DNA of 64,000 nt, taken from assembly GCF_018282115.1 (NCBI RefSeq), contig NZ_CP054306.1, positions 2,527,488 through 2,591,487 of the forward strand, in the 5' to 3' direction. Source of the DNA: Synechocystis sp. PCC 7338. Lineage in GTDB: Bacteria > Cyanobacteriota > Cyanobacteriia > Cyanobacteriales > Microcystaceae. The notes beneath the pieces are model-generated. The model was given only the letters and a program-made list of their open reading frames with translations, made no database searches and was not told the origin of the DNA. The position numbers were made by a program, and so were the translations under genes. Below are positions 1 to 64,000 of this stretch, in pieces (position 1 is the stretch's first letter; each line of letters opens with the position of its first letter).

Positions 1-1
1 C

Positions 2-295
2 GTGTCAAAGAATCTAAAAAAGATGGGCTCTAGTATTCCCGGTATTCGCCCTGGGAAAAAGACTGAACAATATCTGGAGGGAGTGCTTAACCGTCTCACC
101 TTTTTAGGGGCAATTTTTCTCAGTTTTGTGGCTACTCTACCCATTTTTGTGGAGCAGGCCACCGGGGTGACGACCTTCCAGGGTTTGGGGGCCACATCCC
201 TGTTGATTCTGGTCGGGGTAGCCATTGATACGGCAAAACAGATCCAGACCTATGTCATTTCCCAGCGTTATGAAGGGATGATCAAACAGCCCTAG
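2..295 (+). CDS. secY: Preprotein translocase subunit SecY, C-terminal part (5' end outside window)
   Basis: This is the last ~97 residues of the SecY channel of the Sec translocon, which moves unfolded proteins across or into the plasma and thylakoid membranes. The reading frame is open at the left edge, so the GTG at position 2 is an internal codon. The visible segment has the family motif NLKKMGSSIPGIRPG at the start of the cytoplasmic loop before TM9. Two hydrophobic stretches follow (about residues 33-55 and 62-80, TM9 and TM10), then a short basic tail. It sits directly upstream of adk, the normal spc/alpha operon order in cyanobacteria. Confidence 0.95.
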   Translation: MSKNLKKMGSSIPGIRPGKKTEQYLEGVLNRLTFLGAIFLSFVATLPIFVEQATGVTTFQGLGATSLLILVGVAIDTAKQIQTYVISQRYEGMIKQP

Positions 296-466
296 GGTGT
301 CCTTGGGTATTGATGGGAACGAATTGGTAACGATGGATCGTGCATCAATGGAGCAAATTTGTTGGTCACATTGTTAAACAAATGGTGCGGTTGGGGGAAG
401 TTGGCGCAGACATTTCCTTGACCGCTTTTTATTAGTAATTTTTTGGAGTTTTTACGGACTATGGCC

Positions 467-1024
467 ATGGCTAAAGGTTTAATTTTTCTAGGGGCCCCTG
501 GCTCTGGTAAAGGGACCCAGGCGGTCGGTTTGGCGGACACCCTTGCGATTCCCCATATTTCCACTGGAGACATGTTGCGTCAGGCGATCGCCGATGGCAC
601 AGAGTTGGGTAACCAGGCCAAGGATTATATGGATCGGGGGGAACTGGTGCCCGACCAATTAATCCTGGGGTTAATTGAGGAGCGGTTGGGCTATAAAGAT
701 GCCAAAGCTGGCTGGATTTTGGATGGTTTTCCCCGTAACGTTAACCAAGCAATTTTTCTCGATGAGTTGTTAGTTAATATTGGTCACCGTACCCATTGGG
801 TCATTAACCTAAAAGTTCCCGATGAAGTAATTGTGGAACGCCTGTTGGCCAGGGGGCGGGCGGACGATAACGAAGCCACCATTCGCAATCGGTTGTTGGT
901 TTACACAGAACAAACCGCTCCCCTCATCGCCTACTACCAGGAACAGGGCAAACTTTACTCCCTCGATGGTAATCAGCCAGTGGAAGTCATCGCCGCCAGC
1001 CTAGAAAAATTGGTCAAACCCTAG
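467..1024 (+). CDS. adk: Adenylate kinase
   Basis: Cytosolic adenylate kinase interconverts ATP + AMP and 2 ADP. The P-loop GAPGSGKGTQ lies near the N terminus, followed by the AMP-binding segment (STGDMLR) and the DGFPR motif. The lid is short, with no zinc cysteines, as in short cyanobacterial forms. From ATG 467 the protein has 185 residues, the length I expect for the cyanobacterial family. ATG 461 is in frame, closer to the GGAG at 445-448, and would add two residues (Met-Ala). It lies between secY and infA in the ribosomal protein operon. Function is certain; the exact start is open by two codons. Confidence 0.95.
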   Translation: MAKGLIFLGAPGSGKGTQAVGLADTLAIPHISTGDMLRQAIADGTELGNQAKDYMDRGELVPDQLILGLIEERLGYKDAKAGWILDGFPRNVNQAIFLDELLVNIGHRTHWVINLKVPDEVIVERLLARGRADDNEATIRNRLLVYTEQTAPLIAYYQEQGKLYSLDGNQPVEVIAASLEKLVKP

Positions 1025-1143
1025 GGGCAAAATGTTAAGGCAAGCATAGGTTGGCCAATGGAGCAACCTAGATTTGTTATGATTGACGATGGCGCTTTTT
1101 TCGATATTTTATTCCATTCTATTTTTAGGAGGTCATTAACCGC

Positions 1144-1371
1144 TTGTCTAAACAAGATTTAATTGAGATGGAAGGCACGGTGATGGAGTCATTGCCCAAT
1201 GCCATGTTTAGGGTCGACCTTGACAATGGTTTCAACGTTTTGGCCCACATCTCCGGCAAAATTCGTCGTAACTACATCAAAATTCTCCCCGGCGATCGGG
1301 TCAAGGTGGAATTAACTCCCTACGACCTCACCAAAGGTCGCATAACCTATCGTCTTAAAAATAAAAAGTAA
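1144..1371 (+). CDS. infA: Translation initiation factor IF-1
   Basis: IF-1 binds the A site of the 30S subunit during initiation. The 75-residue product is one S1/OB-fold domain with the family signatures MEGTV near the start, [13 protein letters not shown] in the middle and [18 protein letters not shown] near the end. The start codon is TTG at 1144, chosen because a strong Shine-Dalgarno (AGGAGG, 1127-1132) lies at good distance and the protein then begins [11 protein letters not shown] like its homologues. It stands between adk and rpmJ, the usual alpha-operon position. Confidence 0.95.
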
Positions 1372-1446
1372 TCATTAATTTGACATTGGCAAAGGCTAAA
1401 AATTAAATGCTTCCCCTCGTTGGGGAAAGCTGATTTAAAATTTGCC

Positions 1447-1475
1447 ATGACACGGCTACGATAACTTGTTATAAT
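1447..1475 (+). promoter_or_regulatory. Candidate internal sigma70-type promoter upstream of rpmJ
   Basis: An ATGACA hexamer at 1447-1452 (one mismatch to TTGACA) is separated by 17 bases from a perfect TATAAT at 1470-1475. The rpmJ start lies 35 bases beyond the -10 box. The arrangement fits a SigA promoter inside the ribosomal protein operon that could raise rpmJ-rpsM-rpsK-rpoA-rplQ expression apart from secY-adk-infA. This is inferred from sequence only. Confidence 0.5.
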
Positions 1476-1509
1476 TAAGAGCTTGCAGTGTTGCCAAAGA
1501 AAATCAGGC

Positions 1510-1626
1510 ATGAAAGTTAGAGCTTCCGTTAAGAAAATGTGTGATAAGTGCCGCGTTATTCGTCGGCGCGGTCGTGTGATGGTCATCTGTTCCGCCAACC
1601 CCAAGCATAAACAGCGTCAAGGTTAG
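1510..1626 (+). CDS. rpmJ: 50S ribosomal protein L36
   Basis: This 38-residue protein of the large subunit begins [14 protein letters not shown]. It carries the zinc-ribbon ligands of classical L36: Cys11 and Cys14 in CDKC, a third Cys in VICSANP, and a His in KHKQRQG. The length and the very basic composition fit the family exactly. It lies between infA and rpsM as in most bacteria and is easily missed because of its size. A candidate promoter ends 34 bases upstream, and I see no convincing Shine-Dalgarno. Confidence 0.95.
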
Positions 1627-1708
1627 CAGTTCCCCTAGTGATTACCATCCCGGTTTGTCTTAAACCCTACTCCATAAATTTATTGAACTTATTTAGAGGA
1701 AAATCAAC

Positions 1709-2092
1709 GTGGCACGCATAGCTGGTGTTGACCTGCCTCGGGATAAGCGTGTGGAAATCGCCCTCACTTATCTGTACGGTATTGGTCTGTCGCGCTCCCA
1801 TGAAATTCTGGACGCAACCGGGGTTAGCCCCGATGTCCGAGTTAAAGATCTCAGTGATGAAGATGCGCTGAAGTTAAGAACCTACATCGACGAAAATTAT
1901 GAGATCGAAGGGGATCTCCGTCGTTGGGAGGCCATGAACATCAAACGCCTTGGAGACATCGGCACCTATCGTGGTCGTCGGCATCGCCAAGGCTTACCAG
2001 TGCGGGGACAACGTACTAGAACCAATGCCCGTACCCGTCGGGGCCGCCGCTTGACCGTTGCCGGCAAGAAAAAGACCCCTGCGAAGAAATAA
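1709..2092 (+). CDS. rpsM: 30S ribosomal protein S13
   Basis: S13 sits in the head of the small subunit and contacts the P-site tRNA and L5. The 127-residue product starts [22 protein letters not shown]. It has the helix-two-turn-helix region and the signature [19 protein letters not shown], then a lysine-rich tail ending KKTPAKK. The start codon is GTG at 1709, supported by AGAGGA at 1695-1700. It is followed 48 bases later by rpsK, the standard order. Confidence 0.96.
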
Positions 2093-2140
2093 TCTTCCCC
2101 CCATCTCTGTCCTGTTTATTGAAGCTTTCAAGCAATCATT

Positions 2141-2533
2141 ATGGCGCGTCCTACCAGAAAAACTGGGCCCAAAAAAGCAAAAAAGAATGTCCCTAGCGGG
2201 GTGGCCCACATTCAATCTACTTTCAACAACACCATTGTCACCATTTCCGACATTCGGGGTGATGTAATTTCCTGGGCTTCCGCTGGTTCTAGCGGTTTCA
2301 AAGGAGCCAAAAAAGGCACTCCCTATGCTGCCCAAACCGCCGCTGACTCCGCTGCCCGTCGGGCCATGGAACAGGGCATGCGGCAATTGGAAGTGATGGT
2401 GAGTGGACCTGGCGCTGGTCGGGAAACCGCTATCCGGGCTCTCCAGGGAGCTGGTTTAGAAATCACCCTGATCAGGGATGTTACCCCCATCCCCCACAAT
2501 GGTTGTCGTCCCCCCAAACGCCGTCGGGTCTAG
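2141..2533 (+). CDS. rpsK: 30S ribosomal protein S11
   Basis: S11 forms part of the platform of the small subunit next to the mRNA exit. The 130-residue protein opens with a basic tail ([16 protein letters not shown]) and continues with the conserved core [16 protein letters not shown]. It ends with the family signature [22 protein letters not shown] 2141 is the only sensible start. It is placed between rpsM and rpoA in the alpha operon. Confidence 0.96.
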
Positions 2534-2641
2534 GACAGTTAGATTTTTTGCTAACAGCTTTTTTGAGCAAATCGTAATTTCCTCTGACTGAGATAGCGTC
2601 GGTCAAGCTATTTACACGGAGATATAAGGGAGGTCGCGTTA

Positions 2642-3586
2642 GTGGCGCAGTTTCAAATTGAGTGTGTGGAATCCAGCACCAGAAAAAATCAACAGCAGTA
2701 CAGTAAGTTTTCCCTTGAACCCTTAGACCGGGGCCAGGGAACGACGGTGGGAAATGCTTTGCGACGGGTGTTGTTGTCCAACTTACCCGGGGCCGCGGTA
2801 ACGGCTATCCGCATTGCCGGGGTTAACCATGAGTTCGCCACTATTCCAGGGGTCCGGGAGGATGTTCTGGAAATTATGCTGAACATGAAGGAACTTGTGC
2901 TCAAAAGTTACACTGATCAGCCCCAGATTGGCCGCCTAACGGCGATCGGTCCGGGGACGGTAACGGCGGCCCAGTTCGAGGTGCCTTCAGAAGTGGAGGT
3001 TATTGATCCCAACCAATACATTGCTACTTTGGCAGAGGGGGCCAAACTGGAAATGGAATTCCGGGTGGAGCGGGGTGTAGGTTATCGGATTATCGAGAGG
3101 GGTAAGGACGAAAATTCATCCCTGGATTTTCTCCAGATTGACTCGGTGTTTATGCCGGTGACCAAGGTCAATTACACGGTGGAAGATATTCGGGCTGATG
3201 GCATGAGTCCTAAGGATCGACTGATCTTAGACATTTGGACTAATGGCAGTATTCAACCTCGGGAAGCTTTATCTGAAGCTTCTGATATTATTGCCAATCT
3301 TTTCATCCCCCTTAAGGATCTCAATGAGCTGGAAGCAGCCCATAGCGATTACCAGGATGAGGTCAACCCAGAAAGTCAAATTCCCATTGAGGAGTTACAA
3401 CTTTCTGTCCGTGCCTATAACTGCTTGAAGCGGGCCCAGATTAATTCCGTGGCGGATCTACTGGAATATAGCCAAGAAGATCTACTAGAAATTAAGAATT
3501 TTGGTCTCAAATCCGCGGAAGAGGTGATTGAGGCACTGCAAAAACGTTTGGGTATTACCCTGCCCCACGAAAAGGCTAAAGCTTAA
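2642..3586 (+). CDS. rpoA: DNA-directed RNA polymerase alpha subunit
   Basis: The alpha subunit dimerises to nucleate RNA polymerase assembly. Residues 1 to about 230 form the N-terminal assembly domain, with the motif GQGTTVGNALRRVLLSNLPGA. A linker follows, and residues about 245-305 form the C-terminal domain that binds UP elements and activators (LSVRAYNCLKRAQI, LLEIKNFGLKSAEEV). The length of 314 residues is typical. The start is GTG 2642 behind AAGGGAGG (2627-2634). The gene follows rpsK by about 110 bases. Confidence 0.97.
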   Translation: MAQFQIECVESSTRKNQQQYSKFSLEPLDRGQGTTVGNALRRVLLSNLPGAAVTAIRIAGVNHEFATIPGVREDVLEIMLNMKELVLKSYTDQPQIGRLTAIGPGTVTAAQFEVPSEVEVIDPNQYIATLAEGAKLEMEFRVERGVGYRIIERGKDENSSLDFLQIDSVFMPVTKVNYTVEDIRADGMSPKDRLILDIWTNGSIQPREALSEASDIIANLFIPLKDLNELEAAHSDYQDEVNPESQIPIEELQLSVRAYNCLKRAQINSVADLLEYSQEDLLEIKNFGLKSAEEVIEALQKRLGITLPHEKAKA

Positions 3587-3663
3587 CAAGCTCAATGGGT
3601 TTGACTACTGCTTCTGGCCTTGGGGTAACCCCCTGTTGTTAATTTTTTAGGAGTTCAGTTACC

Positions 3664-4014
3664 ATGCGACACAGATGTCGAGTGCCTCAGTTGGGGAAGC
3701 CCGCTGACCAAAGAAAGGCCCTCCTGCGGGCTTTGACCACAGAATTGATCCGCCACGGACAAATTAAAACCACTAAGGCTAGGGCTAAGGCGGTGCGTTC
3801 TGAGGTAGACCGTATGATTACCTTGGCTAAGGATGGTTCCCTAGCTGCCCGTCGTCGGGCCCTAGGTTACATGTACGACAAACCCACAGTCCATGCTCTA
3901 TTTGCGGATGCTCCCAGCCGCTATAAGGATAGAGATGGGGGGTATACCCGCATTATCAGAACCCTGCGTCGCCGGGGTGACAATGCGGAAATGGCTGTGA
4001 TTGAATTGGTTTAA
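3664..4014 (+). CDS. rplQ: 50S ribosomal protein L17
   Basis: L17 is a large-subunit protein near the exit tunnel. The 116-residue product begins [29 protein letters not shown], the usual L17 opening (MRHR...LG), and ends [11 protein letters not shown] as in cyanobacteria and chloroplasts. A good Shine-Dalgarno (TTAGGAG, 3648-3654) precedes ATG 3664. It directly follows rpoA and precedes truA. Confidence 0.96.
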
Positions 4015-4031
4015 CTAGTCTTGCTGTATTG

Positions 4032-4859
4032 ATGTCTTCTTTTCCGTCTGCTGGTAAACAAAGGGTGGCCTTGGTGATGCAATATCTGGGCACCCGTTTC
4101 CATGGCTGGCAACGTCAACCTAATTTTTCTTCTATTCAGGAGGAAGTGGAGTTGGCGATCGTCAAGGTAGTGGGTCAGCCCGTCACTCTCCATGGCGCCG
4201 GTAGAACGGACGCGGGAGTCCATGCGGCGGCCCAGGTGGCCCATTTTGACGACCCGGTAGGACAAATTCCTCCCCACCGTTGGAGTAAAGTTCTAAATGG
4301 TCATCTGCCCCGGGACATCTTAGTTAGGGGGTCAGCAGCGGTTGATAACCATTGGCACGCCCGCTTTTCTGCCCTGTGGCGACGGTATCGTTACAGCATC
4401 TATACGGATCAATGTCCTAATCTGTTCACCGATCAGTTCAGTTGGCACTACTATCGTTTTCCTCTTGAGGAGAAGACAATACAGACAGCCATGGAACCAC
4501 TGCTAGGAAAACATCACCTAGCGGCTTTCCATCGAGCGGGGTCAGCGCGGACCCATTCCTGGGTGGAAGTGCAGGGGGTTGACTGTTACCGTCGAGGCCC
4601 CATGGTCTATCTAGAAATCCAAGCCAATGGTTTTCTTTACGGCATGGTGCGCTTGCTAGTGGGTCTGCTGGTGGAAGTGGGCTCTGGACAACGCAGTCTG
4701 ACTGACTTCAATAATATTTGGGTTAATCAGCGGCGAGATCTGGTGAAATATGCGGCCCCCGCCAAAGGTTTATGCCTACTGCGGGTCGGTTATGAAAATT
4801 TTCCTTTGCCTGATTGTCTTTGGTTTGATAGTCAACCCCTGTGGCAATTCACCGGCTAG
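4032..4859 (+). CDS. truA: tRNA pseudouridine(38-40) synthase TruA
   Basis: TruA converts uridines 38-40 in the anticodon stem-loop of tRNAs to pseudouridine. The catalytic aspartate sits in the signature GRTDAGVHA (about residues 56-64). The N-terminal YLGTRFHGWQRQP and the C-terminal NGFLYGMVRLLVG motifs are diagnostic. From ATG 4032 the protein has 275 residues; a TTG one codon earlier is possible. The start lies only 17 bases after rplQ, so the two are probably co-transcribed. Having truA in this operon is normal for cyanobacteria. Confidence 0.95.
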   Translation: MSSFPSAGKQRVALVMQYLGTRFHGWQRQPNFSSIQEEVELAIVKVVGQPVTLHGAGRTDAGVHAAAQVAHFDDPVGQIPPHRWSKVLNGHLPRDILVRGSAAVDNHWHARFSALWRRYRYSIYTDQCPNLFTDQFSWHYYRFPLEEKTIQTAMEPLLGKHHLAAFHRAGSARTHSWVEVQGVDCYRRGPMVYLEIQANGFLYGMVRLLVGLLVEVGSGQRSLTDFNNIWVNQRRDLVKYAAPAKGLCLLRVGYENFPLPDCLWFDSQPLWQFTG

Positions 4860-4923
4860 CCAAACCAAATTAGCAAGGCAAATAATTATGTCCCGTTATT
4901 AAGCGGGGGTATTTTTGAAAACT

Positions 4924-5379
4924 ATGAACAAAACTGTATTACCAACCATCGACAACCTAGACCACAAATGGTACGTAATTGATGCTGAGGGTCAACGCCT
5001 TGGCCGTCTTGCGACCGAAGTGGCCACCATTTTACGGGGTAAAAATAAGCCCACCTTCACCCCCCACATGGACACCGGTGATTTTGTCATTATTATTAAT
5101 GCGGAAAAAATAGAAGTTACCGGCAGAAAACGGGAGCAAAAGTTGTACCGTCGACATTCTGGCCGCCCCGGCGGGATGAAGGAGGAGACCTTTGAAAAAC
5201 TCCAAGTTCGTTTGCCAGAAAGAATCGTCGAAAGTGCTATCCGGGGAATGTTGCCCAAAAATAGCCTCGGCCGTAAGTTGTTCACTAAGCTGAAAGTCTA
5301 CGCTGGCCCCAGCCACCCCCACGCGGCTCAACAACCCGAAACCCTTGTTATCAACACCATTCCTGCAGGAGCTAACTAA
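4924..5379 (+). CDS. rplM: 50S ribosomal protein L13
   Basis: L13 is an early-assembling large-subunit protein. The 151-residue product from ATG 4924 begins [20 protein letters not shown] and contains [21 protein letters not shown] and the [14 protein letters not shown]-type segment (here [13 protein letters not shown]). A TTG at 4915 is in frame, sits at a better distance from the GGGGG run at 4904-4908, and would add three residues, so the start is slightly uncertain. The stop codon overlaps the rpsI start by one base, which implies translational coupling. Confidence 0.95.
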
Positions 5380-5792
5380 TGCAAGTCAATGATTCCAGCA
5401 ATAAAGTCGTCTATTGGGGCACCGGCCGTCGTAAAGCGGCGATCGCCAGGGTGCGCCTTGTGCCCGGTCAAGGGGAAGTAATTGTTAACGGTAAGCCTGG
5501 GGAAATTTACTTCAATCGCATTGCCAACTACATCCAAAGCTTGAAAGCCCCCCTGGAAACCCTGGGACTGGAAGGGGAGTACAACATTTTGGTCAATGCT
5601 CATGGTGGCGGCCTAACCGGCCAAGCAGACGCCGTGAAACTAGGTGTGGCCAGAGCCCTATGCCAACTTTCCCCGGAAAATCGTCAACCCCTAAAAGCGG
5701 AAGGCTATCTTACCCGGGATCCCCGAGCCAAAGAACGGAAAAAATACGGTCTCCATAAAGCCCGTAAAGCCCCCCAGTACTCCAAGCGTTAA
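5379..5792 (+). CDS. rpsI: 30S ribosomal protein S9
   Basis: S9 lies in the head of the small subunit, and its basic tail reaches the P-site tRNA. The 137-residue product contains [16 protein letters not shown] near the start, [19 protein letters not shown] in the middle, and the invariant C-terminal end [11 protein letters not shown]. The ATG shares its first base with the rplM stop (TAATG), so the two genes are translationally coupled, the usual L13-S9 pairing. Confidence 0.96.
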
Positions 5793-5838
5793 TTGGAGAT
5801 TTGGATTTACCCCTCTATTGGAATTATTAGGACTGACC

Positions 5839-6084
5839 ATGCCCAAAGCTGACATTCATCCCACCTGGTATCCCGATGCCAAAGTCACCTGTAACGGAGA
5901 GGTGATTATGACCGTTGGTTCCACCAAGCCAGAAATCAACGTAGAAATTTGGTCCGGCAATCACCCCTTCTACACCGGTACCCAGAAAATTATTGACACT
6001 GAAGGCCGTGTTGACCGCTTTATGCGTAAGTATGGCATGAAGGAAAAAACCGCCGAAGACAAACAAGATAAGAAAAAGAAATAG
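5839..6084 (+). CDS. rpmE: 50S ribosomal protein L31, zinc-free type
   Basis: This 81-residue large-subunit protein begins [21 protein letters not shown]. The signature [11 protein letters not shown] follows, and the tail is lysine-rich. ATG 5839 is chosen because TTAGGA lies at 5827-5832 and the homologues start at MPKADIHP. Only one cysteine remains (in VTCNG), and the position that is Cys in zinc-binding L31 (CHPF) is Asn here (NHPF). This is therefore the C-minus form common in cyanobacteria. It closes the ribosomal protein operon and is followed by a terminator. Confidence 0.95.
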
Positions 6085-6176
6085 GTAAACCAATTTTTTC
6101 TTTTCTCTAGGACTCCCCTTGGGTCTGCCTTCGGAAAAATTAGACCTTAACTTAATGACTTTTTAGAATCTTTTTC

Positions 6177-6205
6177 AGCCAGGCCTTTTCACAGTCTGGC
6201 TTTTT
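6177..6205 (+). terminator. Intrinsic terminator after rpmE
   Basis: AGCCAGGC at 6177-6184 can pair with GTCTGGCT at 6194-6201, giving eight pairs with one G-U and a nine-base loop. The stem runs into TTTTT. It lies about 90 bases after the rpmE stop and is a good end point for the ribosomal protein operon. Confidence 0.7.
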
Positions 6206-6464
6206 GCTGGCCAGAAAAGAGCTATCCAAGGTCGGTAAATACCCCGTTGCAGATTATGAGAGAAACCGATAGGATTGTTAACATAAGTTTACAAAGTGAA
6301 TTGTATGTTAATTACCGTCTGCGCTTTCTTTGTCCTAGGTTTAGCCCTACTCCAACAACTCCAGCCCAGTTCCGCTCCCGAGGCGGTCGCCATCAGGGTA
6401 AGACACACCGACCGTCGTTACTAGAGTTATCAACAAAAATTAAATCTTTCCCCAGGAGCAGTCC

Positions 6465-6644
6465 ATGGTAGTGTCCAAAAATCTGATTCAACTATTAACA
6501 AAAGAATTTTCACTGTCAGCGGAGCAAATTGCCTGGGGACTGAAACAAACCGAGGCCATGCCCTCCTATCTGCCAGTCATTTTTTGGCAATATGGTCTAA
6601 TCGATACATCCCAGTTGGATCGTCTTTTGGATCATTGGGGTTAG
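6465..6644 (+). CDS. DUF2949 family small protein
   Basis: A 59-residue cyanobacterial protein of unknown function. It starts at ATG 6465 after AGGAG (6454-6458), beginning MVVSKNLIQLLTKEF and ending LDRLLDHWG. The pattern of an amphipathic helix (LSAEQIAWGLKQTE), a proline turn (MPSYLPVIFWQYGLI) and a last helix (TSQLDRLLDHW) matches the DUF2949 proteins I know from cyanobacteria. There is no catalytic motif, signal peptide or membrane segment. It follows the terminator of the ribosomal operon and probably has its own promoter. Family assignment is by eye. Confidence 0.75.
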   Translation: MVVSKNLIQLLTKEFSLSAEQIAWGLKQTEAMPSYLPVIFWQYGLIDTSQLDRLLDHWG

Positions 6645-7097
6645 TGCCCCACTGCTAAGTACAAGTCACCACGGATTTTTCGGAAGGTGCCCCAATATTT
6701 ATTCGGGTATTCGGGTTAGAAGTTAGCTCGATTTTATCTATTGGAATTATTGAGGAAACGTTAGCAAGAGCAGAATAGAAGATTCCCAGAGGTTCTGTTG
6801 AAACAGGCAAGCCACTGGTACCCTCAGCAAAAAATCTAGGTTGTCGCGGATAGTAGTTTTGCCACCTTTGCTTTTCTCTACATCCCTGATCCTAATGTTC
6901 TCACCAGTGCAGGTCATTAGTCCTCTACGCCCGTACATCTGGATGCGGAATTATGGCAACCCCCACCTCTTCGCCGAATAGGTTAAATCGAGCGCCCTCC
7001 CATAATTGGGCTAGGCCACGTTTGTCCAGTCTCCGTTCTATCCGTTTGGTACTGCTCCGTGACCTCCAATTGTTGGCAGACCAACAAATTCCCCCAT
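6645..7097. other. Gene-free stretch with possible decayed coding sequence
   Basis: No intact gene is convincing here. On the minus strand, fragments in different frames look protein-like but are broken by stops. One runs at about 7050-6925 (KRGLAQLWEGARFNLFGEEV, ending before PHPDVRA and a stop). Another runs at about 6870-6730 (STEPLGIFYSALANVSSIIP). This suggests a decayed gene next to the broken GAF-EAL gene. I do not recognise the family. Confidence 0.3.
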
Positions 7098-8369
7098 CTA
7101 CAGAAGTTTCATTGCCGCTTCCATCTCCATAGGTCGCCCCAGGAAATAGCCTTGGGCATTGCTTACCCGCAGGCCCCGCAAAGAATCCAATTCCTCTGGA
7201 GTTTCAACCCTCTCAGCGATCACTTTGGCCCCTGTTTCCCTGGCAAAGCTAACCAGAGCTTTAGCTAAAGCCCTGAGTTCACGGTCTCTATCAATATTCC
7301 GAACCAGATGGGTATCGAGCTTGATCAAATCAGGGTGCATTTTAAGAGTGTGACGAAAACTGGCATAGCCAGAACCGGCATCATCGACGGCTAGACGTAA
7401 GCCCTTACTGCGCAATGGCTCCAGCATCGACAATACCTTCGTGTAATCAGATATGGCGGTATGCTCAGTCACTTCAAGAACAATTCGATCAAGCGGCACG
7501 TTTTCAAGGAATGGGGCGATCGCCCCATTCGCAATATTATCTGGAGATAAGTTGAGGGAAACATAGGCGTGTTGGGGTAGATGGTGGAGTGGAAGGATAG
7601 CTTTTTTGATGACTGCCATTTCAAGCTCTTCGCCTAGACCAACTTCCTCAGCCTCAGCAAACCAAACATCCGGACTGCGAGCCGGTGAATGGGAAAAGCG
7701 GGTCAAACTCTCAAACCCAACGATTCGCTCTTCCTCAAAGTTATAAATTGGTTGATAAATGATTCTATAGGCTGAAGTGTCCAGGACGAATCTAACCCTC
7801 TCGAACTTTTCTTTGCAAGCTATTTTACTGACAATCCGACGTTAAATCTGCCTTGATGCAAAATCGGCAAAGGTGCGCATCATTAACAAATCTCGTTCGC
7901 CTAGGGAATGGTCGGGCCTAGAGCTAAAGCAACAGAAAGTGCCATAGATCTGTCCACCGCTAAACCGGATGGGTACACTTATATGGGCTCTAACTGGCAG
8001 GGCTTTTGTGACTGGAAAATTCATGGCCGCTGGAATTAGCCAGGCATGCGGGATCATCTCAGGGAGACTCCCGTTAACGATCTGCTGACAATAGCTTTCT
8101 TCAAGGGGATTAGAATTTACAACCCTGATTGGTGGATTTTCTGAAATAGCATCTACGTAGCTGAAATATCTTTTGCCGAAAGCAAATTCAGAAATGAAGG
8201 CAACTTCCATCTTGAGATGGGAGCGAATAGCGCGTAACGCATCGTATACCAAATCAACATCATCGTCATTGCTAGACAATTTTCCTGAACTGATATCTAT
8301 AAGAGCCTCTTGAGTAGAGGGACGCCCTGCCACGAATTCTTCAGAAGCTGAGTCTATTTGGGAACTCAT
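7098..8369 (-). pseudogene. GAF-EAL c-di-GMP phosphodiesterase-like gene split by one in-frame stop
   Basis: The first part (8369 to 7845) encodes about 175 residues with a GAF sensor domain (roughly residues 40-175). A TAA at 7844-7842 stops it. The same frame then continues without a shift into an EAL domain running to 7098. The join reads DFASRQI, stop, RRIVSKIAC, then YRIIYQPIYNFEEERIVGFESLTRF, a standard EAL opening. Catalytic positions of active EAL enzymes appear kept: Glu of ESL (usually EAL), LNLSP, EVTEH, DDAGSGYAS, IKLD and the last NAQGYFLGRP. No start codon with a ribosome site is seen before the EAL part. The likely cause is a nonsense mutation from CAA. Translational read-through is possible but unproven. 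Confidence 0.75.
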
Positions 8370-8788
8370 TTCTCACTCCTAATAAAAGAAGCATCTTGAT
8401 AGATTTTCTTGAACAGTGGTTAGCCTTCGGTTAACTGGTATGAAATGGGGAGACGCATAAGTTACTGACTCAGATGCATACTGCAGCGAAACATACTTGA
8501 TATTTCTGAGCCTACCCTAACATAACTTACCTAAAATTAAATGCAGCACACGCAAACAGAATATACATAAATTGCATAATTATTTTGTCTCGCCCCGTCA
8601 TTTAGTGTATAGAAACGCAAAAAAGTTTGGAAAAGCACAATTTATGTACTAAATTAGGCAATGTGATTTAACCAATAGCAAGAGGATAGTGCAAATGCTC
8701 CCAAGGCGCCCCATGGAGGAAGCACCGTGTTTATCTGGAAATACCTAATTTATCCATTTGATTCGGTTTCCAGCGTAAATTAAGTCAA
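8370..8788. other. AT-rich intergenic region, probable promoter of the GAF-EAL gene
   Basis: About 420 bases with no gene. The stretch is clearly richer in A and T than its surroundings and lacks HIP1 octamers. It should hold the leftward promoter of the GAF-EAL gene and the 3' end of the ABC1-kinase transcript. I see no strong terminator or operator. Confidence 0.4.
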
Positions 8789-10492
8789 TTATTTTTTCTG
8801 CATCAGTCGGTCTAACTTTTCCTGCACCGCCAACTTGACCAAAGAGCGCAGTAAAAAGAGACTAAATAACCCCGCCAGGCCAAAGCCAATTACAGCAAAG
8901 CGGGCATAGATTGTGGATAGTAATACCGTCGCCGACAGCAGAGTAAACCCTGTTAAGCAGGCAAAAATGAGACTTTTCAAGGCCAGATGAATTTTTTGCA
9001 ACAGGCGATCGCCTTCTGGGGAGCGGGTGGCAAACTGGAGCTCGCCCCGTTCTAATTTGGCGGTCAATTCCTGGAGAAATTGTTGGTTACGGGATGGTCT
9101 GTTCAATTGGTCGAGGGCAAATTGTTTAACCTGTTGCACCAGTGCCATGGCCAGGGAACGTTTGGGTTGGGCAACGGTGACGCTTTGGATGAAGGGCTGA
9201 CTGGCGGCGATTAAATTATAGCGGGGGTCTAAGGCCCGGGCGATGCCATCTAGGGTGGAGATGGATTTTAAAATAAAGGTCATTTGGGGAGGTAAGCGGA
9301 AAGGTTGTTGTTGAAACATGGCATAGACCTCTTCCCCCACTTGGTCAAAAGCTTTAATATCAATTGGTTTGTCCCGAAAGTTATCGAGCAAAAAATTAAT
9401 AATTCTTTTGACGGGACTGAGATCCCCTTTGGGCTCCACTAGACCCATATAAATTAAGGCTTCCAATACCTGGTTAGCATCCTTTCTCAGCACAGCGAAA
9501 AAGGTTTGTATCATTTGATCCTTGGCAATGATTTTTACCTCCGCCATGGTGCCAAAATCATAAAAAATCAAATCCCCTTGGCTATCCACCGCCATGTTAC
9601 CCGGATGGGGATCGGACTGGAAAAAACCGTCAATGAGTAGTTGCTTTAAATAGGCACAAATGCCCGTTTGAATGACTAAATCTAAATCAATGCCAGCGGT
9701 TTCCAGAGCTTGGCGATCATCCACCTTAATGCCTGGTAAATATTCCAGGGTTAAAACCATGCGAGTAGTATATTGCCAATAAATTTCTGGCACTCTGACC
9801 CGGGGATAATCAGCAAAATTTTGGCGGAATTTCTCTGCGTTTTTTCCTTCGTGGATGTAATCAATTTCTAAAAACAGTAGGGAGAAAAATTCTTGATAAA
9901 TGGCTTCAACTTCATATTTTTGGGCCAGGTTTCGGAATCCAGGCAACCATCGTTTGGCCAGCCGTAACGTTTGATGTAAAAGCTCAAAATCTAGATTTAA
10001 TAAACTGTCCAACCCTGGTCTTTGTACTTTCACCACCACCGCTTCCCCCGTGGGTAATACGGCCCGATGCACCTGGCCTAAACTGGCCGATGCCAGGGGA
10101 TTAACCTCAAATTGTTGAAAAATTTCGTCGATCGCCCCATGTAATTCCTGTTCAATAACGGCGATCGCCTGCCGGGAATCAAAGGGGGGTACCCGGTCTT
10201 GGAGTTGGGTAAAGGCCTGGATATATTCAGCGGGAATAATGTCGGCCCTGGTGGAAAGGGACTGACCAATTTTGATAAAAGTGGGGCCCAAATAAAGTAA
10301 TTGTTGCACCAACCATTGGGCCCGACGATAGCGCCGTTGGGCAGAGTGGGGAGCCGTGAGCCGGTCCCACCACAAAAAGAACGCAAATAAAAGAAAAACT
10401 CTAGTGACCGCCAGTTGTCTGCGCCAGGGCCTACGGGACCATCCCGACCAACTGAGGGGCCGATCTGCCGCCGGTTGCGAAATGAGCATCAT
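8789..10492 (-). CDS. ABC1/UbiB/AarF-family atypical protein kinase
   Basis: A 567-residue member of the ABC1 (ADCK/UbiB) family, corresponding to sll0095 of PCC 6803 as I recall. Family motifs appear in order: KxGQ (FIKIGQSLSTRADIIP, about residue 75), the Ala-rich loop (ASLGQVHRAVL), the VKVQRPG lysine, the catalytic QSDPHPGN motif and the metal-binding DFG (IFYDFGTMAE). Two hydrophobic helices near the C terminus probably anchor it to a membrane. In plastids such kinases are tied to prenyl-lipid (quinone, tocopherol) metabolism and photosynthesis stress; here the substrate is unknown. ATG 10492 follows the histidine kinase stop by 14 bases, so the two form an operon. There is no clear Shine-Dalgarno. 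Confidence 0.88.
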   Translation of the reverse strand: MMLISQPAADRPLSWSGWSRRPWRRQLAVTRVFLLFAFFLWWDRLTAPHSAQRRYRRAQWLVQQLLYLGPTFIKIGQSLSTRADIIPAEYIQAFTQLQDRVPPFDSRQAIAVIEQELHGAIDEIFQQFEVNPLASASLGQVHRAVLPTGEAVVVKVQRPGLDSLLNLDFELLHQTLRLAKRWLPGFRNLAQKYEVEAIYQEFFSLLFLEIDYIHEGKNAEKFRQNFADYPRVRVPEIYWQYTTRMVLTLEYLPGIKVDDRQALETAGIDLDLVIQTGICAYLKQLLIDGFFQSDPHPGNMAVDSQGDLIFYDFGTMAEVKIIAKDQMIQTFFAVLRKDANQVLEALIYMGLVEPKGDLSPVKRIINFLLDNFRDKPIDIKAFDQVGEEVYAMFQQQPFRLPPQMTFILKSISTLDGIARALDPRYNLIAASQPFIQSVTVAQPKRSLAMALVQQVKQFALDQLNRPSRNQQFLQELTAKLERGELQFATRSPEGDRLLQKIHLALKSLIFACLTGFTLLSATVLLSTIYARFAVIGFGLAGLFSLFLLRSLVKLAVQEKLDRLMQKK

Positions 10493-10506
10493 CAACGGAG
10501 GAAAAA

Positions 10507-11880
10507 TTATTCAGTCGCCCCAGACTCCGGAATCATTAAGGTAAAAGTTATTACGCTCTGGCCTGGCTGGCGGGAGGGCTTTCCGACAACGCTGATCTTA
10601 CCATTGAGTTGCTCAATTAAAGTGCGGACAATGGTTAACCCTAACCCCACCCCGGCGATCGCCGAATCAATGGCCCATTGCTCCCGATAAAAGGGATCAA
10701 ATAAATGTTGGAGATTTTGGGCATCTATGGCCACCGTATGGTTACTAAAAGTGCATTTAACTTTTTTTTTTACTTCCACTGCAGTTTGGTCGAATTGTTC
10801 TACGGTGACAACAATAGGGCTGTCAGCCACAGAAAATTTTTGTGCATTAGTTAACAGTTCTTGGAAAATTTGCCGCAAACATTTATCGTCGGCGGCCACG
10901 GAATTAATTTCATGGTCGTAATGGAGTTCTATTTTGTGATTATCTTTATTCAAGGGGGGAGCGTTTTCAATCGTCTCCTTTAGTAAGGAAATTAGCTCCA
11001 AGTTTTGTATTTGTAGCTTGTTATCCTCTTGCTTGAGTTGTTTTAATTGTAAAATTTTGCTGTTAATATCATTAAGTTTATGCCACGCTTGATCAATGAT
11101 TTCTAATCTTTGCTCTAGTTTTTCTGGAGTGGGGGGAGTAGAGCGTAAAGTGGCAACTACCATGCGAATGGTGGCCAGGGGGTTACGGGTCTGGTCACTC
11201 ATGATGGTAATGATATTGTTAATTAATTTCTCATTCCATTGTTTTTGTTGTTCTAATTGCCGATGACTGGCTTCATACCAGATTTTTAAAATTGGGCTTT
11301 CTTCAAAAAAATTACGGGAGGAATGGGGGGTGCTGGTGGGATCATATTCAGCAAGATTAATAGAAGATAAATCCTGCAACAATTCATCGTTAGGTAACTC
11401 AATTCCTGATAATAATTGGTTAATCATTCCTAAGTCACCCTGAAGCTTTTGTAAAGGAAATTGCCGCTTTTTTGGCATCGATTTCCCCTTAACCGGGCAA
11501 CTATGCACCGTTAAAATTAGCCCATTTTCCCGTCCTTGGAAAAACGTTTTAATACCCTCCACTCTGGGGTAAGGAAGATGAAAAAATTCTTGCCACAATG
11601 GCCATTCTTCCATCCCTAGCGTTAATCCTTCACCATTGGCGATCGCCTCCATGGTCTGGGGGGGGCAATCCCGCCAAAAATCCTCACTGGGCCAACGGCC
11701 ATGCTTGCCGGCCAAGGACCAAAACCAAGGCTGTGCCTGTCCCACCACCCAAACCACCACCTCGGACTGTAGGGCCAGGGCTAATTTCTGGGCTAGCAAA
11801 ACAGGCACCGGTTGGTTCCCTGGGGGAAGACAAACGAGATCAATGAGGGACTTGCCAAGGGAAGCAAAGTGGTTTGCCAT
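10507..11880 (-). CDS. hik37: Two-component histidine kinase-like protein (Hik37-type) lacking the conserved His
   Basis: A 457-residue soluble protein corresponding to sll0094 of PCC 6803 as recalled. Residues about 1-130 form a GAF-like sensor region. A dimerisation helix pair follows at about 205-270, then a HATPase_c domain with the N box (FQELLTNAQKF), the F box (LFDPFYRE) and the G2 box (GVGLGLTIV). In the H box the usual MSHELRTPL reads MSDQTRNPL, so the phospho-accepting His is Asp (codon GAC at 11196-11194). The G1 box DxGxGI is also eroded (SNHTVAID). It may be a pseudokinase or ATP-binding scaffold. ATG 11880 is preferred to an upstream in-frame TTG. It is co-transcribed with the ABC1 kinase downstream. 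Confidence 0.82.
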   Translation of the reverse strand: MANHFASLGKSLIDLVCLPPGNQPVPVLLAQKLALALQSEVVVWVVGQAQPWFWSLAGKHGRWPSEDFWRDCPPQTMEAIANGEGLTLGMEEWPLWQEFFHLPYPRVEGIKTFFQGRENGLILTVHSCPVKGKSMPKKRQFPLQKLQGDLGMINQLLSGIELPNDELLQDLSSINLAEYDPTSTPHSSRNFFEESPILKIWYEASHRQLEQQKQWNEKLINNIITIMSDQTRNPLATIRMVVATLRSTPPTPEKLEQRLEIIDQAWHKLNDINSKILQLKQLKQEDNKLQIQNLELISLLKETIENAPPLNKDNHKIELHYDHEINSVAADDKCLRQIFQELLTNAQKFSVADSPIVVTVEQFDQTAVEVKKKVKCTFSNHTVAIDAQNLQHLFDPFYREQWAIDSAIAGVGLGLTIVRTLIEQLNGKISVVGKPSRQPGQSVITFTLMIPESGATE

Positions 11881-11994
11881 TCGTACAATCAACAAATTGG
11901 ATAACTTTCGCGCACCAGCTAACTCCCCAGGATATGGGTAAAAATTGGCTTCTGACCCCAGTATAATTCCCTAAATCTAAGGAGTAATTATGGT

Positions 11995-12672
11995 ATGTTG
12001 GGGGGCAACGGCAATAGGTCAAGGCAGGGAAAACCGGTGTCCACACCAAAAATTTTGGCAGTAGTTAACGGCAAGGGCGGCGTTGGCAAAACCACAACCG
12101 CAGTTAACTTGGCCGCGATTTTAGCGGAAAAGCGATCAGTACTTTTGGTAGATGCGGATCCCCAAGGCTCTGCTAGTTGGTGGGTAGAACGCAGTGGCGA
12201 CAAGATGGGTTTCCACCTCAGCCAAGAAAATAATCCCCAGGCGTTGAAGGATTTGCCCCTGGTAGGTGACTATCAAATTATCGTAGTGGATACGCCCCCG
12301 GCCCTCCGTTCTGAGGCCTTGAGAACGGTCATTGGCCTAGCTGACTATCTAGTATTGCCCACGCCCCCGGCCCCCATGGATTTGACGGCGTTGATCGACA
12401 CAGTAAAAACCGCTGTTAATCCCCTAATGGTGGCCCATCGGGTGCTGTTGACCAAGGTGGACTCCCGCAGTCTGAATGAAACCTTGGAAGCCCAAAATAC
12501 CCTCCTAGAACTGGGTATTCCTGCTTACCACGCTTTTGTGCGGAGCTATAAAGCCCATGAGCGGTCTGTGTTGGACGGTATGGCCATTACCCAATGGAAG
12601 GGCAAACATGCTAAGGAGGCTCAATCTGATTATCGACGGGTAGCGGATGAACTTTTGCGGGAATTACTCTAG
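11995..12672 (+). CDS. ParA-type ATPase, probable carboxysome-positioning McdA
   Basis: A 225-residue ParA/MinD-family ATPase. It has the deviant Walker A KGGVGKTT (about residues 24-31), Walker A' [12 protein letters not shown], and Walker [13 protein letters not shown]. There is no DNA-binding N-terminal domain and no ParB nearby. Instead the next gene encodes a small coiled-coil protein with a near-terminal Trp, the arrangement of type 2 McdA/McdB systems that space carboxysomes over the nucleoid. The start at ATG 11995 is supported by TAAGGAG (11978-11984); GTG 12040 would also leave the domain whole. A TATAAT at 11962-11967 may be the -10 box. It corresponds to slr0110 of PCC 6803 as I recall. 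ParA assignment is sure; the McdA role is inference. Confidence 0.85.
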
Positions 12673-12771
12673 GCTTGGAGCCGCGTTAATCAAAATTCAC
12701 CCAGTTTATTTTCCTAACCTAAACCCATAGCTTGATCATTAACTCTTATATTTCTAGATTTTCCCTTTGCC

Positions 12772-13314
12772 ATGGCCAGAAAAAGCTTATCGGATCTGCT
12801 CAAACAAGAAGTTAAAGCCCAATCCCAATCGGAGGTAAATGCTGATATTTCCCCTGCTCCAGATCTAACTTCCGAGGCATCTACGCCTGAGCCTGCAGCG
12901 GATTTAGCCCAGCTTAAAGCCCAGTTGGATACCATTAAGGCGGCACTGCAAGCAGAAAAAAGCCAGGGGGAACAACTCAAAGAACAGTTACAACAGCTAA
13001 ACGATCGCCAACGGCAAGAAAAGAAGGCCCAGGAAAAGGTTAAACAACTAGAACAAAGTTTAAAACAAGAACAGGCCCGGGTGAAAAAGCTCCAGAACGA
13101 AGTGCAATTGGTGGAGAAATTGCAAACAGAATTGACGGAAGAAAAAAATTTGGTGGGCAAACTGTATAGCAAAATTCAAGATTTGGAAGAGGACTTAACC
13201 CCCCCGACCAGCGCCGCCCTCACCACCCTGCCCAGAGCTATGCCTGTCCGTTATGTGGCCCCCAAACAGCCCTCCACCCATTTGAGTGATGAAGACATTG
13301 GCTGGTTTGATTAA
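12772..13314 (+). CDS. Small coiled-coil protein, McdB-like partner of the ParA ATPase
   Basis: A 180-residue hydrophilic protein. Residues 1-20 are basic (MARKSLSDLLKQEVKAQ). Residues about 25-45 are acidic and proline-rich. Residues about 46-145 form one long Gln/Lys/Glu-rich coiled coil. The tail ends DEDIGWFD with a lone Trp three residues from the end. McdB adaptor proteins of carboxysome positioning are described as having a coiled-coil, Q-rich centre and an invariant C-terminal Trp, and they are encoded directly after mcdA. All of that fits. The gene starts 99 bases after the ParA stop on the same strand. No enzyme motif or signal peptide is seen. A generic coiled-coil protein is the alternative. 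Confidence 0.65.
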   Translation: MARKSLSDLLKQEVKAQSQSEVNADISPAPDLTSEASTPEPAADLAQLKAQLDTIKAALQAEKSQGEQLKEQLQQLNDRQRQEKKAQEKVKQLEQSLKQEQARVKKLQNEVQLVEKLQTELTEEKNLVGKLYSKIQDLEEDLTPPTSAALTTLPRAMPVRYVAPKQPSTHLSDEDIGWFD

Positions 13315-13486
13315 CTGAAAACGAAATCCCTACCTACCACCACGGGCGATCGCTGAAATGGCCCTGGACAATGAAAATTTTTCTTCCCATGGGCTAGGAT
13401 TGTTTGCCATGGGTTCGCTGTGATTCAGCCAACCGTCTGGGATCAATGGCAAAGACAACACACCGATTCAAGTTAAGTCAGTGGTT

Positions 13487-14044
13487 ATGAGAAACGCTTT
13501 AACTATTTTTGCTTTACTCCTTTCGAGCACCGGCATTTTTGTTTCCTTGGCTAGGGAGGAGTTGCGCTGTCGAGTGGGGCTGAGCAGTACAGAATGTCCG
13601 CCGGCGATCGCCCAGCCGGAGAATAATGCTCCCCAGGATGGTGGTGCCCAATTGGTCAATTCCGGGTTGCATCCCATCATGCCCAGCGCAGAAAAGTCCG
13701 ATAAGACCCCTGGTGCCGCCGCTGAAACTGCCAAAGTGCTAGAAACGGAAACCACTGGGGCGATCGGTGAAAATCTGCTTCCTACTGGAGAAAGTCATGG
13801 AGACCCATCTCCCGACGCTACCAAAATCCCTTCTTCGCCTTCTCTCCATAGCCCCCTTGGTAACCCCATGGAGCAAAAAGCTGTGGACACCGCCATTATC
13901 AGCAACCCCTCTCCGAAAAAGACTTTACCCAGTGAAGCCCCCATTGCTCCCCCCGCCAGCAAAAATCCGGCAGAGGATCACCTTATTCAGGTTATTCCGG
14001 TGGAAGGGGCCGCTATTCCCGTAGCTCCAGGTCCCCAGGAATAG
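13487..14044 (+). CDS. Secreted proline-rich low-complexity protein
   Basis: A protein of about 185 residues that I do not recognise. Residues 1-20 (MRNALTIFALLLSSTGIFVS) look like a signal peptide or single anchor. The rest is rich in Pro, Ala, Ser, Glu and Thr with no predicted domain, and ends IPVAPGPQE. Two cysteines (LRCRVG, TECPP) near the N terminus could form a disulphide. GTG 13481 would add two residues. It may be a periplasmic or wall-associated protein. It lies between the McdAB-like pair and rpaA on the same strand with wide spacing, so it is probably its own unit. Confidence 0.65.
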   Translation: MRNALTIFALLLSSTGIFVSLAREELRCRVGLSSTECPPAIAQPENNAPQDGGAQLVNSGLHPIMPSAEKSDKTPGAAAETAKVLETETTGAIGENLLPTGESHGDPSPDATKIPSSPSLHSPLGNPMEQKAVDTAIISNPSPKKTLPSEAPIAPPASKNPAEDHLIQVIPVEGAAIPVAPGPQE

Positions 14045-14274
14045 GATCTAAAGATCTGGCAAAGGGGAAAGATCCTTGTCCTTACTCTCTTTAATTGACA
14101 AGCTTTGCAGTAATTTGGGTAATTTGCCAAGGAATATAGTTCAAACTAGTTACTTGAAACTATAAAAATCATTGGTCAAGAATAAAAAGCTAATGATTTC
14201 GGGCCTTGGCCCTTTAAAAGCTCTTATAATGGTTTGCGCCTTGAAATTATTTTGTTTTCCTTTAGTTCCCGCGC

Positions 14275-15000
14275 ATGCCTCGAATACTGATCATCGACGA
14301 CGACCCGGCAATTTCTGATTTAGTCTCCATTAACCTGGAAATGGCGGGCTACGATGTCCAACAGGCAGTGGATGGCATTAAGGGTCAAGCGTTGGCGGTG
14401 CAACTGCAACCGGATCTGATCATGTTGGACTTGATGTTGCCCAAAGTGGATGGGTTTACGGTCTGTCAACGGTTGCGCCGGGATGAACGCACGGCCGATA
14501 TTCCGGTGCTGATGCTAACGGCGTTGGGTCAGATCCAGGATAAAATTCAAGGCTTTGACTCTGGGGCCGACGACTACCTCACTAAGCCTTTTGACGTGGA
14601 GGAAATGTTAGCCCGGGTGAGAGCCCTACTGCGGCGCACGGATCGCATTCCCCAGGCGGCGAAACACTCAGAAATTCTCAACCAGGGGCCGCTAACCTTG
14701 GTACCGGAAAGATTTGAGGCGATTTGGTTTGGCAAAAGTATTAAGTTGACCCATTTGGAGTTTGAGTTGCTCCATTGTTTGTTACAAAGACATGGGCAAA
14801 CGGTTTCCCCCAGCGACATTTTGCGGGAAGTGTGGGGCTACGAACCAGATGATGATATTGAGACCATTCGGGTGCACATTCGCCACCTCCGCACCAAGTT
14901 GGAACCGAATCCCCGTCGACCTCGCTTTATTAAAACGGTGTATGGGGCAGGCTATTGTTTGGAACTGTCAACGGAAGAAGGGGGCGGTAGTCCAACGTAG
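14275..15000 (+). CDS. rpaA: Two-component response regulator RpaA
   Basis: A 241-residue OmpR/PhoB-family regulator corresponding to slr0115 of PCC 6803. Receiver domain at residues 1 to about 120: acidic pocket IIDDD at 6-10, phospho-acceptor Asp52 in [10 protein letters not shown], and the switch residues in LTALG and LTKPFD. The winged-helix DNA-binding domain is at about 135-235 ([34 protein letters not shown]). RpaA is the output regulator of the circadian clock and of phycobilisome coupling to photosystems. It lies upstream of pcyA, as in PCC 6803. A TATAAT at 14225-14230 may be its -10 box. Confidence 0.95.
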
Positions 15001-15061
15001 GTTTTAGCTTAGTTTCCAACTCATTATTCCGATTGCTTTGCCCTAGATTTGAGTATTTACC

Positions 15062-15808
15062 ATGGCCGTCACTGATTTAAGTTTGACCAATTCTTCCCTG
15101 ATGCCGACGTTGAACCCGATGATTCAACAGTTGGCCCTGGCGATCGCCGCTAGTTGGGAGAGTTTATCCCTTAAGCCCTATACTTTACCGGAGGATTTGG
15201 GCTACGTAGAAGGGCGACTGGAAGGGGAAAAGTTAGTGATTGAAAATCGGTGTTACCAGACCCCCCAATTCCGTAAAATGCATTTGGAGTTGGCTAAGGT
15301 GGGCAAAGGCTTGGATATTCTCCACTGTGTGATGTTTCCCGAGCCCCTATATGGCCTGCCCCTATTTGGTTGTGACATTGTGGCGGGGCCAGCGGGGGTG
15401 AGTGCGGCAATTGCCGATCTGTCCCCCACCCAAGGCGATCGTCAATTGCCCGAAGCTTACCAAAAAGCATTGGCGAAATTAGGCCAGGCAGAATTTGAGC
15501 AACAACGGGAATTGCCCCCCTGGGGAGAAATATTTTCTGAGTATTGTTTATTTATCCGCCCCAGCAATGACACTGAAGAAGAACGATTTGTGCAACGGGT
15601 AGCGGATTTTTTGCAAATTCACTGCCACCAAGCAACGGTCGCCGAATCCTTGTCTGCAGCTCAAACATTGGAACACCGTCAGGGACAAATTCATTACTGT
15701 CAACAACAACAGAAAAATGATAAAACCCGCCGGGTACTGGAAAAAGCGTTTGGGGATGCCTGGGCGGAACGGTATATGAGCCAAGTTTTATTTGATGTTA
15801 TTCATTGA
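15062..15808 (+). CDS. pcyA: Phycocyanobilin:ferredoxin oxidoreductase
   Basis: PcyA reduces biliverdin IXalpha by four electrons from ferredoxin to phycocyanobilin, the chromophore of phycobilisomes and cyanobacterial phytochromes. The 248-residue product has the known active-site residues at the expected numbers: Glu76 (MHLELAK), His88 (DILHCVMF) and Asp105 (FGCDIVAGP). Length and sequence closely follow slr0116 of PCC 6803, with a few substitutions that argue for a sister strain. It follows rpaA by about 60 bases and may be read with it. Confidence 0.97.
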
Positions 15809-16018
15809 CACTCCCTACTTTTAGCCAACATTACCTTTTTTAGGAAGATTTAAAGTCCTTATTCTACTATTTGTATGGGGTTAAATTAATCTAAATGGGG
15901 TATAGAGTAAAGTTGATTTTTACTGTTCAGAATGACTTGTTTGTTTAATCCCAATTGATCTTGATTTTGTTACTCTGAGTCCACTTCCACCGCAGTTATT
16001 CCAATTTGCGAACCAACC

Positions 16019-16444
16019 ATGGCCTACTGGTTATTTCAAGGCAATCCTAAGTACTATCGCATTCTTCAGGCCATTGAAGAGCAAGAGGAGCTGCCCTGGT
16101 TAGTGACCCGTTATGGCAAGGAAATTCAGGTTGGCGATCGGGTTTTGGTCTGGATGGCCGGGCCGGAAGCGGGGATTTATGCCATTGCCGAGGTAACTAA
16201 GTCACCGGAAATTCACACAGAGCTACCAGATGGGCAATATTGGCTCATGCCTGACCAGGCTAAGTTAGATAAACCGAGGGCACAACTCAGATTTCTACGC
16301 AAATTGCTGGGCCAACCCCTCCGCCGCCACGAACTTAAACAGGATCAAATTTTAAGGGATTTACTAGTTATTAGAGCGCCCAACAGCACCAACTTTCGGG
16401 TTACAGAGGAGCAATGGCAAAGGGTTTATAGTCTTAAGGGTTGA
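16019..16444 (+). CDS. EVE domain protein
   Basis: A 141-residue single-domain protein of the EVE family, a PUA-like fold often linked to recognition of modified nucleotides. Typical features are the opening MAYWLFQGNP, the core GDRVLVWMAGPEAGIYAIAEV and the C-terminal LRNSTNFRVT-like segment (here PNSTNFRVTEEQW). EVE proteins sometimes accompany restriction or defence genes, but none is adjacent here. The next gene is ctaA about 150 bases on. Function is not established. Confidence 0.8.
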   Translation: MAYWLFQGNPKYYRILQAIEEQEELPWLVTRYGKEIQVGDRVLVWMAGPEAGIYAIAEVTKSPEIHTELPDGQYWLMPDQAKLDKPRAQLRFLRKLLGQPLRRHELKQDQILRDLLVIRAPNSTNFRVTEEQWQRVYSLKG

Positions 16445-16590
16445 GTCGGGGAAATCTGAAGTAAATCTAAAGAATATCAATGCTGTAGCCAAGTTTTCTT
16501 TCCCCTGGGGAGAGTGTTGGTTAGAATCTGACGGTGACTGGGGTTTTTCTCCCCGCCCTTGCCCCCATTGTTGAGGTTGCAGATCAAACC

Positions 16591-17532
16591 ATGGCTGAGT
16601 CTATTCTCCCCAATGCCATTCGCTCCCAGAGTCAACCCCATGCTTTTGTCCAGATTCAGGTCTGGATTCGTCGACTGGTATGGAAGATTGTCATTGCCAC
16701 AGTGCTATTGATGGCAGTGGGCAGTGCCACCAGGGTGATGAATGCGGGGCTGGCTTGTCCTGATTGGCCTCTGTGCTATGGTCAATGGATCCCCAGTCAG
16801 CAAATGAATTTACAGGTGTTTTTAGAATGGTTCCACCGCTTGGATGCTGCTTTGATTGGTTTTAGCACCCTAATTTTGGTGGGTTTGAGCTGGTGGTTCC
16901 GTCGGGTTTTGCCCAGTTGGTTGCCCTGGGCCACCCTGGGATCCTTGGCACTGATCCTGGTGCAGGGATTATTGGGGGGGTTAACGGTGATCGAACTGCT
17001 ACGGTTTGACATTGTGACAGCCCATTTGGGGACAGCCATGGCTTTTTTAGGCTCTTTGCTGATCATTGGCCTCTGCTTGATGCCCTACCAAAGCAATCAA
17101 ACAGCCGGTAAGTTAAGGCCGGTGGCCTTGGCTAGCACCACTATCATTTATCTGCAATGTTTACTAGGGGGATTGGTGGGTTCCCAGTGGGCGGCCCATC
17201 AGTGTTTGGCGATCGCCGGCACGCAATTTTGCCAAGTGTTGCACAGTCATCTGTTGGGGGTTTTGCCAACGGCTTTGGGGGTGGCCATGACCTATTGGTG
17301 TACCAGGCGCACCCCTGCCTTGAACCCATTCCTACGTCAGTTGGGCAATGGCGCCCTGGCTCTGTTGGGGGGACAGATCTTATTGGGGGTTGCTACGCTC
17401 AAACTCCATTTACAAATTGAGCCCCTAACCGTAGCCCACCATACAGTGGGAATTTGTCTCTGGGCTACCCTATTGGCGATCGCCGTTTTAGCAGTGCGCG
17501 ACCATCGACCGACGACCCCCATTACAGCCTGA
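16591..17532 (+). CDS. ctaA: Haem A synthase CtaA (COX15 family)
   Basis: CtaA oxidises the haem O methyl group to the formyl of haem A for aa3-type cytochrome oxidase, in the plasma or thylakoid membrane. The 313-residue protein has about eight hydrophobic segments in two four-helix halves. The expected Cys pairs are present (CPDWPLCYG near residue 55 and CLAIAGTQFC near 206), as are conserved His residues (EWFHRLDAA, AHLGTAMA, HSHLLG, HHTVGI). ATG 16591 is chosen over an upstream in-frame GTG (16534) because homologues begin close to it. It is followed by ctaB, the haem O synthase of the same pathway. Confidence 0.92.
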   Translation: MAESILPNAIRSQSQPHAFVQIQVWIRRLVWKIVIATVLLMAVGSATRVMNAGLACPDWPLCYGQWIPSQQMNLQVFLEWFHRLDAALIGFSTLILVGLSWWFRRVLPSWLPWATLGSLALILVQGLLGGLTVIELLRFDIVTAHLGTAMAFLGSLLIIGLCLMPYQSNQTAGKLRPVALASTTIIYLQCLLGGLVGSQWAAHQCLAIAGTQFCQVLHSHLLGVLPTALGVAMTYWCTRRTPALNPFLRQLGNGALALLGGQILLGVATLKLHLQIEPLTVAHHTVGICLWATLLAIAVLAVRDHRPTTPITA

Positions 17533-17682
17533 TGGCAAAAATATTCAAATCTTTCTGGGGAGGGAAGTTCCTGCTGTTGCGGTCAATCTAACTGCTATTT
17601 TTTGTCCAGTTTGGGAAGACTCGCTTAAAATTCAAGAAAATTTTTTGCTCTTCCCCCTGCTTACCCTTTCTTTTGATTCTCT

Positions 17683-18633
17683 ATGGTTACTTCGACAAAA
17701 ATTCATCGCCAACACGATTCCATGGGGGCGGTGTGCAAAAGTTATTACCAGTTAACCAAACCGAGAATTATTCCCCTCTTGCTGATTACCACCGCCGCTT
17801 CCATGTGGATTGCCTCGGAAGGTCGGGTGGATTTACCCAAATTGTTCATCACCCTATTGGGGGGAACCCTGGCCGCCGCTTCGGCCCAAACCCTGAACTG
17901 CATTTACGACCAAGACATTGATTATGAGATGCTCCGCACCAGGGCCAGACCTATCCCGGCCGGAAAGGTTCAACCCCGCCATGCGTTGATTTTTGCCCTA
18001 GTTTTGGGGGTACTCTCATTTACTCTTTTTGCTGCCTTTATCAATGTGCTCAGCGGTTGCTTAGCGTTATCCGGCATTGTTTTTTACATGCTGATCTATA
18101 CCCACTGGCTGAAACGACACACTGCCCAAAACATTGTCATTGGTGGGGCCGCGGGTTCCATTCCCCCCTTGGTGGGTTGGGCCGCCGTTACGGGGGATTT
18201 AAGCTGGACTCCCTGGGTGTTGTTTGCGCTGATTTTTCTCTGGACTCCCCCTCATTTTTGGGCCCTAGCTTTGATGATTAAAGATGATTATGCCCAGGTG
18301 AATGTGCCTATGTTGCCGGTGATTGCGGGGGAAGAAAAAACCGTCAGCCAAATTTGGTACTACTCACTGTTGGTGGTGCCCTTCAGCCTATTGCTGGTCT
18401 ATCCCCTGCACCAGTTGGGCATAATTTATCTGGCGATCGCCATGGTTTTGGGCGGACAATTTCTAGTCAAAGCTTGGCAACTCAAACAGGCCCCCGGCGA
18501 TCGGGACTTAGCCCGGGGATTATTCAAGTTCTCCATTTTTTACCTAATGTTGCTCTGCTTGGCCATGGTGATTGACAGTTTACCCGTCACCCATCAGTTG
18601 GTGGCCCAAATGGAAACTTTGCTATTGGGTTAA
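17683..18633 (+). CDS. ctaB: Protohaem IX farnesyltransferase (haem O synthase) CtaB
   Basis: CtaB adds a farnesyl group to haem B to make haem O, the precursor used by CtaA. The 316-residue membrane protein belongs to the UbiA prenyltransferase superfamily. It has the prenyl-diphosphate motif [19 protein letters not shown] (about residues 72-90), the second aspartate region [14 protein letters not shown], and seven to nine hydrophobic helices. It lies 150 bases after ctaA on the same strand. The pair supplies haem A to cytochrome c oxidase. Confidence 0.95.
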
Positions 18634-18714
18634 AGTTATACCATGGCGGAGGTTTTGCTCAACCCAAGGCTCCGCTGACTTAATTTGCTACCCAATTCTT
18701 CTCCCTTCCCTGCC

Positions 18715-18945
18715 ATGTGTCTAGCCTTGCCCGGCCAGGTTATCAGTTTAATTTCTCACCCTGATCCCCTGTTGCTGGCGGGGAAAGTTAGTTTTGGCGG
18801 CATCATTAAAACCGTGAGCCTCGCCTATGTGCCTGAGGTTAAGGTGGGGGACTATGTCATTGTCCATGTGGGCTTTGCCATCAGCATTGTGGATGAAGTC
18901 GCCGCCCAGGAAACTTTGGCAGACCTGGCAGAGATGGGTCTCTAA
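18715..18945 (+). CDS. hypC: Hydrogenase maturation factor HypC
   Basis: HypC is the small chaperone that, with HypD, carries the Fe(CN)2CO group to the large subunit of [NiFe]-hydrogenase. The 76-residue product starts MCLALPGQV, with the essential Cys2 exposed after Met removal. The OB-like core is GGIIKTVSLAYVPEVKVGDYVIVHVGFAI, and the tail is DEVAAQETL. ATG 18715 is therefore the right start; longer frames upstream would bury Cys2. It stands apart from other hyp genes, as in PCC 6803, just after ctaB. Confidence 0.95.
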   Translation: MCLALPGQVISLISHPDPLLLAGKVSFGGIIKTVSLAYVPEVKVGDYVIVHVGFAISIVDEVAAQETLADLAEMGL

Positions 18946-19000
18946 TTGCCGGAACGAACCAAACAAATACCCCGTGCCGTAGGGCGGTTGGGAGCTAAAG

Positions 19001-19633
19001 ATGATGCATGGGCCAGATCCGAAAAATAAGCATCCCATGGTGGGATTTCCCCAGATTTGTTTCATTCAAAATACAGTTTCTAATCCCAATATCATCATTG
19101 GTGACTACACCTATTACGATGATCCCGAGGATTCAGAAAACTTTGAGCGCAATGTTCTCTACCATTTTCCCTTCGTCGGCGATCGCCTAATTATTGGCGA
19201 GTTCTGCGCCTTAGCCCGGGGCGTAAAATTTATTATGAATGGGGCAAACCATGCTATGGAAGGATTTTCCACCTATCCCTTTGCGATTTTTGCCAATGGT
19301 TGGCAAACGGTGGCACCAGAAGAAGAGCCGCCCCACAAAGGGGATACGGTCATTGGCAATGACGTCTGGATCGGTTATGAAACAGTAATCATGCCAGGGG
19401 TACAGGTGGGAGATGGAGCTATTATTGCCGCCAAGTCTGTTGTTACCAAGGACGTGTTGCCCTACACCGTTGTTGGAGGAAATCCTGCCCGCTTACTCCG
19501 ACAACGCTTTGCAGATGAAGTGATTGAGGCCTTGCTAGCCATTGCGTGGTGGCATTGGGACATTGGTAAAATTACCCGCAATCTCGATAAAATTGTCGCC
19601 GCCGACATTGAAGCCCTAAGAACCTGTAGTTAG
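19001..19633 (+). CDS. Vat/CatB-like hexapeptide-repeat acetyltransferase
   Basis: A 210-residue left-handed beta-helix acetyltransferase of the xenobiotic (CatB/Vat) subgroup. It shows the Vat-type opening GDYTYYDDPEDSENFERNVLYHFP, then LIIGEFCALARGVKFIMNGANHAM with the candidate catalytic His. Hexapeptide turns follow (GDTVIGNDVWIGYETVIMPGVQVGDGAIIAAKSVVTKDV) and the closing VVGGNPARLLRQRF. Such enzymes acetylate streptogramin or chloramphenicol-type acceptors, but chromosomal cyanobacterial copies may act on other alcohols. It follows hypC by about 55 bases and may be co-transcribed. Confidence 0.85.
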   Translation: MMHGPDPKNKHPMVGFPQICFIQNTVSNPNIIIGDYTYYDDPEDSENFERNVLYHFPFVGDRLIIGEFCALARGVKFIMNGANHAMEGFSTYPFAIFANGWQTVAPEEEPPHKGDTVIGNDVWIGYETVIMPGVQVGDGAIIAAKSVVTKDVLPYTVVGGNPARLLRQRFADEVIEALLAIAWWHWDIGKITRNLDKIVAADIEALRTCS

Positions 19634-19725
19634 GGTCGAGAGTGGGTTTAGCCAGGCCTCTAACACTAACTAATAACCAGCTTTAAAGTAACTAACTTTA
19701 AAGCGGGCGCTGGGAAATCATCAGC

Positions 19726-20328
19726 CTAGCCGCTACATTCAAACAAACGAATGAAGAAAAAAGTCACCATTTTTAAACCATAGGGGGACTTCCACCAAAT
19801 AGCTGGGAAGGTACCCACCGGAGCATTGAGGGAAAAATCCCATTGGTCATATTCCTCAAAACGAAGCTTTCCTTCCTGCACCCAACCCACTTCCTGGGCA
19901 AAGGCCCCCATCACTTTCCGGTCTTGGGTACGGAGAGTATCAGTGTCACCGCCTACCTTTTGATAGGCTTCCAATTGACGGCTAAAACCGAAACGACCAT
20001 CGCTATAGGTCTGCCACAGGCGATCAATTACCGTTAAAACCGTACAAGGCAAAGCAGACAAAGTTTCTGGGCTCAGATTATCCCGATTACGATTGAGGGT
20101 TTCAAGAATAATGCGGGTAGTTTCATGGTCAGCATGTTTGAAGTCCTTGGCCATCAAACATTCCTGCAACTTGCCATAGCGCTCAATATCGGGGATTAGG
20201 GTTAGTTTCCCTTCCAAGTTTTCCACCCGTTGGCTTAAGCTCTGGACTTGACTGGCCAAATTCTGACATTGTTGAGCCAGTTCAGCATAATTGGGGTCAT
20301 TGGATTCTGGGGTGATGGAATCGGCCAT
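19726..20328 (-). CDS. GUN4-like domain protein
   Basis: A 200-residue protein. An N-terminal coiled coil (about residues 14-45, LAQQCQNLASQVQSLSQRVENLE) is followed by a GUN4-type domain. Its signs are RYGKLQECLMAKDFKHADHETTRIIL, the segment around VIDRLWQTYSDGRFGFSRQLEAY, and WVQEGKLRFEEYDQWDFSLNAPVGTFP. True GUN4 binds Mg-protoporphyrin and stimulates Mg-chelatase. This copy is one of the extra GUN4-domain proteins of cyanobacteria, and porphyrin binding is not assured. The C terminus (FFFIRLFECSG) is short. It probably shares a transcript with the membrane protein gene just upstream. Confidence 0.75.
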   Translation of the reverse strand: MADSITPESNDPNYAELAQQCQNLASQVQSLSQRVENLEGKLTLIPDIERYGKLQECLMAKDFKHADHETTRIILETLNRNRDNLSPETLSALPCTVLTVIDRLWQTYSDGRFGFSRQLEAYQKVGGDTDTLRTQDRKVMGAFAQEVGWVQEGKLRFEEYDQWDFSLNAPVGTFPAIWWKSPYGLKMVTFFFIRLFECSG

Positions 20329-20387
20329 AAATTTAGCTTAGTTAATCCAATAGGGTGTTTAATATTGCAGGCAATGGGTTAATTTTC

Positions 20388-20708
20388 TCAAATTTCTTCC
20401 ATCTCCAAACGCCCGGCCGTCACAGCATCAAAGGCAAAGGCCAATACTACAGGCATGGGATTTCTGAGCAAAAAAGCAGAACCGATCGCCAAAGCAGAAA
20501 CAGCCACAGCGGCGGTTAACCAAGCTTTTTCCTCTTCGCAAAGACCTTTTTCTATTTTAATTGCCCGGAGAATTTTGCCAGGAATGGGCTCCGGCATGAC
20601 AGCTCCAGGAGGAAAAGCCCAATAGTAATTGAGTCGTTCCATGAACAAATCTGTCCAACCGTTGGCTTCACACCATTCTTCAATCCAAGCGTCGCAAAAA
20701 TGTCTCAT
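20388..20708 (-). CDS. Conserved small membrane protein of unknown function
   Basis: A 106-residue protein that I do not recognise as a named family. The N-terminal 35 residues are rich in Trp and acidic residues (MRHFCDAWIEEWCEANGWTD). A proline-rich stretch with FPPGAVMPEPIPG follows, then a hydrophobic region of about residues 63-95 (AVAVSALAIGSAFLLRNP, VVLAFAFDAVTA) that should form one or two membrane helices. It ends 59 bases before the GUN4-like start on the same strand, so the two may be functionally linked. Confidence 0.6.
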   Translation of the reverse strand: MRHFCDAWIEEWCEANGWTDLFMERLNYYWAFPPGAVMPEPIPGKILRAIKIEKGLCEEEKAWLTAAVAVSALAIGSAFLLRNPMPVVLAFAFDAVTAGRLEMEEI

Positions 20709-21060
20709 TTTTTAAGTATTTATGCTTACCTTATACTCAGCAGAAAAGCCACCATGGGACTAGAAACCCGGCTTTCCCGCCATCTTAGCAAGGGTATTTG
20801 GAGGGAAAGGAAAATGCCATAAAACTTAACTTTGTTTAACCCAAGTTAATGGTCTGGAAACCAAGGCAGATCTGCCGATTTATTAAAAAAGGCGCTACTC
20901 AAATCGACAGAAAGATTGCTTAAATCCTCTGAAATTGGGGATCTAGCGGGAGTAAGTTAAAAATTTATCCACGGGATTGAGAACCTCTTTGAGGAGTCGA
21001 GTTCTAGAAGTCAAACTCTCCTGATAACAGGGGTTTAATCCCCCCTAATCCTTATGTTGG
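20709..21060. other. Intergenic region, no gene seen
   Basis: About 350 bases without a supported gene between the small membrane protein start and an IS relic. Its left end should carry the leftward promoter for the small membrane protein and GUN4-like pair. A short inverted repeat CCTC-TTT-GAGG lies near 20984-20994 with no T run, so it is weak as a terminator. Confidence 0.35.
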
Positions 21061-21360
21061 CAACTCCCACGCCGTAAAGGCGTGGGATTCATGCTTCACT
21101 GGGTTTGTCTAGTCTTGTGCCATCTCTGTTCCAATACCCCGTCCAGATTCCCCTCCACAAGCATCTGTTTTTACGTCCACGATGTGCCCCACCGCAGACA
21201 AAACAAACTTTTATTCATGTTTTGTTTTTCCCATTCCTAGACTATGACGCCCCTGTGTTCAGGTATTTCCTTTTGGTCATGCATTCTAGTCGGCGAAAAC
21301 CACCAATCTTGCCTCTCGTGGCACACTTGGGTGCGTGGGCATCCACTGGTTAACACAAAG
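21061..21360 (-). mobile_element. Relic of an IS200/IS605-type tnpB 3' end
   Basis: The minus strand keeps what looks like the C-terminal end of a TnpB-type protein. One frame reads VGHIVDVKTDACGGESGRG, then GIGTEMAQD, a TAG at 21111-21109, and NPVKHESHAFTA, close to the usual TnpB tail. It is followed by a perfect 8-bp hairpin CCCACGCC-GTAAA-GGCGTGGG at 21066-21086, the kind of subterminal palindrome found at IS200/IS605 right ends. Upstream the frames are broken by stops and no tnpA or complete tnpB is present. I read this as a dead fragment; no intact plus-strand gene overlaps it. Confidence 0.5.
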
Positions 21361-21422
21361 CCTTCCTAAAGGACAGGGTTTTAAACCCATTTTTTCGATA
21401 AGGAGGAAAATCTTGGGGTCGA

Positions 21423-21935
21423 TTAGGGATTACCGCGCCATGTTTGTAGTTGTTCCCAGGTTTCCCTTTGGCTAACAATGTTCTCTTGGGTGGAGAAAAG
21501 TGCTAGGGCCGTTTCTAGATCGGCAATGGCTTGGCTTTGATGTCCTAATTGCCAGTAAATTTTTCCTCTGGCCTTATAGGCCTCGGCTAATTGGGGGTTT
21601 AAGGTAATGGCCTGGCTGTGGTCTTCGATCGCCCCTTGGTAATCCGCTATCCTAGCTCTGGCAATACCCCGATTAAAATAGGCGTCGGCATAGGTGGGAT
21701 CCAGCAGAATTAATTCTGTAAAAATGGCGATCGCCCCCCGGTAGTTTTTTTTAATCCCTTCATCCATGCCATCAATTAACCTTTCCTCCAGGGGATGGTC
21801 ACCCATCAAGGGTAGGGAACGATCACTGTCAACCATGCCTTGGGCCGGTAAGGGCAGAGGAAAAACCAATGACAGCGCCCCCACCATAGCAATGGTAAAG
21901 AGGGAGCGGCCTAGGAAACAACCATGGTTAACCAT
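21423..21935 (-). CDS. Exported TPR-repeat protein
   Basis: A 170-residue protein. Residues about 10-32 (SLFTIAMVGALSLVFPLPLPAQG) form a likely signal peptide with a cleavage site near AQG. Three tetratricopeptide repeats fill residues about 60-155 (YRGAIAIFTELILLDPTYADAY, YQGAIEDHSQAITLNP, SQAIADLETALAL). TPRs bind partner proteins, so this is probably a small periplasmic or lumenal scaffold. The partner is unknown, and its neighbours (a radical SAM gene on the other strand, an IS relic) give no clue. Confidence 0.75.
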   Translation of the reverse strand: MVNHGCFLGRSLFTIAMVGALSLVFPLPLPAQGMVDSDRSLPLMGDHPLEERLIDGMDEGIKKNYRGAIAIFTELILLDPTYADAYFNRGIARARIADYQGAIEDHSQAITLNPQLAEAYKARGKIYWQLGHQSQAIADLETALALFSTQENIVSQRETWEQLQTWRGNP

Positions 21936-22068
21936 AGGATTTATCTATGCCAACAGTCTGGCTTTCGGGTACTTCCTGGCGAGGTTGTGCTAGCTTTAGC
22001 TAAAGTTAACCCCATACCTAATCAATTTCTAGATTTTTTTAACATAAATCTTCCCTAAGCGAGAAGCC

Positions 22069-23670
22069 ATGCGCGCCCTATTAATCTATCCGTTGTTTCC
22101 CCCTACTTTCTGGTCCTACGAAAAAATTCTGGAGCTAGTGGGTCGGAAGGTTTTATTGCCTCCCCTCGGGTTGATAACCGTGGCGGGTATTCTCCCCCAG
22201 GAATGGGAGTTTAAGCTGGTGGACCGCAATGTCCGCAATGTAAGGGAAGAAGAGTGGGACTGGGCCGACGTGGTCATCATCTCCGGCATGATCGTGCAAC
22301 GGGATGACATGGTGGAAAATATTAAAGCCGCTAAGGCCCACGGTAAGTTGGTTGCGGTGGGGGGCCCCTTTGCGACGTCAGTGCCCGATGAAGTTAAAAA
22401 CGCCGGGGCGGATTTTCTGATTTTGGACGAGGGGGAAATTACCCTACCCATGTTCGTAGAAGCCCTAGAGCGGGGAGAAACCCACGGCATTATCCGGGCA
22501 GAAGAAAAGCCCGATGTCACCACCACTCCCATCCCCCGTTATGACCTGCTGGAACTGGACGCTTATGATTCCATGTCTGTGCAGTTTTCCCGGGGTTGTC
22601 CTTTCCAGTGTGAATTTTGCGACATCATCGTGCTCTATGGTCGCAAGCCTCGCACTAAGGAGCCGGCCCAACTACTGAACGAATTGGACTACCTTTACGA
22701 ATTAGGTTGGCGGCGATCGGTGTTTATGGTGGATGACAATTTCATCGGCAATAAGCGCAATGTAAAGCTGTTGCTTAAGGAACTTAAGGTTTGGCAAGCG
22801 GAGCATAAATACCCCTTCCGTTTCAACACCGAAGCTTCCATTGACTTGGCCGACGACCAGGAAATGATGGATTTAATGGTGGAGTGTTACTTTGATGCGG
22901 TATTCCTCGGTATTGAAACCCCCGACGAAGAAAGCTTGGAGTTCACCAAAAAATTCCAAAATACCCGTAACTCACTGGCGGATTCCGTCGATAAAATCAT
23001 CAAGGCTGGTCTCCGACCCATGGCGGGCTTCATCATTGGCTTTGATGGGGAAAAACAGGGCGCTGGCGATCGCATTGTCCGGTTTGCGGAACAGACTGCT
23101 ATTCCCACCACCACCTTTGCCATGCTCCAGGCTTTGCCTAATACGGCTTTGTGGCATCGGCTTAAAAAAGAAAACCGTTTACTGGACGAAAGCAAGGGCA
23201 ATATTAACCAGACCACGTTGATGAATTTTGTGCCTACCCGCCCCTTGGAAGATATTGCCAATGAGTATGTGGAAGCCTTTTGGGAACTCTATGATCCCCA
23301 TGGTTATATGGATCGTAATTATCGTTGTTTCCTCAAGTTGGGAGCACCTAAATGCAAGGCCCCAGCTAAGTTACCCAGCCTAGTGGATTTGAAAGCTTTG
23401 GCGATCGTGGTCTGGCGGCAGGGCTTTAAACGGGATACCAGGTGGCGTTTTTGGCACCATGCCTTTGGCATTCTTCGCCATAATCCAGCGGTGTTTGAAC
23501 ACTACATCACCCTCTGTGCTCACAACGAACATTTCATGCAATATCGGGAAATTGTCCGGCAAGAAATTGGCGAGCAGTTAAGAGATTATCTCCATCATCA
23601 GCAACGGGAGCAGGTCACTCCCCCAGTGATGACAACAGCGGAAAAAGGGGAAAAGGTTCTGACAAGTTAG
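22069..23670 (+). CDS. B12-binding-domain radical SAM protein (DUF4070 type)
   Basis: A 533-residue enzyme with three parts. An N-terminal cobalamin-binding-like Rossmann domain covers about residues 1-140 (PPLGLITVAGILP, VVIISGMIVQRDDM). The radical SAM core covers about 165-390, with the [4Fe-4S] motif CPFQCEFC and the SAM loop MVDDNFIGNK. The C-terminal helical DUF4070 region covers about 400-530. Family members perform radical methylations or rearrangements, some on hopanoids or tetrapyrroles; the substrate here is unknown. It starts at ATG 22069 and ends before a strong terminator, so it is monocistronic. Confidence 0.85.
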   Translation: MRALLIYPLFPPTFWSYEKILELVGRKVLLPPLGLITVAGILPQEWEFKLVDRNVRNVREEEWDWADVVIISGMIVQRDDMVENIKAAKAHGKLVAVGGPFATSVPDEVKNAGADFLILDEGEITLPMFVEALERGETHGIIRAEEKPDVTTTPIPRYDLLELDAYDSMSVQFSRGCPFQCEFCDIIVLYGRKPRTKEPAQLLNELDYLYELGWRRSVFMVDDNFIGNKRNVKLLLKELKVWQAEHKYPFRFNTEASIDLADDQEMMDLMVECYFDAVFLGIETPDEESLEFTKKFQNTRNSLADSVDKIIKAGLRPMAGFIIGFDGEKQGAGDRIVRFAEQTAIPTTTFAMLQALPNTALWHRLKKENRLLDESKGNINQTTLMNFVPTRPLEDIANEYVEAFWELYDPHGYMDRNYRCFLKLGAPKCKAPAKLPSLVDLKALAIVVWRQGFKRDTRWRFWHHAFGILRHNPAVFEHYITLCAHNEHFMQYREIVRQEIGEQLRDYLHHQQREQVTPPVMTTAEKGEKVLTS

Positions 23671-23702
23671 TTCCCCTGCTCTGTCTGAAATAAATAGTAT
23701 TC

Positions 23703-23748
23703 AAAACCTAGTATCCAGTGGCAACCGATGGGGATATTAGGTTTTTTT
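23703..23748. terminator. Strong intrinsic terminator after the radical SAM gene
   Basis: AAAACCTAGTATCC at 23703-23716 pairs with GGATATTAGGTTTT at 23732-23745, 14 pairs including one G-U, across a 15-base loop and followed by a T run to 23748. It lies between convergent genes. The A run on its left side means it could also serve the minus strand. Confidence 0.85.
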
Positions 23749-23758
23749 CTGCTCTTTT

Positions 23759-24640
23759 TTATGGGGTAGGCTGTTGTTCCAAATAAGCCAAAAATTCAAT
23801 CAACTGCTCATCGGACAGTAACTGGCGGGAACGTTTGCCATAGGTTTGTAACAGATAATTGCGTCCCTGTTCACTGGTCCAGCCCAATCGTTTGAGCTCT
23901 AGGTTACTGCGGGCAATAATTTCCGAAAAGTCCATGGGGCCTTCGGGTAGATCCGTTGCGCCAGCGTTGGCCATGGCCGGTTCAGATGGCTCTGGTTCGG
24001 TTTCAATGGGCAGAGGTAATTCGGGAGTCTCTGGCGATCGCCCAGTGGCAAGGTCAAGTTGAAGTTCGGGGTTGGCGAAAGGTAGCTCATCCAGTTGATC
24101 AAGGGAATTATTGGCCATTGCCTGGGTTAGAACTGGTTCCTCCAAGGGCAATACTGGGTCCGGGCTAGGGGGAAAGGAAACGCTCACACTGGTTGCAGTT
24201 TGAGCCGGAGCGGCGATCACCTCCACCACCGGAGATTTTTCAACCACAGGGGCAGGAGTTGCCTTAGTCGGAGGGGAAGAAATAACGGCTTTACCGCTCT
24301 GCTTAGAGGGTTTAGTTTCTTTTTTGCTCGGGGAAGCCTGGGAGGATTGCTTGGCTGGGCCGCTGTCAGTGACTATCTTGTCCGATTTATCTGCCTTTGG
24401 GGTAAATTCCGTCGGGGATCCATGGGGTAAATCAAGGCTGGCGATCGCCCTTTCCTTGGCCAAGTCTTCGGCGGCTTCCAGGGGACACTGGGCCGCTAGG
24501 GCCGTGGCTACCACAATGCCTTCTAGGGTGATGCTGGCTTGGACTATGTATAAACCCCGATCAATTTCGAGCAAGTCACAACAGAGACTGCCCTGGGGAT
24601 AATGTTGGCGGAAAAGGGAAATCAGACTGGACATTGGCAT
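23759..24640 (-). CDS. Cyanobacterial protein of unknown function with disordered centre
   Basis: A protein of about 293 residues from the ATG at 24640; a further ATG at 24634 is also possible and the ribosome site is weak. Residues 1-75 form a compact alpha/beta domain (GSLCCDLLEIDRGLYIVQASITLEG, then AAEDLAKERAIASL). Its pattern recalls the basic-strand and helix layout of Rad52/ERF-like or dsRBD-type domains, but I would not assign it. Residues about 80-225 are Pro/Ser/Lys/Glu-rich and probably disordered. The last 60 residues form a helical domain (LKRLGWTSEQGRNYLLQTYGKRSRQLLSDEQLIEFLAYLE) that I associate with several cyanobacterial proteins. It is divergent from rplI. Confidence 0.6.
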   Translation of the reverse strand: MPMSSLISLFRQHYPQGSLCCDLLEIDRGLYIVQASITLEGIVVATALAAQCPLEAAEDLAKERAIASLDLPHGSPTEFTPKADKSDKIVTDSGPAKQSSQASPSKKETKPSKQSGKAVISSPPTKATPAPVVEKSPVVEVIAAPAQTATSVSVSFPPSPDPVLPLEEPVLTQAMANNSLDQLDELPFANPELQLDLATGRSPETPELPLPIETEPEPSEPAMANAGATDLPEGPMDFSEIIARSNLELKRLGWTSEQGRNYLLQTYGKRSRQLLSDEQLIEFLAYLEQQPTP

Positions 24641-24821
24641 CTGGTTGCGGAGGGCCGTCCCCCATGGTAACAGAGTAACTTTGCCTTTCTGTTCATTGCC
24701 CTGGGGAAAAACTGACCTCCGACGATGGCCAACTTTGGCGGGATTGCCCCTAAAGGTTAAGATGGAGGTTTGTGAATTGCTCCACAAGCTAAACAAACTT
24801 CATATTGGAAAAATTACAGTT

Positions 24822-25280
24822 ATGGCAAAGCGAGTCAAGGTCGTTTTAAACGAAACTATCAATAAACTAGGCTTCACCGGCGATTTAGTGGAAGTAGCCC
24901 CCGGTTATGCCCGCAATTATCTCATTCCCAAAGGCCTAGGAGTAGTGGCCACCCCCGGTATTTTGCGCCAGGTGGAACAAAGACGCCTCAAGGAATTGGA
25001 ACGGCTCAAAGCAGAAAAAGATGCCGCTGAAGCCCGCAAAGTCGCTCTGGAAACCATTGGTCGCTTTGTGATCAAAAAACAAGTAGGGGAAGCGGAAGCT
25101 ATTTTTGGTACTGTTACCACCCAGGAAGTGGCCGATGCAGTGGAAGCCGCCACCAACCAAAGTCTCGATCGCCGGGGCATCAGTCTACCGGATATCCACA
25201 AAACTGGTTTCTACCAGGCCCAAATCAAATTGCACCCCGAAGTTATCGCTACGGTGGAAGTGCAAGTGGCCCCCCTTTAG
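24822..25280 (+). CDS. rplI: 50S ribosomal protein L9
   Basis: L9 links the base of the L1 stalk to the neighbouring ribosome. The 152-residue product from ATG 24822 has the N-terminal RNA-binding domain (VKVVLNETINKLGFTGDLVEVAPGYARNYLIPKG), the long exposed central helix (about residues 45-75, very Lys/Glu/Arg-rich) and the C-terminal domain (FGTVTTQEVADAVEAATNQ, RRGISLPDIHKTGFYQAQIKLHPEV). The frame stays open upstream, but the L9 signature and family length set the start here. cytM lies downstream, as in PCC 6803. Confidence 0.96.
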   Translation: MAKRVKVVLNETINKLGFTGDLVEVAPGYARNYLIPKGLGVVATPGILRQVEQRRLKELERLKAEKDAAEARKVALETIGRFVIKKQVGEAEAIFGTVTTQEVADAVEAATNQSLDRRGISLPDIHKTGFYQAQIKLHPEVIATVEVQVAPL

Positions 25281-25512
25281 ATTAATCTGCCCTCGCTGAT
25301 CAACTGGGGGCAAGCTGGATAGATTTTTGTCAATGCTCCCCCTTGGCCCAGGAAAATTCTGGGATCGATATTTGGGGGAGTTTTAGTTTGTCAACGGGGT
25401 TAATCCAGACCCGAGCCTAGGGCTAAGCAAACACAGGAGGCCCCAGTATCAATACAATATGTTAAGTTCCTGAGTGGCGATCCTAGCAATCTTGACTAAT
25501 CTTTCCTAACCC

Positions 25513-25899
25513 ATGGCCCCTGTAATCGAAAAAAATCCAACTGTTGCCAAGGTAAATGCTTCCCCCACCGGGATGTGGATTATGGCCGGCATTATTTCCT
25601 TGGTAATATTGACAGTGGCTTTGTTTAGCTTTATGAACTTTGATCCCTACGTGAACCAGGTGCTCGCCCTTAAAGGCGATGCGGATAGGGGCCGGGCTAT
25701 TTTTCAAGCCAATTGCGTGGTTTGCCATGGCATCCAGGCTGATGGCTACATTGGCCCTAGTCTTTGGGGGGTGTCCCAACGACGATCCGAGGGCCACATC
25801 ATTCATCAGGTCGTTAGTGGTCAAACGCCTCCCATGCCACAGTTTGAACCTAATCCCCAGGAAATGGCGGATTTATTGGATTACCTTAAAACTATCTGA
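25513..25899 (+). CDS. cytM: Cytochrome cM
   Basis: A 128-residue membrane-anchored c-type cytochrome corresponding to sll1245 of PCC 6803. Residues about 21-42 are a hydrophobic N-terminal anchor (MWIMAGIISLVILTVALFSF). The haem site is C68-V-V-C71-H72, and Met108 in TPPMPQF is the probable axial ligand. The C-terminal helix (PQEMADLLDYLKT) is typical of class I cytochromes c. CytM is found in cyanobacteria, is induced under stress, and acts in or modulates respiratory and photosynthetic electron flow; its exact role is debated. It lies just downstream of rplI. Confidence 0.93.
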   Translation: MAPVIEKNPTVAKVNASPTGMWIMAGIISLVILTVALFSFMNFDPYVNQVLALKGDADRGRAIFQANCVVCHGIQADGYIGPSLWGVSQRRSEGHIIHQVVSGQTPPMPQFEPNPQEMADLLDYLKTI

Positions 25900-26048
25900 G
25901 AGCGTGTTTGAAAATTCTAAAAATGCTCACTTTAGCTAATTTTCCCAGCCCACCTTGGGAGGGGAGAAATAGTCAAAAGTCCCCCTTTTTAAGCCGGAGC
26001 TTTAGTGAGGAGATTCCGGGGGATTCTTTTCATCCAAACCTGGCCGAT

Positions 26049-27413
26049 CTAAGCCGAGGTGGGGTTTTCTGCTAACAATTGACTAACCACGGCCCCTAGA
26101 CCGACGGAATTGGATGCTTTGAACAGGAGGCGATCGCCTGGTTGGAGGGTAGTTTTTAGGGCCTCCACTAAACTAGGTCCATCGCTGAAGGATTGGGTCT
26201 CTACACCGTTGGCCCCGGCGGCAATGGCATCGGTATTAGAGTCATTGGCTAATAGGTAAAGACCGTCTAAACCTAAGGCTTTCACCTTGGCCCCCACCCG
26301 TTGGTGGAATGTCGGGCCATAATCTCCCAGTTCTTTCATTGCTCCTAGCACCGCTAAACGTCGTTTTCCAGGGGTATTGGCCAATAAATCCAGGGATGCC
26401 AACATGGATTCCAGCCCAGCGTTATAGGTTTCATCCAACAGCACCACGTCCTGCCCCCATTGATAACGACGGGCCCGACCCTTTGGTAGCTCCACCGTCA
26501 ACCCCGGCTGTAACCTTTGCCAATCCAACCCTAAACACTGGGCCACGGCGATCGCCGCTAGATAATTAGAAGCATTGTGAACACCGGCCAGAGGCAAAGG
26601 CAAACTAACCCCATCGAGGATTAAATTTTCACCATTCACCGTTCCTCGCACATCTCCCCCCTGCAGGCCATAGGTAATGGTTTTTCCTTGCCAAAATCGT
26701 TGGGCTGTTTCCATTAACAAAGCATTGTCCTGATTGAGGATGGCCGTGCTTTGGGGTGGTTGGTGGGCCAGCAATTCACACTTGGCCTCGGCGATCGCCA
26801 ACTCCGATCCCAAAAGACCAATGTGGGCTGTGCCAACGTTGGTAATTAAACCGATGGTGGGCTGGGCAATGTCCGCCAATAGCGCAATTTGTCCCCGACC
26901 CCGCATGGCCATTTCCACAATGGCAAAATTATGGTCTGGGGATAGTTCTAACAAAGTTTTCGGCACCCCAATTTCATTGTTGTAGTTAGCTCTGGTTTTA
27001 TGCACACTGCCAAATTGGGATAACACCGCCGCAATTAACTCTTTGGTGGTGGTCTTACCCACAGAACCGGTCACCCCAATGATGGGAATGGTAAATCTTT
27101 GTCGCCACCCCGATGCTATGCGCTGATAGGCCACCAATGTATCTTCCACCAAAAATTTAGCCACCGTTTCCCCTATTCCCTCCACTGGTCGATCCGTCAC
27201 CACGGCGATCGCCCCCGCCGCCACCGCTTGGGGAATAAAACTATGACCATCAAAACTTTCTCCCCGCAAAGCAAGAAATAAATCCCCTGGCACCAAAGCC
27301 CTTGTATCGGTGCAAATATTATTTATCCGTATATCCTCGGAAAGATGGGTAACAGACAATAAGCAATTTTCTAGGAATGTACGGATGTCAAATAGGGAAA
27401 GTTTGGAGTTCAT
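26049..27413 (-). CDS. murF: UDP-N-acetylmuramoyl-tripeptide--D-alanyl-D-alanine ligase
   Basis: MurF adds D-Ala-D-Ala to UDP-MurNAc-tripeptide, the last cytoplasmic step of peptidoglycan precursor synthesis. The 454-residue product has the N-terminal substrate domain (LVPGDLFLALRGESFDGHSFI), the ATP-binding P-loop GVTGSVGKTTTKE (about residue 115), the central TRANYNNEIGVP motif and the C-terminal ligase domain (LDETYNAGLESM). It corresponds to slr1351. Its upstream region holds a palindromic cAMP-receptor site (27500-27515), so control by SYCRP1 is likely. It is transcribed divergently from the next gene. Confidence 0.95.
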   Translation of the reverse strand: MNSKLSLFDIRTFLENCLLSVTHLSEDIRINNICTDTRALVPGDLFLALRGESFDGHSFIPQAVAAGAIAVVTDRPVEGIGETVAKFLVEDTLVAYQRIASGWRQRFTIPIIGVTGSVGKTTTKELIAAVLSQFGSVHKTRANYNNEIGVPKTLLELSPDHNFAIVEMAMRGRGQIALLADIAQPTIGLITNVGTAHIGLLGSELAIAEAKCELLAHQPPQSTAILNQDNALLMETAQRFWQGKTITYGLQGGDVRGTVNGENLILDGVSLPLPLAGVHNASNYLAAIAVAQCLGLDWQRLQPGLTVELPKGRARRYQWGQDVVLLDETYNAGLESMLASLDLLANTPGKRRLAVLGAMKELGDYGPTFHQRVGAKVKALGLDGLYLLANDSNTDAIAAGANGVETQSFSDGPSLVEALKTTLQPGDRLLFKASNSVGLGAVVSQLLAENPTSA

Positions 27414-27755
27414 AGAAAAGAATGAGAGTGGGAAATATGGTGGAGGAAAACTGGGTTAGAATTGACTCAGAAGGGTTAATTCATTGACATTTTTTTATCT
27501 GTGATCTAGATCACTTCCCATGGGTGCCTACATCACTTACATTGGAGGGGAAATAGAGATAAAAAAGTTGAAAACCGACAATGACCAGTAAAAGAGTTCC
27601 GATTTCATCCCAGTGGGATCAGGGTGTATCTTACCATCCCCAGCGGTGCTTGATTAAAGTCCAGAGTATTGTTGACCTTATCCGATGATTTCGTTTTCAT
27701 TATTAGTTTTCCCTATCCCCAATTTGCCCCCTTTCCCCCAAGGAGGGTTACCACT
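27414..27755. other. Divergent promoter region between murF and an unknown gene
   Basis: A 340-base gap separates two divergent starts. The only clear element is the SYCRP1-type operator at 27500-27515. AGGAGG at 27741-27746 is the ribosome site for the rightward gene. I see no small gene here. Confidence 0.6.
27500..27515. promoter_or_regulatory. cAMP receptor protein (SYCRP1-type) operator
   Basis: TGTGATCTAGATCACT is an almost perfect palindrome of the CRP form TGTGA-N6-TCACA, differing only in the last base. The inner TCTAGA matches the SYCRP1 consensus I remember. It lies 86 bases upstream of the murF start on one side and about 240 bases upstream of the divergent gene on the other. The candidate regulator, sycrp1, is at 55460-56158 in this same window. 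Confidence 0.8.
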
Positions 27756-29039
27756 GTGAACCAAAACTACCTTCAGTCCAACGACTCCTACAAAACAAAC
27801 GACGAGCAGGCAATGTACGATTATCTGCTCAACTTGGTGCAGTCGGTGGAAGGGGAGCAGGTACTGGAGGTAATAGGCAATCTTTTCTTGAGTGGACAAA
27901 GTGGTTCTCAAGGACAAATTTCTACTCACCTAGAAAAGGTAATTAGGGTTAAAAATAATACTGAAGATTTCAACTACTTTTTTAACCGTTGCTGTTATAT
28001 TCTGATCAATTATTGGCAACTTTCTCCCCAAACCCAACGCTCCATTCCCCAATTAGTAAATATGGTGGAAAAAGCCGTAGCTAACATCAGTCCCGGGGGC
28101 AACACCAAAGGAAACATCCGCCAACTAGTTAAAAATTTTACCCTCAGTGAACAATTTGTTCGGCTGAAAAGATTAGCCACCGTTGTCAGTGCCAAGTTTG
28201 AAACCAAATCTAGCTCCGTTGGCACCCTCATCCACCGCTATCCCTATCTTTACGATTACTGCCTCATGGGGGATGACAGTAGTCGGGAACACCGCCAAAC
28301 CATCCACCGCATCAAAGCTCAAAATGAACGCAAGTTTGAAATTAACCTTTCCCATTACGTCACCTATCGGGTACGCATGGCCAGGGATAATAAGTCTGGG
28401 CTAATTTTGCCGGACAAGGAACTGATCAAACCGGTGAAAAATCCGACCCTACTCAGTGATCGGGATCTAAACAGTTCCCTTAAACATTTTGTCGGAGCTG
28501 TGGAAAACGGCCAGAGTTATCAATCCCTCTCGAAAAGTTTCCGCAACCATGTGGTCTATACCCGATCCTTTGGTACTTTTAAGGACGAACTTTACGAATA
28601 TATCCGGAGCTCCCTACAGGATAAGTATAGACAAGGGAGTTTTGATAAGAAATTGTTTGACCTATTCCAAAATGCCTATCCGGAATGTAACCAACAGAAA
28701 CCCACGGAATTTTTAATGATGCGAACTTCTAGTCAATTGCTCAACTTTTTGGTGGTGGAGGGCAGTAAAAATCCAGATCACTATGTCTTTATTGATCTAA
28801 TTTCCAATATTGGTGTGAAGAAGACCATTGGGGTATTGCTAAAAATCGTACTTTTCTGCTCCAAGGTGAAGCCTTATTTGGAAAAACGTTTTTCAATTTT
28901 GTTTAATCACTATGAGTCAGTGGCCCGGGAAGGGGTGCCTTGGCTCGTGAAAACCCTGGAAAATATGCAGGTTGCCTTTAGTATTCATTTTGGCCGGGTG
29001 GACCTTTCTAGTCTCAACCGCTCCAATTTGTCTACTTAG
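27756..29039 (+). CDS. Cyanobacterial protein of unknown function, SYCRP1-associated
   Basis: A 427-residue protein starting at GTG 27756, chosen because a perfect AGGAGG lies ten bases upstream; the open frame reaches further back but without a ribosome site. It is predicted soluble, mostly helical and basic, with no signal peptide and no catalytic motif I recognise. Segments such as YYLLINYWQLSP-like (ILINYWQLSPQTQRSIPQL) and DELYEYIRSSLQDKYRQGSFD suggest a helical repeat or partner-binding protein. It shares its upstream region and CRP-type operator with murF. It corresponds in position to a hypothetical gene (sll1247) next to murF in PCC 6803 as I recall. Confidence 0.65.
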   Translation: MNQNYLQSNDSYKTNDEQAMYDYLLNLVQSVEGEQVLEVIGNLFLSGQSGSQGQISTHLEKVIRVKNNTEDFNYFFNRCCYILINYWQLSPQTQRSIPQLVNMVEKAVANISPGGNTKGNIRQLVKNFTLSEQFVRLKRLATVVSAKFETKSSSVGTLIHRYPYLYDYCLMGDDSSREHRQTIHRIKAQNERKFEINLSHYVTYRVRMARDNKSGLILPDKELIKPVKNPTLLSDRDLNSSLKHFVGAVENGQSYQSLSKSFRNHVVYTRSFGTFKDELYEYIRSSLQDKYRQGSFDKKLFDLFQNAYPECNQQKPTEFLMMRTSSQLLNFLVVEGSKNPDHYVFIDLISNIGVKKTIGVLLKIVLFCSKVKPYLEKRFSILFNHYESVAREGVPWLVKTLENMQVAFSIHFGRVDLSSLNRSNLST

Positions 29040-29201
29040 AAGATTTTCCCTCACCAAAAAAAGAAGGAATCCAGCCCATTGGCCGCATTCCCAGATGTTT
29101 ACTTCAGTTTTAATTAATGGTTGGGCAACTCCCCCCAGAGATCAGCTATGGTTAATTGCTAACTTGGGTCATGGCCCGAAAATGTTCCATTACCCCAACT
29201 T

Positions 29202-30257
29202 TTAGACTTTTTTTAGGGAGCCAAAGGTGCGGTAGCCATTCTCCGGGTCATACAAATGACATTGGCTACTGATTTGTTGCATTAACTTCAAGTTAAAGGT
29301 GCGCTCATAGAGAAAAGGTCCCCAGTTTTCTTTTAAACTTGCGTGGGCTAGACGTAGGTTATAGGAAGGAATGGCAACAGAGAGGTGGTGGGGAATGTGT
29401 ACGTTGATGTCATGGCAGAGCACTTCCACCCAGCGGGGATAGTCACAATGGACAGTACCATTTAACTGGGCTTCGGCGGCGCTCCAATCGGCGATGGGAC
29501 GGAAACGAATTTCGGGAATTGTGTGATGCACAATAGTAAAGGTGCTCATCCAGAAGTGGTACACCAACCAGGGCATTAACCAAAATTTGACGAACCCCCA
29601 TACCCCTGTGGTGGCAATTAAGGTAGGAAAGGCAATCGCCGCAAAGAGGGAGACAACGGCAATGGATAGTTTGACTTTATTGCGGTCCCTTTCAGCAAAG
29701 TTGCTGAGTTTAAAATGCATTAAGCTCCAGTGGAAAATGGAACCAGTCCACCAAAAGGGGCCCCGGATGGCTCGGTAAAAAAGTCTGACGATCGCCGGAC
29801 TGGCTTGGAAAGCTTCCACACTCCAGGGATCCCAGGCGTTGTCAACCTCAACTTTGTTGGTGTGGAGATGATGGTGGTCGTGGAGCAGACGCCAGCTATG
29901 GAAAGGATAAATTAGGGGCGCAAAGGCAACGTGTCCCACTAAGTCATTGACCCAGCGTTTTTTGGCAAAGGAGCGATGGCCACAGTCATGGCCGACAACG
30001 AAGGCCCCCGTTAGGGCTGTCCCGGTCCAGATCCAGGTGATAGGCAGGAAGTACCAGGGCAGATAGATAATACCCAAATAGCCCACGGCGATCGCCCCTA
30101 GGGTGACCAAAACAGAAGCCCAGGCTTTGCTCGCTTTTTTCTCGAAGCATTCCTTGGGCAGGGTTTTAATGATGTCTTGTAGTTTTAGATCCGCAATCGG
30201 GCGATCGGGATTGTTGGGCGTTACCGTTGGCGTCAACGGGGGAATCGTGGCAGTCAT
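29202..30257 (-). CDS. desA: Acyl-lipid Delta12 (omega-6) desaturase
   Basis: DesA introduces the Delta12 double bond into oleoyl groups of membrane glycerolipids with ferredoxin as electron donor, in plasma and thylakoid membranes. This is central to cold acclimation. The 351-residue protein carries the three histidine boxes HDCGH (about residue 89), HDHHH (about 125) and HIPHH (about 288), between four hydrophobic helices. It is nearly identical to slr1350 of PCC 6803, with scattered changes. It lies upstream of murF and downstream of pgi on the same strand, with its own 215-base leader. Confidence 0.97.
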
Positions 30258-30472
30258 TTATAAAGGTTTATCTCCAAATGGAAGGTCGGGCAGATTTTTG
30301 TTTAAGGATTCATGGGCTATAAAGCGGCCAAGGTTTGCCGTGCCTAGGAATTAATACTCAGGTAAACAAACTTTTCTTTTTATAGCACGTTGCCATTGAC
30401 CAGGAACCGAATTGCCGATGAATTAAGCTCTGATTACCTGGTCTGCAACTAACAATTGAGGATTAATCTGCC

Positions 30473-32068
30473 TTAACTCTGCCACTGGACTTGCAACCGT
30501 TGGGGAAATTGGCGATCGCCGTGGAGCACTACCCCTCGGTCATTGGCGGCCAGATGGCGGACGATTTTATACACCGTTTCCACCTGTTCTGGAGCCTGTA
30601 CTTTAGCGGCCAAAACTTCTAGGGCAATGGGGCCGGATTCAACTTTCAAAGTGGAAAGAATCCCCTTTTGCAATTCCAAAATGGAGGCGGCCGCTTTTTT
30701 GCCCGCTTCTACCCCCGGTTGATGGTAAGCGTTGACATTCACCAAGGAACCATAGAAACTCACCGCCCGTTCATACAGAGCAATTAAAGCGCCAATACTG
30801 GTGGCATTCACCTGGGGAATGGTGACAGTAATGGAATCCCGTTGATTTTCAAACAACGCTTGTCTAGTGCCTTGCAAAAATCCCGACAAGTAATCCCCAC
30901 TGGTGACTCCCGGTTCCAACTCCAACGATGGCCCTTGGTGATCGTGCAACACTTCAATGAAAGTAGCAAAAAAGTTGGGCACCCCATCCCGCAATTGCTG
31001 GACGTAGGCATGTTGATCCGTAGAACCCTTATTGCCATAGACCGCAATGCCCTGGTGGACTACATTGCCATCCAAATCCCGTTCCTTACCCAGGGATTCC
31101 ATCACCAACTGCTGTAAATAACGACTAAACAACAACAGCCTGTCTTTGTAGGGCAGAATCACCATATCTTTTTTCCCTTGCCCATCCCCTGCGTAGTACC
31201 AAGCCAAAGCCATTAGGGCCGCCGGATTTTGTCTTAATTCCCTCACCCTAGTGGTTTCATCCATGGTTTTAGCTCCATTGAGCATGGCCTGAATATCAAT
31301 GCCCTGGAGAGCCGCCGGTAATAGCCCCACCGCCGATAACTCCGAGGTTCTGCCTCCCACCCAATCCTGCATAGGAAAAGCTTGTAACCATTGTTCTGCC
31401 TGGGCTTGTTGGGAAAGCTTACTGCCGGGCATTGTCACCGCCACAGCATAGTTGGCAAAATGCAAACCCTGGGCTTCAAATACTGCCTTAGTTTCCGCCA
31501 AGCCATTGCGGGGTTCAGGGGTGCCACCGGATTTACTAGTGGTGATTACCAAAGTACTTTTCAGTTTGTCTTGAGCCTTTAAACCATTCAGCACTCGGTC
31601 AATGCCGTCTGGGTCGGAGTTATCAATGAAGTGAATGGCCAGGGGTGGGAAATCCGGGGCTAGGGCCTGGGCCACAAACTGGGGTCCTAGGGCAGAACCA
31701 CCAATGCCGATCGCCAGCAGGTCGGTAAATTTAGGGGCTGTGGGGGGTTTTATGTTTCCTTGGTGTACGTCAGCGGCAAAGGCTTTGATTTGCTGTAGGG
31801 GTTCGGTGATTTCAGCCCGGATCGCATCATTGGGGGCCAGGGCCGGATTGCGTAGCCAGTAATGCCCCACCATGCGTTGTTCGTCCGGGTTGGCGATCGC
31901 CCCTTTTTCCAGCGCCACCATATCTTGAAATGCTTTGGCAAATTTAGGTTGCAAATCCTCTACCAAAGCATCACTAAACCCCATGCGGCTCACATCCAGG
32001 TAAAAATCGAGGCCACCATGGTAATAAAGCCAGTCTTGATAACGTTGCCAAAGTTGTTGGTTATTCAT
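30473..32068 (-). CDS. pgi: Glucose-6-phosphate isomerase
   Basis: Phosphoglucose isomerase interconverts glucose-6-phosphate and fructose-6-phosphate, linking glycolysis, gluconeogenesis, glycogen and the oxidative pentose phosphate pathway. The 531-residue cytosolic protein has [16 protein letters not shown] (phosphate loop), [27 protein letters not shown] and the catalytic Lys/His/Glu regions ([25 protein letters not shown]). The length is that of the cyanobacterial short form. It corresponds to slr1349 and sits between cysE and desA. Confidence 0.95.
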
Positions 32069-32232
32069 CGAAAAAATGGGTCTGAAACCCCGCCCTTGAG
32101 GACGGCCTTGCGTTCACATCTTAAGACAATTAGAAAGATTTTATTGAACAGGAAAAAACATCCGACCAAAAATCGGCGCTTTTCAAACCCTTTCCCATCC
32201 CGGTTGCAGTTACCAGGGCAAGATCAAAAAGA

Positions 32233-32982
32233 TCAAAGGGTGCCTCCCAGAAATTCTTCAATTTCCCGATCGCCAAGGCGACAGAGCACCGGTTCCCGGT
32301 CAGTTTCAGAGCAGGAGCGATAATCCGATTCCCAATCCTGTTCTGACTGTTGTTGTTGTAGGGTAGCTACCTGTTGCTCCAGTAACTCGATCCTTTCTAG
32401 TAATAAGCGAATTACCTTGCCTTCCGAATCCGGCAACTTACCATGCTCCAAAGGATTAACCCTTTCCCCCGAAGGATGAACCATGCGCCCCGGCACCCCC
32501 ACCACGGTAAAATCCGCCGGCACGTCCCGCAACACCACCGAGCCCGCCCCAATGCGGACATTATCACCGATGGCAATATTACCCAAAACCTTAGCTCCAG
32601 CCCCTACCACCACGTTTTCCCCCAGGGTAGGGTGACGCTTACCACTTTCTTTCCCTGTACCTCCCAAAGTTACCCCTTGGTAAATCAAGGAATAATCCCC
32701 CACGATCGCCGTTTCACCAATCACCACCCCCATGCCATGGTCAATGAACACCCCCTGGCCAATTTGGGCCCCTGGATGAATTTCAATACCAGTAAAAAAA
32801 CGGGCAATCTGGGACATCAAGCGAGGAAAAAAAGGCAATCCCAAAGTGTGGAGCCGGTGGGAAAAGCGATGCACCATCAGAGCTTGCAAACCAGGATAAC
32901 AAAACAGCACCTCTAACCAATTGCGGGCGGCGGGATCTCGCTCAAAAATAATCCGAAAGTCAGCAATCAGTGAATTCAACAC
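32233..32982 (-). CDS. cysE: Serine O-acetyltransferase
   Basis: CysE acetylates L-serine with acetyl-CoA to O-acetylserine, the carbon skeleton for cysteine. The 249-residue protein has an N-terminal helical part (FERDPAARNWLEVLFCYPGLQAL) and a left-handed beta-helix with the active-site region FIDHGMGVVIGETA, YQGVTLGGTGKESGKRHP, and VVGVPGRMV. The C-terminal 70 residues hold a Gln-rich helix (ELLEQQVATLQQQQSEQ). The start is GTG 32982, which gives the family opening MLNSLIADFRIIFERDP. It corresponds to slr1348 and lies between ccaA and pgi. Confidence 0.94.
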   Translation of the reverse strand: MLNSLIADFRIIFERDPAARNWLEVLFCYPGLQALMVHRFSHRLHTLGLPFFPRLMSQIARFFTGIEIHPGAQIGQGVFIDHGMGVVIGETAIVGDYSLIYQGVTLGGTGKESGKRHPTLGENVVVGAGAKVLGNIAIGDNVRIGAGSVVLRDVPADFTVVGVPGRMVHPSGERVNPLEHGKLPDSEGKVIRLLLERIELLEQQVATLQQQQSEQDWESDYRSCSETDREPVLCRLGDREIEEFLGGTL

Positions 32983-33079
32983 CCGGTCAATTCCTACCTA
33001 AAATTTCCATTGTCTGTGTTTATTTAGCAAAGGCTGCAAGGTTGGGGGAGTTATTGATCAATGCTAATGGCCATTATAT

Positions 33080-33904
33080 TCAACGGGAACCTCGATAAAT
33101 GCGCTCTGCCTGTTCCCTGGGCAAATGGCCAAAACCAGGCAGGGGAGAAAGTTGGGGAGAGGAAGACTGTTTGCCGTTGCCATTTTGGGGGCGATTTTTG
33201 CCTGGAACTTTAAAGGAATCGTAGTTAATTAATGGAGAATTGGGATGGAGAGCATACTCATCCTCCGGCTCCAGGGAGTTAATGCGGCTTTGGGGAGGCA
33301 CAAAGTCGTGGAGCACCCCATCATAGGCCAACACCTCCCCCTTTTCGATGCGATAAATCCAGCCGTGGAGGGAAAGATCGCCTCTGTGTAACCGAGAATG
33401 GACAGCGGGATAGGTCTGGAGGTTTTTGATTTGGGTGAGAATATTTTCCGCCACGGTAACTTCAATCAAATCCTCCCCCTCCAGGTGACTGTAATTATCC
33501 AACACCAAGCGGCGGGTGGCTTCCGTATGTTTGAGCCAATCGTACACCAGGGGAAGTTTTTCCTGGAGAGAATTGAGTTTGAGTAGACCTTTCATGGCCC
33601 CACAATGGGAATGGCCACAGACGATGATTTGACTGATGTCCAGGGCAACTAGGGCATATTCCATGGCGGCCCCTTCCCCACCATTGGCAGCTCCGTAGGG
33701 AGGGATAATATTGCCAGCGTTGCGAATGACAAATAGATCTCCCACCTCTGACTGGGTGATCAAATTCGGATCTACCCGGGAATCGGAACAGCAAATGAAG
33801 AGGATGCGGGGATGTTGGCCATGGGAAAGTTGCTCAAAGAGGTCACGGTGGGAAGAGAAATAACCCTCTCGAAATTTTTGTAGTCCCTCGATGAGTCTTT
33901 GCAT
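33080..33904 (-). CDS. ccaA: Beta-carbonic anhydrase of the carboxysome, CcaA
   Basis: CcaA turns bicarbonate into CO2 inside beta-carboxysomes for Rubisco. From ATG 33904 the product has 274 residues. Zinc ligands are Cys39 (ICCSDSRVD), His98 and Cys101 (CGHSHCGAM), with the Asp41/Arg43 dyad. The last 75 residues are the long proline-rich C-terminal extension needed for carboxysome targeting through CcmM. A longer open frame starts 11 codons upstream, but the protein begins MQRLIEGLQKFREGYF in PCC 6803 (slr1347). It is divergent from panC-cmk. Confidence 0.96.
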   Translation of the reverse strand: MQRLIEGLQKFREGYFSSHRDLFEQLSHGQHPRILFICCSDSRVDPNLITQSEVGDLFVIRNAGNIIPPYGAANGGEGAAMEYALVALDISQIIVCGHSHCGAMKGLLKLNSLQEKLPLVYDWLKHTEATRRLVLDNYSHLEGEDLIEVTVAENILTQIKNLQTYPAVHSRLHRGDLSLHGWIYRIEKGEVLAYDGVLHDFVPPQSRINSLEPEDEYALHPNSPLINYDSFKVPGKNRPQNGNGKQSSSPQLSPLPGFGHLPREQAERIYRGSR

Positions 33905-34074
33905 ACGATCGCCGTTGATGGAATTCCAGCCTCCCATTGTATCATTGAAGACTTGCGGCAGGGGGGTCTAGGATAGCGGGTCAATTTGCCTGGGGATTGG
34001 TCAAAGCTCTGGACACAGGCCAGTCTCAATGAGCCCCATAGTTTGCAAACAATCCAAGGGATAGCAAAGAAACA

Positions 34075-35610
34075 ATGGTGCAAATTTTTCGGACAATCGC
34101 AGGGCTACAAACCTATCTCCGCCAAGTTGGTCGGGGTAAAACTGTGGGCTTAGTTCCCACTATGGGGGCCCTCCACGCCGGCCATGGCAGTCTACTGAAA
34201 CGGGCGGGGGCGGAAATGGATTTGGTTGTGTTGTCCATTTTTGTTAATCCTCTCCAATTTGGCCTCGGCGAAGATTTGGAACAATATCCCCGGGACTTGG
34301 ACGGCGATCGCCAATGGGCAGAATCTTTAGGAGTAGCGGTCATTTTTGCCCCAACAGTGGCGGATTTGGGGCTTAATTCCAGAGTTAATCAGACCACTGT
34401 ACTGCCTCCCCCAGCCATGACTGAGGTTTTATGTGGGCCCCATCGTCCTGGTCATTTCCAAGGAGTGGCCACCATTGTCACTAAATTATTCACCATTGTC
34501 TGTCCTGACGTGGCCTATTTTGGTGAAAAAGATGCCCAACAACTGGCTATTATTCGTCGGCTGGTAGAGGATTTGAATTTAACTGTGACTATCCGTCGTT
34601 GCCCGACAGTGCGGGAGGCATCGGGTTTGGCCATGAGTTCCCGCAACCAGTATTTGACCGCTGGGGAAAGGGAGCAGGCCACGGTACTTTACCGCGGTTT
34701 ACAAGCCGCCCAAGAACAATATCACCAAGGCGATCGCCAAGTATCTTCTCTATTGACCATTGCCCAGGACATTTTAGCGACGGAACCCGCAGTAAAACTC
34801 CAATATCTAGAATTAGTCCAGGGAGATACCCTCCAACCCATTGCGGAAAAGATCCCTGACCAAATTCCTGTTTTAATGGCGATCGCCGCCTATGTGGGTA
34901 GTACCCGTTTAATTGATAACCTTGTGCTGAATTATCGACTGCCCATTATTGCCATTGATGGCCCCGCCGGAGCCGGGAAATCCACTGTTACTAGGCAGGT
35001 GGCCGATCGTTTGGGTCTGACCTATTTGGATACCGGAGCCATGTATCGAGCTTTGGCTTGGCTGATTTTAGATCGGCATATTGCTCCCCAAGATGAACCA
35101 GCGGTGGCGGAACTTACCAGTGGTGCGGAGATTGAACTAATACCCCGTCCTGCACCCCAATTAACCGGAGTTAAGGTCAATGGGCAAGATGTCAGTGATG
35201 CCATTCGCACCCCGGCGGTGACCCATTTAGTTTCCACCATTGCCGCCCAAGGCGCTGTGCGAGCCAAGTTGCTAAAACTACAAAGGAAGTACGGCGACCA
35301 AGGAGGAATTGTGGCGGAAGGTCGGGACATTGGCACCCAGGTTTTTCCCAATGCGGAATTGAAAATTTTCCTTACCGCTTCAGTGCAGGAAAGGGCCCGC
35401 CGTCGTCTCAAGGATTTCCAAGCCCAGGGTAATCAAGCCGTAGATCTAGCCCAATTGGAAGCGGACATTGCCCAGCGGGATTACCTCGATAGCACCAGGG
35501 CGATCGCCCCTTTGCAAAAAGCTATGGATGCAGCGGAAATTGTCACCGATAACCTCACCATTGCCGAGGTGGTGGAAGGCATTATTGATCTCTACAAAAA
35601 AATGCAATGA
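34075..35610 (+). CDS. panC/cmk: Bifunctional pantothenate synthetase / cytidylate kinase
   Basis: A 511-residue fusion common to cyanobacteria. Residues about 1-275 are pantothenate synthetase (beta-alanine + pantoate + ATP), with VPTMGALHAGH, the PGHFQGVATIVTKLF segment and the MSSRNQYL motif. Residues about 285-511 are CMP kinase, with the P-loop IDGPAGAGKSTV, the DTGAMYRALAW substrate motif and the VAEGRDIGTQVFP arginine region. One start at ATG 34075 and an uninterrupted frame show a real fusion. It lies divergently next to ccaA and corresponds to sll1249. Confidence 0.95.
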   Translation: MVQIFRTIAGLQTYLRQVGRGKTVGLVPTMGALHAGHGSLLKRAGAEMDLVVLSIFVNPLQFGLGEDLEQYPRDLDGDRQWAESLGVAVIFAPTVADLGLNSRVNQTTVLPPPAMTEVLCGPHRPGHFQGVATIVTKLFTIVCPDVAYFGEKDAQQLAIIRRLVEDLNLTVTIRRCPTVREASGLAMSSRNQYLTAGEREQATVLYRGLQAAQEQYHQGDRQVSSLLTIAQDILATEPAVKLQYLELVQGDTLQPIAEKIPDQIPVLMAIAAYVGSTRLIDNLVLNYRLPIIAIDGPAGAGKSTVTRQVADRLGLTYLDTGAMYRALAWLILDRHIAPQDEPAVAELTSGAEIELIPRPAPQLTGVKVNGQDVSDAIRTPAVTHLVSTIAAQGAVRAKLLKLQRKYGDQGGIVAEGRDIGTQVFPNAELKIFLTASVQERARRRLKDFQAQGNQAVDLAQLEADIAQRDYLDSTRAIAPLQKAMDAAEIVTDNLTIAEVVEGIIDLYKKMQ

Positions 35611-35700
35611 GGGGGAATTTTGATAAATGTTTGAGCACTTAGTAAAGAGGTTAAAATGGGTTGCAATGGCGAATAGGTAAGGTATTGAGACGGATCTAGG

Positions 35701-36261
35701 ATGCTGAAATTAGAAAATGAAAACCTGACCCTGACTGAATTTCTAGCTTTACCAGAAGAGAAGCCTCCCCTAGAGTATAGAGATGGGCAAGTTAGTGTTA
35801 AGCCGATGCAAAAAGGAAAATATAGCACTTTACAAACTGAATTATCATTTGCTATTAACGCCGCCTTAAAAAGGGAAAAAATCGCTTGGGCATTCACAGA
35901 ATTGCGTTGTAGTTTTGAAAATCGATCTATTGTTCCTGATATTGCAGTTTTTACTTGGGAAAATATTCCCTGTGATCAAGATGGAGAAATTGCCGATAAT
36001 TTTTATCTGCCGCCTAATTGAATAATTGAAATCTTGTCTCCTGAACAAAGCTAAACAAAAGTTGTAAAGAATATTTTATTTTGCTTGAATAATGGCACTG
36101 AAATGGGTTGGCTGATTAATCCGAAAGAGCAATCTATTTTTGTCTATCAACCCGGCCGATCACCAGAAATTTTCGACGAAATAGAATCAAAATTACTGAT
36201 ACCAAGCTTTGCCCAGGTCCCTGATTTAACTTTGGGAGAGGAGAAGTGTTTGGCTGGTTAA
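35701..36261 (+). pseudogene. Uma2 (DUF820) family gene inactivated by two nonsense codons
   Basis: The frame from ATG 35701 encodes a typical Uma2/DUF820 protein, a PD-(D/E)XK-fold family that is very abundant in cyanobacteria (TLTEFLALPEEKPPLEYRDG, FENRSIVPDIAVFTW). It is stopped by TGA at 36019-36021, where homologues have Trp in a NWIIEILSP-type motif. A second stop, TAA at 36052-36054, falls where SPDQSQTK-type sequences have Gln. Past both stops the same frame continues with family sequence (MGWLINPKEQSIFVYQPG) to TAA at 36259-36261, 187 codons in all and without a frameshift. The gene is therefore a recent pseudogene. Confidence 0.85.
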
Positions 36262-36436
36262 TTAAGTAATGTGATCTAATCTTGACAAGGAAGAGGGATA
36301 AATCCGGCGATCGCCCCCGGAGTTTGTACAATTCTGATATGTGAATTAAACATGGCGGTAAGTCTCTTCAGTTGGCCGCCGGCCTGACGTTTTTTCCCAC
36401 TGGTGTACGGTTGCCATTTCCCTTGGTCGTGTTCCC

Positions 36437-37327
36437 ATGCCTTCCCACTCATCTCGCACTACTATTTTTAACCCCCTGGAATGCCGCCCCGATAGTTACA
36501 AAGGCTGGTACCAACAGGGCAATACCCTCTGGCAACAGGGAAAATACAACGATGCCCTCCTTAGTTACGAACGGGCCTTGGAATATTATCCGGGGGATTA
36601 TTGGGCTTGGTATAAACGGGGCATTACCCTGGAACATCTGGGGCGCTACGGGGATGCAGCGGAAAGCTATGGCAACGCTTGCCAAATCCAACCGGAAAAT
36701 TACTGGGCTTGGTACGACCAGGGTTGTGTGTACCTCAACGAAATTGATGACTTTACCCAGGCTATTCCTTGCTTCCAAAGGGCTTTAGCCCATTTGCCCA
36801 AAGATTATTGGGCCACCTATCGCCTCGGGGAATCCTACCGACTCTCCGGCCAGTACGATGCGGCGATCGCCAGTTTTCGCCAGACATTAACCATTCGCCA
36901 GGACGATTTTTGGTCTTGGTACCGGCAGGCGGACTGTTTTCGCCGTTGGGGTCATTATGCTGAAGCTTTGCAATGCTATAAAAAATCGGTGGAAATTCGC
37001 CCCAATGACTACTGGGCCTGGTTTCGACAAGGGGAACTGTGGCAAAAACTCTACCGTTATGCAAAGGCGATCGCCTGTTACCATCGGGCTTTGGACGTGG
37101 AAGTGGATGACGACTATAGCTGGTATGAAATTGCCCTTTGCCAAGTACTGCAAAAAAATTACGAAGATGCATTTTATGCCCTGGGGAAAGTTTTGGAATG
37201 GTACCCTGCTACCTACCTAAGCTTAATTGAAGGAGAACCAGCTTTTGTTGACCTCCATCCCCTGCCCAGTTACCAAGCCTTACTCCAGGGGGCTCGGCAA
37301 GTTGTGGCGGAATCAACTTTTGACTAA
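36437..37327 (+). CDS. TPR protein with tryptophan-rich repeats
   Basis: A 296-residue protein made almost wholly of about seven tetratricopeptide-type repeats of 34 residues. Successive repeats are joined by a striking conserved linker: GDYWAWYKRG, ENYWAWYDQG, KDYWATYRLG, DDFWSWYRQA, NDYWAWFRQG, DDYSWYEIA. Each repeat then has an A-E-A or D-A-I helix (YNDALLSYERALE, YDAAIASFRQTL). No signal peptide or membrane segment is visible. The regular aromatic linker should make a stiff superhelix for binding a protein partner, which is unknown. It stands alone between a pseudogene and an SDR gene. Confidence 0.75.
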   Translation: MPSHSSRTTIFNPLECRPDSYKGWYQQGNTLWQQGKYNDALLSYERALEYYPGDYWAWYKRGITLEHLGRYGDAAESYGNACQIQPENYWAWYDQGCVYLNEIDDFTQAIPCFQRALAHLPKDYWATYRLGESYRLSGQYDAAIASFRQTLTIRQDDFWSWYRQADCFRRWGHYAEALQCYKKSVEIRPNDYWAWFRQGELWQKLYRYAKAIACYHRALDVEVDDDYSWYEIALCQVLQKNYEDAFYALGKVLEWYPATYLSLIEGEPAFVDLHPLPSYQALLQGARQVVAESTFD

Positions 37328-37553
37328 GCTCGACTTTATTCATTCAGGACGCATAGCAAAGTAGATGCGACCAGATATGGAATAACTGGGCAGTAATTTT
37401 TACCCGATGGTTCTTGTCCAAAGATGTCGGAAAAGTCTGGAATTGCCATAATCGTTGCCTGACCAAGGCTAAAGCATCCACAAAAGTAAGTTCATGCTTA
37501 TGATGCAAGCCTTTTTAAATTAGAATCAATGCTGTCAACCAAGGGAAAATACT

Positions 37554-38900
37554 GTGATTTTAGTTGTGGGAGCCACTGGCGGCGTGGGTAAACGGGTAGT
37601 TAAGCTGCTCATCGATGGGGAGCAGCAGGTACGGGTGTTGGTGCGGGATTTACCCCGGGCCCAGCAGTTGTTTAAGGAATGGTTTGGGGGTCGATTACCC
37701 GATCGCCTGGAATTTTTTGGGGGTGATTTAACTATCGCGGGAAGTCTGACTCCAGCATTAATGACGAGGGTAACGGCGGTGATTTGTTGTAGCGGTACCA
37801 AGGTTCAGCCGGTGGAAGGGGACACTCCCCAACGGGAAAAGTATTACCAGGGGCTCAAGTTTTACCTGCCGGAAGTGGTGGATGTGCCGGAACAGGTGGA
37901 GTACGAAGGAATCAAAAATTTGCTGGCGGTGCTCCAAGACCATATACAACCCAAGGAAAGCGCCTTAATAGATTTTCGTCAGACCGATTCCCCCCGCTTG
38001 GCCTGGTATTCCGTTGATGATGGGGTGATGGGGGGAGTAAGCGCTAGCCAATGGCGACTGACCAGCGATCGGGCTTTATTTACCGGGGAAGTTTCCACTG
38101 CCAATAATGGCGGCTTTGCCTCGGTGCGATCGCCAAATTTTGAGCCCGCTTTGGATCTTTCCCACGCTGAGGGTATCCAACTCCGCATCCAAGGAGACGG
38201 CAAACGCTACAAATTTATTGTCCGCAGTCAGAATGAATGGGATGGACTGAGCTACTGTTACTCCTTCGATACGTTCAATAATCGTCCCCAAACGGTTTGC
38301 ATTCCCTTCCGGCAATTAATTCCCGTCTTTCGGGCGAAAACGGTGCCAGAAAAGGGCCCATTCAATCCCTCCCAGGTGTCCGCTTTGCAGTTAATGCATA
38401 GCAAATTTGAGTACGACGGCGGACTAAATCCCAGCTTTTCCCCGGGCATATTTGGTTTGGAAATTGAGTCGATTAAAACCTATGCCAACCCCCTCACGCC
38501 CCAATTCATCCACGTCAGTTCAGCGGGGGTAACCCGTCCCGGTCGTCCAGGGTTGAATTTAGCCGAAGAACCGCCAGCAGTACGTCTCAATGAACAATTA
38601 GGGGGCATTTTGACCTGGAAGTTACAGGGGGAAGAAGCCATCCGGGGTAGTGGTTTAACCTACACCATCGTTCGGCCCTGTGCTTTAACGGAGTCGGAAA
38701 ATCCGGAAATGCTGCAATTTGCCCAGGGGGATAACCTCAGGGGGCAAGTTAGTCGCTGGGCGATCGCCAAGTTATGCGTGGATAGTTTGCAATTGGCAGA
38801 AGCCGGGGGCAAAACCTTTGAAGTCAATGCCAGTGAGCCGGGCAGTAACCAGGCCGTCTGGCCATTTCTGCTCAGACAACTAAATTTTGACCAACGTTAA
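37554..38900 (+). CDS. SDR-type NAD(P)-binding protein with inserted CIA30 domain
   Basis: A 448-residue protein. Residues about 1-130 form an atypical short-chain dehydrogenase Rossmann fold (VVGATGGVGKRVVKLL). Residues about 138-315 are a CIA30 (complex I intermediate-associated protein 30) domain, with WYSVDDGVMGGVSASQW, GFASVRSPN and FRVRSQ-like strands. Residues about 320-448 resume the SDR fold (FIHVSSAGVTRPGRPG, GLTYTIVRPCALTE). This SDR-CIA30-SDR order matches plant HCF173, which promotes psbA translation and photosystem II assembly. A role in photosystem or NDH complex biogenesis is therefore plausible but inferred. GTG 37554 is the start, with weak ribosome-site support. Confidence 0.8.
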   Translation: MILVVGATGGVGKRVVKLLIDGEQQVRVLVRDLPRAQQLFKEWFGGRLPDRLEFFGGDLTIAGSLTPALMTRVTAVICCSGTKVQPVEGDTPQREKYYQGLKFYLPEVVDVPEQVEYEGIKNLLAVLQDHIQPKESALIDFRQTDSPRLAWYSVDDGVMGGVSASQWRLTSDRALFTGEVSTANNGGFASVRSPNFEPALDLSHAEGIQLRIQGDGKRYKFIVRSQNEWDGLSYCYSFDTFNNRPQTVCIPFRQLIPVFRAKTVPEKGPFNPSQVSALQLMHSKFEYDGGLNPSFSPGIFGLEIESIKTYANPLTPQFIHVSSAGVTRPGRPGLNLAEEPPAVRLNEQLGGILTWKLQGEEAIRGSGLTYTIVRPCALTESENPEMLQFAQGDNLRGQVSRWAIAKLCVDSLQLAEAGGKTFEVNASEPGSNQAVWPFLLRQLNFDQR

Positions 38901-38958
38901 TTTGCCAAGGAATACTTTGTCCCACTGTTGGTGCTAGTAACTGAAGCTAGAAACCCAT

Positions 38959-39918
38959 TTATTCAGGGTCAAACTCATCCCGCCCCAGCTTTAGTTTGGG
39001 ATAGGGCAAACCCTGTTGGCCAAAGGCCCGTTTAGCCCGACGGATTAAATCGGTTTGATAGGCAAATTCGTCTCGGGCATCCATGGGATAGGAACGGAGT
39101 TTAAATTCGGTGCCCCAGATATGTTCTTTCATCACCACCACAATGGGAATGCTGAGTTGGGTATAGCGACTGCTGTAGGCAGCCTGGTACAAAATGCGGA
39201 TAACCTGTTCCACATCAACGCTGTGGTCAAAGTAAAAGCTAGTGGCCACCTGGGCTTCGAGGTTGCCCCCATTGGCATTGGAAATGGGTTCTGTCCAAGT
39301 TTTGTTATGGGGAATGGTGACATTGTTATCATCCGGGGTTTGTAGACAAATGCCCCGCAGTCCATAGCCCGTCACTTCGCCGTAATGATCGCCAATTTGA
39401 ATCCGATCGCCTACTCGATAGGGGGCTTCAAACAGGGCCACCACCCCGGCAATAATGGAGCTAATGTAATCTTTAAAGGCAAAACCCAACGCCACCGCAA
39501 TGGTGCCAGTCAAGGCCAATAAATTACCTTCAGATAAATTAAAAAATAGGTTTAATAAATAGGAAATGGTAACCAGTAAAATTAAAGCTTTGCAAAACGG
39601 CAACGATTGTTTTACCAATAGCCGAAAGCGCCGGGGAACCCGCTCCGAAATCCAGTTGGTTACCTTTTGGATCACCGCCATCATGCCGTAGGCGATCACT
39701 ACAGTAATTACGGCCCGAATAATTTTTCGGATGGTAAAATCCGTTAACAGGCTTTCGGGAATTTCGTCCGGGGCAGTTATCTGGGCCAAGGGCAGGGAGG
39801 ACAGATCTTGGCGCCAAAATATCCACTCATTAGTTAGATTAACTACCGGCAAATAATGGGCGATGGCATTCCCATTCAAATCAAAAAAATGTGGCAAAAC
39901 TGTTACATCTAGTATCAT
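38959..39918 (-). CDS. MscS-family small-conductance mechanosensitive channel
   Basis: A 319-residue membrane protein. Three hydrophobic segments lie at about residues 65-85, 100-130 and 133-165, the last one containing the pore helix (LLALTGTIAVALGFAFKDYISSIIAGVVALFEAPYRVGDRI). The MscS beta domain (YGEVTGYGLRGICLQTPDDNNVTIPHNK) and the C-terminal alpha/beta domain follow. Such channels open under membrane tension to release osmolytes. The ATG at 39918 overlaps the stop of the upstream gene by four bases (ATGA), so expression is translationally coupled to that unknown protein. Confidence 0.88.
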   Translation of the reverse strand: MILDVTVLPHFFDLNGNAIAHYLPVVNLTNEWIFWRQDLSSLPLAQITAPDEIPESLLTDFTIRKIIRAVITVVIAYGMMAVIQKVTNWISERVPRRFRLLVKQSLPFCKALILLVTISYLLNLFFNLSEGNLLALTGTIAVALGFAFKDYISSIIAGVVALFEAPYRVGDRIQIGDHYGEVTGYGLRGICLQTPDDNNVTIPHNKTWTEPISNANGGNLEAQVATSFYFDHSVDVEQVIRILYQAAYSSRYTQLSIPIVVVMKEHIWGTEFKLRSYPMDARDEFAYQTDLIRRAKRAFGQQGLPYPKLKLGRDEFDPE

Positions 39919-41162
39919 CTTCCCCCCACAAAGAAATTATTATTGGCCAATTCACTTTGCAGTTGTTGATAGTAGGTGGGACAAATAATTAAATCTCCCC
40001 AACGACGCTCCAGAATATCTTCCCGCAGCAGCCATTGCACCCTAGCCTGGATTTGACTTTCCGGTTCCCCTAAGCTCAGGGCCAGGTGCCCAGAACTAAT
40101 GCGCCCGTGGATCATCAAGGAGTGGAGCAAATATAAGTCTAGGTTGGTGAGGGACGGTAAGCTCGGCTGGGCAGGGCTAACCTGGGACAAAGGAGAAATT
40201 TGATCCTCATTTTTTTTGGCATTGAGTACCAATTGGGCCGGGTCCTCTTTTTCCATCACTTGCTTTTCTATGCGCAGACTCCGCAACCAAAGTTTAGCCG
40301 CAATGGAACTGACCCCCTGGGAGCAGTCCGCTAGACTTTGCCAATAAACTTCCACTTCTTCCTGGTCATCGGCCGACGCTGGATCAGCACTAGCTGGGTC
40401 GGCAAGGTCTTCGTTGGTGGTGATAGTGCCCCATTGCTCTGTGAGGGGGGTTAACCAACTTTGGATCATTTCCCCCGTTAAGGTTGGCAGAGGACGTACA
40501 TCATCAAAATAGGCACTGATCTGGCCGACAAAATCGAGGAAGTCCCAGGCCCAGGAGTTACAGCCAATCAACCAAAAGTATTGGGGGTTATGGACAGTGA
40601 TTTCCCGCAAAAAGCCAATGCCGTCCCAACCGCTAATGCAACGTAAAAAGCATTGTTCTAGGGAAGGAATCACTACCACGGTGGTGCGTTGTTCCAAACA
40701 AGCCACATCCTGGCTTAGTTCCACTCCCTGGCCGTCAAAGTCAATGTCACCCTGGGCTTCTAGGGATCGTCGCAATTGTCCCGTTATGGTCAAAGGATCG
40801 GGGGGGCGACGAAAATTCCCCAGGGGCTTAACCACCGTCACCTCTAAATCGTTTTCCCAGCTCTGGAGACTGTCCTGTAAAATTTTGGCGATCGGCTCCA
40901 CTGGATTGGCCAAAATCACCAGGCTATTGGGGGCCTCTAGGTTCTTCTGCCAGGCTTTGAGCCTATCTTCTAGGGTGGAATGGATAGCGTCAGTGTAGGC
41001 GGTGGGGGTAGCGAGGGAGTTGATGGACTGAAGCAGTTCCGCTTCCAATGTGTCTGGCAGGGGCACCAAATCCTTGTGGGAATGGTCGCTCTCCTGACTC
41101 TTGTGCAACCAGAAAAATAGTTTCTGCTTGAGAAATTGCCAGACAAAACCCACCACTGCCAT
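39915..41162 (-). CDS. Unknown protein coupled to MscS, possible degenerate NTPase with winged helix
   Basis: A 415-residue protein I do not recognise with certainty. The N terminus (VGFVWQFLKQKLFFWLH) is a hydrophobic or amphipathic anchor. Residues about 80-260 have the alternating strand/helix pattern of a P-loop ATPase (SLVILANPVEPIAKILQDSL, TTVVVIPSLEQCFLR, YFWLIGCNSWAWDFL), but no GxxxxGK[ST] is present, so nucleotide binding is doubtful. An acidic linker holds a short repeat, ADPASADPASAD. The last 90 residues look like a winged helix (LYLLHSLMIHGRISSGHLALSL). The stop overlaps the mscS start by four bases, pointing to a joint function with the channel. Confidence 0.6.
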   Translation of the reverse strand: MAVVGFVWQFLKQKLFFWLHKSQESDHSHKDLVPLPDTLEAELLQSINSLATPTAYTDAIHSTLEDRLKAWQKNLEAPNSLVILANPVEPIAKILQDSLQSWENDLEVTVVKPLGNFRRPPDPLTITGQLRRSLEAQGDIDFDGQGVELSQDVACLEQRTTVVVIPSLEQCFLRCISGWDGIGFLREITVHNPQYFWLIGCNSWAWDFLDFVGQISAYFDDVRPLPTLTGEMIQSWLTPLTEQWGTITTNEDLADPASADPASADDQEEVEVYWQSLADCSQGVSSIAAKLWLRSLRIEKQVMEKEDPAQLVLNAKKNEDQISPLSQVSPAQPSLPSLTNLDLYLLHSLMIHGRISSGHLALSLGEPESQIQARVQWLLREDILERRWGDLIICPTYYQQLQSELANNNFFVGGR

Positions 41163-41201
41163 GTTCTCATCTGCTCCACAGCGTTGGGTGATTTTTAGCT
41201 A

Positions 41202-41273
41202 AGCGGGTAACGCGATTCGAACGCGCGACATCAACCTTGGCAAGGTTGCGCTCTACCACTGAGCTATACCCGC
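41202..41273 (-). tRNA. tRNA-Gly (GCC)
   Basis: The minus strand folds into a full cloverleaf. The acceptor stem is GCGGGTA/TACCCGC, the D arm contains AGCTCAGTGGTAGAGC, the anticodon arm CAACCTTGCCAAGGTTG carries GCC, and the T arm is CGCGCGTTCGAATCGCG. The discriminator base is U and the CCA end is not encoded. It lies upstream of the MscS-partner gene and is read in the same direction. Confidence 0.96.
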
Positions 41274-41398
41274 AAATTTCAGACTTTTACCAATATGCCA
41301 AAGAAAGATTTTTCTGTCAACAATCGGCCAGGATTTTTTTGTGGTGACCGGGAAATCTGGCTTACACTGGCCATGGATGCCTCTTTTTCGTTACCGCC

Positions 41399-42451
41399 AT
41401 GGCCCCTACCCCTACCCCTCTGCTTTCCCTTTCCCTGCCGGAATTAACCGCCTGGGTGCAAACCACTGGCCAACCAGCCTATCGGGGTAAGCAAATTCAC
41501 CAATGGCTTTACCAGAAAGGGGCCCGTTCCCTCAACACCATGACGGATTTACCCAAGGCTTGGCGGGAGAAAAACATCGATTACCCCATCGGGCGATCAG
41601 TCATTGACCACTGTGCAGTGGCCCCGGACCACACCAGGAAATATCTGCTCCGTTTGGTCGACGGTTTGATCATCGAAACGGTGGGCATTCCCAGTAGTAA
41701 GCGTCTGACGGTGTGTGTTTCCTCCCAGGTGGGCTGTGCCATGGATTGTAATTTCTGTGCCACGGGCAAAGGGGGTTTCATCCGCAATCTAGAAAGTCAT
41801 GAAATTGTTGACCAAGTGCTGACGGTGCAGGAGGAATTCCAAGAACGGGTGAGTAATGTGGTCTTTATGGGCATGGGGGAACCGTTGTTAAATTTGCCCG
41901 AGGTGGTGAAGGCGGTGGAATGTCTTAATCAAGTAGTGGGCATTGGCCAGCGGGCGTTGACCATTTCCACTGTGGGTTTGCCAGGCAAAATTCGCCAACT
42001 AGCCGATCGCCATTTGCAGGTGACTTTTGCGGTTAGTCTCCATGCTCCTAATCAAACTCTGCGCCAATCGTTAATTCCCAGTGCAAAGCATTATCCCCTG
42101 GAGCAATTGTTGGCGGACTGTCGAGCCTATGTAGAAACTACGGGGCGGCGGGTAACGTTTGAGTACGTTTTGCTGGCAGGGGTCAATGATCAACCAGTCC
42201 ATGCAGAAGAGTTAGCCCGACGATTACGGGGCTTCCAAACCCATGTCAATTTAATTCCCTACAATCCCATTTCTGAGGTGGATTACCAACGGCCCACGGA
42301 AGCCCAGATTAATCAGTTTGCCCAGGTTTTAAGTGACCATCGCATTGCGGTCAGTGTGCGCTATTCCCGGGGAGTACAGGCGGATGCAGCCTGTGGCCAG
42401 TTACGGGCTTCCCGCAAAGAAGAATTGGCGGAATTAACCCCTATGCCGTGA
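41399..42451 (+). CDS. rlmN: 23S rRNA (A2503-C2) methyltransferase RlmN
   Basis: RlmN is a radical SAM enzyme that methylates C2 of A2503 in 23S rRNA and A37 in some tRNAs. The 350-residue protein has an N-terminal helical domain ([17 protein letters not shown]), the [4Fe-4S] motif CAMDCNFC (about residues 117-124), and [10 protein letters not shown]. Two catalytic cysteines are expected: one in the segment after [11 protein letters not shown] and one near the C terminus in DAACGQL. It corresponds to sll0098. A short inverted repeat follows the stop. Confidence 0.94.
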
Positions 42452-42470
42452 TTAGTTTTATCCCCCCTCC

Positions 42471-42487
42471 CCCCCTTTGAAAGGGGG
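42471..42487. repeat. Short interspersed inverted repeat, CCCCCTT-TGA-AAGGGGG
   Basis: A 7-bp perfect stem with a three-base loop lies 20 bases after the rlmN stop in a C-rich/G-rich block. The same arm sequences recur at 62300-62316, with related G/C-block sequence near 25978 and 43860. It may act as a weak bidirectional terminator or be one copy of a small dispersed repeat. Confidence 0.6.
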
Positions 42488-42579
42488 TAAATGATTATTA
42501 TTTTGTTTGGAAGAGATTTACTTACAAATGCCTTCTAAAATTTAAGCTTGGCCGATTTTTAGTGAGGAAATTTAATTAA

Positions 42580-43878
42580 ATGATCCATGTGGTGGGCATT
42601 GGCCTGGACGGCGCCGAAGGGTTAACTAGGCCAGTGCTGACATTAATTGCTGAAGCCAAAATGTTGGCCGGTGGCGATCGTCATTTGAGCTATTTCCCGG
42701 AGTATGGCGAAAAAAGTTTAGTAATCAAGGATTTTTCAGCAGATTTAAATAAAATCAAGCATTTTCATCAGACTTTAGGTTCAGGGGAAATCATTGTCGT
42801 TTTGGCTTCCGGTGACCCCCTGTACTTTGGGTTGGGACGGTTGTTACTAGAAAAATTTTCTGGGGAGCAATTAAAATTTCATCCCCATGTGAGTTCGATT
42901 CAATTAGCTTTTAACTGCTTAAAAATGCCTTGGCAAGATGCAACTATCATCAGCGCCCACGGCCGATCCAACGATTTGCTCAAACAAGCGTTGCAAAAAG
43001 GAACAGAAAAGTTGGCCATTCTCACCGACGGGCAAAATCATCCAGGGGCGATCGCCAATTTATGTTTATCCTTGGGGCTAACCAGAACTTATCAAGCTTG
43101 GGTTTGTGAAAATTTAGGGGCGGAAAATGAACGTGTTCAATCCTTTGATTTACAATCTTTATCACCATTAACTGCAACGGATTTTTCTTCCCTCAACGTG
43201 GTGGTGTTAGTTAAGCAAAAACCAGAAAATACCGCCATTGATCTCAAGCAATTACCCATTTTTGGCATTGCAGACCATTATTTTGCCAGCTTCAAAGACC
43301 GCCCTGGCATGATTACCAAACAGCAGATTCGGGTGCAAATTCTGGCCGCCTTAGCTCTGCAACCCCAACACATTATTTGGGACATTGGGGCTGGCACGGG
43401 CTCCGTGGCGATCGAGTGTGCTCGCTTGTGCCCTGAGGGAAAAATTTTTGCTATTGAAAAAACTAGCGCTGGCCAACAGTTAATTGAGCAAAACTGTCAA
43501 CGATTCCAGGTGAAAAATGTTGAATTGATCGCTGGCTTCGCCCCGGAGGTTTTAGTCGATTTACCTACCCCAGACCGAATTTTTATTGGTGGCAACGGCG
43601 GGCAATTAATTCCTATTTTGCAGACCTGTGGGGAACGCCTACGACAGGATGGTTTGGTGGTGATGACGATCGCCAGCTTAGAACATTTGAGTTTAGCCCT
43701 GGGCTGGTTTAAGCAGGAACAGTGGGAAGTGAAACTGCAACAGGTGCAAATTAGCCAGAGCGTTAAATTTGCTGAACTAACCCGGCTCGATCCGCTCAAT
43801 CCCATTTATTTGCTCAGCGCCAGTAGAATTTGTCCGAGTCTATCTCATTGGAGAAAGACCCCTCCCAGCCCCCCCTAA
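42580..43878 (+). CDS. cbiET: Precorrin-6Y C5,15-methyltransferase (decarboxylating), CbiE-CbiT fusion
   Basis: A 432-residue cobalamin synthesis enzyme, CobL in the aerobic naming, that methylates precorrin at C5 and C15 and decarboxylates the acetate side chain. Residues about 1-205 are the CbiE tetrapyrrole methylase (IHVVGIGLDGAEGL, VVLASGDPLYFGLGR). Residues about 225-415 are CbiT (ITKQQIRVQILAALAL, IWDIGAGTGSVAIE, PDRIFIGGNGG). It corresponds to sll0099. The final residues (KTPPSPP) and the stop codon lie inside a G/C-rich repeat block, so the tail was probably rewritten by repeat insertion. Confidence 0.92.
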   Translation: MIHVVGIGLDGAEGLTRPVLTLIAEAKMLAGGDRHLSYFPEYGEKSLVIKDFSADLNKIKHFHQTLGSGEIIVVLASGDPLYFGLGRLLLEKFSGEQLKFHPHVSSIQLAFNCLKMPWQDATIISAHGRSNDLLKQALQKGTEKLAILTDGQNHPGAIANLCLSLGLTRTYQAWVCENLGAENERVQSFDLQSLSPLTATDFSSLNVVVLVKQKPENTAIDLKQLPIFGIADHYFASFKDRPGMITKQQIRVQILAALALQPQHIIWDIGAGTGSVAIECARLCPEGKIFAIEKTSAGQQLIEQNCQRFQVKNVELIAGFAPEVLVDLPTPDRIFIGGNGGQLIPILQTCGERLRQDGLVVMTIASLEHLSLALGWFKQEQWEVKLQQVQISQSVKFAELTRLDPLNPIYLLSASRICPSLSHWRKTPPSPP

Positions 43879-43885
43879 TTAGGGG
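43872..43885. repeat. Palindrome CCCCTAATTAGGGG inside a C/G-rich repeat block
   Basis: A perfect 14-base palindrome covers the cbiET stop codon (TAA 43876-43878). The flanking blocks (CCCCTCCCAGCCCC before, GGGGAGG after) resemble the other dispersed C/G repeats in this window. It could also terminate transcription weakly. Confidence 0.6.
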
Positions 43886-43989
43886 AGGTGCCTGAGCTTG
43901 CGAAGGCGGTGGGGTAAATAAAATGGTCAACTTCTCCCAATGCCGTGTTCTACACTAAAAGGCACCACTAACATTTTCCCGTTGCCACT

Positions 43990-45210
43990 TTGCTATCCTC
44001 TGCCCCCCAACATACTGATTCTGCACTGGCGGAGCTAAAAAATTTAGCCCAAACGCTACTGCCCCGGCTGGTGGAAATCCGTCGCCATCTCCATGCCCAT
44101 CCAGAGTTAAGCGGCCAAGAATATCAAACGGCGGCCTATGTGGCGGGGGTGCTGTCCTCCTGTGGTCTCCACGTCGAAGAGGCGATCGGAAAAACTGGGG
44201 TAGTGGGACAGTTGCCAGGGCAGGGGATCGATACCCGACTGTTGGCCATTCGCACCGATATGGATGCCTTACCCATCCAGGAAATGGTGGGTCTGGCCTT
44301 TGCTTCCCGCCATCCTGGAGTGATGCACGCCTGTGGCCACGATATCCACACCACTTTGGGTTTGGGTACGGCCATGGTGTTGTCCCAAATGAGCGCTAAG
44401 TTACCGGGGGATGTGCGCTTTTTGTTTCAACCGGCAGAGGAAATTGCCCAGGGGGCCAGTTGGATGATTCAAGATGGGGCCATGAAGGGGGTGAGCCATA
44501 TTTTTGGGGTCCATGTTTTTCCGTCCATTCCCGCCCAGCAGGTAGGCATTCGTTACGGTGCTTTAACAGCAGCGGCGGATGATCTGGAAATTTTCATCCA
44601 AGGGGAATCGGGGCATGGTGCTAGGCCCCACGAGGCGATCGATGCCATTTGGATTGCGGCCCAAGTAATCACAGCCTTACAACAAGCCATTAGTCGTACC
44701 CAAAATCCCCTGCGGCCCATGGTGCTTTCCCTGGGGCAAATTAGTGGTGGCCGAGCCCCCAATGTCATTGCCGACCAAGTCCGCATGGCCGGCACAGTGC
44801 GGTCGCTCCACCCCGATACCCACGCCCAACTGCCCCAATGGATTGAAGGTATTGTAGGCAGTGTGTGTCAAACCTATGGTGCTAAGTACGAAGTCAATTA
44901 TCGCCGAGGAGTACCTTCAGTACAGAACGATGCCCAGCTAAATAAATTGTTAGAAAATTCCGTGCGGGATGCCTGGGGAGACGAAGCCTTACAAATTATC
45001 CCCGAACCATCCCTAGGGGCAGAAGATTTTGCTTTGTACCTAGAACACGCCCCCGGAGCTATGTTTCGCCTAGGCACCGGTTTTGGCGATCGCCCGATGA
45101 ACCATCCTTTGCACCATCCCCGCTTTGAAGCAGATGAAACGGCAATTTTAACGGGGGTTGTGACCCTCAGCTATGCCGCCTGGCAATATTGGCAAAGCAT
45201 TCCAATGTAA
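43990..45210 (+). CDS. M20D-family N-acyl-amino acid amidohydrolase
   Basis: A 406-residue zinc peptidase of the M20/HipO type that hydrolyses N-acyl-amino acids or related amides. The metal site shows in DTDMDALP-like RTDMDALPIQEM, HACGHDIHTT and FQPAEEIAQGA. The dimerisation lid is at about residues 185-300 (SGHGARPHEAIDAIW), and the last ligand region is SLGAEDFALYLEHAPGAMFRLG. The start is TTG 43990; the frame has a stop at 43969 and no ATG or GTG between, so this is the only plausible start. It corresponds to sll0100. The 255 bases after it carry no gene but two small hairpins. Confidence 0.9.
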   Translation: MLSSAPQHTDSALAELKNLAQTLLPRLVEIRRHLHAHPELSGQEYQTAAYVAGVLSSCGLHVEEAIGKTGVVGQLPGQGIDTRLLAIRTDMDALPIQEMVGLAFASRHPGVMHACGHDIHTTLGLGTAMVLSQMSAKLPGDVRFLFQPAEEIAQGASWMIQDGAMKGVSHIFGVHVFPSIPAQQVGIRYGALTAAADDLEIFIQGESGHGARPHEAIDAIWIAAQVITALQQAISRTQNPLRPMVLSLGQISGGRAPNVIADQVRMAGTVRSLHPDTHAQLPQWIEGIVGSVCQTYGAKYEVNYRRGVPSVQNDAQLNKLLENSVRDAWGDEALQIIPEPSLGAEDFALYLEHAPGAMFRLGTGFGDRPMNHPLHHPRFEADETAILTGVVTLSYAAWQYWQSIPM

Positions 45211-45465
45211 CGTCTTAATGACCAAATTCAAGAATTGTTAAGGAGGGATTTTGAATTTGAGGATTGACCTGGATGACAAAATAGCGATCACTAGAGGTCG
45301 GGTAGAGTATAATGTCTGGATAATTTTACACTTTGCGTAATTGTGATCCAATTATCGCCCAGGCGATCACCTCCCGCCAACCGATTGGAAGCCTTTAAAT
45401 GTCGGTGCTAGGTTCCGAGACCGGCAACCCAGCTTATTTCTCTTAGCTTACATTAAGATTTAAGT

Positions 45466-45903
45466 ATGATTGAATTAAATGAACAAGAAGAAAATGATAG
45501 TGTTGATATTGTCCATCAGAATGACGGCGATATTCTAGGAAATATTCACAGTTTCTTCAGCCAAGCTCTGACAAACGTTCAAAACACGGCAAACTCAGGT
45601 GTTGAGACTCTAGCTTGGACAGCATCAACCCTTAGCTCAGTTATAACTGAAGGTACAACATCCAACTTCAATTTTTTAATTGATAAACTTTCATCCCTAG
45701 TATCGGGAAAAGAAATTTCTGAGGAACAGCGTCGGACCGCTTTAGAAATAATTAAAGCAGGTAAAGACAAGGGAGTTGACGAACTGGAAATAGAAGTAGA
45801 TCAGGCAGTTGGTATGAAACTAATTTCGGACAATGAAATTTTTAAAAGTAATGCTGTTATTGGCAGTACTGGTAAAATGACCATCAAAATCAAATACAAG
45901 TAA
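45466..45903 (+). CDS. Unknown acidic protein, first gene of an AT-rich pair
   Basis: A 145-residue protein I do not recognise. It is acidic at the N terminus (MIELNEQEENDSVDIVHQND) and then Ser/Thr/Asn-rich with amphipathic helices (FFSQALTNVQNTANSGVETLAWTASTL). It ends with an EDQAVG-like helix and a basic strand (GSTGKMTIKIKYK). No signal peptide, metal site or enzyme motif is visible. Codon use is clearly more AT-rich than the neighbours and HIP1 is absent, which suggests transfer. It ends 13 bases before the next gene, so the two form an operon. Confidence 0.6.
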   Translation: MIELNEQEENDSVDIVHQNDGDILGNIHSFFSQALTNVQNTANSGVETLAWTASTLSSVITEGTTSNFNFLIDKLSSLVSGKEISEEQRRTALEIIKAGKDKGVDELEIEVDQAVGMKLISDNEIFKSNAVIGSTGKMTIKIKYK

Positions 45904-45916
45904 TTTCAAACTAAAC

Positions 45917-46483
45917 ATGGCTAGAGAATCATTAAAAACAAGTTTTGATAAGCTAATTTATCTAGATTCAGAGTTTATTTCTACAAAATATGAGGAAATT
46001 AGAGGAATTACTCCTTCGACCGAGTTCACAAAAATTGAAGGGTTAAGAAGTCAGATTAGTATTCCTGTAATTTCGTCAGGAATACATACTCAAGAAACAC
46101 GTAAGTTTAAAGTTTCTTCACTGCAAATGTGGAAAAAAATAAATACTGAGCTTTATAAATATCCCCAATTAAAAATTACCGATTTTGTGAATTATCAAGG
46201 GACAAAGATAGGTTGGCTTGATGGCAAATTTTCTTTTGGAATATGGAATGAAAAAGTAAGTAACAATTCTTATGAAAATTTTGAACTTGATTCTAAAGGA
46301 TTAAGGGTAGCCTTACTTACTACACCAGAATATCTTTCAGCTGGCTTTAGTATGTTATCGACTGCATCTATCGCAATTAAAAGCAATATTGGTATCCCAG
46401 TAAATATTCTTGCTAAAATAATGTGGTTTGCAGAAAACACTCAAACCTATGTAGCTTGTCCCTACTTAATTATCGAAAAGTAG
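45917..46483 (+). CDS. Unknown protein, second gene of an AT-rich pair
   Basis: A 188-residue protein without a recognised family. It opens MARESLKTSFDKLIYLDSEF. The segment LIYLDSEFIS faintly recalls DUF6414-type proteins, but I would not assign it. A mixed alpha/beta body follows, then a mildly hydrophobic stretch at about residues 140-175 (LSAGFSMLSTASIAIKSN, NILAKIMWFAENTQTYVACP). Base composition is low in GC like the preceding gene, and the 13-base gap suggests joint expression. Horizontal origin is likely; function is unknown. Confidence 0.6.
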   Translation: MARESLKTSFDKLIYLDSEFISTKYEEIRGITPSTEFTKIEGLRSQISIPVISSGIHTQETRKFKVSSLQMWKKINTELYKYPQLKITDFVNYQGTKIGWLDGKFSFGIWNEKVSNNSYENFELDSKGLRVALLTTPEYLSAGFSMLSTASIAIKSNIGIPVNILAKIMWFAENTQTYVACPYLIIEK

Positions 46484-46563
46484 AAGTAATTGAGTTTTAT
46501 CTGTAGTAAAAATTATAGAAATTTCACACAAGGACTGTTAATACAGCTATAATTGCTCAGTCT

Positions 46564-46845
46564 TTAATTTTTTTGAAACCATGTGTCGACATTTAAAAGA
46601 AGCCATAATATTCCGGGCACAATTGCGATAAGAATTAGAGGAGGATTTGCAAAACTACCAAAAATCAGAAGAATCATCAATCCAAACATTACAATTTTTA
46701 ACGGGCTATTAACAAACTTAATTAAATTTCTACTTTTTTTAGGTAATTTATAAAAATTCCTTGCTACCGCATATCCACAATTAGGACAAGCCTCTGCACT
46801 AGAACTAACTTTTTGTGAGCATTCGGGACATATAACAAGTGACAT
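46564..46845 (-). CDS. Zinc-ribbon membrane protein
   Basis: A 93-residue protein. Residues 1-27 form a zinc ribbon (CPECSQ at 6-11 and CPNCGYAV at 20-27). Residues about 46-65 and 68-85 are two hydrophobic helices (IVMFGLMILLIFGSF, PLILIAIVPGILWLLLNV). This small ribbon-plus-TM layout occurs widely in bacteria with no known function. The gene is AT-rich, like its neighbours, and faces the two-gene unit convergently. Confidence 0.7.
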   Translation of the reverse strand: MSLVICPECSQKVSSSAEACPNCGYAVARNFYKLPKKSRNLIKFVNSPLKIVMFGLMILLIFGSFANPPLILIAIVPGILWLLLNVDTWFQKN

Positions 46846-47010
46846 AAAAGCAAACAGCTATCGTATAAATAACAAGAAAGTATACACTCTAAATCTAGTT
46901 TGAAATAGATCTGCTAAGAGAAATTAGAGTTTGAGGATAAATATATCATCACACATCTCGTCTTGCAAGTGAGCTAGCATACACTTAAAATTCACGATTA
47001 AGGAACCGGG

Positions 47011-47193
47011 TTTGAAGGCCCCATCAAAAACCTGCGTGATTTATACGAAATATTTACAGAAGATGAAATACCGGGAATCAATTTTCTCAAATTATTATTC
47101 CACCGGATTCGGTAAGGTTTTGAGCCGGAATATGTGCATCAGGCAATAGAATTTAAGAAGAGATTGATCTATTTGTCCGATTTTGCATTGTAG
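47011..47193 (+). pseudogene. Relic of an unknown gene, 3' part only
   Basis: A frame without a start reads FEGPIKNLRDLYEIFTEDEIPG, then INFLKLLFHRIR, a TAA at 47113-47115, and continues GFEPEYVHQAIEFKKRLIYLSDFAL to TAG at 47191-47193. Both halves look like real protein in one frame, so a nonsense codon splits a gene whose 5' end is missing. I do not recognise the family. The end of the relic touches the raf1 start. Confidence 0.45.
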
Positions 47194-47194
47194 A

Positions 47195-48271
47195 ATGACC
47201 CATTCCCCTGAATCCAATCCGACTGTGAGCGCCGCCGAAGCCGCTGAACTGATCCGTTCCCTGTTGCATAAAGAGGGGACTTGGGTGGATTGGGGTAAAA
47301 AATGTCAGCAATTACAGAAGGCAGGTTACGGTGCTGAAGAAATTTTTGAGCAGTCCGGCTTCCAGAAAGTGCAACAAAATTTGGTGATTGTGGCCAGCCA
47401 AGTATATGAAAGCTTAGTCAAGCAGGGCATCGATGAAACAGTGCTAGCCTATTATCGGGGCCCGAAAAGTGATGTGCTGTACGAACTACGCATCCTCAAC
47501 CATCAACAACGGGCGATCGCCGCAGTGGAGGCCCAACAGAAAAATTTGGCCGCCGATGAAGCGAAGGAATTGGCTAAGGCATTTCAGGAATTTGGTTACC
47601 TGTCCCAACTGCCAGAAGGTTTTACCGACCATCCTGGGGACGCATTGGCCTATCAATGTTGGAAATTAGCCCGGCAGAAAAAGAATTTACCGGAAAGAAC
47701 CCGTTTAATTGTCAAAGGATTAAAATTTGCCCATTCCCCCAACGCCCGTCAGGCGATCGAAAAATTACTGACTGATTTAACCGCCCAGCCCAGCCGGAAA
47801 GCTCCCTTGGTGCCGGTGTTTCGCCTTGAGGAAGACCAGGAAGCGGCCCGACTCATTCCAGTGGCAGGCACTTTTCCTCTCCAGCCCCAGGCGGTGCAGG
47901 CAGTACAATCCCTAGAGCAAGTGGAACCATTTGGTTTAGTTAATTACCAAGGCAATGGAGCGGTGGTGCCGGTGCCCCAGTGGCAAGCGATTTTAACAGC
48001 GGTGGATCCGGTGGCGATTTTCTGCCAAGCGGGGGATGTGTCAGAATCCTTAGCCCGTAAGGACGAACAGGTTTTAGTGGTGGTGGATCGCAGCCAAACA
48101 AGCTGGAATGATGGCAGTTATTTTCTGCTTAGTCAGGGGGAAACACTGGCAATTCAATGGTGTGAAACTGAGCCGGAAAAAGAAATTCTGGCCAAAGTGG
48201 TGTTGGTGCTACGGCCGAAGAAAATTTTTGATGCCAATAACCTGCGGGAACCCTGGCAAATGGATGATTAG
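47195..48271 (+). CDS. raf1: Rubisco accumulation factor 1 (Raf1)
   Basis: Raf1 is an assembly chaperone that binds folded RbcL dimers and brings them to the L8 core before RbcS joins. The 358-residue protein has the N-terminal helical domain (LIRSLLHKEGTWVDWGKKCQQL, EEIFEQSGFQKVQQNLVIVASQVYESLV), a flexible linker at about residues 195-215, and the C-terminal beta dimerisation domain (LVPVFRLEEDQEAARLIPVAG, PFGLVNYQG, VVVDRSQTSWNDGSYFLL). ATG 47195 fits the family start. It is followed by the VWA and CHAT genes on the same strand. Confidence 0.92.
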   Translation: MTHSPESNPTVSAAEAAELIRSLLHKEGTWVDWGKKCQQLQKAGYGAEEIFEQSGFQKVQQNLVIVASQVYESLVKQGIDETVLAYYRGPKSDVLYELRILNHQQRAIAAVEAQQKNLAADEAKELAKAFQEFGYLSQLPEGFTDHPGDALAYQCWKLARQKKNLPERTRLIVKGLKFAHSPNARQAIEKLLTDLTAQPSRKAPLVPVFRLEEDQEAARLIPVAGTFPLQPQAVQAVQSLEQVEPFGLVNYQGNGAVVPVPQWQAILTAVDPVAIFCQAGDVSESLARKDEQVLVVVDRSQTSWNDGSYFLLSQGETLAIQWCETEPEKEILAKVVLVLRPKKIFDANNLREPWQMDD

Positions 48272-48353
48272 CTTGACAGTTTACCGATCAGGAGAACATC
48301 CCAGGGGCAAAAATCTTGCAGTAAGCTAAAGGAAAAAGTTTGAGTTGCTCCCC

Positions 48354-49616
48354 ATGCGTATCGATCTTTCCCTTTTACTAAGTGACCAAAATTTAGATGC
48401 TGGGGCTCCCACCAGTCAGCGGCAGTTGCGGGTAGCAGTGGCGGCCAAAGCGGACGAGGCCGATCGCCGTTTACCGTTAAATCTCTGTTTAGTCTTAGAC
48501 CACAGTGGTTCCATGGATGGTCAGCCCCTGGAAACGGTAAAAAGTGCGGCCCTGGGATTAATCGATCGCCTGGGGGAAGAGGATCGTCTTGCGGTCATTG
48601 CCTTCGACCACCGGGCCAAAATTGTCATTGAAAATCAGCAGGTACGCAACGGAGCGGCGATCGCCAAGGGCATTGAAAGGTTGAAAGCGGAAGGGGGCAC
48701 TGCCATTGATGAAGGGCTGAAACTAGGCATTCAGGAAGCGGCTAAAGGTAAGGAAGACCGGGTTTCCCACATTTTTTTGCTCACCGATGGGGAAAATGAA
48801 CACGGGGACAATGACCGTTGTTTGAAACTGGGCACTGTTGCGTCGGACTATCACCTCACTGTGCACACCCTTGGTTTTGGGGATCACTGGAATCAGGACG
48901 TGTTGGAGGCGATCGCCTCCTCGGCCCAGGGCAGTTTGAGCTATATCGAAAATCCCAACGAAGCGCTACATACTTTTCGGCAACTGTTTCAACGCATGAG
49001 CAGTGTGGGACTAACCAATGCCCACCTCTTGCTGGAATTAACCCCCCAAGCCCATCTGGCCAATGTTAAACCCGTGGCCCAAGTGTCACCGGAAACGATG
49101 GATTTAGCCGTGCAAAGCCAAGGACAAAACTGTGAGGTTCGTTTAGGGGATTTGATGACCGACCAGGAAAGAATTTTACTGATTAACCTTTACCTAGACC
49201 AATTACCACCAGGGCCACACGTTATCGGGCAGGTGAAAATTCGTTACGATGACCCCGCTTCCGGCCAAACTAATTTGCTTTCCGACCCATTGCCCTTGAC
49301 CATTCAGGTGCAAAGCCAGTATCAACCAAGCACCGACGCCCAGGTACAGGAATCGATTCTCACCTTGGCTAAATATCGTCAGACCCAAATCGCTGAAACT
49401 AAGCTCAAAGCCGGCGATCGCCAAGGGGCCGCCACCATGCTCCAAACCGCCGCCAAAACTGCTCTGCAAATGGGGGATAAAAACGGGGCCACCGTCCTGC
49501 AAACCAATGCCACTAGGCTACAATCCGGGGAAGATTTGTCCGAAGGCGATCGGAAAAAGACCCGCATGGTCAGCAAAACCACCCTCCAGGCACCATCGTC
49601 CCCACCGTCGGAATAA
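48354..49616 (+). CDS. Von Willebrand factor A domain protein
   Basis: A 420-residue soluble protein corresponding to sll0103 as I recall. The VWA domain lies at about residues 40-215, with the MIDAS metal motif DHSGSMDG (DxSxS), the Thr in GGTAIDEGL and the Asp in LLTDGENEHG all in place. It should therefore bind Mg2+ and a partner. A beta domain (about 225-325) and an Ala/Gln-rich helical tail with TPR-like character (QGAATMLQTAAKTALQ) follow. No signal peptide is visible. It begins 83 bases after raf1 and ends 31 bases before the CHAT gene, so the latter pair is likely one transcript. Confidence 0.85.
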   Translation: MRIDLSLLLSDQNLDAGAPTSQRQLRVAVAAKADEADRRLPLNLCLVLDHSGSMDGQPLETVKSAALGLIDRLGEEDRLAVIAFDHRAKIVIENQQVRNGAAIAKGIERLKAEGGTAIDEGLKLGIQEAAKGKEDRVSHIFLLTDGENEHGDNDRCLKLGTVASDYHLTVHTLGFGDHWNQDVLEAIASSAQGSLSYIENPNEALHTFRQLFQRMSSVGLTNAHLLLELTPQAHLANVKPVAQVSPETMDLAVQSQGQNCEVRLGDLMTDQERILLINLYLDQLPPGPHVIGQVKIRYDDPASGQTNLLSDPLPLTIQVQSQYQPSTDAQVQESILTLAKYRQTQIAETKLKAGDRQGAATMLQTAAKTALQMGDKNGATVLQTNATRLQSGEDLSEGDRKKTRMVSKTTLQAPSSPPSE

Positions 49617-49647
49617 CAGTCTCCTCTGGGGCAATTACACTGGGGCT

Positions 49648-52416
49648 ATGGGAAGCAAAACCTCTAGGTTCTGGCAAAGGTTGATCGCCATTGGTCTGCT
49701 GTGGAGCGGCCTATGGATGGGCCCCACGGCCAGTCAAACCATGCCCAACAGCGATGCCCGCACTCTATACAAAGCTGGTGTAGAACAATTCAACCAAGAA
49801 CAACTTCCCGCCGCCATCGAATTGTGGCAGAAGGCCCTGGCAATATTTGAACAAAATGGCGATCGCCGGGGCATGGGAGACTGTCTCTATGAATTAGGCT
49901 TTGCTTACTATTGGTTGGGGGAATATGACCAAGCGATCAGCAATTACCAAAAAAGCTTACTGATCGCCGAAGAATTTGCCGATGTACAAAGACAGGGAAC
50001 GCTATGGGGCTACCTTGCGGATGCCTATTTCTATGCTCCTGCCTACGCTGGACGCCAGGACTTGATTATCTCTGCGGCGGAAAAAAGTTTAACCCTGGCC
50101 GAAGCGAGCGGGGACTACCTGCGGCAGTGGTTTAGCCATCACCGTTTAGGGGAAGTACACAATGGTCTGGGAAATTATGCCCAAGCTCTGCACCATTACC
50201 AACTGGCTTTGGCAGTGGCAGAAATTCTTCAAGATCCCTCACTACAACGGTTAGCCCTTGCCAGTGTGGGTTTAATCCATATTCGCCAAGAAAATTACCG
50301 GCCAGCATTGGAAATTTGGCAAAGGGAATATGGTCTGCGCCAGCAGTTAGGGGAAACGGAAGGGGCCGCCGAAAGTCTGCAACTTTTGGGTTTTGCGGCC
50401 TACTGGCTCAATGATTATGGCCAAGCCATTCATTACTATCAAAAAAGTCTGGAATTAGCCCGGGCCACTGAACAACGGAAAACGGAGCAGTTATCCCTGG
50501 CTGGGCTGGGGGATGCCTATTATTACGTGGGGGACTATGCCCAAGCTCAACAATTTCACCGGGATAGTTTGACCATTGCCGAGGAACTGGAAGATTGGGA
50601 AGTAATGGCAACCCTCTACAACGCTTTGGGCACCGATTATTACACCTTGGAACAACCGCAAGAGGCGATCGCCTATTACGAAAAATCCTTAGATTTAGCC
50701 CAAAAGTTACAATCCCGGGGCAATACCTTTGCCAATGCTCTATCGGGGTTGGGGCAGATTTACCTTACCCAAAATCAACCTTCCCAAGCCCTGGACTATT
50801 TTCACCAAAGCCTAGAAGTTTATCGGGCCATGGGTAATCGTTATAACGAAGGGGCCGCCCTCAGTAACATTGGCCATGTTTACCTCCAACAAAAACGCTA
50901 TGACCAGGCGATCGCCAACTTCCAACGACGTTTAGCCATTTCGGAGGAGATTGAAGAAATCCATGGCCAAGCCCAAGCTTTGGGGGAAATTGGTCTGACG
51001 TTAATATTGCAGAAGAAATATGCCGAGGCAGAAGCACCATTGAGGACAAGTTTGGCCCTATCGGAATCGATCCGGGACAAGTTGAAGGAAGATCAACTCA
51101 AAGTTTCCTTTTTTGATACCCAAGCCTCTGTCTATCGCCTATTGCAATTAGTACTGATTAAGCAAAACCGAGTCGAACGGGCCCTGGAAATTGCGGAACG
51201 AGGCCGGGCTCGGGCCTTTGCGGAATTATTAGCCCAGCAACTAGACCCCCAGGATCGGCGGATTAACCTAGAATCCCCTGACTTAGAAACCATACGGGCC
51301 ACGGTTCAGCGGGAACAGACCACGGTGGTACAGTATTCCCTGATTGATGAAGTTAATCAACTTTATATTTGGGTCATCCAACCAGACGGCAAAATTCAAT
51401 TTCGCCAGACAGATCTAGGGGGTCTAGAGCCATTGCCCCAAGTAAATATCGGCCAAACTGTCACCTTGGCCCAAAGGGCGATCGCCGGTCAACGACCCCA
51501 AGCACTATTAGCTAATCCAACCCCCCATAATCCCCTCTGGCAATTGGAGCAAATTTTGATCGAACCCATTGCGGAGCTTCTTCCCCAAGATCCCAACCAA
51601 GCGGTCATTTTTATTCCCCAAGGCCCTCTCTTTTCCGTGCCCTTTCCCGCCTTAACCAATGACAGAGGCGAAGCTTTAATAGACCGTCATATTCCCCGCA
51701 CTATGCCTTCATTGCAGGTTTTGGCCCTCACCCAACAGTTGGAAACAAAAGTTCCTGGTCAAGGTGATTCTCCGAACAGTAAAGGGCGCAACTCTGACCT
51801 CATTGTCGGTAACCCCATCCTGGCGGATAGTCTGCAACAATCCCCCTATGGCCTGGGCAACCTCCCCCACGCAGAAGCGGAAGCAGTGGCGATCGGGCAA
51901 CTATTGCAAACTAAACCCTGGCTGGGTAAAGAAGCTACCCTAACTGCGATTATGCCCCAGGTGCCCGAAGCTAGGGTCATCCACCTTGCCACCCATGGAT
52001 TGCTGGACAATTTTCGCCAGGGAGGTCTGCCAGGGGCGATCGCCTTAACACCGGAGGGAGAAAATAACGGCTTATGGACCGCCAATGACATTGTGCAACT
52101 CGACATACAGGCAAAATTAGTAGTGTTGAGCGCCTGTGACACGGGACGGGGAAAAATTACCGGGGATGGGGTGTTGGGACTATCCCGGGCTTGGTTAACG
52201 GCAGGAGCTAAAAGTGTACTGGTTTCCCTCTGGTTTGTGCCCGACGAACCCACAGCTCTGTTGATGACCAATTTTTACCAAAACCTAGCCAAGGGAGAAA
52301 ACAGTGCCACCGCCCTTAGGGACGCCATGGTGACAGTCCGGCAAAAATATCCCAGACCAGTCAATTGGGCCGGCTTTACGGTAATGGGAGCCAGCGAAAC
52401 CTTGTTCGTACCATAA
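49648..52416 (+). CDS. Exported TPR-CHAT protease-like protein
   Basis: A 922-residue protein. Residues 1-30 form a signal peptide (FWQRLIAIGLLWSGLWMGP). About eleven TPR units fill residues 35-500 (repeat cores like YDQAISNYQKSLLIAEE). A helical region then leads to a C-terminal CHAT domain (about 630-920), a caspase-like fold. The catalytic dyad is present: His at about residue 783 in HLATHG and Cys at about residue 830 in LSACDTG. CHAT proteins act as peptidases or signalling proteases; the substrate here is unknown. ATG 49648 is chosen because it gives a clean signal peptide; the frame is open further upstream inside the VWA gene. Confidence 0.88.
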   Translation: MGSKTSRFWQRLIAIGLLWSGLWMGPTASQTMPNSDARTLYKAGVEQFNQEQLPAAIELWQKALAIFEQNGDRRGMGDCLYELGFAYYWLGEYDQAISNYQKSLLIAEEFADVQRQGTLWGYLADAYFYAPAYAGRQDLIISAAEKSLTLAEASGDYLRQWFSHHRLGEVHNGLGNYAQALHHYQLALAVAEILQDPSLQRLALASVGLIHIRQENYRPALEIWQREYGLRQQLGETEGAAESLQLLGFAAYWLNDYGQAIHYYQKSLELARATEQRKTEQLSLAGLGDAYYYVGDYAQAQQFHRDSLTIAEELEDWEVMATLYNALGTDYYTLEQPQEAIAYYEKSLDLAQKLQSRGNTFANALSGLGQIYLTQNQPSQALDYFHQSLEVYRAMGNRYNEGAALSNIGHVYLQQKRYDQAIANFQRRLAISEEIEEIHGQAQALGEIGLTLILQKKYAEAEAPLRTSLALSESIRDKLKEDQLKVSFFDTQASVYRLLQLVLIKQNRVERALEIAERGRARAFAELLAQQLDPQDRRINLESPDLETIRATVQREQTTVVQYSLIDEVNQLYIWVIQPDGKIQFRQTDLGGLEPLPQVNIGQTVTLAQRAIAGQRPQALLANPTPHNPLWQLEQILIEPIAELLPQDPNQAVIFIPQGPLFSVPFPALTNDRGEALIDRHIPRTMPSLQVLALTQQLETKVPGQGDSPNSKGRNSDLIVGNPILADSLQQSPYGLGNLPHAEAEAVAIGQLLQTKPWLGKEATLTAIMPQVPEARVIHLATHGLLDNFRQGGLPGAIALTPEGENNGLWTANDIVQLDIQAKLVVLSACDTGRGKITGDGVLGLSRAWLTAGAKSVLVSLWFVPDEPTALLMTNFYQNLAKGENSATALRDAMVTVRQKYPRPVNWAGFTVMGASETLFVP

Positions 52417-52589
52417 CCATAGGTTTTTCTTTGATTAACTTGACCAACTTTCCCGGAGGGATTGCCCCACTGTCGTGTAATATCACGGCCAGTAAAATAT
52501 GGCCATTTTGGCCAAAAATGGGCACCTGCGACAAACTTTTTGGTGGCTTATGCTTCAAGACCATATGGCAAATGACCATGGAGACTGGG

Positions 52590-54221
52590 TTAGAGTGCCT
52601 TTTGATGGCGAGCTTGTAATTGTTGACGAATGTCGCTGTGGACAGCCCTGGTAATGGGATAAAAGATAGCTAACACCAGTCCCCCCAGTAGAAAGAAAGC
52701 TGGCAAGGGAGCGACAGCAAAACGAATGGCCCAGAGGGCACTATCAGGTTGGACGGGAATGGGTTCCCCGGGAATACGGGCAATGAAACCGGACGCTTCT
52801 AGAGTTAGCCCCACTAAAAATAGGCCAAGGGCTAAACCAACTTTCTGCAGTAGCACCATAAAGGCGTAGAAAACTCCCTCCCGCCGTTTGCCAGTGTTTA
52901 ATTCGTCCAAATCCACCACATCTGGAATCATGGACCAGGGAATGAGGTAGGCAACCGATACCCCCACCCCAGCAAAAATAGCTAGGGTGTACAGTAAAGC
53001 GACCTGTCCCGGTTGCACTAACCAGAGACCCACTTCTGCTCCCATCCACACCATGGAGCCGAGGAAGTAAATAACTTTTTTATCTAAAAACTGGGCCAGG
53101 GCCTGCCAGATAAATAGCATCACCAGGGCTGTACCCTGGACGGCCAGGGCGATCGTGCCGGATTGTTGCTCGCTTAAGCCCATCCAACTGACAACAAAAT
53201 AAACCAGAATTGATGCGGTGAGTTGTACTGCCAACCAGGAACAGAGATAAATACCAATGACGAATAGAAAAGCCCGGTTACTGAAAGCAATTTTGAGTTG
53301 TTTCAGCAGGGGTAAACTTTCTGTAGCTTCAGGGTTAGGGGAATTTTCAATCTTTTGTAGATGTTCTTCTACGGCGCTGTCCCGCAGGGTAAAACCAAAT
53401 CCCCCCCAGATTAGTCCCAGTAGAATCAGAAAAAAGCTGATATAGTCAAAGCCGCTTCCCCCCAGTAAGTTAAGGCTTCTGGCGATCGCCAAAGCAATTA
53501 AAGTAATACCAGCAGTCATTAATAGGGGCGCTAAACGCCGACGCAGGCACGGGGAAAGAATGGGGTCTTTGCCCTTTTCTTGCAGTCTTAAAGCACTCCA
53601 AAGTAAAGCAGAGAGGGAAAGCACGGAAACCATCACCCCCAACTGGGCAAATTGCGCCTGGGGACGATCAGGTAAACCAGCGGCGATGAGAATGTAAAGA
53701 ATTAGAGAGAGAATACTGCCACCAATGGAAAAGAAAAACCGAAAACTATTTAATCTGGTGCGCTCGTTATAGTTTTGGGTCAATTCCGGTGTTAGGGCAG
53801 TGTAAGGCAAATTAACCGTGGTGTAACACAGATTAAATGCCATGGCGATCGCCACGTAGTAGGCAAACAAACCCCATTGATTAGTCAGGCGATCGTCGCT
53901 GAAATCTGGAATTAACCACTGGGCAGAATTCAATAGGGCAAAGGGAATCATCCCCGCCAACATCCAAGGTAAACGTCGCCCCCAACGACTGCGGGTACGG
54001 TCACTCAACAAGCCAATAATTGGGTCATTGATGGCATCAAAAATTTTGCCAATCATCAGCACACTACCCGCCAGGGCCGCCGGCACTCCTGCCACATCCG
54101 TGAGGAAAAACAGCAGGTAAAACACCAAAATGTTGGCCGTAATGGCTGGGCCAAAATCCCCTGCTCCGTAGGCCAGCTTGGTGGTGAAGTGAAGTTTTTC
54201 GGCGGAAAGGGATTGGGTCAT
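52590..54221 (-). CDS. GPH-family (MelB-like) sugar:cation symporter
   Basis: A 543-residue membrane protein with twelve expected helices, of the glycoside-pentoside-hexuronide:cation symporter family. Signatures are GAGDFGPAI at the start, GKIFDAINDPIIGLLSDRTRSRWGRRLPW (cation and substrate region after TM2), and YLIPWSMIPDVVDLDELNTGKRREG near TM10. A long cytoplasmic loop (about residues 255-310) carries a charged segment. It corresponds to sll1374 (melB-like) as recalled. The transported solute is unknown. It is preceded by a 46-residue membrane protein gene on the same strand, 30 bases away. Confidence 0.85.
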   Translation of the reverse strand: MTQSLSAEKLHFTTKLAYGAGDFGPAITANILVFYLLFFLTDVAGVPAALAGSVLMIGKIFDAINDPIIGLLSDRTRSRWGRRLPWMLAGMIPFALLNSAQWLIPDFSDDRLTNQWGLFAYYVAIAMAFNLCYTTVNLPYTALTPELTQNYNERTRLNSFRFFFSIGGSILSLILYILIAAGLPDRPQAQFAQLGVMVSVLSLSALLWSALRLQEKGKDPILSPCLRRRLAPLLMTAGITLIALAIARSLNLLGGSGFDYISFFLILLGLIWGGFGFTLRDSAVEEHLQKIENSPNPEATESLPLLKQLKIAFSNRAFLFVIGIYLCSWLAVQLTASILVYFVVSWMGLSEQQSGTIALAVQGTALVMLFIWQALAQFLDKKVIYFLGSMVWMGAEVGLWLVQPGQVALLYTLAIFAGVGVSVAYLIPWSMIPDVVDLDELNTGKRREGVFYAFMVLLQKVGLALGLFLVGLTLEASGFIARIPGEPIPVQPDSALWAIRFAVAPLPAFFLLGGLVLAIFYPITRAVHSDIRQQLQARHQKAL

Positions 54222-54251
54222 TAAATTTTGCTGTGGTGGACGGGATGGCCC

Positions 54252-54392
54252 TTAGCCCACGGCATAGGCTACCCTTAGGGCCCAGATAATTAGGGCGCCA
54301 ATGCCCCCAAGAATCAACATTGCCGAAACAGCGACGAGGAAGGGCTTATCGGCCCCATCGAACTTCATGATGCCACGGTTCAGGTCTGACAT
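54252..54392 (-). CDS. 46-residue single-span membrane protein
   Basis: An overlooked small gene on the minus strand. ATG 54392, preceded by GGAG about 11 bases upstream, starts MSDLNRGIMKFDGADKPFLV. One hydrophobic helix (AVSAMLILGGIGALIIWAL) and a short end, RVAYAVG, follow. The size and layout resemble low-molecular-weight thylakoid subunits or regulators, but I cannot match a named one. It lies 30 bases upstream of the GPH transporter start. It is supported by a clean start, a good transmembrane profile and absence of an overlapping gene. Confidence 0.65.
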   Translation of the reverse strand: MSDLNRGIMKFDGADKPFLVAVSAMLILGGIGALIIWALRVAYAVG

Positions 54393-54532
54393 AAAAACCG
54401 ACTCTCCAAAAGACTACACTGCAAAGGTTAGGCGGACTTCCATGGTCTTAGTTTACTGTCTTGTCTGGGGCTTAACCTGTTCCCACGGACACTTTTTGTG
54501 AATGTTTTGTGAATGTTTAAAATCATTGTGGG

Positions 54533-55330
54533 CTAATAATCATAATCCAAAATCACCTTTAACCATTGGGGCGGGCGGGGAATGGGATTACCCAGACGAT
54601 CCAAAATTAAGAGAGCGGTTAAATGCACTGCCACCATATAAATCAGACTGTTGAGGAAAACCATCGCCACCGCTAAGATTTGTACCAACAACACGTCTGG
54701 TTGGGCCAAAATATTGAACTGCAAAAATAGCCAATCAACTAGGTTGGTGATCTGTCCCATGACGTACTGCCAAAGATTTTCCCCCAGCAAAAAGGAAAAT
54801 AGCCAAAAGCGGAAGAAGAAGCCGAAGGTGCCAATGAGTGCGCCGGTAAAAATGGAAAAGCCCCAGGATGCATTCCTCACCCAGCAGAATCCCAACTGCA
54901 AACTCATCAGCCCATAGGGAATGACAAAGACCACACTCCGGGTGGGGCCCATCAACACCGAAAGCAATAATCCCGCCGCAATCATGCCCTTAATGGCCGC
55001 CGGCGATCGCCAACGCAGATAAACTAATGCCAGGGGGAGGGGAAACAGAATCCGTAACAGGGGGCCAATGGGAAAATAATAATTAATCAGCCAAATAATG
55101 CTGACCATGCTGGCCAGAAAAGCACTTTCCACCATGGCAAGGGTTGCCGGCGATTTCAACACTGGCTGTTGGCGGCTCAGGGGTAATTCTTGGGGGGTAG
55201 TTACCGCCTCCATCTCCCTGTCCCCCGCATCAACCCAGTTATCTTTGTCTACGGTTTCCGCCACTTCTCCGGAGTCATTCACAACCTTGTTAATCTCAGT
55301 ATTTGGCGATCGATCAGCAGGAAAAGCCAT
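54533..55330 (-). CDS. DUF2232-type integral membrane protein
   Basis: A 265-residue membrane protein. Residues 1-60 are hydrophilic and acidic (MAFPADRSPNTEINKVVNDS). The rest has about six hydrophobic segments (ESAFLASMVSIIWLINYYFP, LLRILFPLPLALVYLRWRSP, and later LAVAMVFLNSLIYMVAVHLTALLIL). This matches the DUF2232 group, related in fold to ECF transporter S components and conserved in cyanobacteria and chloroplasts. The substrate is unknown. An inverted repeat lies 75-109 bases upstream. It follows sycrp1 on the same strand. Confidence 0.7.
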   Translation of the reverse strand: MAFPADRSPNTEINKVVNDSGEVAETVDKDNWVDAGDREMEAVTTPQELPLSRQQPVLKSPATLAMVESAFLASMVSIIWLINYYFPIGPLLRILFPLPLALVYLRWRSPAAIKGMIAAGLLLSVLMGPTRSVVFVIPYGLMSLQLGFCWVRNASWGFSIFTGALIGTFGFFFRFWLFSFLLGENLWQYVMGQITNLVDWLFLQFNILAQPDVLLVQILAVAMVFLNSLIYMVAVHLTALLILDRLGNPIPRPPQWLKVILDYDY

Positions 55331-55404
55331 GGAAAAAGTTTTTCAGTATAACTTTGGGCCCACTCAATACGGGGTTTTACAGCAACAAGCCCAACCCACC
55401 CAGT

Positions 55405-55439
55405 GTGACATAATCTGTTTCGACGATCAGTAATGTCAC
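55405..55439. repeat. Inverted repeat GTGACAT...ATGTCAC upstream of the DUF2232 gene
   Basis: GTGACAT at 55405-55411 and ATGTCAC at 55433-55439 are perfect inverted arms separated by 21 bases. The pair is placed between the sycrp1 stop (55460) and the DUF2232 start (55330). The arms resemble CRP half-sites, but the spacing is too wide for one CRP dimer. It may be an RNA hairpin or an operator pair. Confidence 0.4.
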
Positions 55440-55459
55440 CGGAGCTAAATTTCCTCTGC

Positions 55460-56158
55460 TCAAGAAATTAGATCCTCCAAATCATTGAGATTGGCGACAC
55501 TAATAAAATCCTGCTCTCGATGGATTAAGCCGCGTTTTTCCAGCTTGGTTAGGCAACGGGTCACCGTTTCCCTTGCTAACCCACTAATACTACTCAATTC
55601 TCGGTGAGGTAAATTGGGAATAATTACCCCTTTGTCCGTATCCCTCCCTCGACCTTCCGCCAAAAATAGAAGGGTATCCGCCACCCTGGTTAAACTTTCC
55701 GCCTCCCTCAGCCGCAAACGACGGTTAAGTTGCCGCAAACGACGGGCAATAATCTGAGCTAAACGAATGCCCGCCATGGGTTCTGTTTTGAGAAAATTGT
55801 AAAACTCCAATGCCGGCACACTGCATACTTCCGCCGGGGTGAGGGTAATGACATCAGTGGAACGGGGCGCTTCTTCGATCGCCGCCATTTCCCCCACAAT
55901 CTCTCCCCGGCCGACAATGTTGAGGGTTACCTCCCTACCATCCACATTATGGGTACGGATTTTAACCCAGCCATCCATGATGAAATATACCGAGCCGCCC
56001 CAGTCATGCTCGAGGAGAATAACTTGGTTTGCCGGGTGACTGCGAATGGAAACATGGACAATGGCTTGTTGCAATATTTCCTGCCCAAATCCTTCAAAAA
56101 AGGGGACTTCCTGCCTTAAACGTTCAGTAAACTCCGAATCCTGGGGACTATTGCCCAT
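55460..56158 (-). CDS. sycrp1: cAMP receptor protein SYCRP1 (Crp/Fnr family)
   Basis: A 232-residue transcription factor corresponding to sll1371. The cyclic-nucleotide domain covers about residues 15-130, with the phosphate-binding cassette GEIVGEMAAIEEAPRSTDV, whose Glu, Arg and Ser fit cAMP binding. The dimer helix (LAQIIARRLRQLNRRLR) and a C-terminal helix-turn-helix (HRELSSISGLARETVTRCLTKLEKRG) follow. In PCC 6803 it controls motility and pilus-related genes and binds TGTGA-N6-TCACA sites, one of which lies upstream of murF here. An ATG at 56164 would add two residues. Confidence 0.9.
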   Translation of the reverse strand: MGNSPQDSEFTERLRQEVPFFEGFGQEILQQAIVHVSIRSHPANQVILLEHDWGGSVYFIMDGWVKIRTHNVDGREVTLNIVGRGEIVGEMAAIEEAPRSTDVITLTPAEVCSVPALEFYNFLKTEPMAGIRLAQIIARRLRQLNRRLRLREAESLTRVADTLLFLAEGRGRDTDKGVIIPNLPHRELSSISGLARETVTRCLTKLEKRGLIHREQDFISVANLNDLEDLIS

Positions 56159-56486
56159 AAACATTTTTTCCTAATATTGATGACCTTCAACCAGTCGGCT
56201 CCGTCCTTCAATTCTGCCAAACAACGGTTGAAATCACCGCATCTCCTGGTTTCAAAATACACAGAACCGATAACAGCATCAAGTTGACCAGAGGCAAACA
56301 CAAAAAATTGGCTGGCGATCGCCGAGGTAGTTTCAGATCAATGCAAAAATCCCCCTAGGTTTGTAGCCAATGGCTAGAGGGAGTAAAGATAACAACAAAT
56401 TATTTTTTTGTTACTTTCGTGACGCACCCACGCTGAATCAAAGATTACAGCTTGGGCTTCCCGTCGGGAGAGCTAAATGGGATTGC
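56159..56486. other. Intergenic region between ndhJ and sycrp1
   Basis: About 330 bases with no gene. It should hold the end of the leftward ndhCKJ transcript and the sycrp1 promoter. A run of T (56403-56409) and a small hairpin, TCCC-GTC-GGGA (56460-56470), are visible, but neither makes a convincing terminator. Confidence 0.4.
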
Positions 56487-57026
56487 TTAATAAGCATCCT
56501 GGAGTTCGTAAAAGTCGGGGGAAATATAATCCTTGCGTAGGGGCCAGCCTACCCAATCCTCCGGCATTAAAATCCGTTTTAAATTGGGGTGACCTTCATA
56601 GACAATGCCGAACATGTCGTAGCATTCCCGTTCTTGCCAGTCCGCCGCCTTCCAAATCCAGTACACAGAAGGCACGACGGGATTTTCCCTGGGTAAAAAT
56701 ACCTTCAGCCGTACCTCTTCCGGGTTACGGGTATCTTCAGCCAACTTCACCAGATGGTAAAAACTCACCAAGGATTTACCCGGCCCTTCATCGTAGGCTC
56801 CCTGGCACTGCAAATAGTTAAACCCATAGGCATACAAAGCCGTACAAAGGGGCAGAAGCAAATCCGCTTCCACTTGCACCATTTCCACCCCCAGGTGATC
56901 CGCCGTTAAGCTCTGGTGCTCAAAACCATTGGTGGTCAACCAGGTGGATACAGGCCCCACCGGGGCGATCGCCGTCTCCTCTTGGGGATTAACAGCTTCA
57001 TTGGGGGAGTTCACTTCCTCAGCCAC
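56487..57026 (-). CDS. ndhJ: NAD(P)H-quinone oxidoreductase subunit J (NDH-1)
   Basis: NdhJ (30-kDa/NuoC type) is a peripheral-arm subunit of the thylakoid NDH-1 complex used in respiration and cyclic electron flow around photosystem I. The 179-residue product contains [22 protein letters not shown] and the family signature [35 protein letters not shown]. The start is GTG 57026, eight bases inside the end of ndhK, showing tight coupling. It corresponds to slr1281 and is last in the ndhC-ndhK-ndhJ operon. Confidence 0.95.
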
Positions 57027-57765
57027 GGTTTAATTGCTCCTTTTGTTGAGAGGTGGTCAAAGCGGGGGGCACAGGCATTCCCATGGCCTCCTGCAACTCC
57101 CGGGGGGGAGCGGAACGGGTACCCTGTTGTAAATACTTGCCGTCCAAAATCGGTGCCACCATCTTCATTTGGTGGGAAGTGCTGTAGTAACGATGGGTTT
57201 GCTGGGTGATGGCCCGTTCTTGGATAGATTCATTGGCCACCTTTTTACGCAGTTTAATAATCGCATCAAAAATGGCCTCTGGGCGGGGAGGGCAGCCGGG
57301 AATATATACATCTACGGGAATTAGCTTATCTACCCCCCGCACCGCTGTGGTGGAATCACTGCTAAACATGCCGCCGGTAATGGTGCAGGCCCCCATGGCA
57401 ATGACGTATTTTGGTTCTGGCATCTCTTCATAGAGACGCACCAGGGCGGGGGCCATTTTCATGGTGATGGTCCCGGCAGTAATGATCAAGTCCGCTTGCC
57501 GGGGGCTAGAACGGGGCACCAAACCAAAGCGATCAAAATCGAAGCGGGAACCGATCAGGGCCGCAAATTCAATGAAGCAACAGGCAGTGCCATACAACAA
57601 AGGCCAGAGACTAGAGAGTTTGGCCCAATTATAGAGATCATCCACCGTGGTCAAAATGACATTTTCCGAGAGGTCTTGGGTGACCTGACTACGGCTAGCA
57701 GGGTTAAGAATCTTGGCCGTGGAGACCCGTTCCAGGTCAGTGAGGTTAGCAGGGTTGGGACTCAT
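57019..57765 (-). CDS. ndhK: NAD(P)H-quinone oxidoreductase subunit K (NDH-1)
   Basis: NdhK (PSST/NuoB type) holds the terminal [4Fe-4S] cluster N2 that passes electrons to plastoquinone. The 248-residue protein shows the cluster cysteines in [23 protein letters not shown] and [15 protein letters not shown]-terminal extension of about 60 residues is typical of cyanobacteria. It overlaps the ndhJ start by eight bases and lies 71 bases after ndhC. It corresponds to slr1280. Confidence 0.96.
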
Positions 57766-57836
57766 AGGAAATGGGAGAAGACAATAGGGCGGTCAGGCGA
57801 GGCAAGGACGATGGATTGGTGGCAACTACTGAACTT

Positions 57837-58199
57837 TTAGGACCACTCCAGAGCCCCTTTGCGCCAAGCGTAGACCAGGGCAACCACCAAAATGGCAATG
57901 AAGATCAATGCTTCTACAAAGGCTAACAGGCCCAATTGATTAAAAGCAACGGCCCAGGGATAAAGAAACACCGTCTCCACATCGAAGACCACAAACACCA
58001 GGGCGAACATGTAGTAGCGGATGTTGAATTGAATCCAGGCTCCCCCAATGGGTTCCATGCCGGATTCGTAGGTGGTTTGCCGCTCCGGGCCACCACTCCT
58101 GGGTCGGAGGAGTTTGGATGCAGTTAGGGCCAACACTGGCACCAGGGAACAAATAAAGAGAAAGCCAAGAAAATATTCGTAACCGGTTAAAACAAACAC
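57837..58199 (-). CDS. ndhC: NAD(P)H-quinone oxidoreductase subunit 3 (NDH-1)
   Basis: NdhC is a small membrane subunit at the junction of the arms of NDH-1. The 120-residue protein starts at GTG 58199 ([15 protein letters not shown]) and has three helices. Its signatures are [45 protein letters not shown] and the C-terminal GALEWS. GAGGAG lies upstream. The frame extends 20 codons further back, but homologues begin here. It is first in the ndhC-K-J operon (slr1279). Confidence 0.95.
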
Positions 58200-58507
58200 A
58201 GGGCCAATGGTCTCCTCACGGCTAATGGTGGTCAGGGGGGTGTTCCAGCGGTGTTGCACCAGAAAGGGTTATACCTGGGTCAAGCTTACCGGACTTGTGG
58301 GCGATCGCCTGGTGGCATTTTGCCAATTTTCCTGATTATAGGATCCCAACCAGGACAGACCAAGGCCTGGACTATACGTTTAATCTATGTTTATTAATCG
58401 TTTGGGCAATAATCCAATTCTGAGGTGATCGATATTTCAGTGCCCGCTGTTTTGTAGAATGGAACCTTGGGCCATTGCCCCCCATGATTTTTTGTCATTC
58501 TTTCACT
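58200..58507. other. Divergent promoter region between ndhC and thrC
   Basis: About 310 bases separate the leftward ndhCKJ operon and the rightward thrC. One HIP1 octamer is present. I see no clear operator or small gene. Confidence 0.5.
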
Positions 58508-59632
58508 ATGCCTCCATCCGCCCCAAATTCGACAGTGTTGCCCAGTGCTACCCCCGCCTGTCCCCAGAGTTCGGCCTGTCGTTGGCGTGGATTGATTGAA
58601 ACCTATCGTCCCTATTTGCCGGTGTCCGACCAAACTCCGGTGGTGACCCTGTTGGAGGGCAATACTCCTCTCATTCCTGCCCCGGCGATCGCCAAACGCA
58701 TTGGCAAGGACGTGCGGGTATTTGTCAAGTACGACGGTCTGAACCCCACTGGCAGTTTCAAAGACCGGGGCATGACCATGGCCATTTCCAAGGCCAAAGA
58801 AGCAGGGGCCAAAGCAGTAATTTGTGCTAGCACGGGCAACACCTCAGCGGCGGCGGCGGCCTATGCCAGAAGGGCTGGGTTGCGGGCTTTTGTAATTATT
58901 CCCGATGGCTATGTTGCCCTAGGAAAACTAGGTCAGGCTTTAATTTACGGGGCGGAAGTAATTGCCATTGACGGCAATTTTGATGATGCTTTGACTACAG
59001 TACGTAAATTGTCGGAACATTACCCCGTTACCCTGGTGAATTCCGTTAATCCCTACCGCTTGGAGGGTCAAAAAACTGCCGCTTTTGAAATTGTCGATGT
59101 CCTCGGCCAAGCCCCCGATTGGCTTTGTATCCCCGTGGGCAATGCGGGTAACATCACTGCTTACTGGATGGGTTTCTGTCAATACAAAGAATTGGGCAAA
59201 GGCGATCGCCTCCCCCGTATGATGGGCTTCCAAGCCGCCCGTTCCGCCCCCTTTATTGAAGGTCACCCTATCAGTCACCCTGAAACCCTGGCCACCGCCA
59301 TTCGCATTGGCAATCCTGCTAACTGGGAAAAAGCCTGGGCCGCCTCCAAAGCCAGTAATGGGGAATTTCACCCCGTCACCGACGCCGAAATCTTAGAAGC
59401 CTATCGCATCCTAGCCGCTGAAGAAGGGGTCTTTTGTGAACCCGCCAGTGCTGCTTCCGTGGCCGGTTTGTTGAAACGGAAAGATGAAGTCCCCGCCGGA
59501 GCCACGGTGGTTTGTGTGCTCACTGGCAACGGTTTGAAAGATCCAGATTGTGCGGTCAATAACAGCGGCAATGAAGTTAAGGCTGGGTTAAAACCAGATT
59601 TAGATGTAGTTGCTAAGGCCATGGGCTTTTGA
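58508..59632 (+). CDS. thrC: Threonine synthase
   Basis: ThrC converts O-phosphohomoserine to threonine with PLP. The 374-residue product has the PLP lysine in [13 protein letters not shown], the phosphate loop [19 protein letters not shown], and the [14 protein letters not shown] and [10 protein letters not shown]-like ([10 protein letters not shown]) motifs. Its length is that of the short, SAM-independent class. ATG 58508 is used; 11 more codons upstream are open but lack a ribosome site. A Cys/Pro-rich N-terminal segment precedes the core. It corresponds to sll1172. Confidence 0.94.
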
Positions 59633-59664
59633 AAGACAGACTCTAGGGGGGATTAATCAATTAA

Positions 59665-60651
59665 TCAATAGTTTAGATACCTTAAAAAATCCCCTTCCAC
59701 CCTCACTATTCCTTGCTTTGGTAGAGAGGAAGTTTGGGAACGGTTAGGGGCATTAATTAAATTCACAATCTGTTCGATCTGCTCAAAATTCACTGCACTA
59801 GATTGACAAGATTGTAAAAACTGGCGAATAATGCGCCGTTGCAAAGCTAACGGTTGTTGACTGAGCAGACGACGGTCTAGGCTTTTTTGATCCGATTGGA
59901 CAAGGGTTTGATAAATTTCTTCACTAATTTGTTCTAAATAAGTTACTTCTGCTGTTAATAATTCCACAGTTTGGGCTAAGTTTTTTTCCACTTGGTGATT
60001 GAAGTTTTTTTGCAAGTAAGGAATCAATTCTTGCCGAATACGATTACGACTATAGGTTAATTTGTTATTAAGCATATCTTCCCACACTGGTAACTTTTGT
60101 TCCTGGCAAAAATCCCCCGTTTCTTGACGACTAATTTCCAAGAGAGGTCGAATTAACTTAATCTTTGGGTTATCTGTTTTACACACATCTAAATTCCTAA
60201 CCCAATCTAGAGACTGCAAACCGTCACTGCCACTACCCCGCACTAGATTAAAAAGTAGTGTTTCTGCCCGATCGCTCTGGGTATGCCCCGTCATTACCAC
60301 TGGAAAATTTTCTGCTTTGGCGATCGCCGTTAGGGCCTGGTAACGCCAATGGCGGGCCGCCGCTTCCGTTTGGGGTAAATCTTGGGCATCCCGTTGGAAA
60401 TAGGTTAATTTATAACCTTGGGCTAGGCGCTTTACGTGATCCGCAATACCTTCATCGGTGGGCCAATGGTGGTCACAGTGGGCTACAGCCAAATGCCACT
60501 GCCATTGCTTGGTTAAATCGTTAAGGAGATGCAGTAAACAGAGTGAGTCTTGTCCCCCCGATACAGCTACGAGGATGCGACTTGCTTTTAATTCGGAAAA
60601 TCGCTTTTGCAAGCATTGATGGAGCCGACTATGCAGTAATGTCCAAACCAT
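59665..60651 (-). CDS. tilS: tRNA(Ile)-lysidine synthase
   Basis: TilS ligates lysine to C34 of tRNA-Ile(CAU), changing both its codon reading and its aminoacyl identity, and is essential. The 328-residue protein has the PP-loop VAVSGGQDSLCLLHLL (about residues 27-42), then HCDHHWP, MTGHTQSDRAETLLFNLVRGSG and RPLLEISRQETGDFC, the standard N-terminal domain order. The C-terminal helical domain is short, as in cyanobacteria. It corresponds to slr1278 and is convergent with thrC and divergent from the FkbM genes. Confidence 0.93.
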   Translation of the reverse strand: MVWTLLHSRLHQCLQKRFSELKASRILVAVSGGQDSLCLLHLLNDLTKQWQWHLAVAHCDHHWPTDEGIADHVKRLAQGYKLTYFQRDAQDLPQTEAAARHWRYQALTAIAKAENFPVVMTGHTQSDRAETLLFNLVRGSGSDGLQSLDWVRNLDVCKTDNPKIKLIRPLLEISRQETGDFCQEQKLPVWEDMLNNKLTYSRNRIRQELIPYLQKNFNHQVEKNLAQTVELLTAEVTYLEQISEEIYQTLVQSDQKSLDRRLLSQQPLALQRRIIRQFLQSCQSSAVNFEQIEQIVNLINAPNRSQTSSLPKQGIVRVEGDFLRYLNY

Positions 60652-60685
60652 CTATTTTGTCTTTTATTTCAACTTTTCCAGGGTA

Positions 60686-61438
60686 ATGCCAAATAACAAC
60701 CCCAGAGCCAATACGCTACTGAGTAGTCCTTTTTTTCGCCGTTGTAGTGATAATTTTTTTAACTTGGTGGGCAATTTACTGACCCCGAGTTGGGACAGTC
60801 GACTGTTGGGAATCAGGCAGTTAGATATCCAAACTATTATCGACATTGGGGCCAACAAGGGACAATTTGCCGAGAAAATGCGCCGTTATTTTCCCCAAGC
60901 CCAAATTTTTGCTTTTGAACCTTTGCCCCTCCCCTACCAACAACTCCAGCAATGGGGCGATCGCCAGCAAAGCCGGGTTCGTACTTTCAATTTGGCCCTC
61001 GGTGATCGGGTGAATGAGTTGGAAATTAATAGCCATGTGCTGTTTACCGCTTCTTCATCCCTCTTGCCAACCACGGCGCTTTGCGAAAGTTTGTATCCTA
61101 TGGTGCGGGAGCAGGAAAAAATTATCGTCCACCAATCAACCCTTGATAGGGAAATGGCACAATTTGAAAGAAAATTACTGCCGGAATTATTGGTAAAAAT
61201 CGATGTACAGGGTTATGAAGACCGAGTAATTCAGGGCGGAAAAAAAACTTTGGGTCAAGCCAAGGCCTGTATTTTAGAAATTTCCCTAGATGGCCTGTAT
61301 GAGGGACAATGCCAATTTCGAGATATTTTCCCACTGTTGGACAATCTCGGACTACGCTATGCTGGCAACTTGGATCAAGTGGTCGCTGCCGATGGCCATG
61401 TTCGCTATCTCAATGCCCTCTTTTTACGTCCTGATTAA
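60686..61438 (+). CDS. FkbM-family methyltransferase 1
   Basis: A 250-residue SAM-dependent methyltransferase of the FkbM type. An N-terminal helix-rich part (residues 1-45) precedes the SAM-binding motif TIIDIGANKGQFAEKM (about 50-65). The acidic loop (FAFEPLPLPYQQL) and the C-terminal LPELLVKIDVQGYEDRVIQGG motif follow. FkbM enzymes methylate hydroxyl groups, often of sugars in polysaccharides. It starts 35 bases from the divergent tilS and is followed after 19 bases by a second family member, so the two form an operon and may modify a surface glycan. Confidence 0.82.
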   Translation: MPNNNPRANTLLSSPFFRRCSDNFFNLVGNLLTPSWDSRLLGIRQLDIQTIIDIGANKGQFAEKMRRYFPQAQIFAFEPLPLPYQQLQQWGDRQQSRVRTFNLALGDRVNELEINSHVLFTASSSLLPTTALCESLYPMVREQEKIIVHQSTLDREMAQFERKLLPELLVKIDVQGYEDRVIQGGKKTLGQAKACILEISLDGLYEGQCQFRDIFPLLDNLGLRYAGNLDQVVAADGHVRYLNALFLRPD

Positions 61439-61457
61439 TAACTTTTAAACCCCACTT

Positions 61458-62282
61458 ATGCGTGTTGAACCCTGTTGCCAAGCCCTATTAACCCAACTTT
61501 TACCGGAAGTTGATCCCCAGCGCCAGGGAGTTTGCATTGATGTCGGGGTAGGAACCTTTGCCTTCTATTGTCAGATTTTTGCTGAGTTGAATTTCACCAG
61601 TTTGGCGATCGAGCCTTTACCAGTGAAGGCGTTAAAAAAGTTAGCAGAACATCCCAAGTTAACTCTCTTGCCAGTTTGTTTGTCCGATCAAAATGGGGAA
61701 CAAACTCTTTATGTAGGCAAATTTGCTGGAATTTTTAACAGTAATTTCAGTTCCCTTTCCCCCCAATGGTTTGGTGCTTCTGGGCAGGCTCGTCAGGTAA
61801 AAACTATCACCCTGCAAACATTAATAGATCAACAACAAATTAAGCAAATAACTTGTCTTAAATTAGATATTGAAGGTTGGGAATGGGCTGTAATTAAACA
61901 GCTAGAAAATATAGAAGAAAAGCTTCTACCCGCTGTGGTGATGTTTGAGTACGGCGGTGGAGTAAACCGTGGGCAAAATCAAAAAGGCTGGGCTCCAGAA
62001 TTTTTTCAAAATACATTAAATATTCTGAAATTGTTAAAAACTCTGGGTTACGGCCAGGGAATTTTGTTGGATTTCGCTCCAAACTGCCAAGAAATAATTT
62101 TTGATCTTAATCAACTGGAAATATCCGAGTTGGATAAACTTTTCCCCCCCGAAAGTGTTTACGGCAACATTATTGTTTTCAAAAATCATCAAGCAAAAGA
62201 AAACCAGCTATCCCAGATTTGCAAACTCTATTATCGAGTTAACATTCTGGAACGGCTGGTCAACACCTTAGTCTCCCGTTGA
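61458..62282 (+). CDS. FkbM-family methyltransferase 2
   Basis: A 274-residue relative of the preceding gene with low similarity. The SAM motif is GVCIDVGVGTFAFYCQIF (about residues 22-39), with LAIEPLPVKALKK as the acidic loop. QITCLKLDIEGWEWAVIKQLE is the FkbM signature, followed by VMFEYGGG. The C-terminal 60 residues form a separate helical or strand module. It is co-transcribed with the first FkbM gene. The acceptor is unknown; position in the same transcript suggests the same pathway. Its end meets the convergent pilQ across a short inverted repeat. Confidence 0.8.
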   Translation: MRVEPCCQALLTQLLPEVDPQRQGVCIDVGVGTFAFYCQIFAELNFTSLAIEPLPVKALKKLAEHPKLTLLPVCLSDQNGEQTLYVGKFAGIFNSNFSSLSPQWFGASGQARQVKTITLQTLIDQQQIKQITCLKLDIEGWEWAVIKQLENIEEKLLPAVVMFEYGGGVNRGQNQKGWAPEFFQNTLNILKLLKTLGYGQGILLDFAPNCQEIIFDLNQLEISELDKLFPPESVYGNIIVFKNHQAKENQLSQICKLYYRVNILERLVNTLVSR

Positions 62283-62299
62283 TGTATATCCCCCCAGTC

Positions 62300-62316
62300 C
62301 CCCCTTGATAAGGGGG
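62300..62316. terminator. Inverted repeat between convergent genes, CCCCCTT-GAT-AAGGGGG
   Basis: A perfect 7-bp stem with a three-base loop lies between the convergent FkbM and pilQ ends. The arms are identical to the copy after rlmN at 42471-42487. There is no clear T run, so termination may be weak. It is equally a member of a small dispersed repeat family. Confidence 0.55.
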
Positions 62317-62340
62317 AAGTCCGTAAGACAGGGGGATTGA

Positions 62341-64000
62341 TTACGGTTGAGCTTGAACCGGGAATCCTTTCTGTCGCAAAAATTCCGCTGTCGCCGCATC
62401 GGGATTATAGCGGAAACCAAATTGAGCTTCCGTACTGTCATGAATAATTTTGGGAGTCATGAGAATAATAACCTCCGAACGGTCCGTGGTGTCTGTGGAC
62501 TGCCGAAACAATGCCCCAATCACCGGTAAATCTCCCAGAATTGGAACTTTACTTGTGGTAGAACGTTGAAGTTCCGAAATAATGCCAGATAGAATGAATG
62601 TCTGATCATCCCTCAGCCGAACTACACCGGAAGTAAGTTCCCTTTTGTTTATTAGTGTGATTTCGTTGATGGCGCCAGCACCACTATCAAATCTTTCTGT
62701 GCCAGCCGGAGATGCAACTATTGGATTAACCCGCAACGTAATAAAGCCATTGTCATCAATTCGGTCAACGATGACATTTAGCGTTAGCCCAACATCTTCC
62801 AAAACTGGCGTAATGGTCCTGACGGCGGTGTTTCCTTGGGTATCAACCTGGGTATCGACACTAGCAATGACGGATTCCGTTAGTTTAACTTGGGCCGCTT
62901 CCCCTTCCTGAACAATCAGAGTTGGATCAGTGAGGATCTTGGCATTACCACTGCGTATCTGGGCATCAATTTGTGCCTGGAATTTCTTCGGATACTGATA
63001 GAAAGATGGCAGACCAAACTCGGGATAAGTAACTGTTAAAATGCCATCTTGATCAACCTCCGCAATTGGAAAGTCGGTAACCCCAGTGAATAGTGGATTA
63101 TTGGAAATAGCTCCCGATCCTGATGTGAAGAAATTAAGGGGAATTGTCCCTGTACCAAGGGGAGTTTCAATATTGGTTAGTCTACTAAGGTCAAAGAAAA
63201 CATCTTCACCGGGACCATTAAAAAATGGATTGACGATGGCAGGGGGATTAGTAACTCGCCCTAACGGATTGTTAATGTCAATTTCCTGAACCGGAGCAGT
63301 ATCACCAAAACGCATTATCCCCCTACCGCTGTCTTGAACAAAGAAACTATCCCCTATACCAAAGGAAAAGCTACTGTCATAATCCTGAATATTATTAAGG
63401 TTGATGTCAATAATCTTGACGTTAACTGCTACTTGACGACGGCGAGCATCCATCTGCGTGATCATGGAGCTAGCCAATTCCACATTACGGGGTTCACCCA
63501 CCAAAGTTACTGTATTTAAACGGGGGTCTGTACTAACTACTAATCCTTCCAGAATTAAAACTGAAGAATCGTTGGCTGGTTTTTGAACAGTTAAAGGGAC
63601 TAGGGTGGGGGGCTGTTTGATTACTCTTGGTGGAGCGTTCTCCGCGAGTTGAACATCTTCTTGGCCTTCAAAGAGAATATTTACTTCAGCCCCTTGGGAA
63701 GCTAAAGTACTAGCTACGGATTCAGCGCTAGCCTGGTTCAATCGGATGGTGCGGGTGATAATATTCCGGGCAGAAGGCAGTAGACTAGCACCCGCGAAAA
63801 TGGTATTACCCCGACGACTGGCCTTTAGCCCCGATGCCATCAGAACATAGTTAAAGACATCCTGAACGCTCTCATTTTGAATATCTAAGGTGATAGTTGA
63901 CTGATTGGGCGGAGGAGCATCCTGTCCACCGGGAGGAGTGCCGGGAGTGGGAGTCCCTTCATTGCTTTGATTATCAGTGAAAATCAAGTTCATGCCGGCA
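62341..64000 (-). CDS. pilQ: Type IV pilus secretin PilQ, C-terminal part (5' end outside window)
   Basis: The frame is open at the right edge, so the first Met-like codon at 63993 is internal. PilQ forms the outer-membrane ring through which type IV pili pass, giving twitching motility, DNA uptake and phototaxis. Visible are an STN/N0-type segment (ITLDIQNESVQDVFNYVLMASGL), N1-type repeats (RNIITRTIRLNQASAESVASTL, LNTVTLVGEPRNVELASSMI, RRRQVAVNVKIIDIN), and the secretin core with SGNAKILTDPTLIVQEGE, LTLNVIVDRI, GVVRLRDDQTFILSGII and KVPILGDLPVIGALFRQ. It corresponds to slr1277. SYCRP1, a known motility regulator, is encoded 6 kb away. Confidence 0.95.
   Translation of the reverse strand, partial: AGMNLIFTDNQSNEGTPTPGTPPGGQDAPPPNQSTITLDIQNESVQDVFNYVLMASGLKASRRGNTIFAGASLLPSARNIITRTIRLNQASAESVASTLASQGAEVNILFEGQEDVQLAENAPPRVIKQPPTLVPLTVQKPANDSSVLILEGLVVSTDPRLNTVTLVGEPRNVELASSMITQMDARRRQVAVNVKIIDINLNNIQDYDSSFSFGIGDSFFVQDSGRGIMRFGDTAPVQEIDINNPLGRVTNPPAIVNPFFNGPGEDVFFDLSRLTNIETPLGTGTIPLNFFTSGSGAISNNPLFTGVTDFPIAEVDQDGILTVTYPEFGLPSFYQYPKKFQAQIDAQIRSGNAKILTDPTLIVQEGEAAQVKLTESVIASVDTQVDTQGNTAVRTITPVLEDVGLTLNVIVDRIDDNGFITLRVNPIVASPAGTERFDSGAGAINEITLINKRELTSGVVRLRDDQTFILSGIISELQRSTTSKVPILGDLPVIGALFRQSTDTTDRSEVIILMTPKIIHDSTEAQFGFRYNPDAATAEFLRQKGFPVQAQP

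Follow-up and report, generated by a model that had tools for sequence, protein, structure and literature searches.

A possible accessory gene cassette in a variable, defence-carrying slot between an M20 peptidase gene and raf1 of Synechocystis sp. PCC 7338

The window, a 64-kb stretch of DNA from Synechocystis sp. PCC 7338 that was analysed as a whole, carries two small rightward genes, ORF1 and ORF2, between a gene for an M20 peptidase and raf1 (Table 1), the latter with an internal ATG at 47195 that agrees with the start in sister genomes. Both ORFs of the first-pass annotation are present as described, on the same strand and separated by 13 bp, and both look like true coding genes, to judge from the protein relatives that each of them has. 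The ORF1 product is acidic (pI 4.6) and that of ORF2 basic (pI 8.8). The portrait of an acidic protein followed by a partly hydrophobic one therefore fits the first member but only weakly the second, which has no 19-residue stretch of hydropathy above 1.16 and thus no clear membrane segment. Scans against Pfam, NCBIfam, PADLOC and PHROGs gave no above-threshold hit for either protein, toxin and antitoxin domains included, and neither matches a housekeeping family, in agreement with an annotation that could name no family for them.

The pair is also more AT-rich than its surroundings, as had been noted. GC content is 36.1% in ORF1 and 31.4% in ORF2, versus 48.2% in the whole window, 54.5% in the flanking M20 gene and 50.6% in raf1. 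Low GC extends over positions 45407-46999 (32.9%), and it is at ORF1-ORF2 that 1018-bp stretches reach their lowest GC anywhere in the 64 kb. The reported lack of HIP1 sites was confirmed, none occurring between 45086 and 47513, but its significance was not: this gap of 2427 bp ranks only fifth in length among those separating the window's 55 HIP1 sites (the longest measures 4855 bp), so that we regard the absence as weak evidence. A promoter scan of positions 45200-47250 found neither a plus-strand match ahead of ORF1 nor a terminator-like site; because its four promoter-like matches are fewer than the shuffle mean of 7.4, the scan is uninformative.

The AT-rich stretch further contains the convergent zinc-ribbon gene that had been annotated there. 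It codes for a membrane protein with one strongly hydrophobic segment, for which the fetched loci yielded, beyond the window genome's own, no match but a weak one of 33 residues (E 0.038), and its membership in a cassette with ORF1 and ORF2 is uncertain. The truncated gene relic of the first-pass annotation, located between the zinc-ribbon gene and raf1, proved to be what is left of a hicB antitoxin gene (tblastn, E 7.8e-7, 65% over 26 aa). An inverted repeat encloses the zinc-ribbon gene together with ORF1 and ORF2, and its arms may be the ends of an element or may have paired by chance; as a comparable pair occurs in 19 of 300 dinucleotide shuffles, the repeat is only suggestive.

Table 1. 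Coordinates of the features at the ORF1-ORF2 locus (positions in the window)
Feature	Position	Strand	Details
M20 peptidase/amidohydrolase gene	43990..45210	+	PF01546, E 1.1e-43; left border of slot
Intergenic block after M20, common to G004	45211..45406	+	91% over 258 columns, 45150-45406
15-nt inverted repeat, left arm	45433..45447	+	14/15 matching right arm
ORF1	45466..45903	+	145 aa, ATG start
ORF2	45917..46483	+	188 aa, ATG start
Convergent zinc-ribbon membrane protein, 93 aa	46564..46845	-	Zn_ribbon_3, E 2e-6
15-nt inverted repeat, right arm	46913..46927	+	14/15 matching left arm
hicB antitoxin gene relic	47000..47081	+	BLASTN 78% DNA identity over 82 bp, G004 hicB-like gene
raf1 (Rubisco accumulation factor)	47183..48271	+	Right border of slot

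G003 and G004, the sister genomes nearest to the window (raf1 identity of 97% in one and 92% in the other), carry different cargo between their M20 gene and raf1. The slot of G004 (L012) holds a PADLOC PDC-M30A-type protein (E 2.9e-28) with a GMT-wHTH domain, which we take to be the protein named three-Cys-motif partner; a DUF5131 protein on the opposite strand (PADLOC PDC-M41B, E 2.3e-102; PDC-M30B, E 7.4e-100); HicB-like and HicA genes (HicA Pfam E 4.8e-11; HicB called from its place ahead of hicA together with UPF0150 similarity below threshold); and a gene of 102 aa that Pfam does not match. That of G003 (L013) is occupied by a ParA-like ATPase (AAA_31, E 1.2e-27) whose N-terminal stretch resembles HsdR_N below threshold (E 0.0027), a Rho_N-domain protein (E 5.3e-6; SAP sub-threshold) and a 102-aa gene. 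The ParA-like ATPase gene of G003 overlaps the Rho_N-domain gene (L013:2207-4296), and the two are a possible unnamed two-gene system in their own right. G001 and G002, of the same genus, have other genes beside raf1 and are uninformative on the slot. For Synechocystis PCC 6803, HicA/HicB loci are treated in a paper that gives 69 toxin-antitoxin loci in the strain (PMC4963859).

The edges of the variable segment are visible in the same comparison. A vWA-domain gene (48345-49616) directly follows raf1 in the window as well as in G004 and G003 (94-96%), where it accompanies other cargo; the right flank is thus conserved, and this gene looks like flank rather than cargo. On the left, the similarity between the window and G004 stops near 45406, which marks the edge of the inserted stretch. 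G004 also has a degenerate second copy of the M20 3' end (~100 bp; L012:4375-4475, 87% over 101 bp) downstream of its cargo, as if this cargo had inserted at the end of M20. Together, these comparisons identify the M20-raf1 interval as a variable slot in which sister genomes carry defence and toxin-antitoxin cargo. The same flanking genes with differing cargo that includes defence genes, the pattern by which a defence hot spot is recognized, are found in G003 and G004, and with the hicB scar in the window they bear out the insertion hot spot suspected in the first-pass annotation.

ORF1 itself belongs to an unnamed small-protein family, with relatives in 17 genomes besides the window's, namely 15 from cyanobacteria and two from Bacteroidota. 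Overlapping samples of 98, 386 and 388 genomes yielded 4, 7 and 13 genomes with a match, the window genome being included in each count; a search of genome contigs gave eight loci, four of them in genomes new to the other samples, and plasmids, phages and viral contigs held no ORF1 relative. A sample of 295 genomes from the class of the Prevotellaceae member (G444) added nothing to the genome from which the search started but a single weak match (E 5e-4, dropped). Members have a variable N-terminal part and a conserved C-terminal domain, which in ORF1 spans approximately residues 86-145 and ends IKIKYK; intact proteins of the family terminate at KYK or a few residues from it. In an 11-row alignment, I96, D105, E106, E108 and I109 are invariant, and G99, G133, K143, Y144 and K145 nearly so. 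The structural model of ORF1 is usable in part: pLDDT, averaged over ten residues, is 56-80 beyond residue 80 and 27-45 up to there, so that it offers no model of the N-terminal half. The remainder is predicted to fold into a helix (86-101) and a long beta hairpin (strands 106-122 and 127-143). A PDB fold search with this model reached a best E of 0.16, and a PDB profile match at E 7e-4 was dismissed because it was to a designed helical repeat protein.

By eye, ORF1 resembles Trypco1 (PF19493) in its small size, a helix followed by two long strands, a DE-h-E-h motif and a lysine-aromatic end, and both families have genes that accompany varied effectors; ORF1 is, however, without the N-terminal strands of Trypco1. 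According to two papers, Trypco1 genes adjoin trypsin-like peptidases in VMAP conflict systems (PMC7159879), and the Trypco domain is termed an adapter (PMC10907252). Membership of ORF1 in Trypco1 is not supported: PF19493 matched none of seven ORF1-family members in the Pfam scan and nothing in the window genome (G000), and profile comparisons gave probabilities of 13% and 1.5%, the score of the latter being reached by 2 of 100 column shuffles and about equalled by a reversed profile. Of the genes that would mark a Trypco1 setting, trypsin-like peptidases are absent among those scanned, other neighbours having been read by eye, and a vWA-domain gene stands beyond raf1 but belongs to the flank, being present in G003 and G004 too.

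A sole relative of ORF2 emerged from tblastn searches of plasmids, phages, genome contigs, viral contigs and whole genomes (98; 386). Encoded on pSYN6312.01, a plasmid from Synechococcus sp. PCC 6312 (L011), it is 45% identical over 183 residues and has in common with ORF2 the motif LIYLD, a number of tryptophans and a block of the form IPV...IMW...CPY. The gene upstream of it is unrelated to ORF1, and pSYN6312.01 encodes no ORF1-type protein. Conversely, the stretches fetched around the ORF1 relatives of the 17 other genomes contain no ORF2 relative; among all 148 fetched loci, only the window genome's own and L011 do. Three matches in frames of ~440 residues from the 386-genome search (E 1.5e-4 to 3e-4), one of which (L017) looks by eye like a TolC-type outer-membrane protein, were dropped as false, as were two phage matches at E 0.5. 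Structure prediction, advised for each protein in the first-pass annotation, was informative for ORF1 from residue 81 on but not for ORF2, which without an alignment gave a mean pLDDT of 29.6 and no usable model. The start of ORF2 carries an IYLD motif similar to that of DUF6414 (PF19952) and in register with it by hhalign. The probability of that alignment is 0.7%, 5 of 100 shuffles score equally, and PF19952 has no match in the window genome or on pSYN6312.01 at E up to 10, so that membership in DUF6414 is not supported; the domain was also absent from the 149 genomes searched in G444's class. Remote-homology profile comparison thus bore out neither Trypco1 for ORF1 nor DUF6414 for ORF2.

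The plasmid-borne relative, together with the AT-rich insert, its possible terminal inverted repeat and the relics nearby, would suit an origin of ORF1 and ORF2 as functionless leftovers of a mobile element, for instance a plasmid. We rate this as the least probable of the explanations considered here, given that both genes are intact, that the three scanned genes of the insert do not belong to transposase, integrase or phage families, and that no convincing relative was found in phages or viral contigs, the two phage matches having E 0.5.

The genes beside ORF1 relatives were compared at 15 evaluable loci, after omission of G743, where the contig ends downstream, and G927, with a 38-residue match. 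A same-strand gene follows within 200 bp at 11 of them, and the other four (G089, G817, G836 and G447) are without such a close neighbour. Since bacterial genes commonly have neighbours on the same strand, this proportion alone proves little, and it is the nature of the partners that carries the argument. In the Pseudanabaena genome G446 (L058), a gene for a Tse2-type ADP-ribosyltransferase (PF18648, E 1.2e-14) lies 6 bp downstream. Counterparts 83-84% identical to it directly follow the ORF1 relative in G044, G042 and G039, three genomes of one genus (g7; one is Microcystis wesenbergii), and the third gene in line is also the same as in G446 (86%). The ORF1-Tse2 association hence amounts to one lineage in four genomes, and ORF2 differs in that it has no Pfam match to the Tse2 family. 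The three g7 genomes have an interrupted ORF1 copy but an intact Tse2-type gene and an intact gene after it. That three of four ORF1 copies are broken beside intact Tse2-type genes indicates that ORF1 is dispensable there and counts against a tight functional pair at these loci. As a separate observation, the Tse2-type gene is followed by a gene of 175-191 aa at L058:6241-7243, L003:405-1429, L024:1844-2868 and L060:1236-2260, that of L058 having no Pfam match; this third gene, intact along with the Tse2-type gene where ORF1 is broken, may be its immunity partner.

Other relatives keep different company. In G050 (L005), a Hypoth_Ymh gene lies 199 bp downstream (E 2.7e-25; PADLOC Aga_HEPN, 2.6e-9, and PD-Lambda-3_B, 1.3e-7), and in G432 (L088) a Uma2 gene at 16 bp matches the candidate family PDC-S17 (E 2.8e-40), Uma2 genes being common in cyanobacteria. 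A 150-aa gene and then a PIN_12 gene (E 9.1e-20) follow in G200 (L025), and a Roc/Arf-like GTPase gene (E 3.8e-6) begins 54 bp downstream in G445 (L062). The ORF1 relative of G444 (L061) comes after LeoBC and LeoA dynamin-like genes (E 4.7e-84 and 8.7e-83), presumably those of the system named Eleos, and precedes by 37 bp a 210-aa gene without Pfam match; LeoA/LeoBC were met at this locus only, a single observation, and neither they nor dynamin-like genes occur among the scanned neighbours in the window. Several partners have no PADLOC match, among them the gene 51 bp downstream in G161, which we take to be DUF4238-like, and that at 109 bp in G340, SnoaL-like by eye. Of 14 neighbour proteins selected from nine ORF1-family loci, four (LeoA, Hypoth_Ymh and two Uma2) matched PADLOC at E 1e-6 or better. 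The control, 52 random proteins (56 regions minus L134 and L122, which lie beside ORF1 loci, L125, with no ORF, and L137, a duplicate), matched PADLOC too, to 50 families; as families rather than matching proteins were counted, the control is not convertible to a count per protein and we claim no enrichment near defence genes.

The hint in the first-pass annotation at a toxin-antitoxin or defence pair accordingly gains indirect support for ORF1, some of whose relatives stand beside Tse2-type, Hypoth_Ymh or LeoA/LeoBC genes, but not for the pair, which is not co-conserved: ORF1 and ORF2 were found together neither at the ORF1 loci of the 17 genomes nor on pSYN6312.01, the very outcome that the annotation had set against its suggestion. 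A dedicated toxin-antitoxin pair becomes less likely because the two genes never occur together elsewhere in these searches. In its classical type II form, with the acidic ORF1 as antitoxin and ORF2 as toxin, such a pair would account for the gene order, the spacing and the low pI of the first protein, in a slot that bears HicBA and in a family with Tse2-type toxin genes behind some of its members. However, the family scans showed no DNA-binding domain or toxin family in either protein, the joint conservation typical of type II systems is absent across the 148 fetched loci and pSYN6312.01, broken ORF1 copies beside intact Tse2-type genes disfavour an antitoxin role there, and the family also adjoins GTPase and Uma2 genes. 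We therefore consider this form improbable, ranking it above the mobile-element leftovers only.

A good deal more plausible, and in our view a serious possibility, is that two unrelated accessory genes came to occupy the same slot by chance, ORF1 acting alone and ORF2 being a separate gene of plasmid type. The 4 of 15 ORF1 relatives without a close downstream gene, the location of the sole ORF2 relative on a plasmid that lacks ORF1, and the decay of ORF1 copies next to Tse2 while their neighbours are intact all speak for this chance association. The 13-bp same-strand spacing in the window speaks against it, as does the close same-strand gene downstream at 11 of the 15 loci, common as that arrangement is in bacteria.

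The explanation that we prefer, tentatively and by a very narrow margin over unrelated neighbours, is that ORF1 and ORF2 form an acquired accessory cassette in a variable slot for defence cargo, in which ORF1 would be an adaptor or regulator of a neighbour's product and ORF2 its effector partner. The variable slot, the hicB relic, the copy of the M20 end, the AT-rich insert and the 13-bp same-strand spacing point to this cassette, as does the similar placement of ORF1 relatives beside toxin- or defence-type genes. Counting against it, the ORF1-ORF2 pair is present in one genome only among those searched. Mechanistically, we infer that ORF1 could bind the product of the neighbouring gene, and that ORF2, as its partner here and a putative effector of a novel kind, would be either restrained or switched on by ORF1 under stress or when phages attack.

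On a broader version, ORF1 would be one of an undescribed family of interchangeable adaptors whose C-terminal hairpin couples to many effectors, Tse2-type, Hypoth_Ymh, LeoA/LeoBC and ORF2 among them, in a new modular conflict system, with ORF2 as an effector of unfamiliar fold; this we deem unlikely, though somewhat less so than a type II pair. The interruption of ORF1 beside Tse2 lowers the adaptor-cassette, toxin-antitoxin and modular-family readings alike and raises that of unrelated neighbours.

In any event, the mapped hot spot and the recognisable family of small proteins provide a handle on uncharacterised cyanobacterial defence and toxin cassettes, and ORF2 is a concrete orphan protein and candidate effector. 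If ORF1 does serve as an adaptor, its family would flag new effectors wherever it is present.
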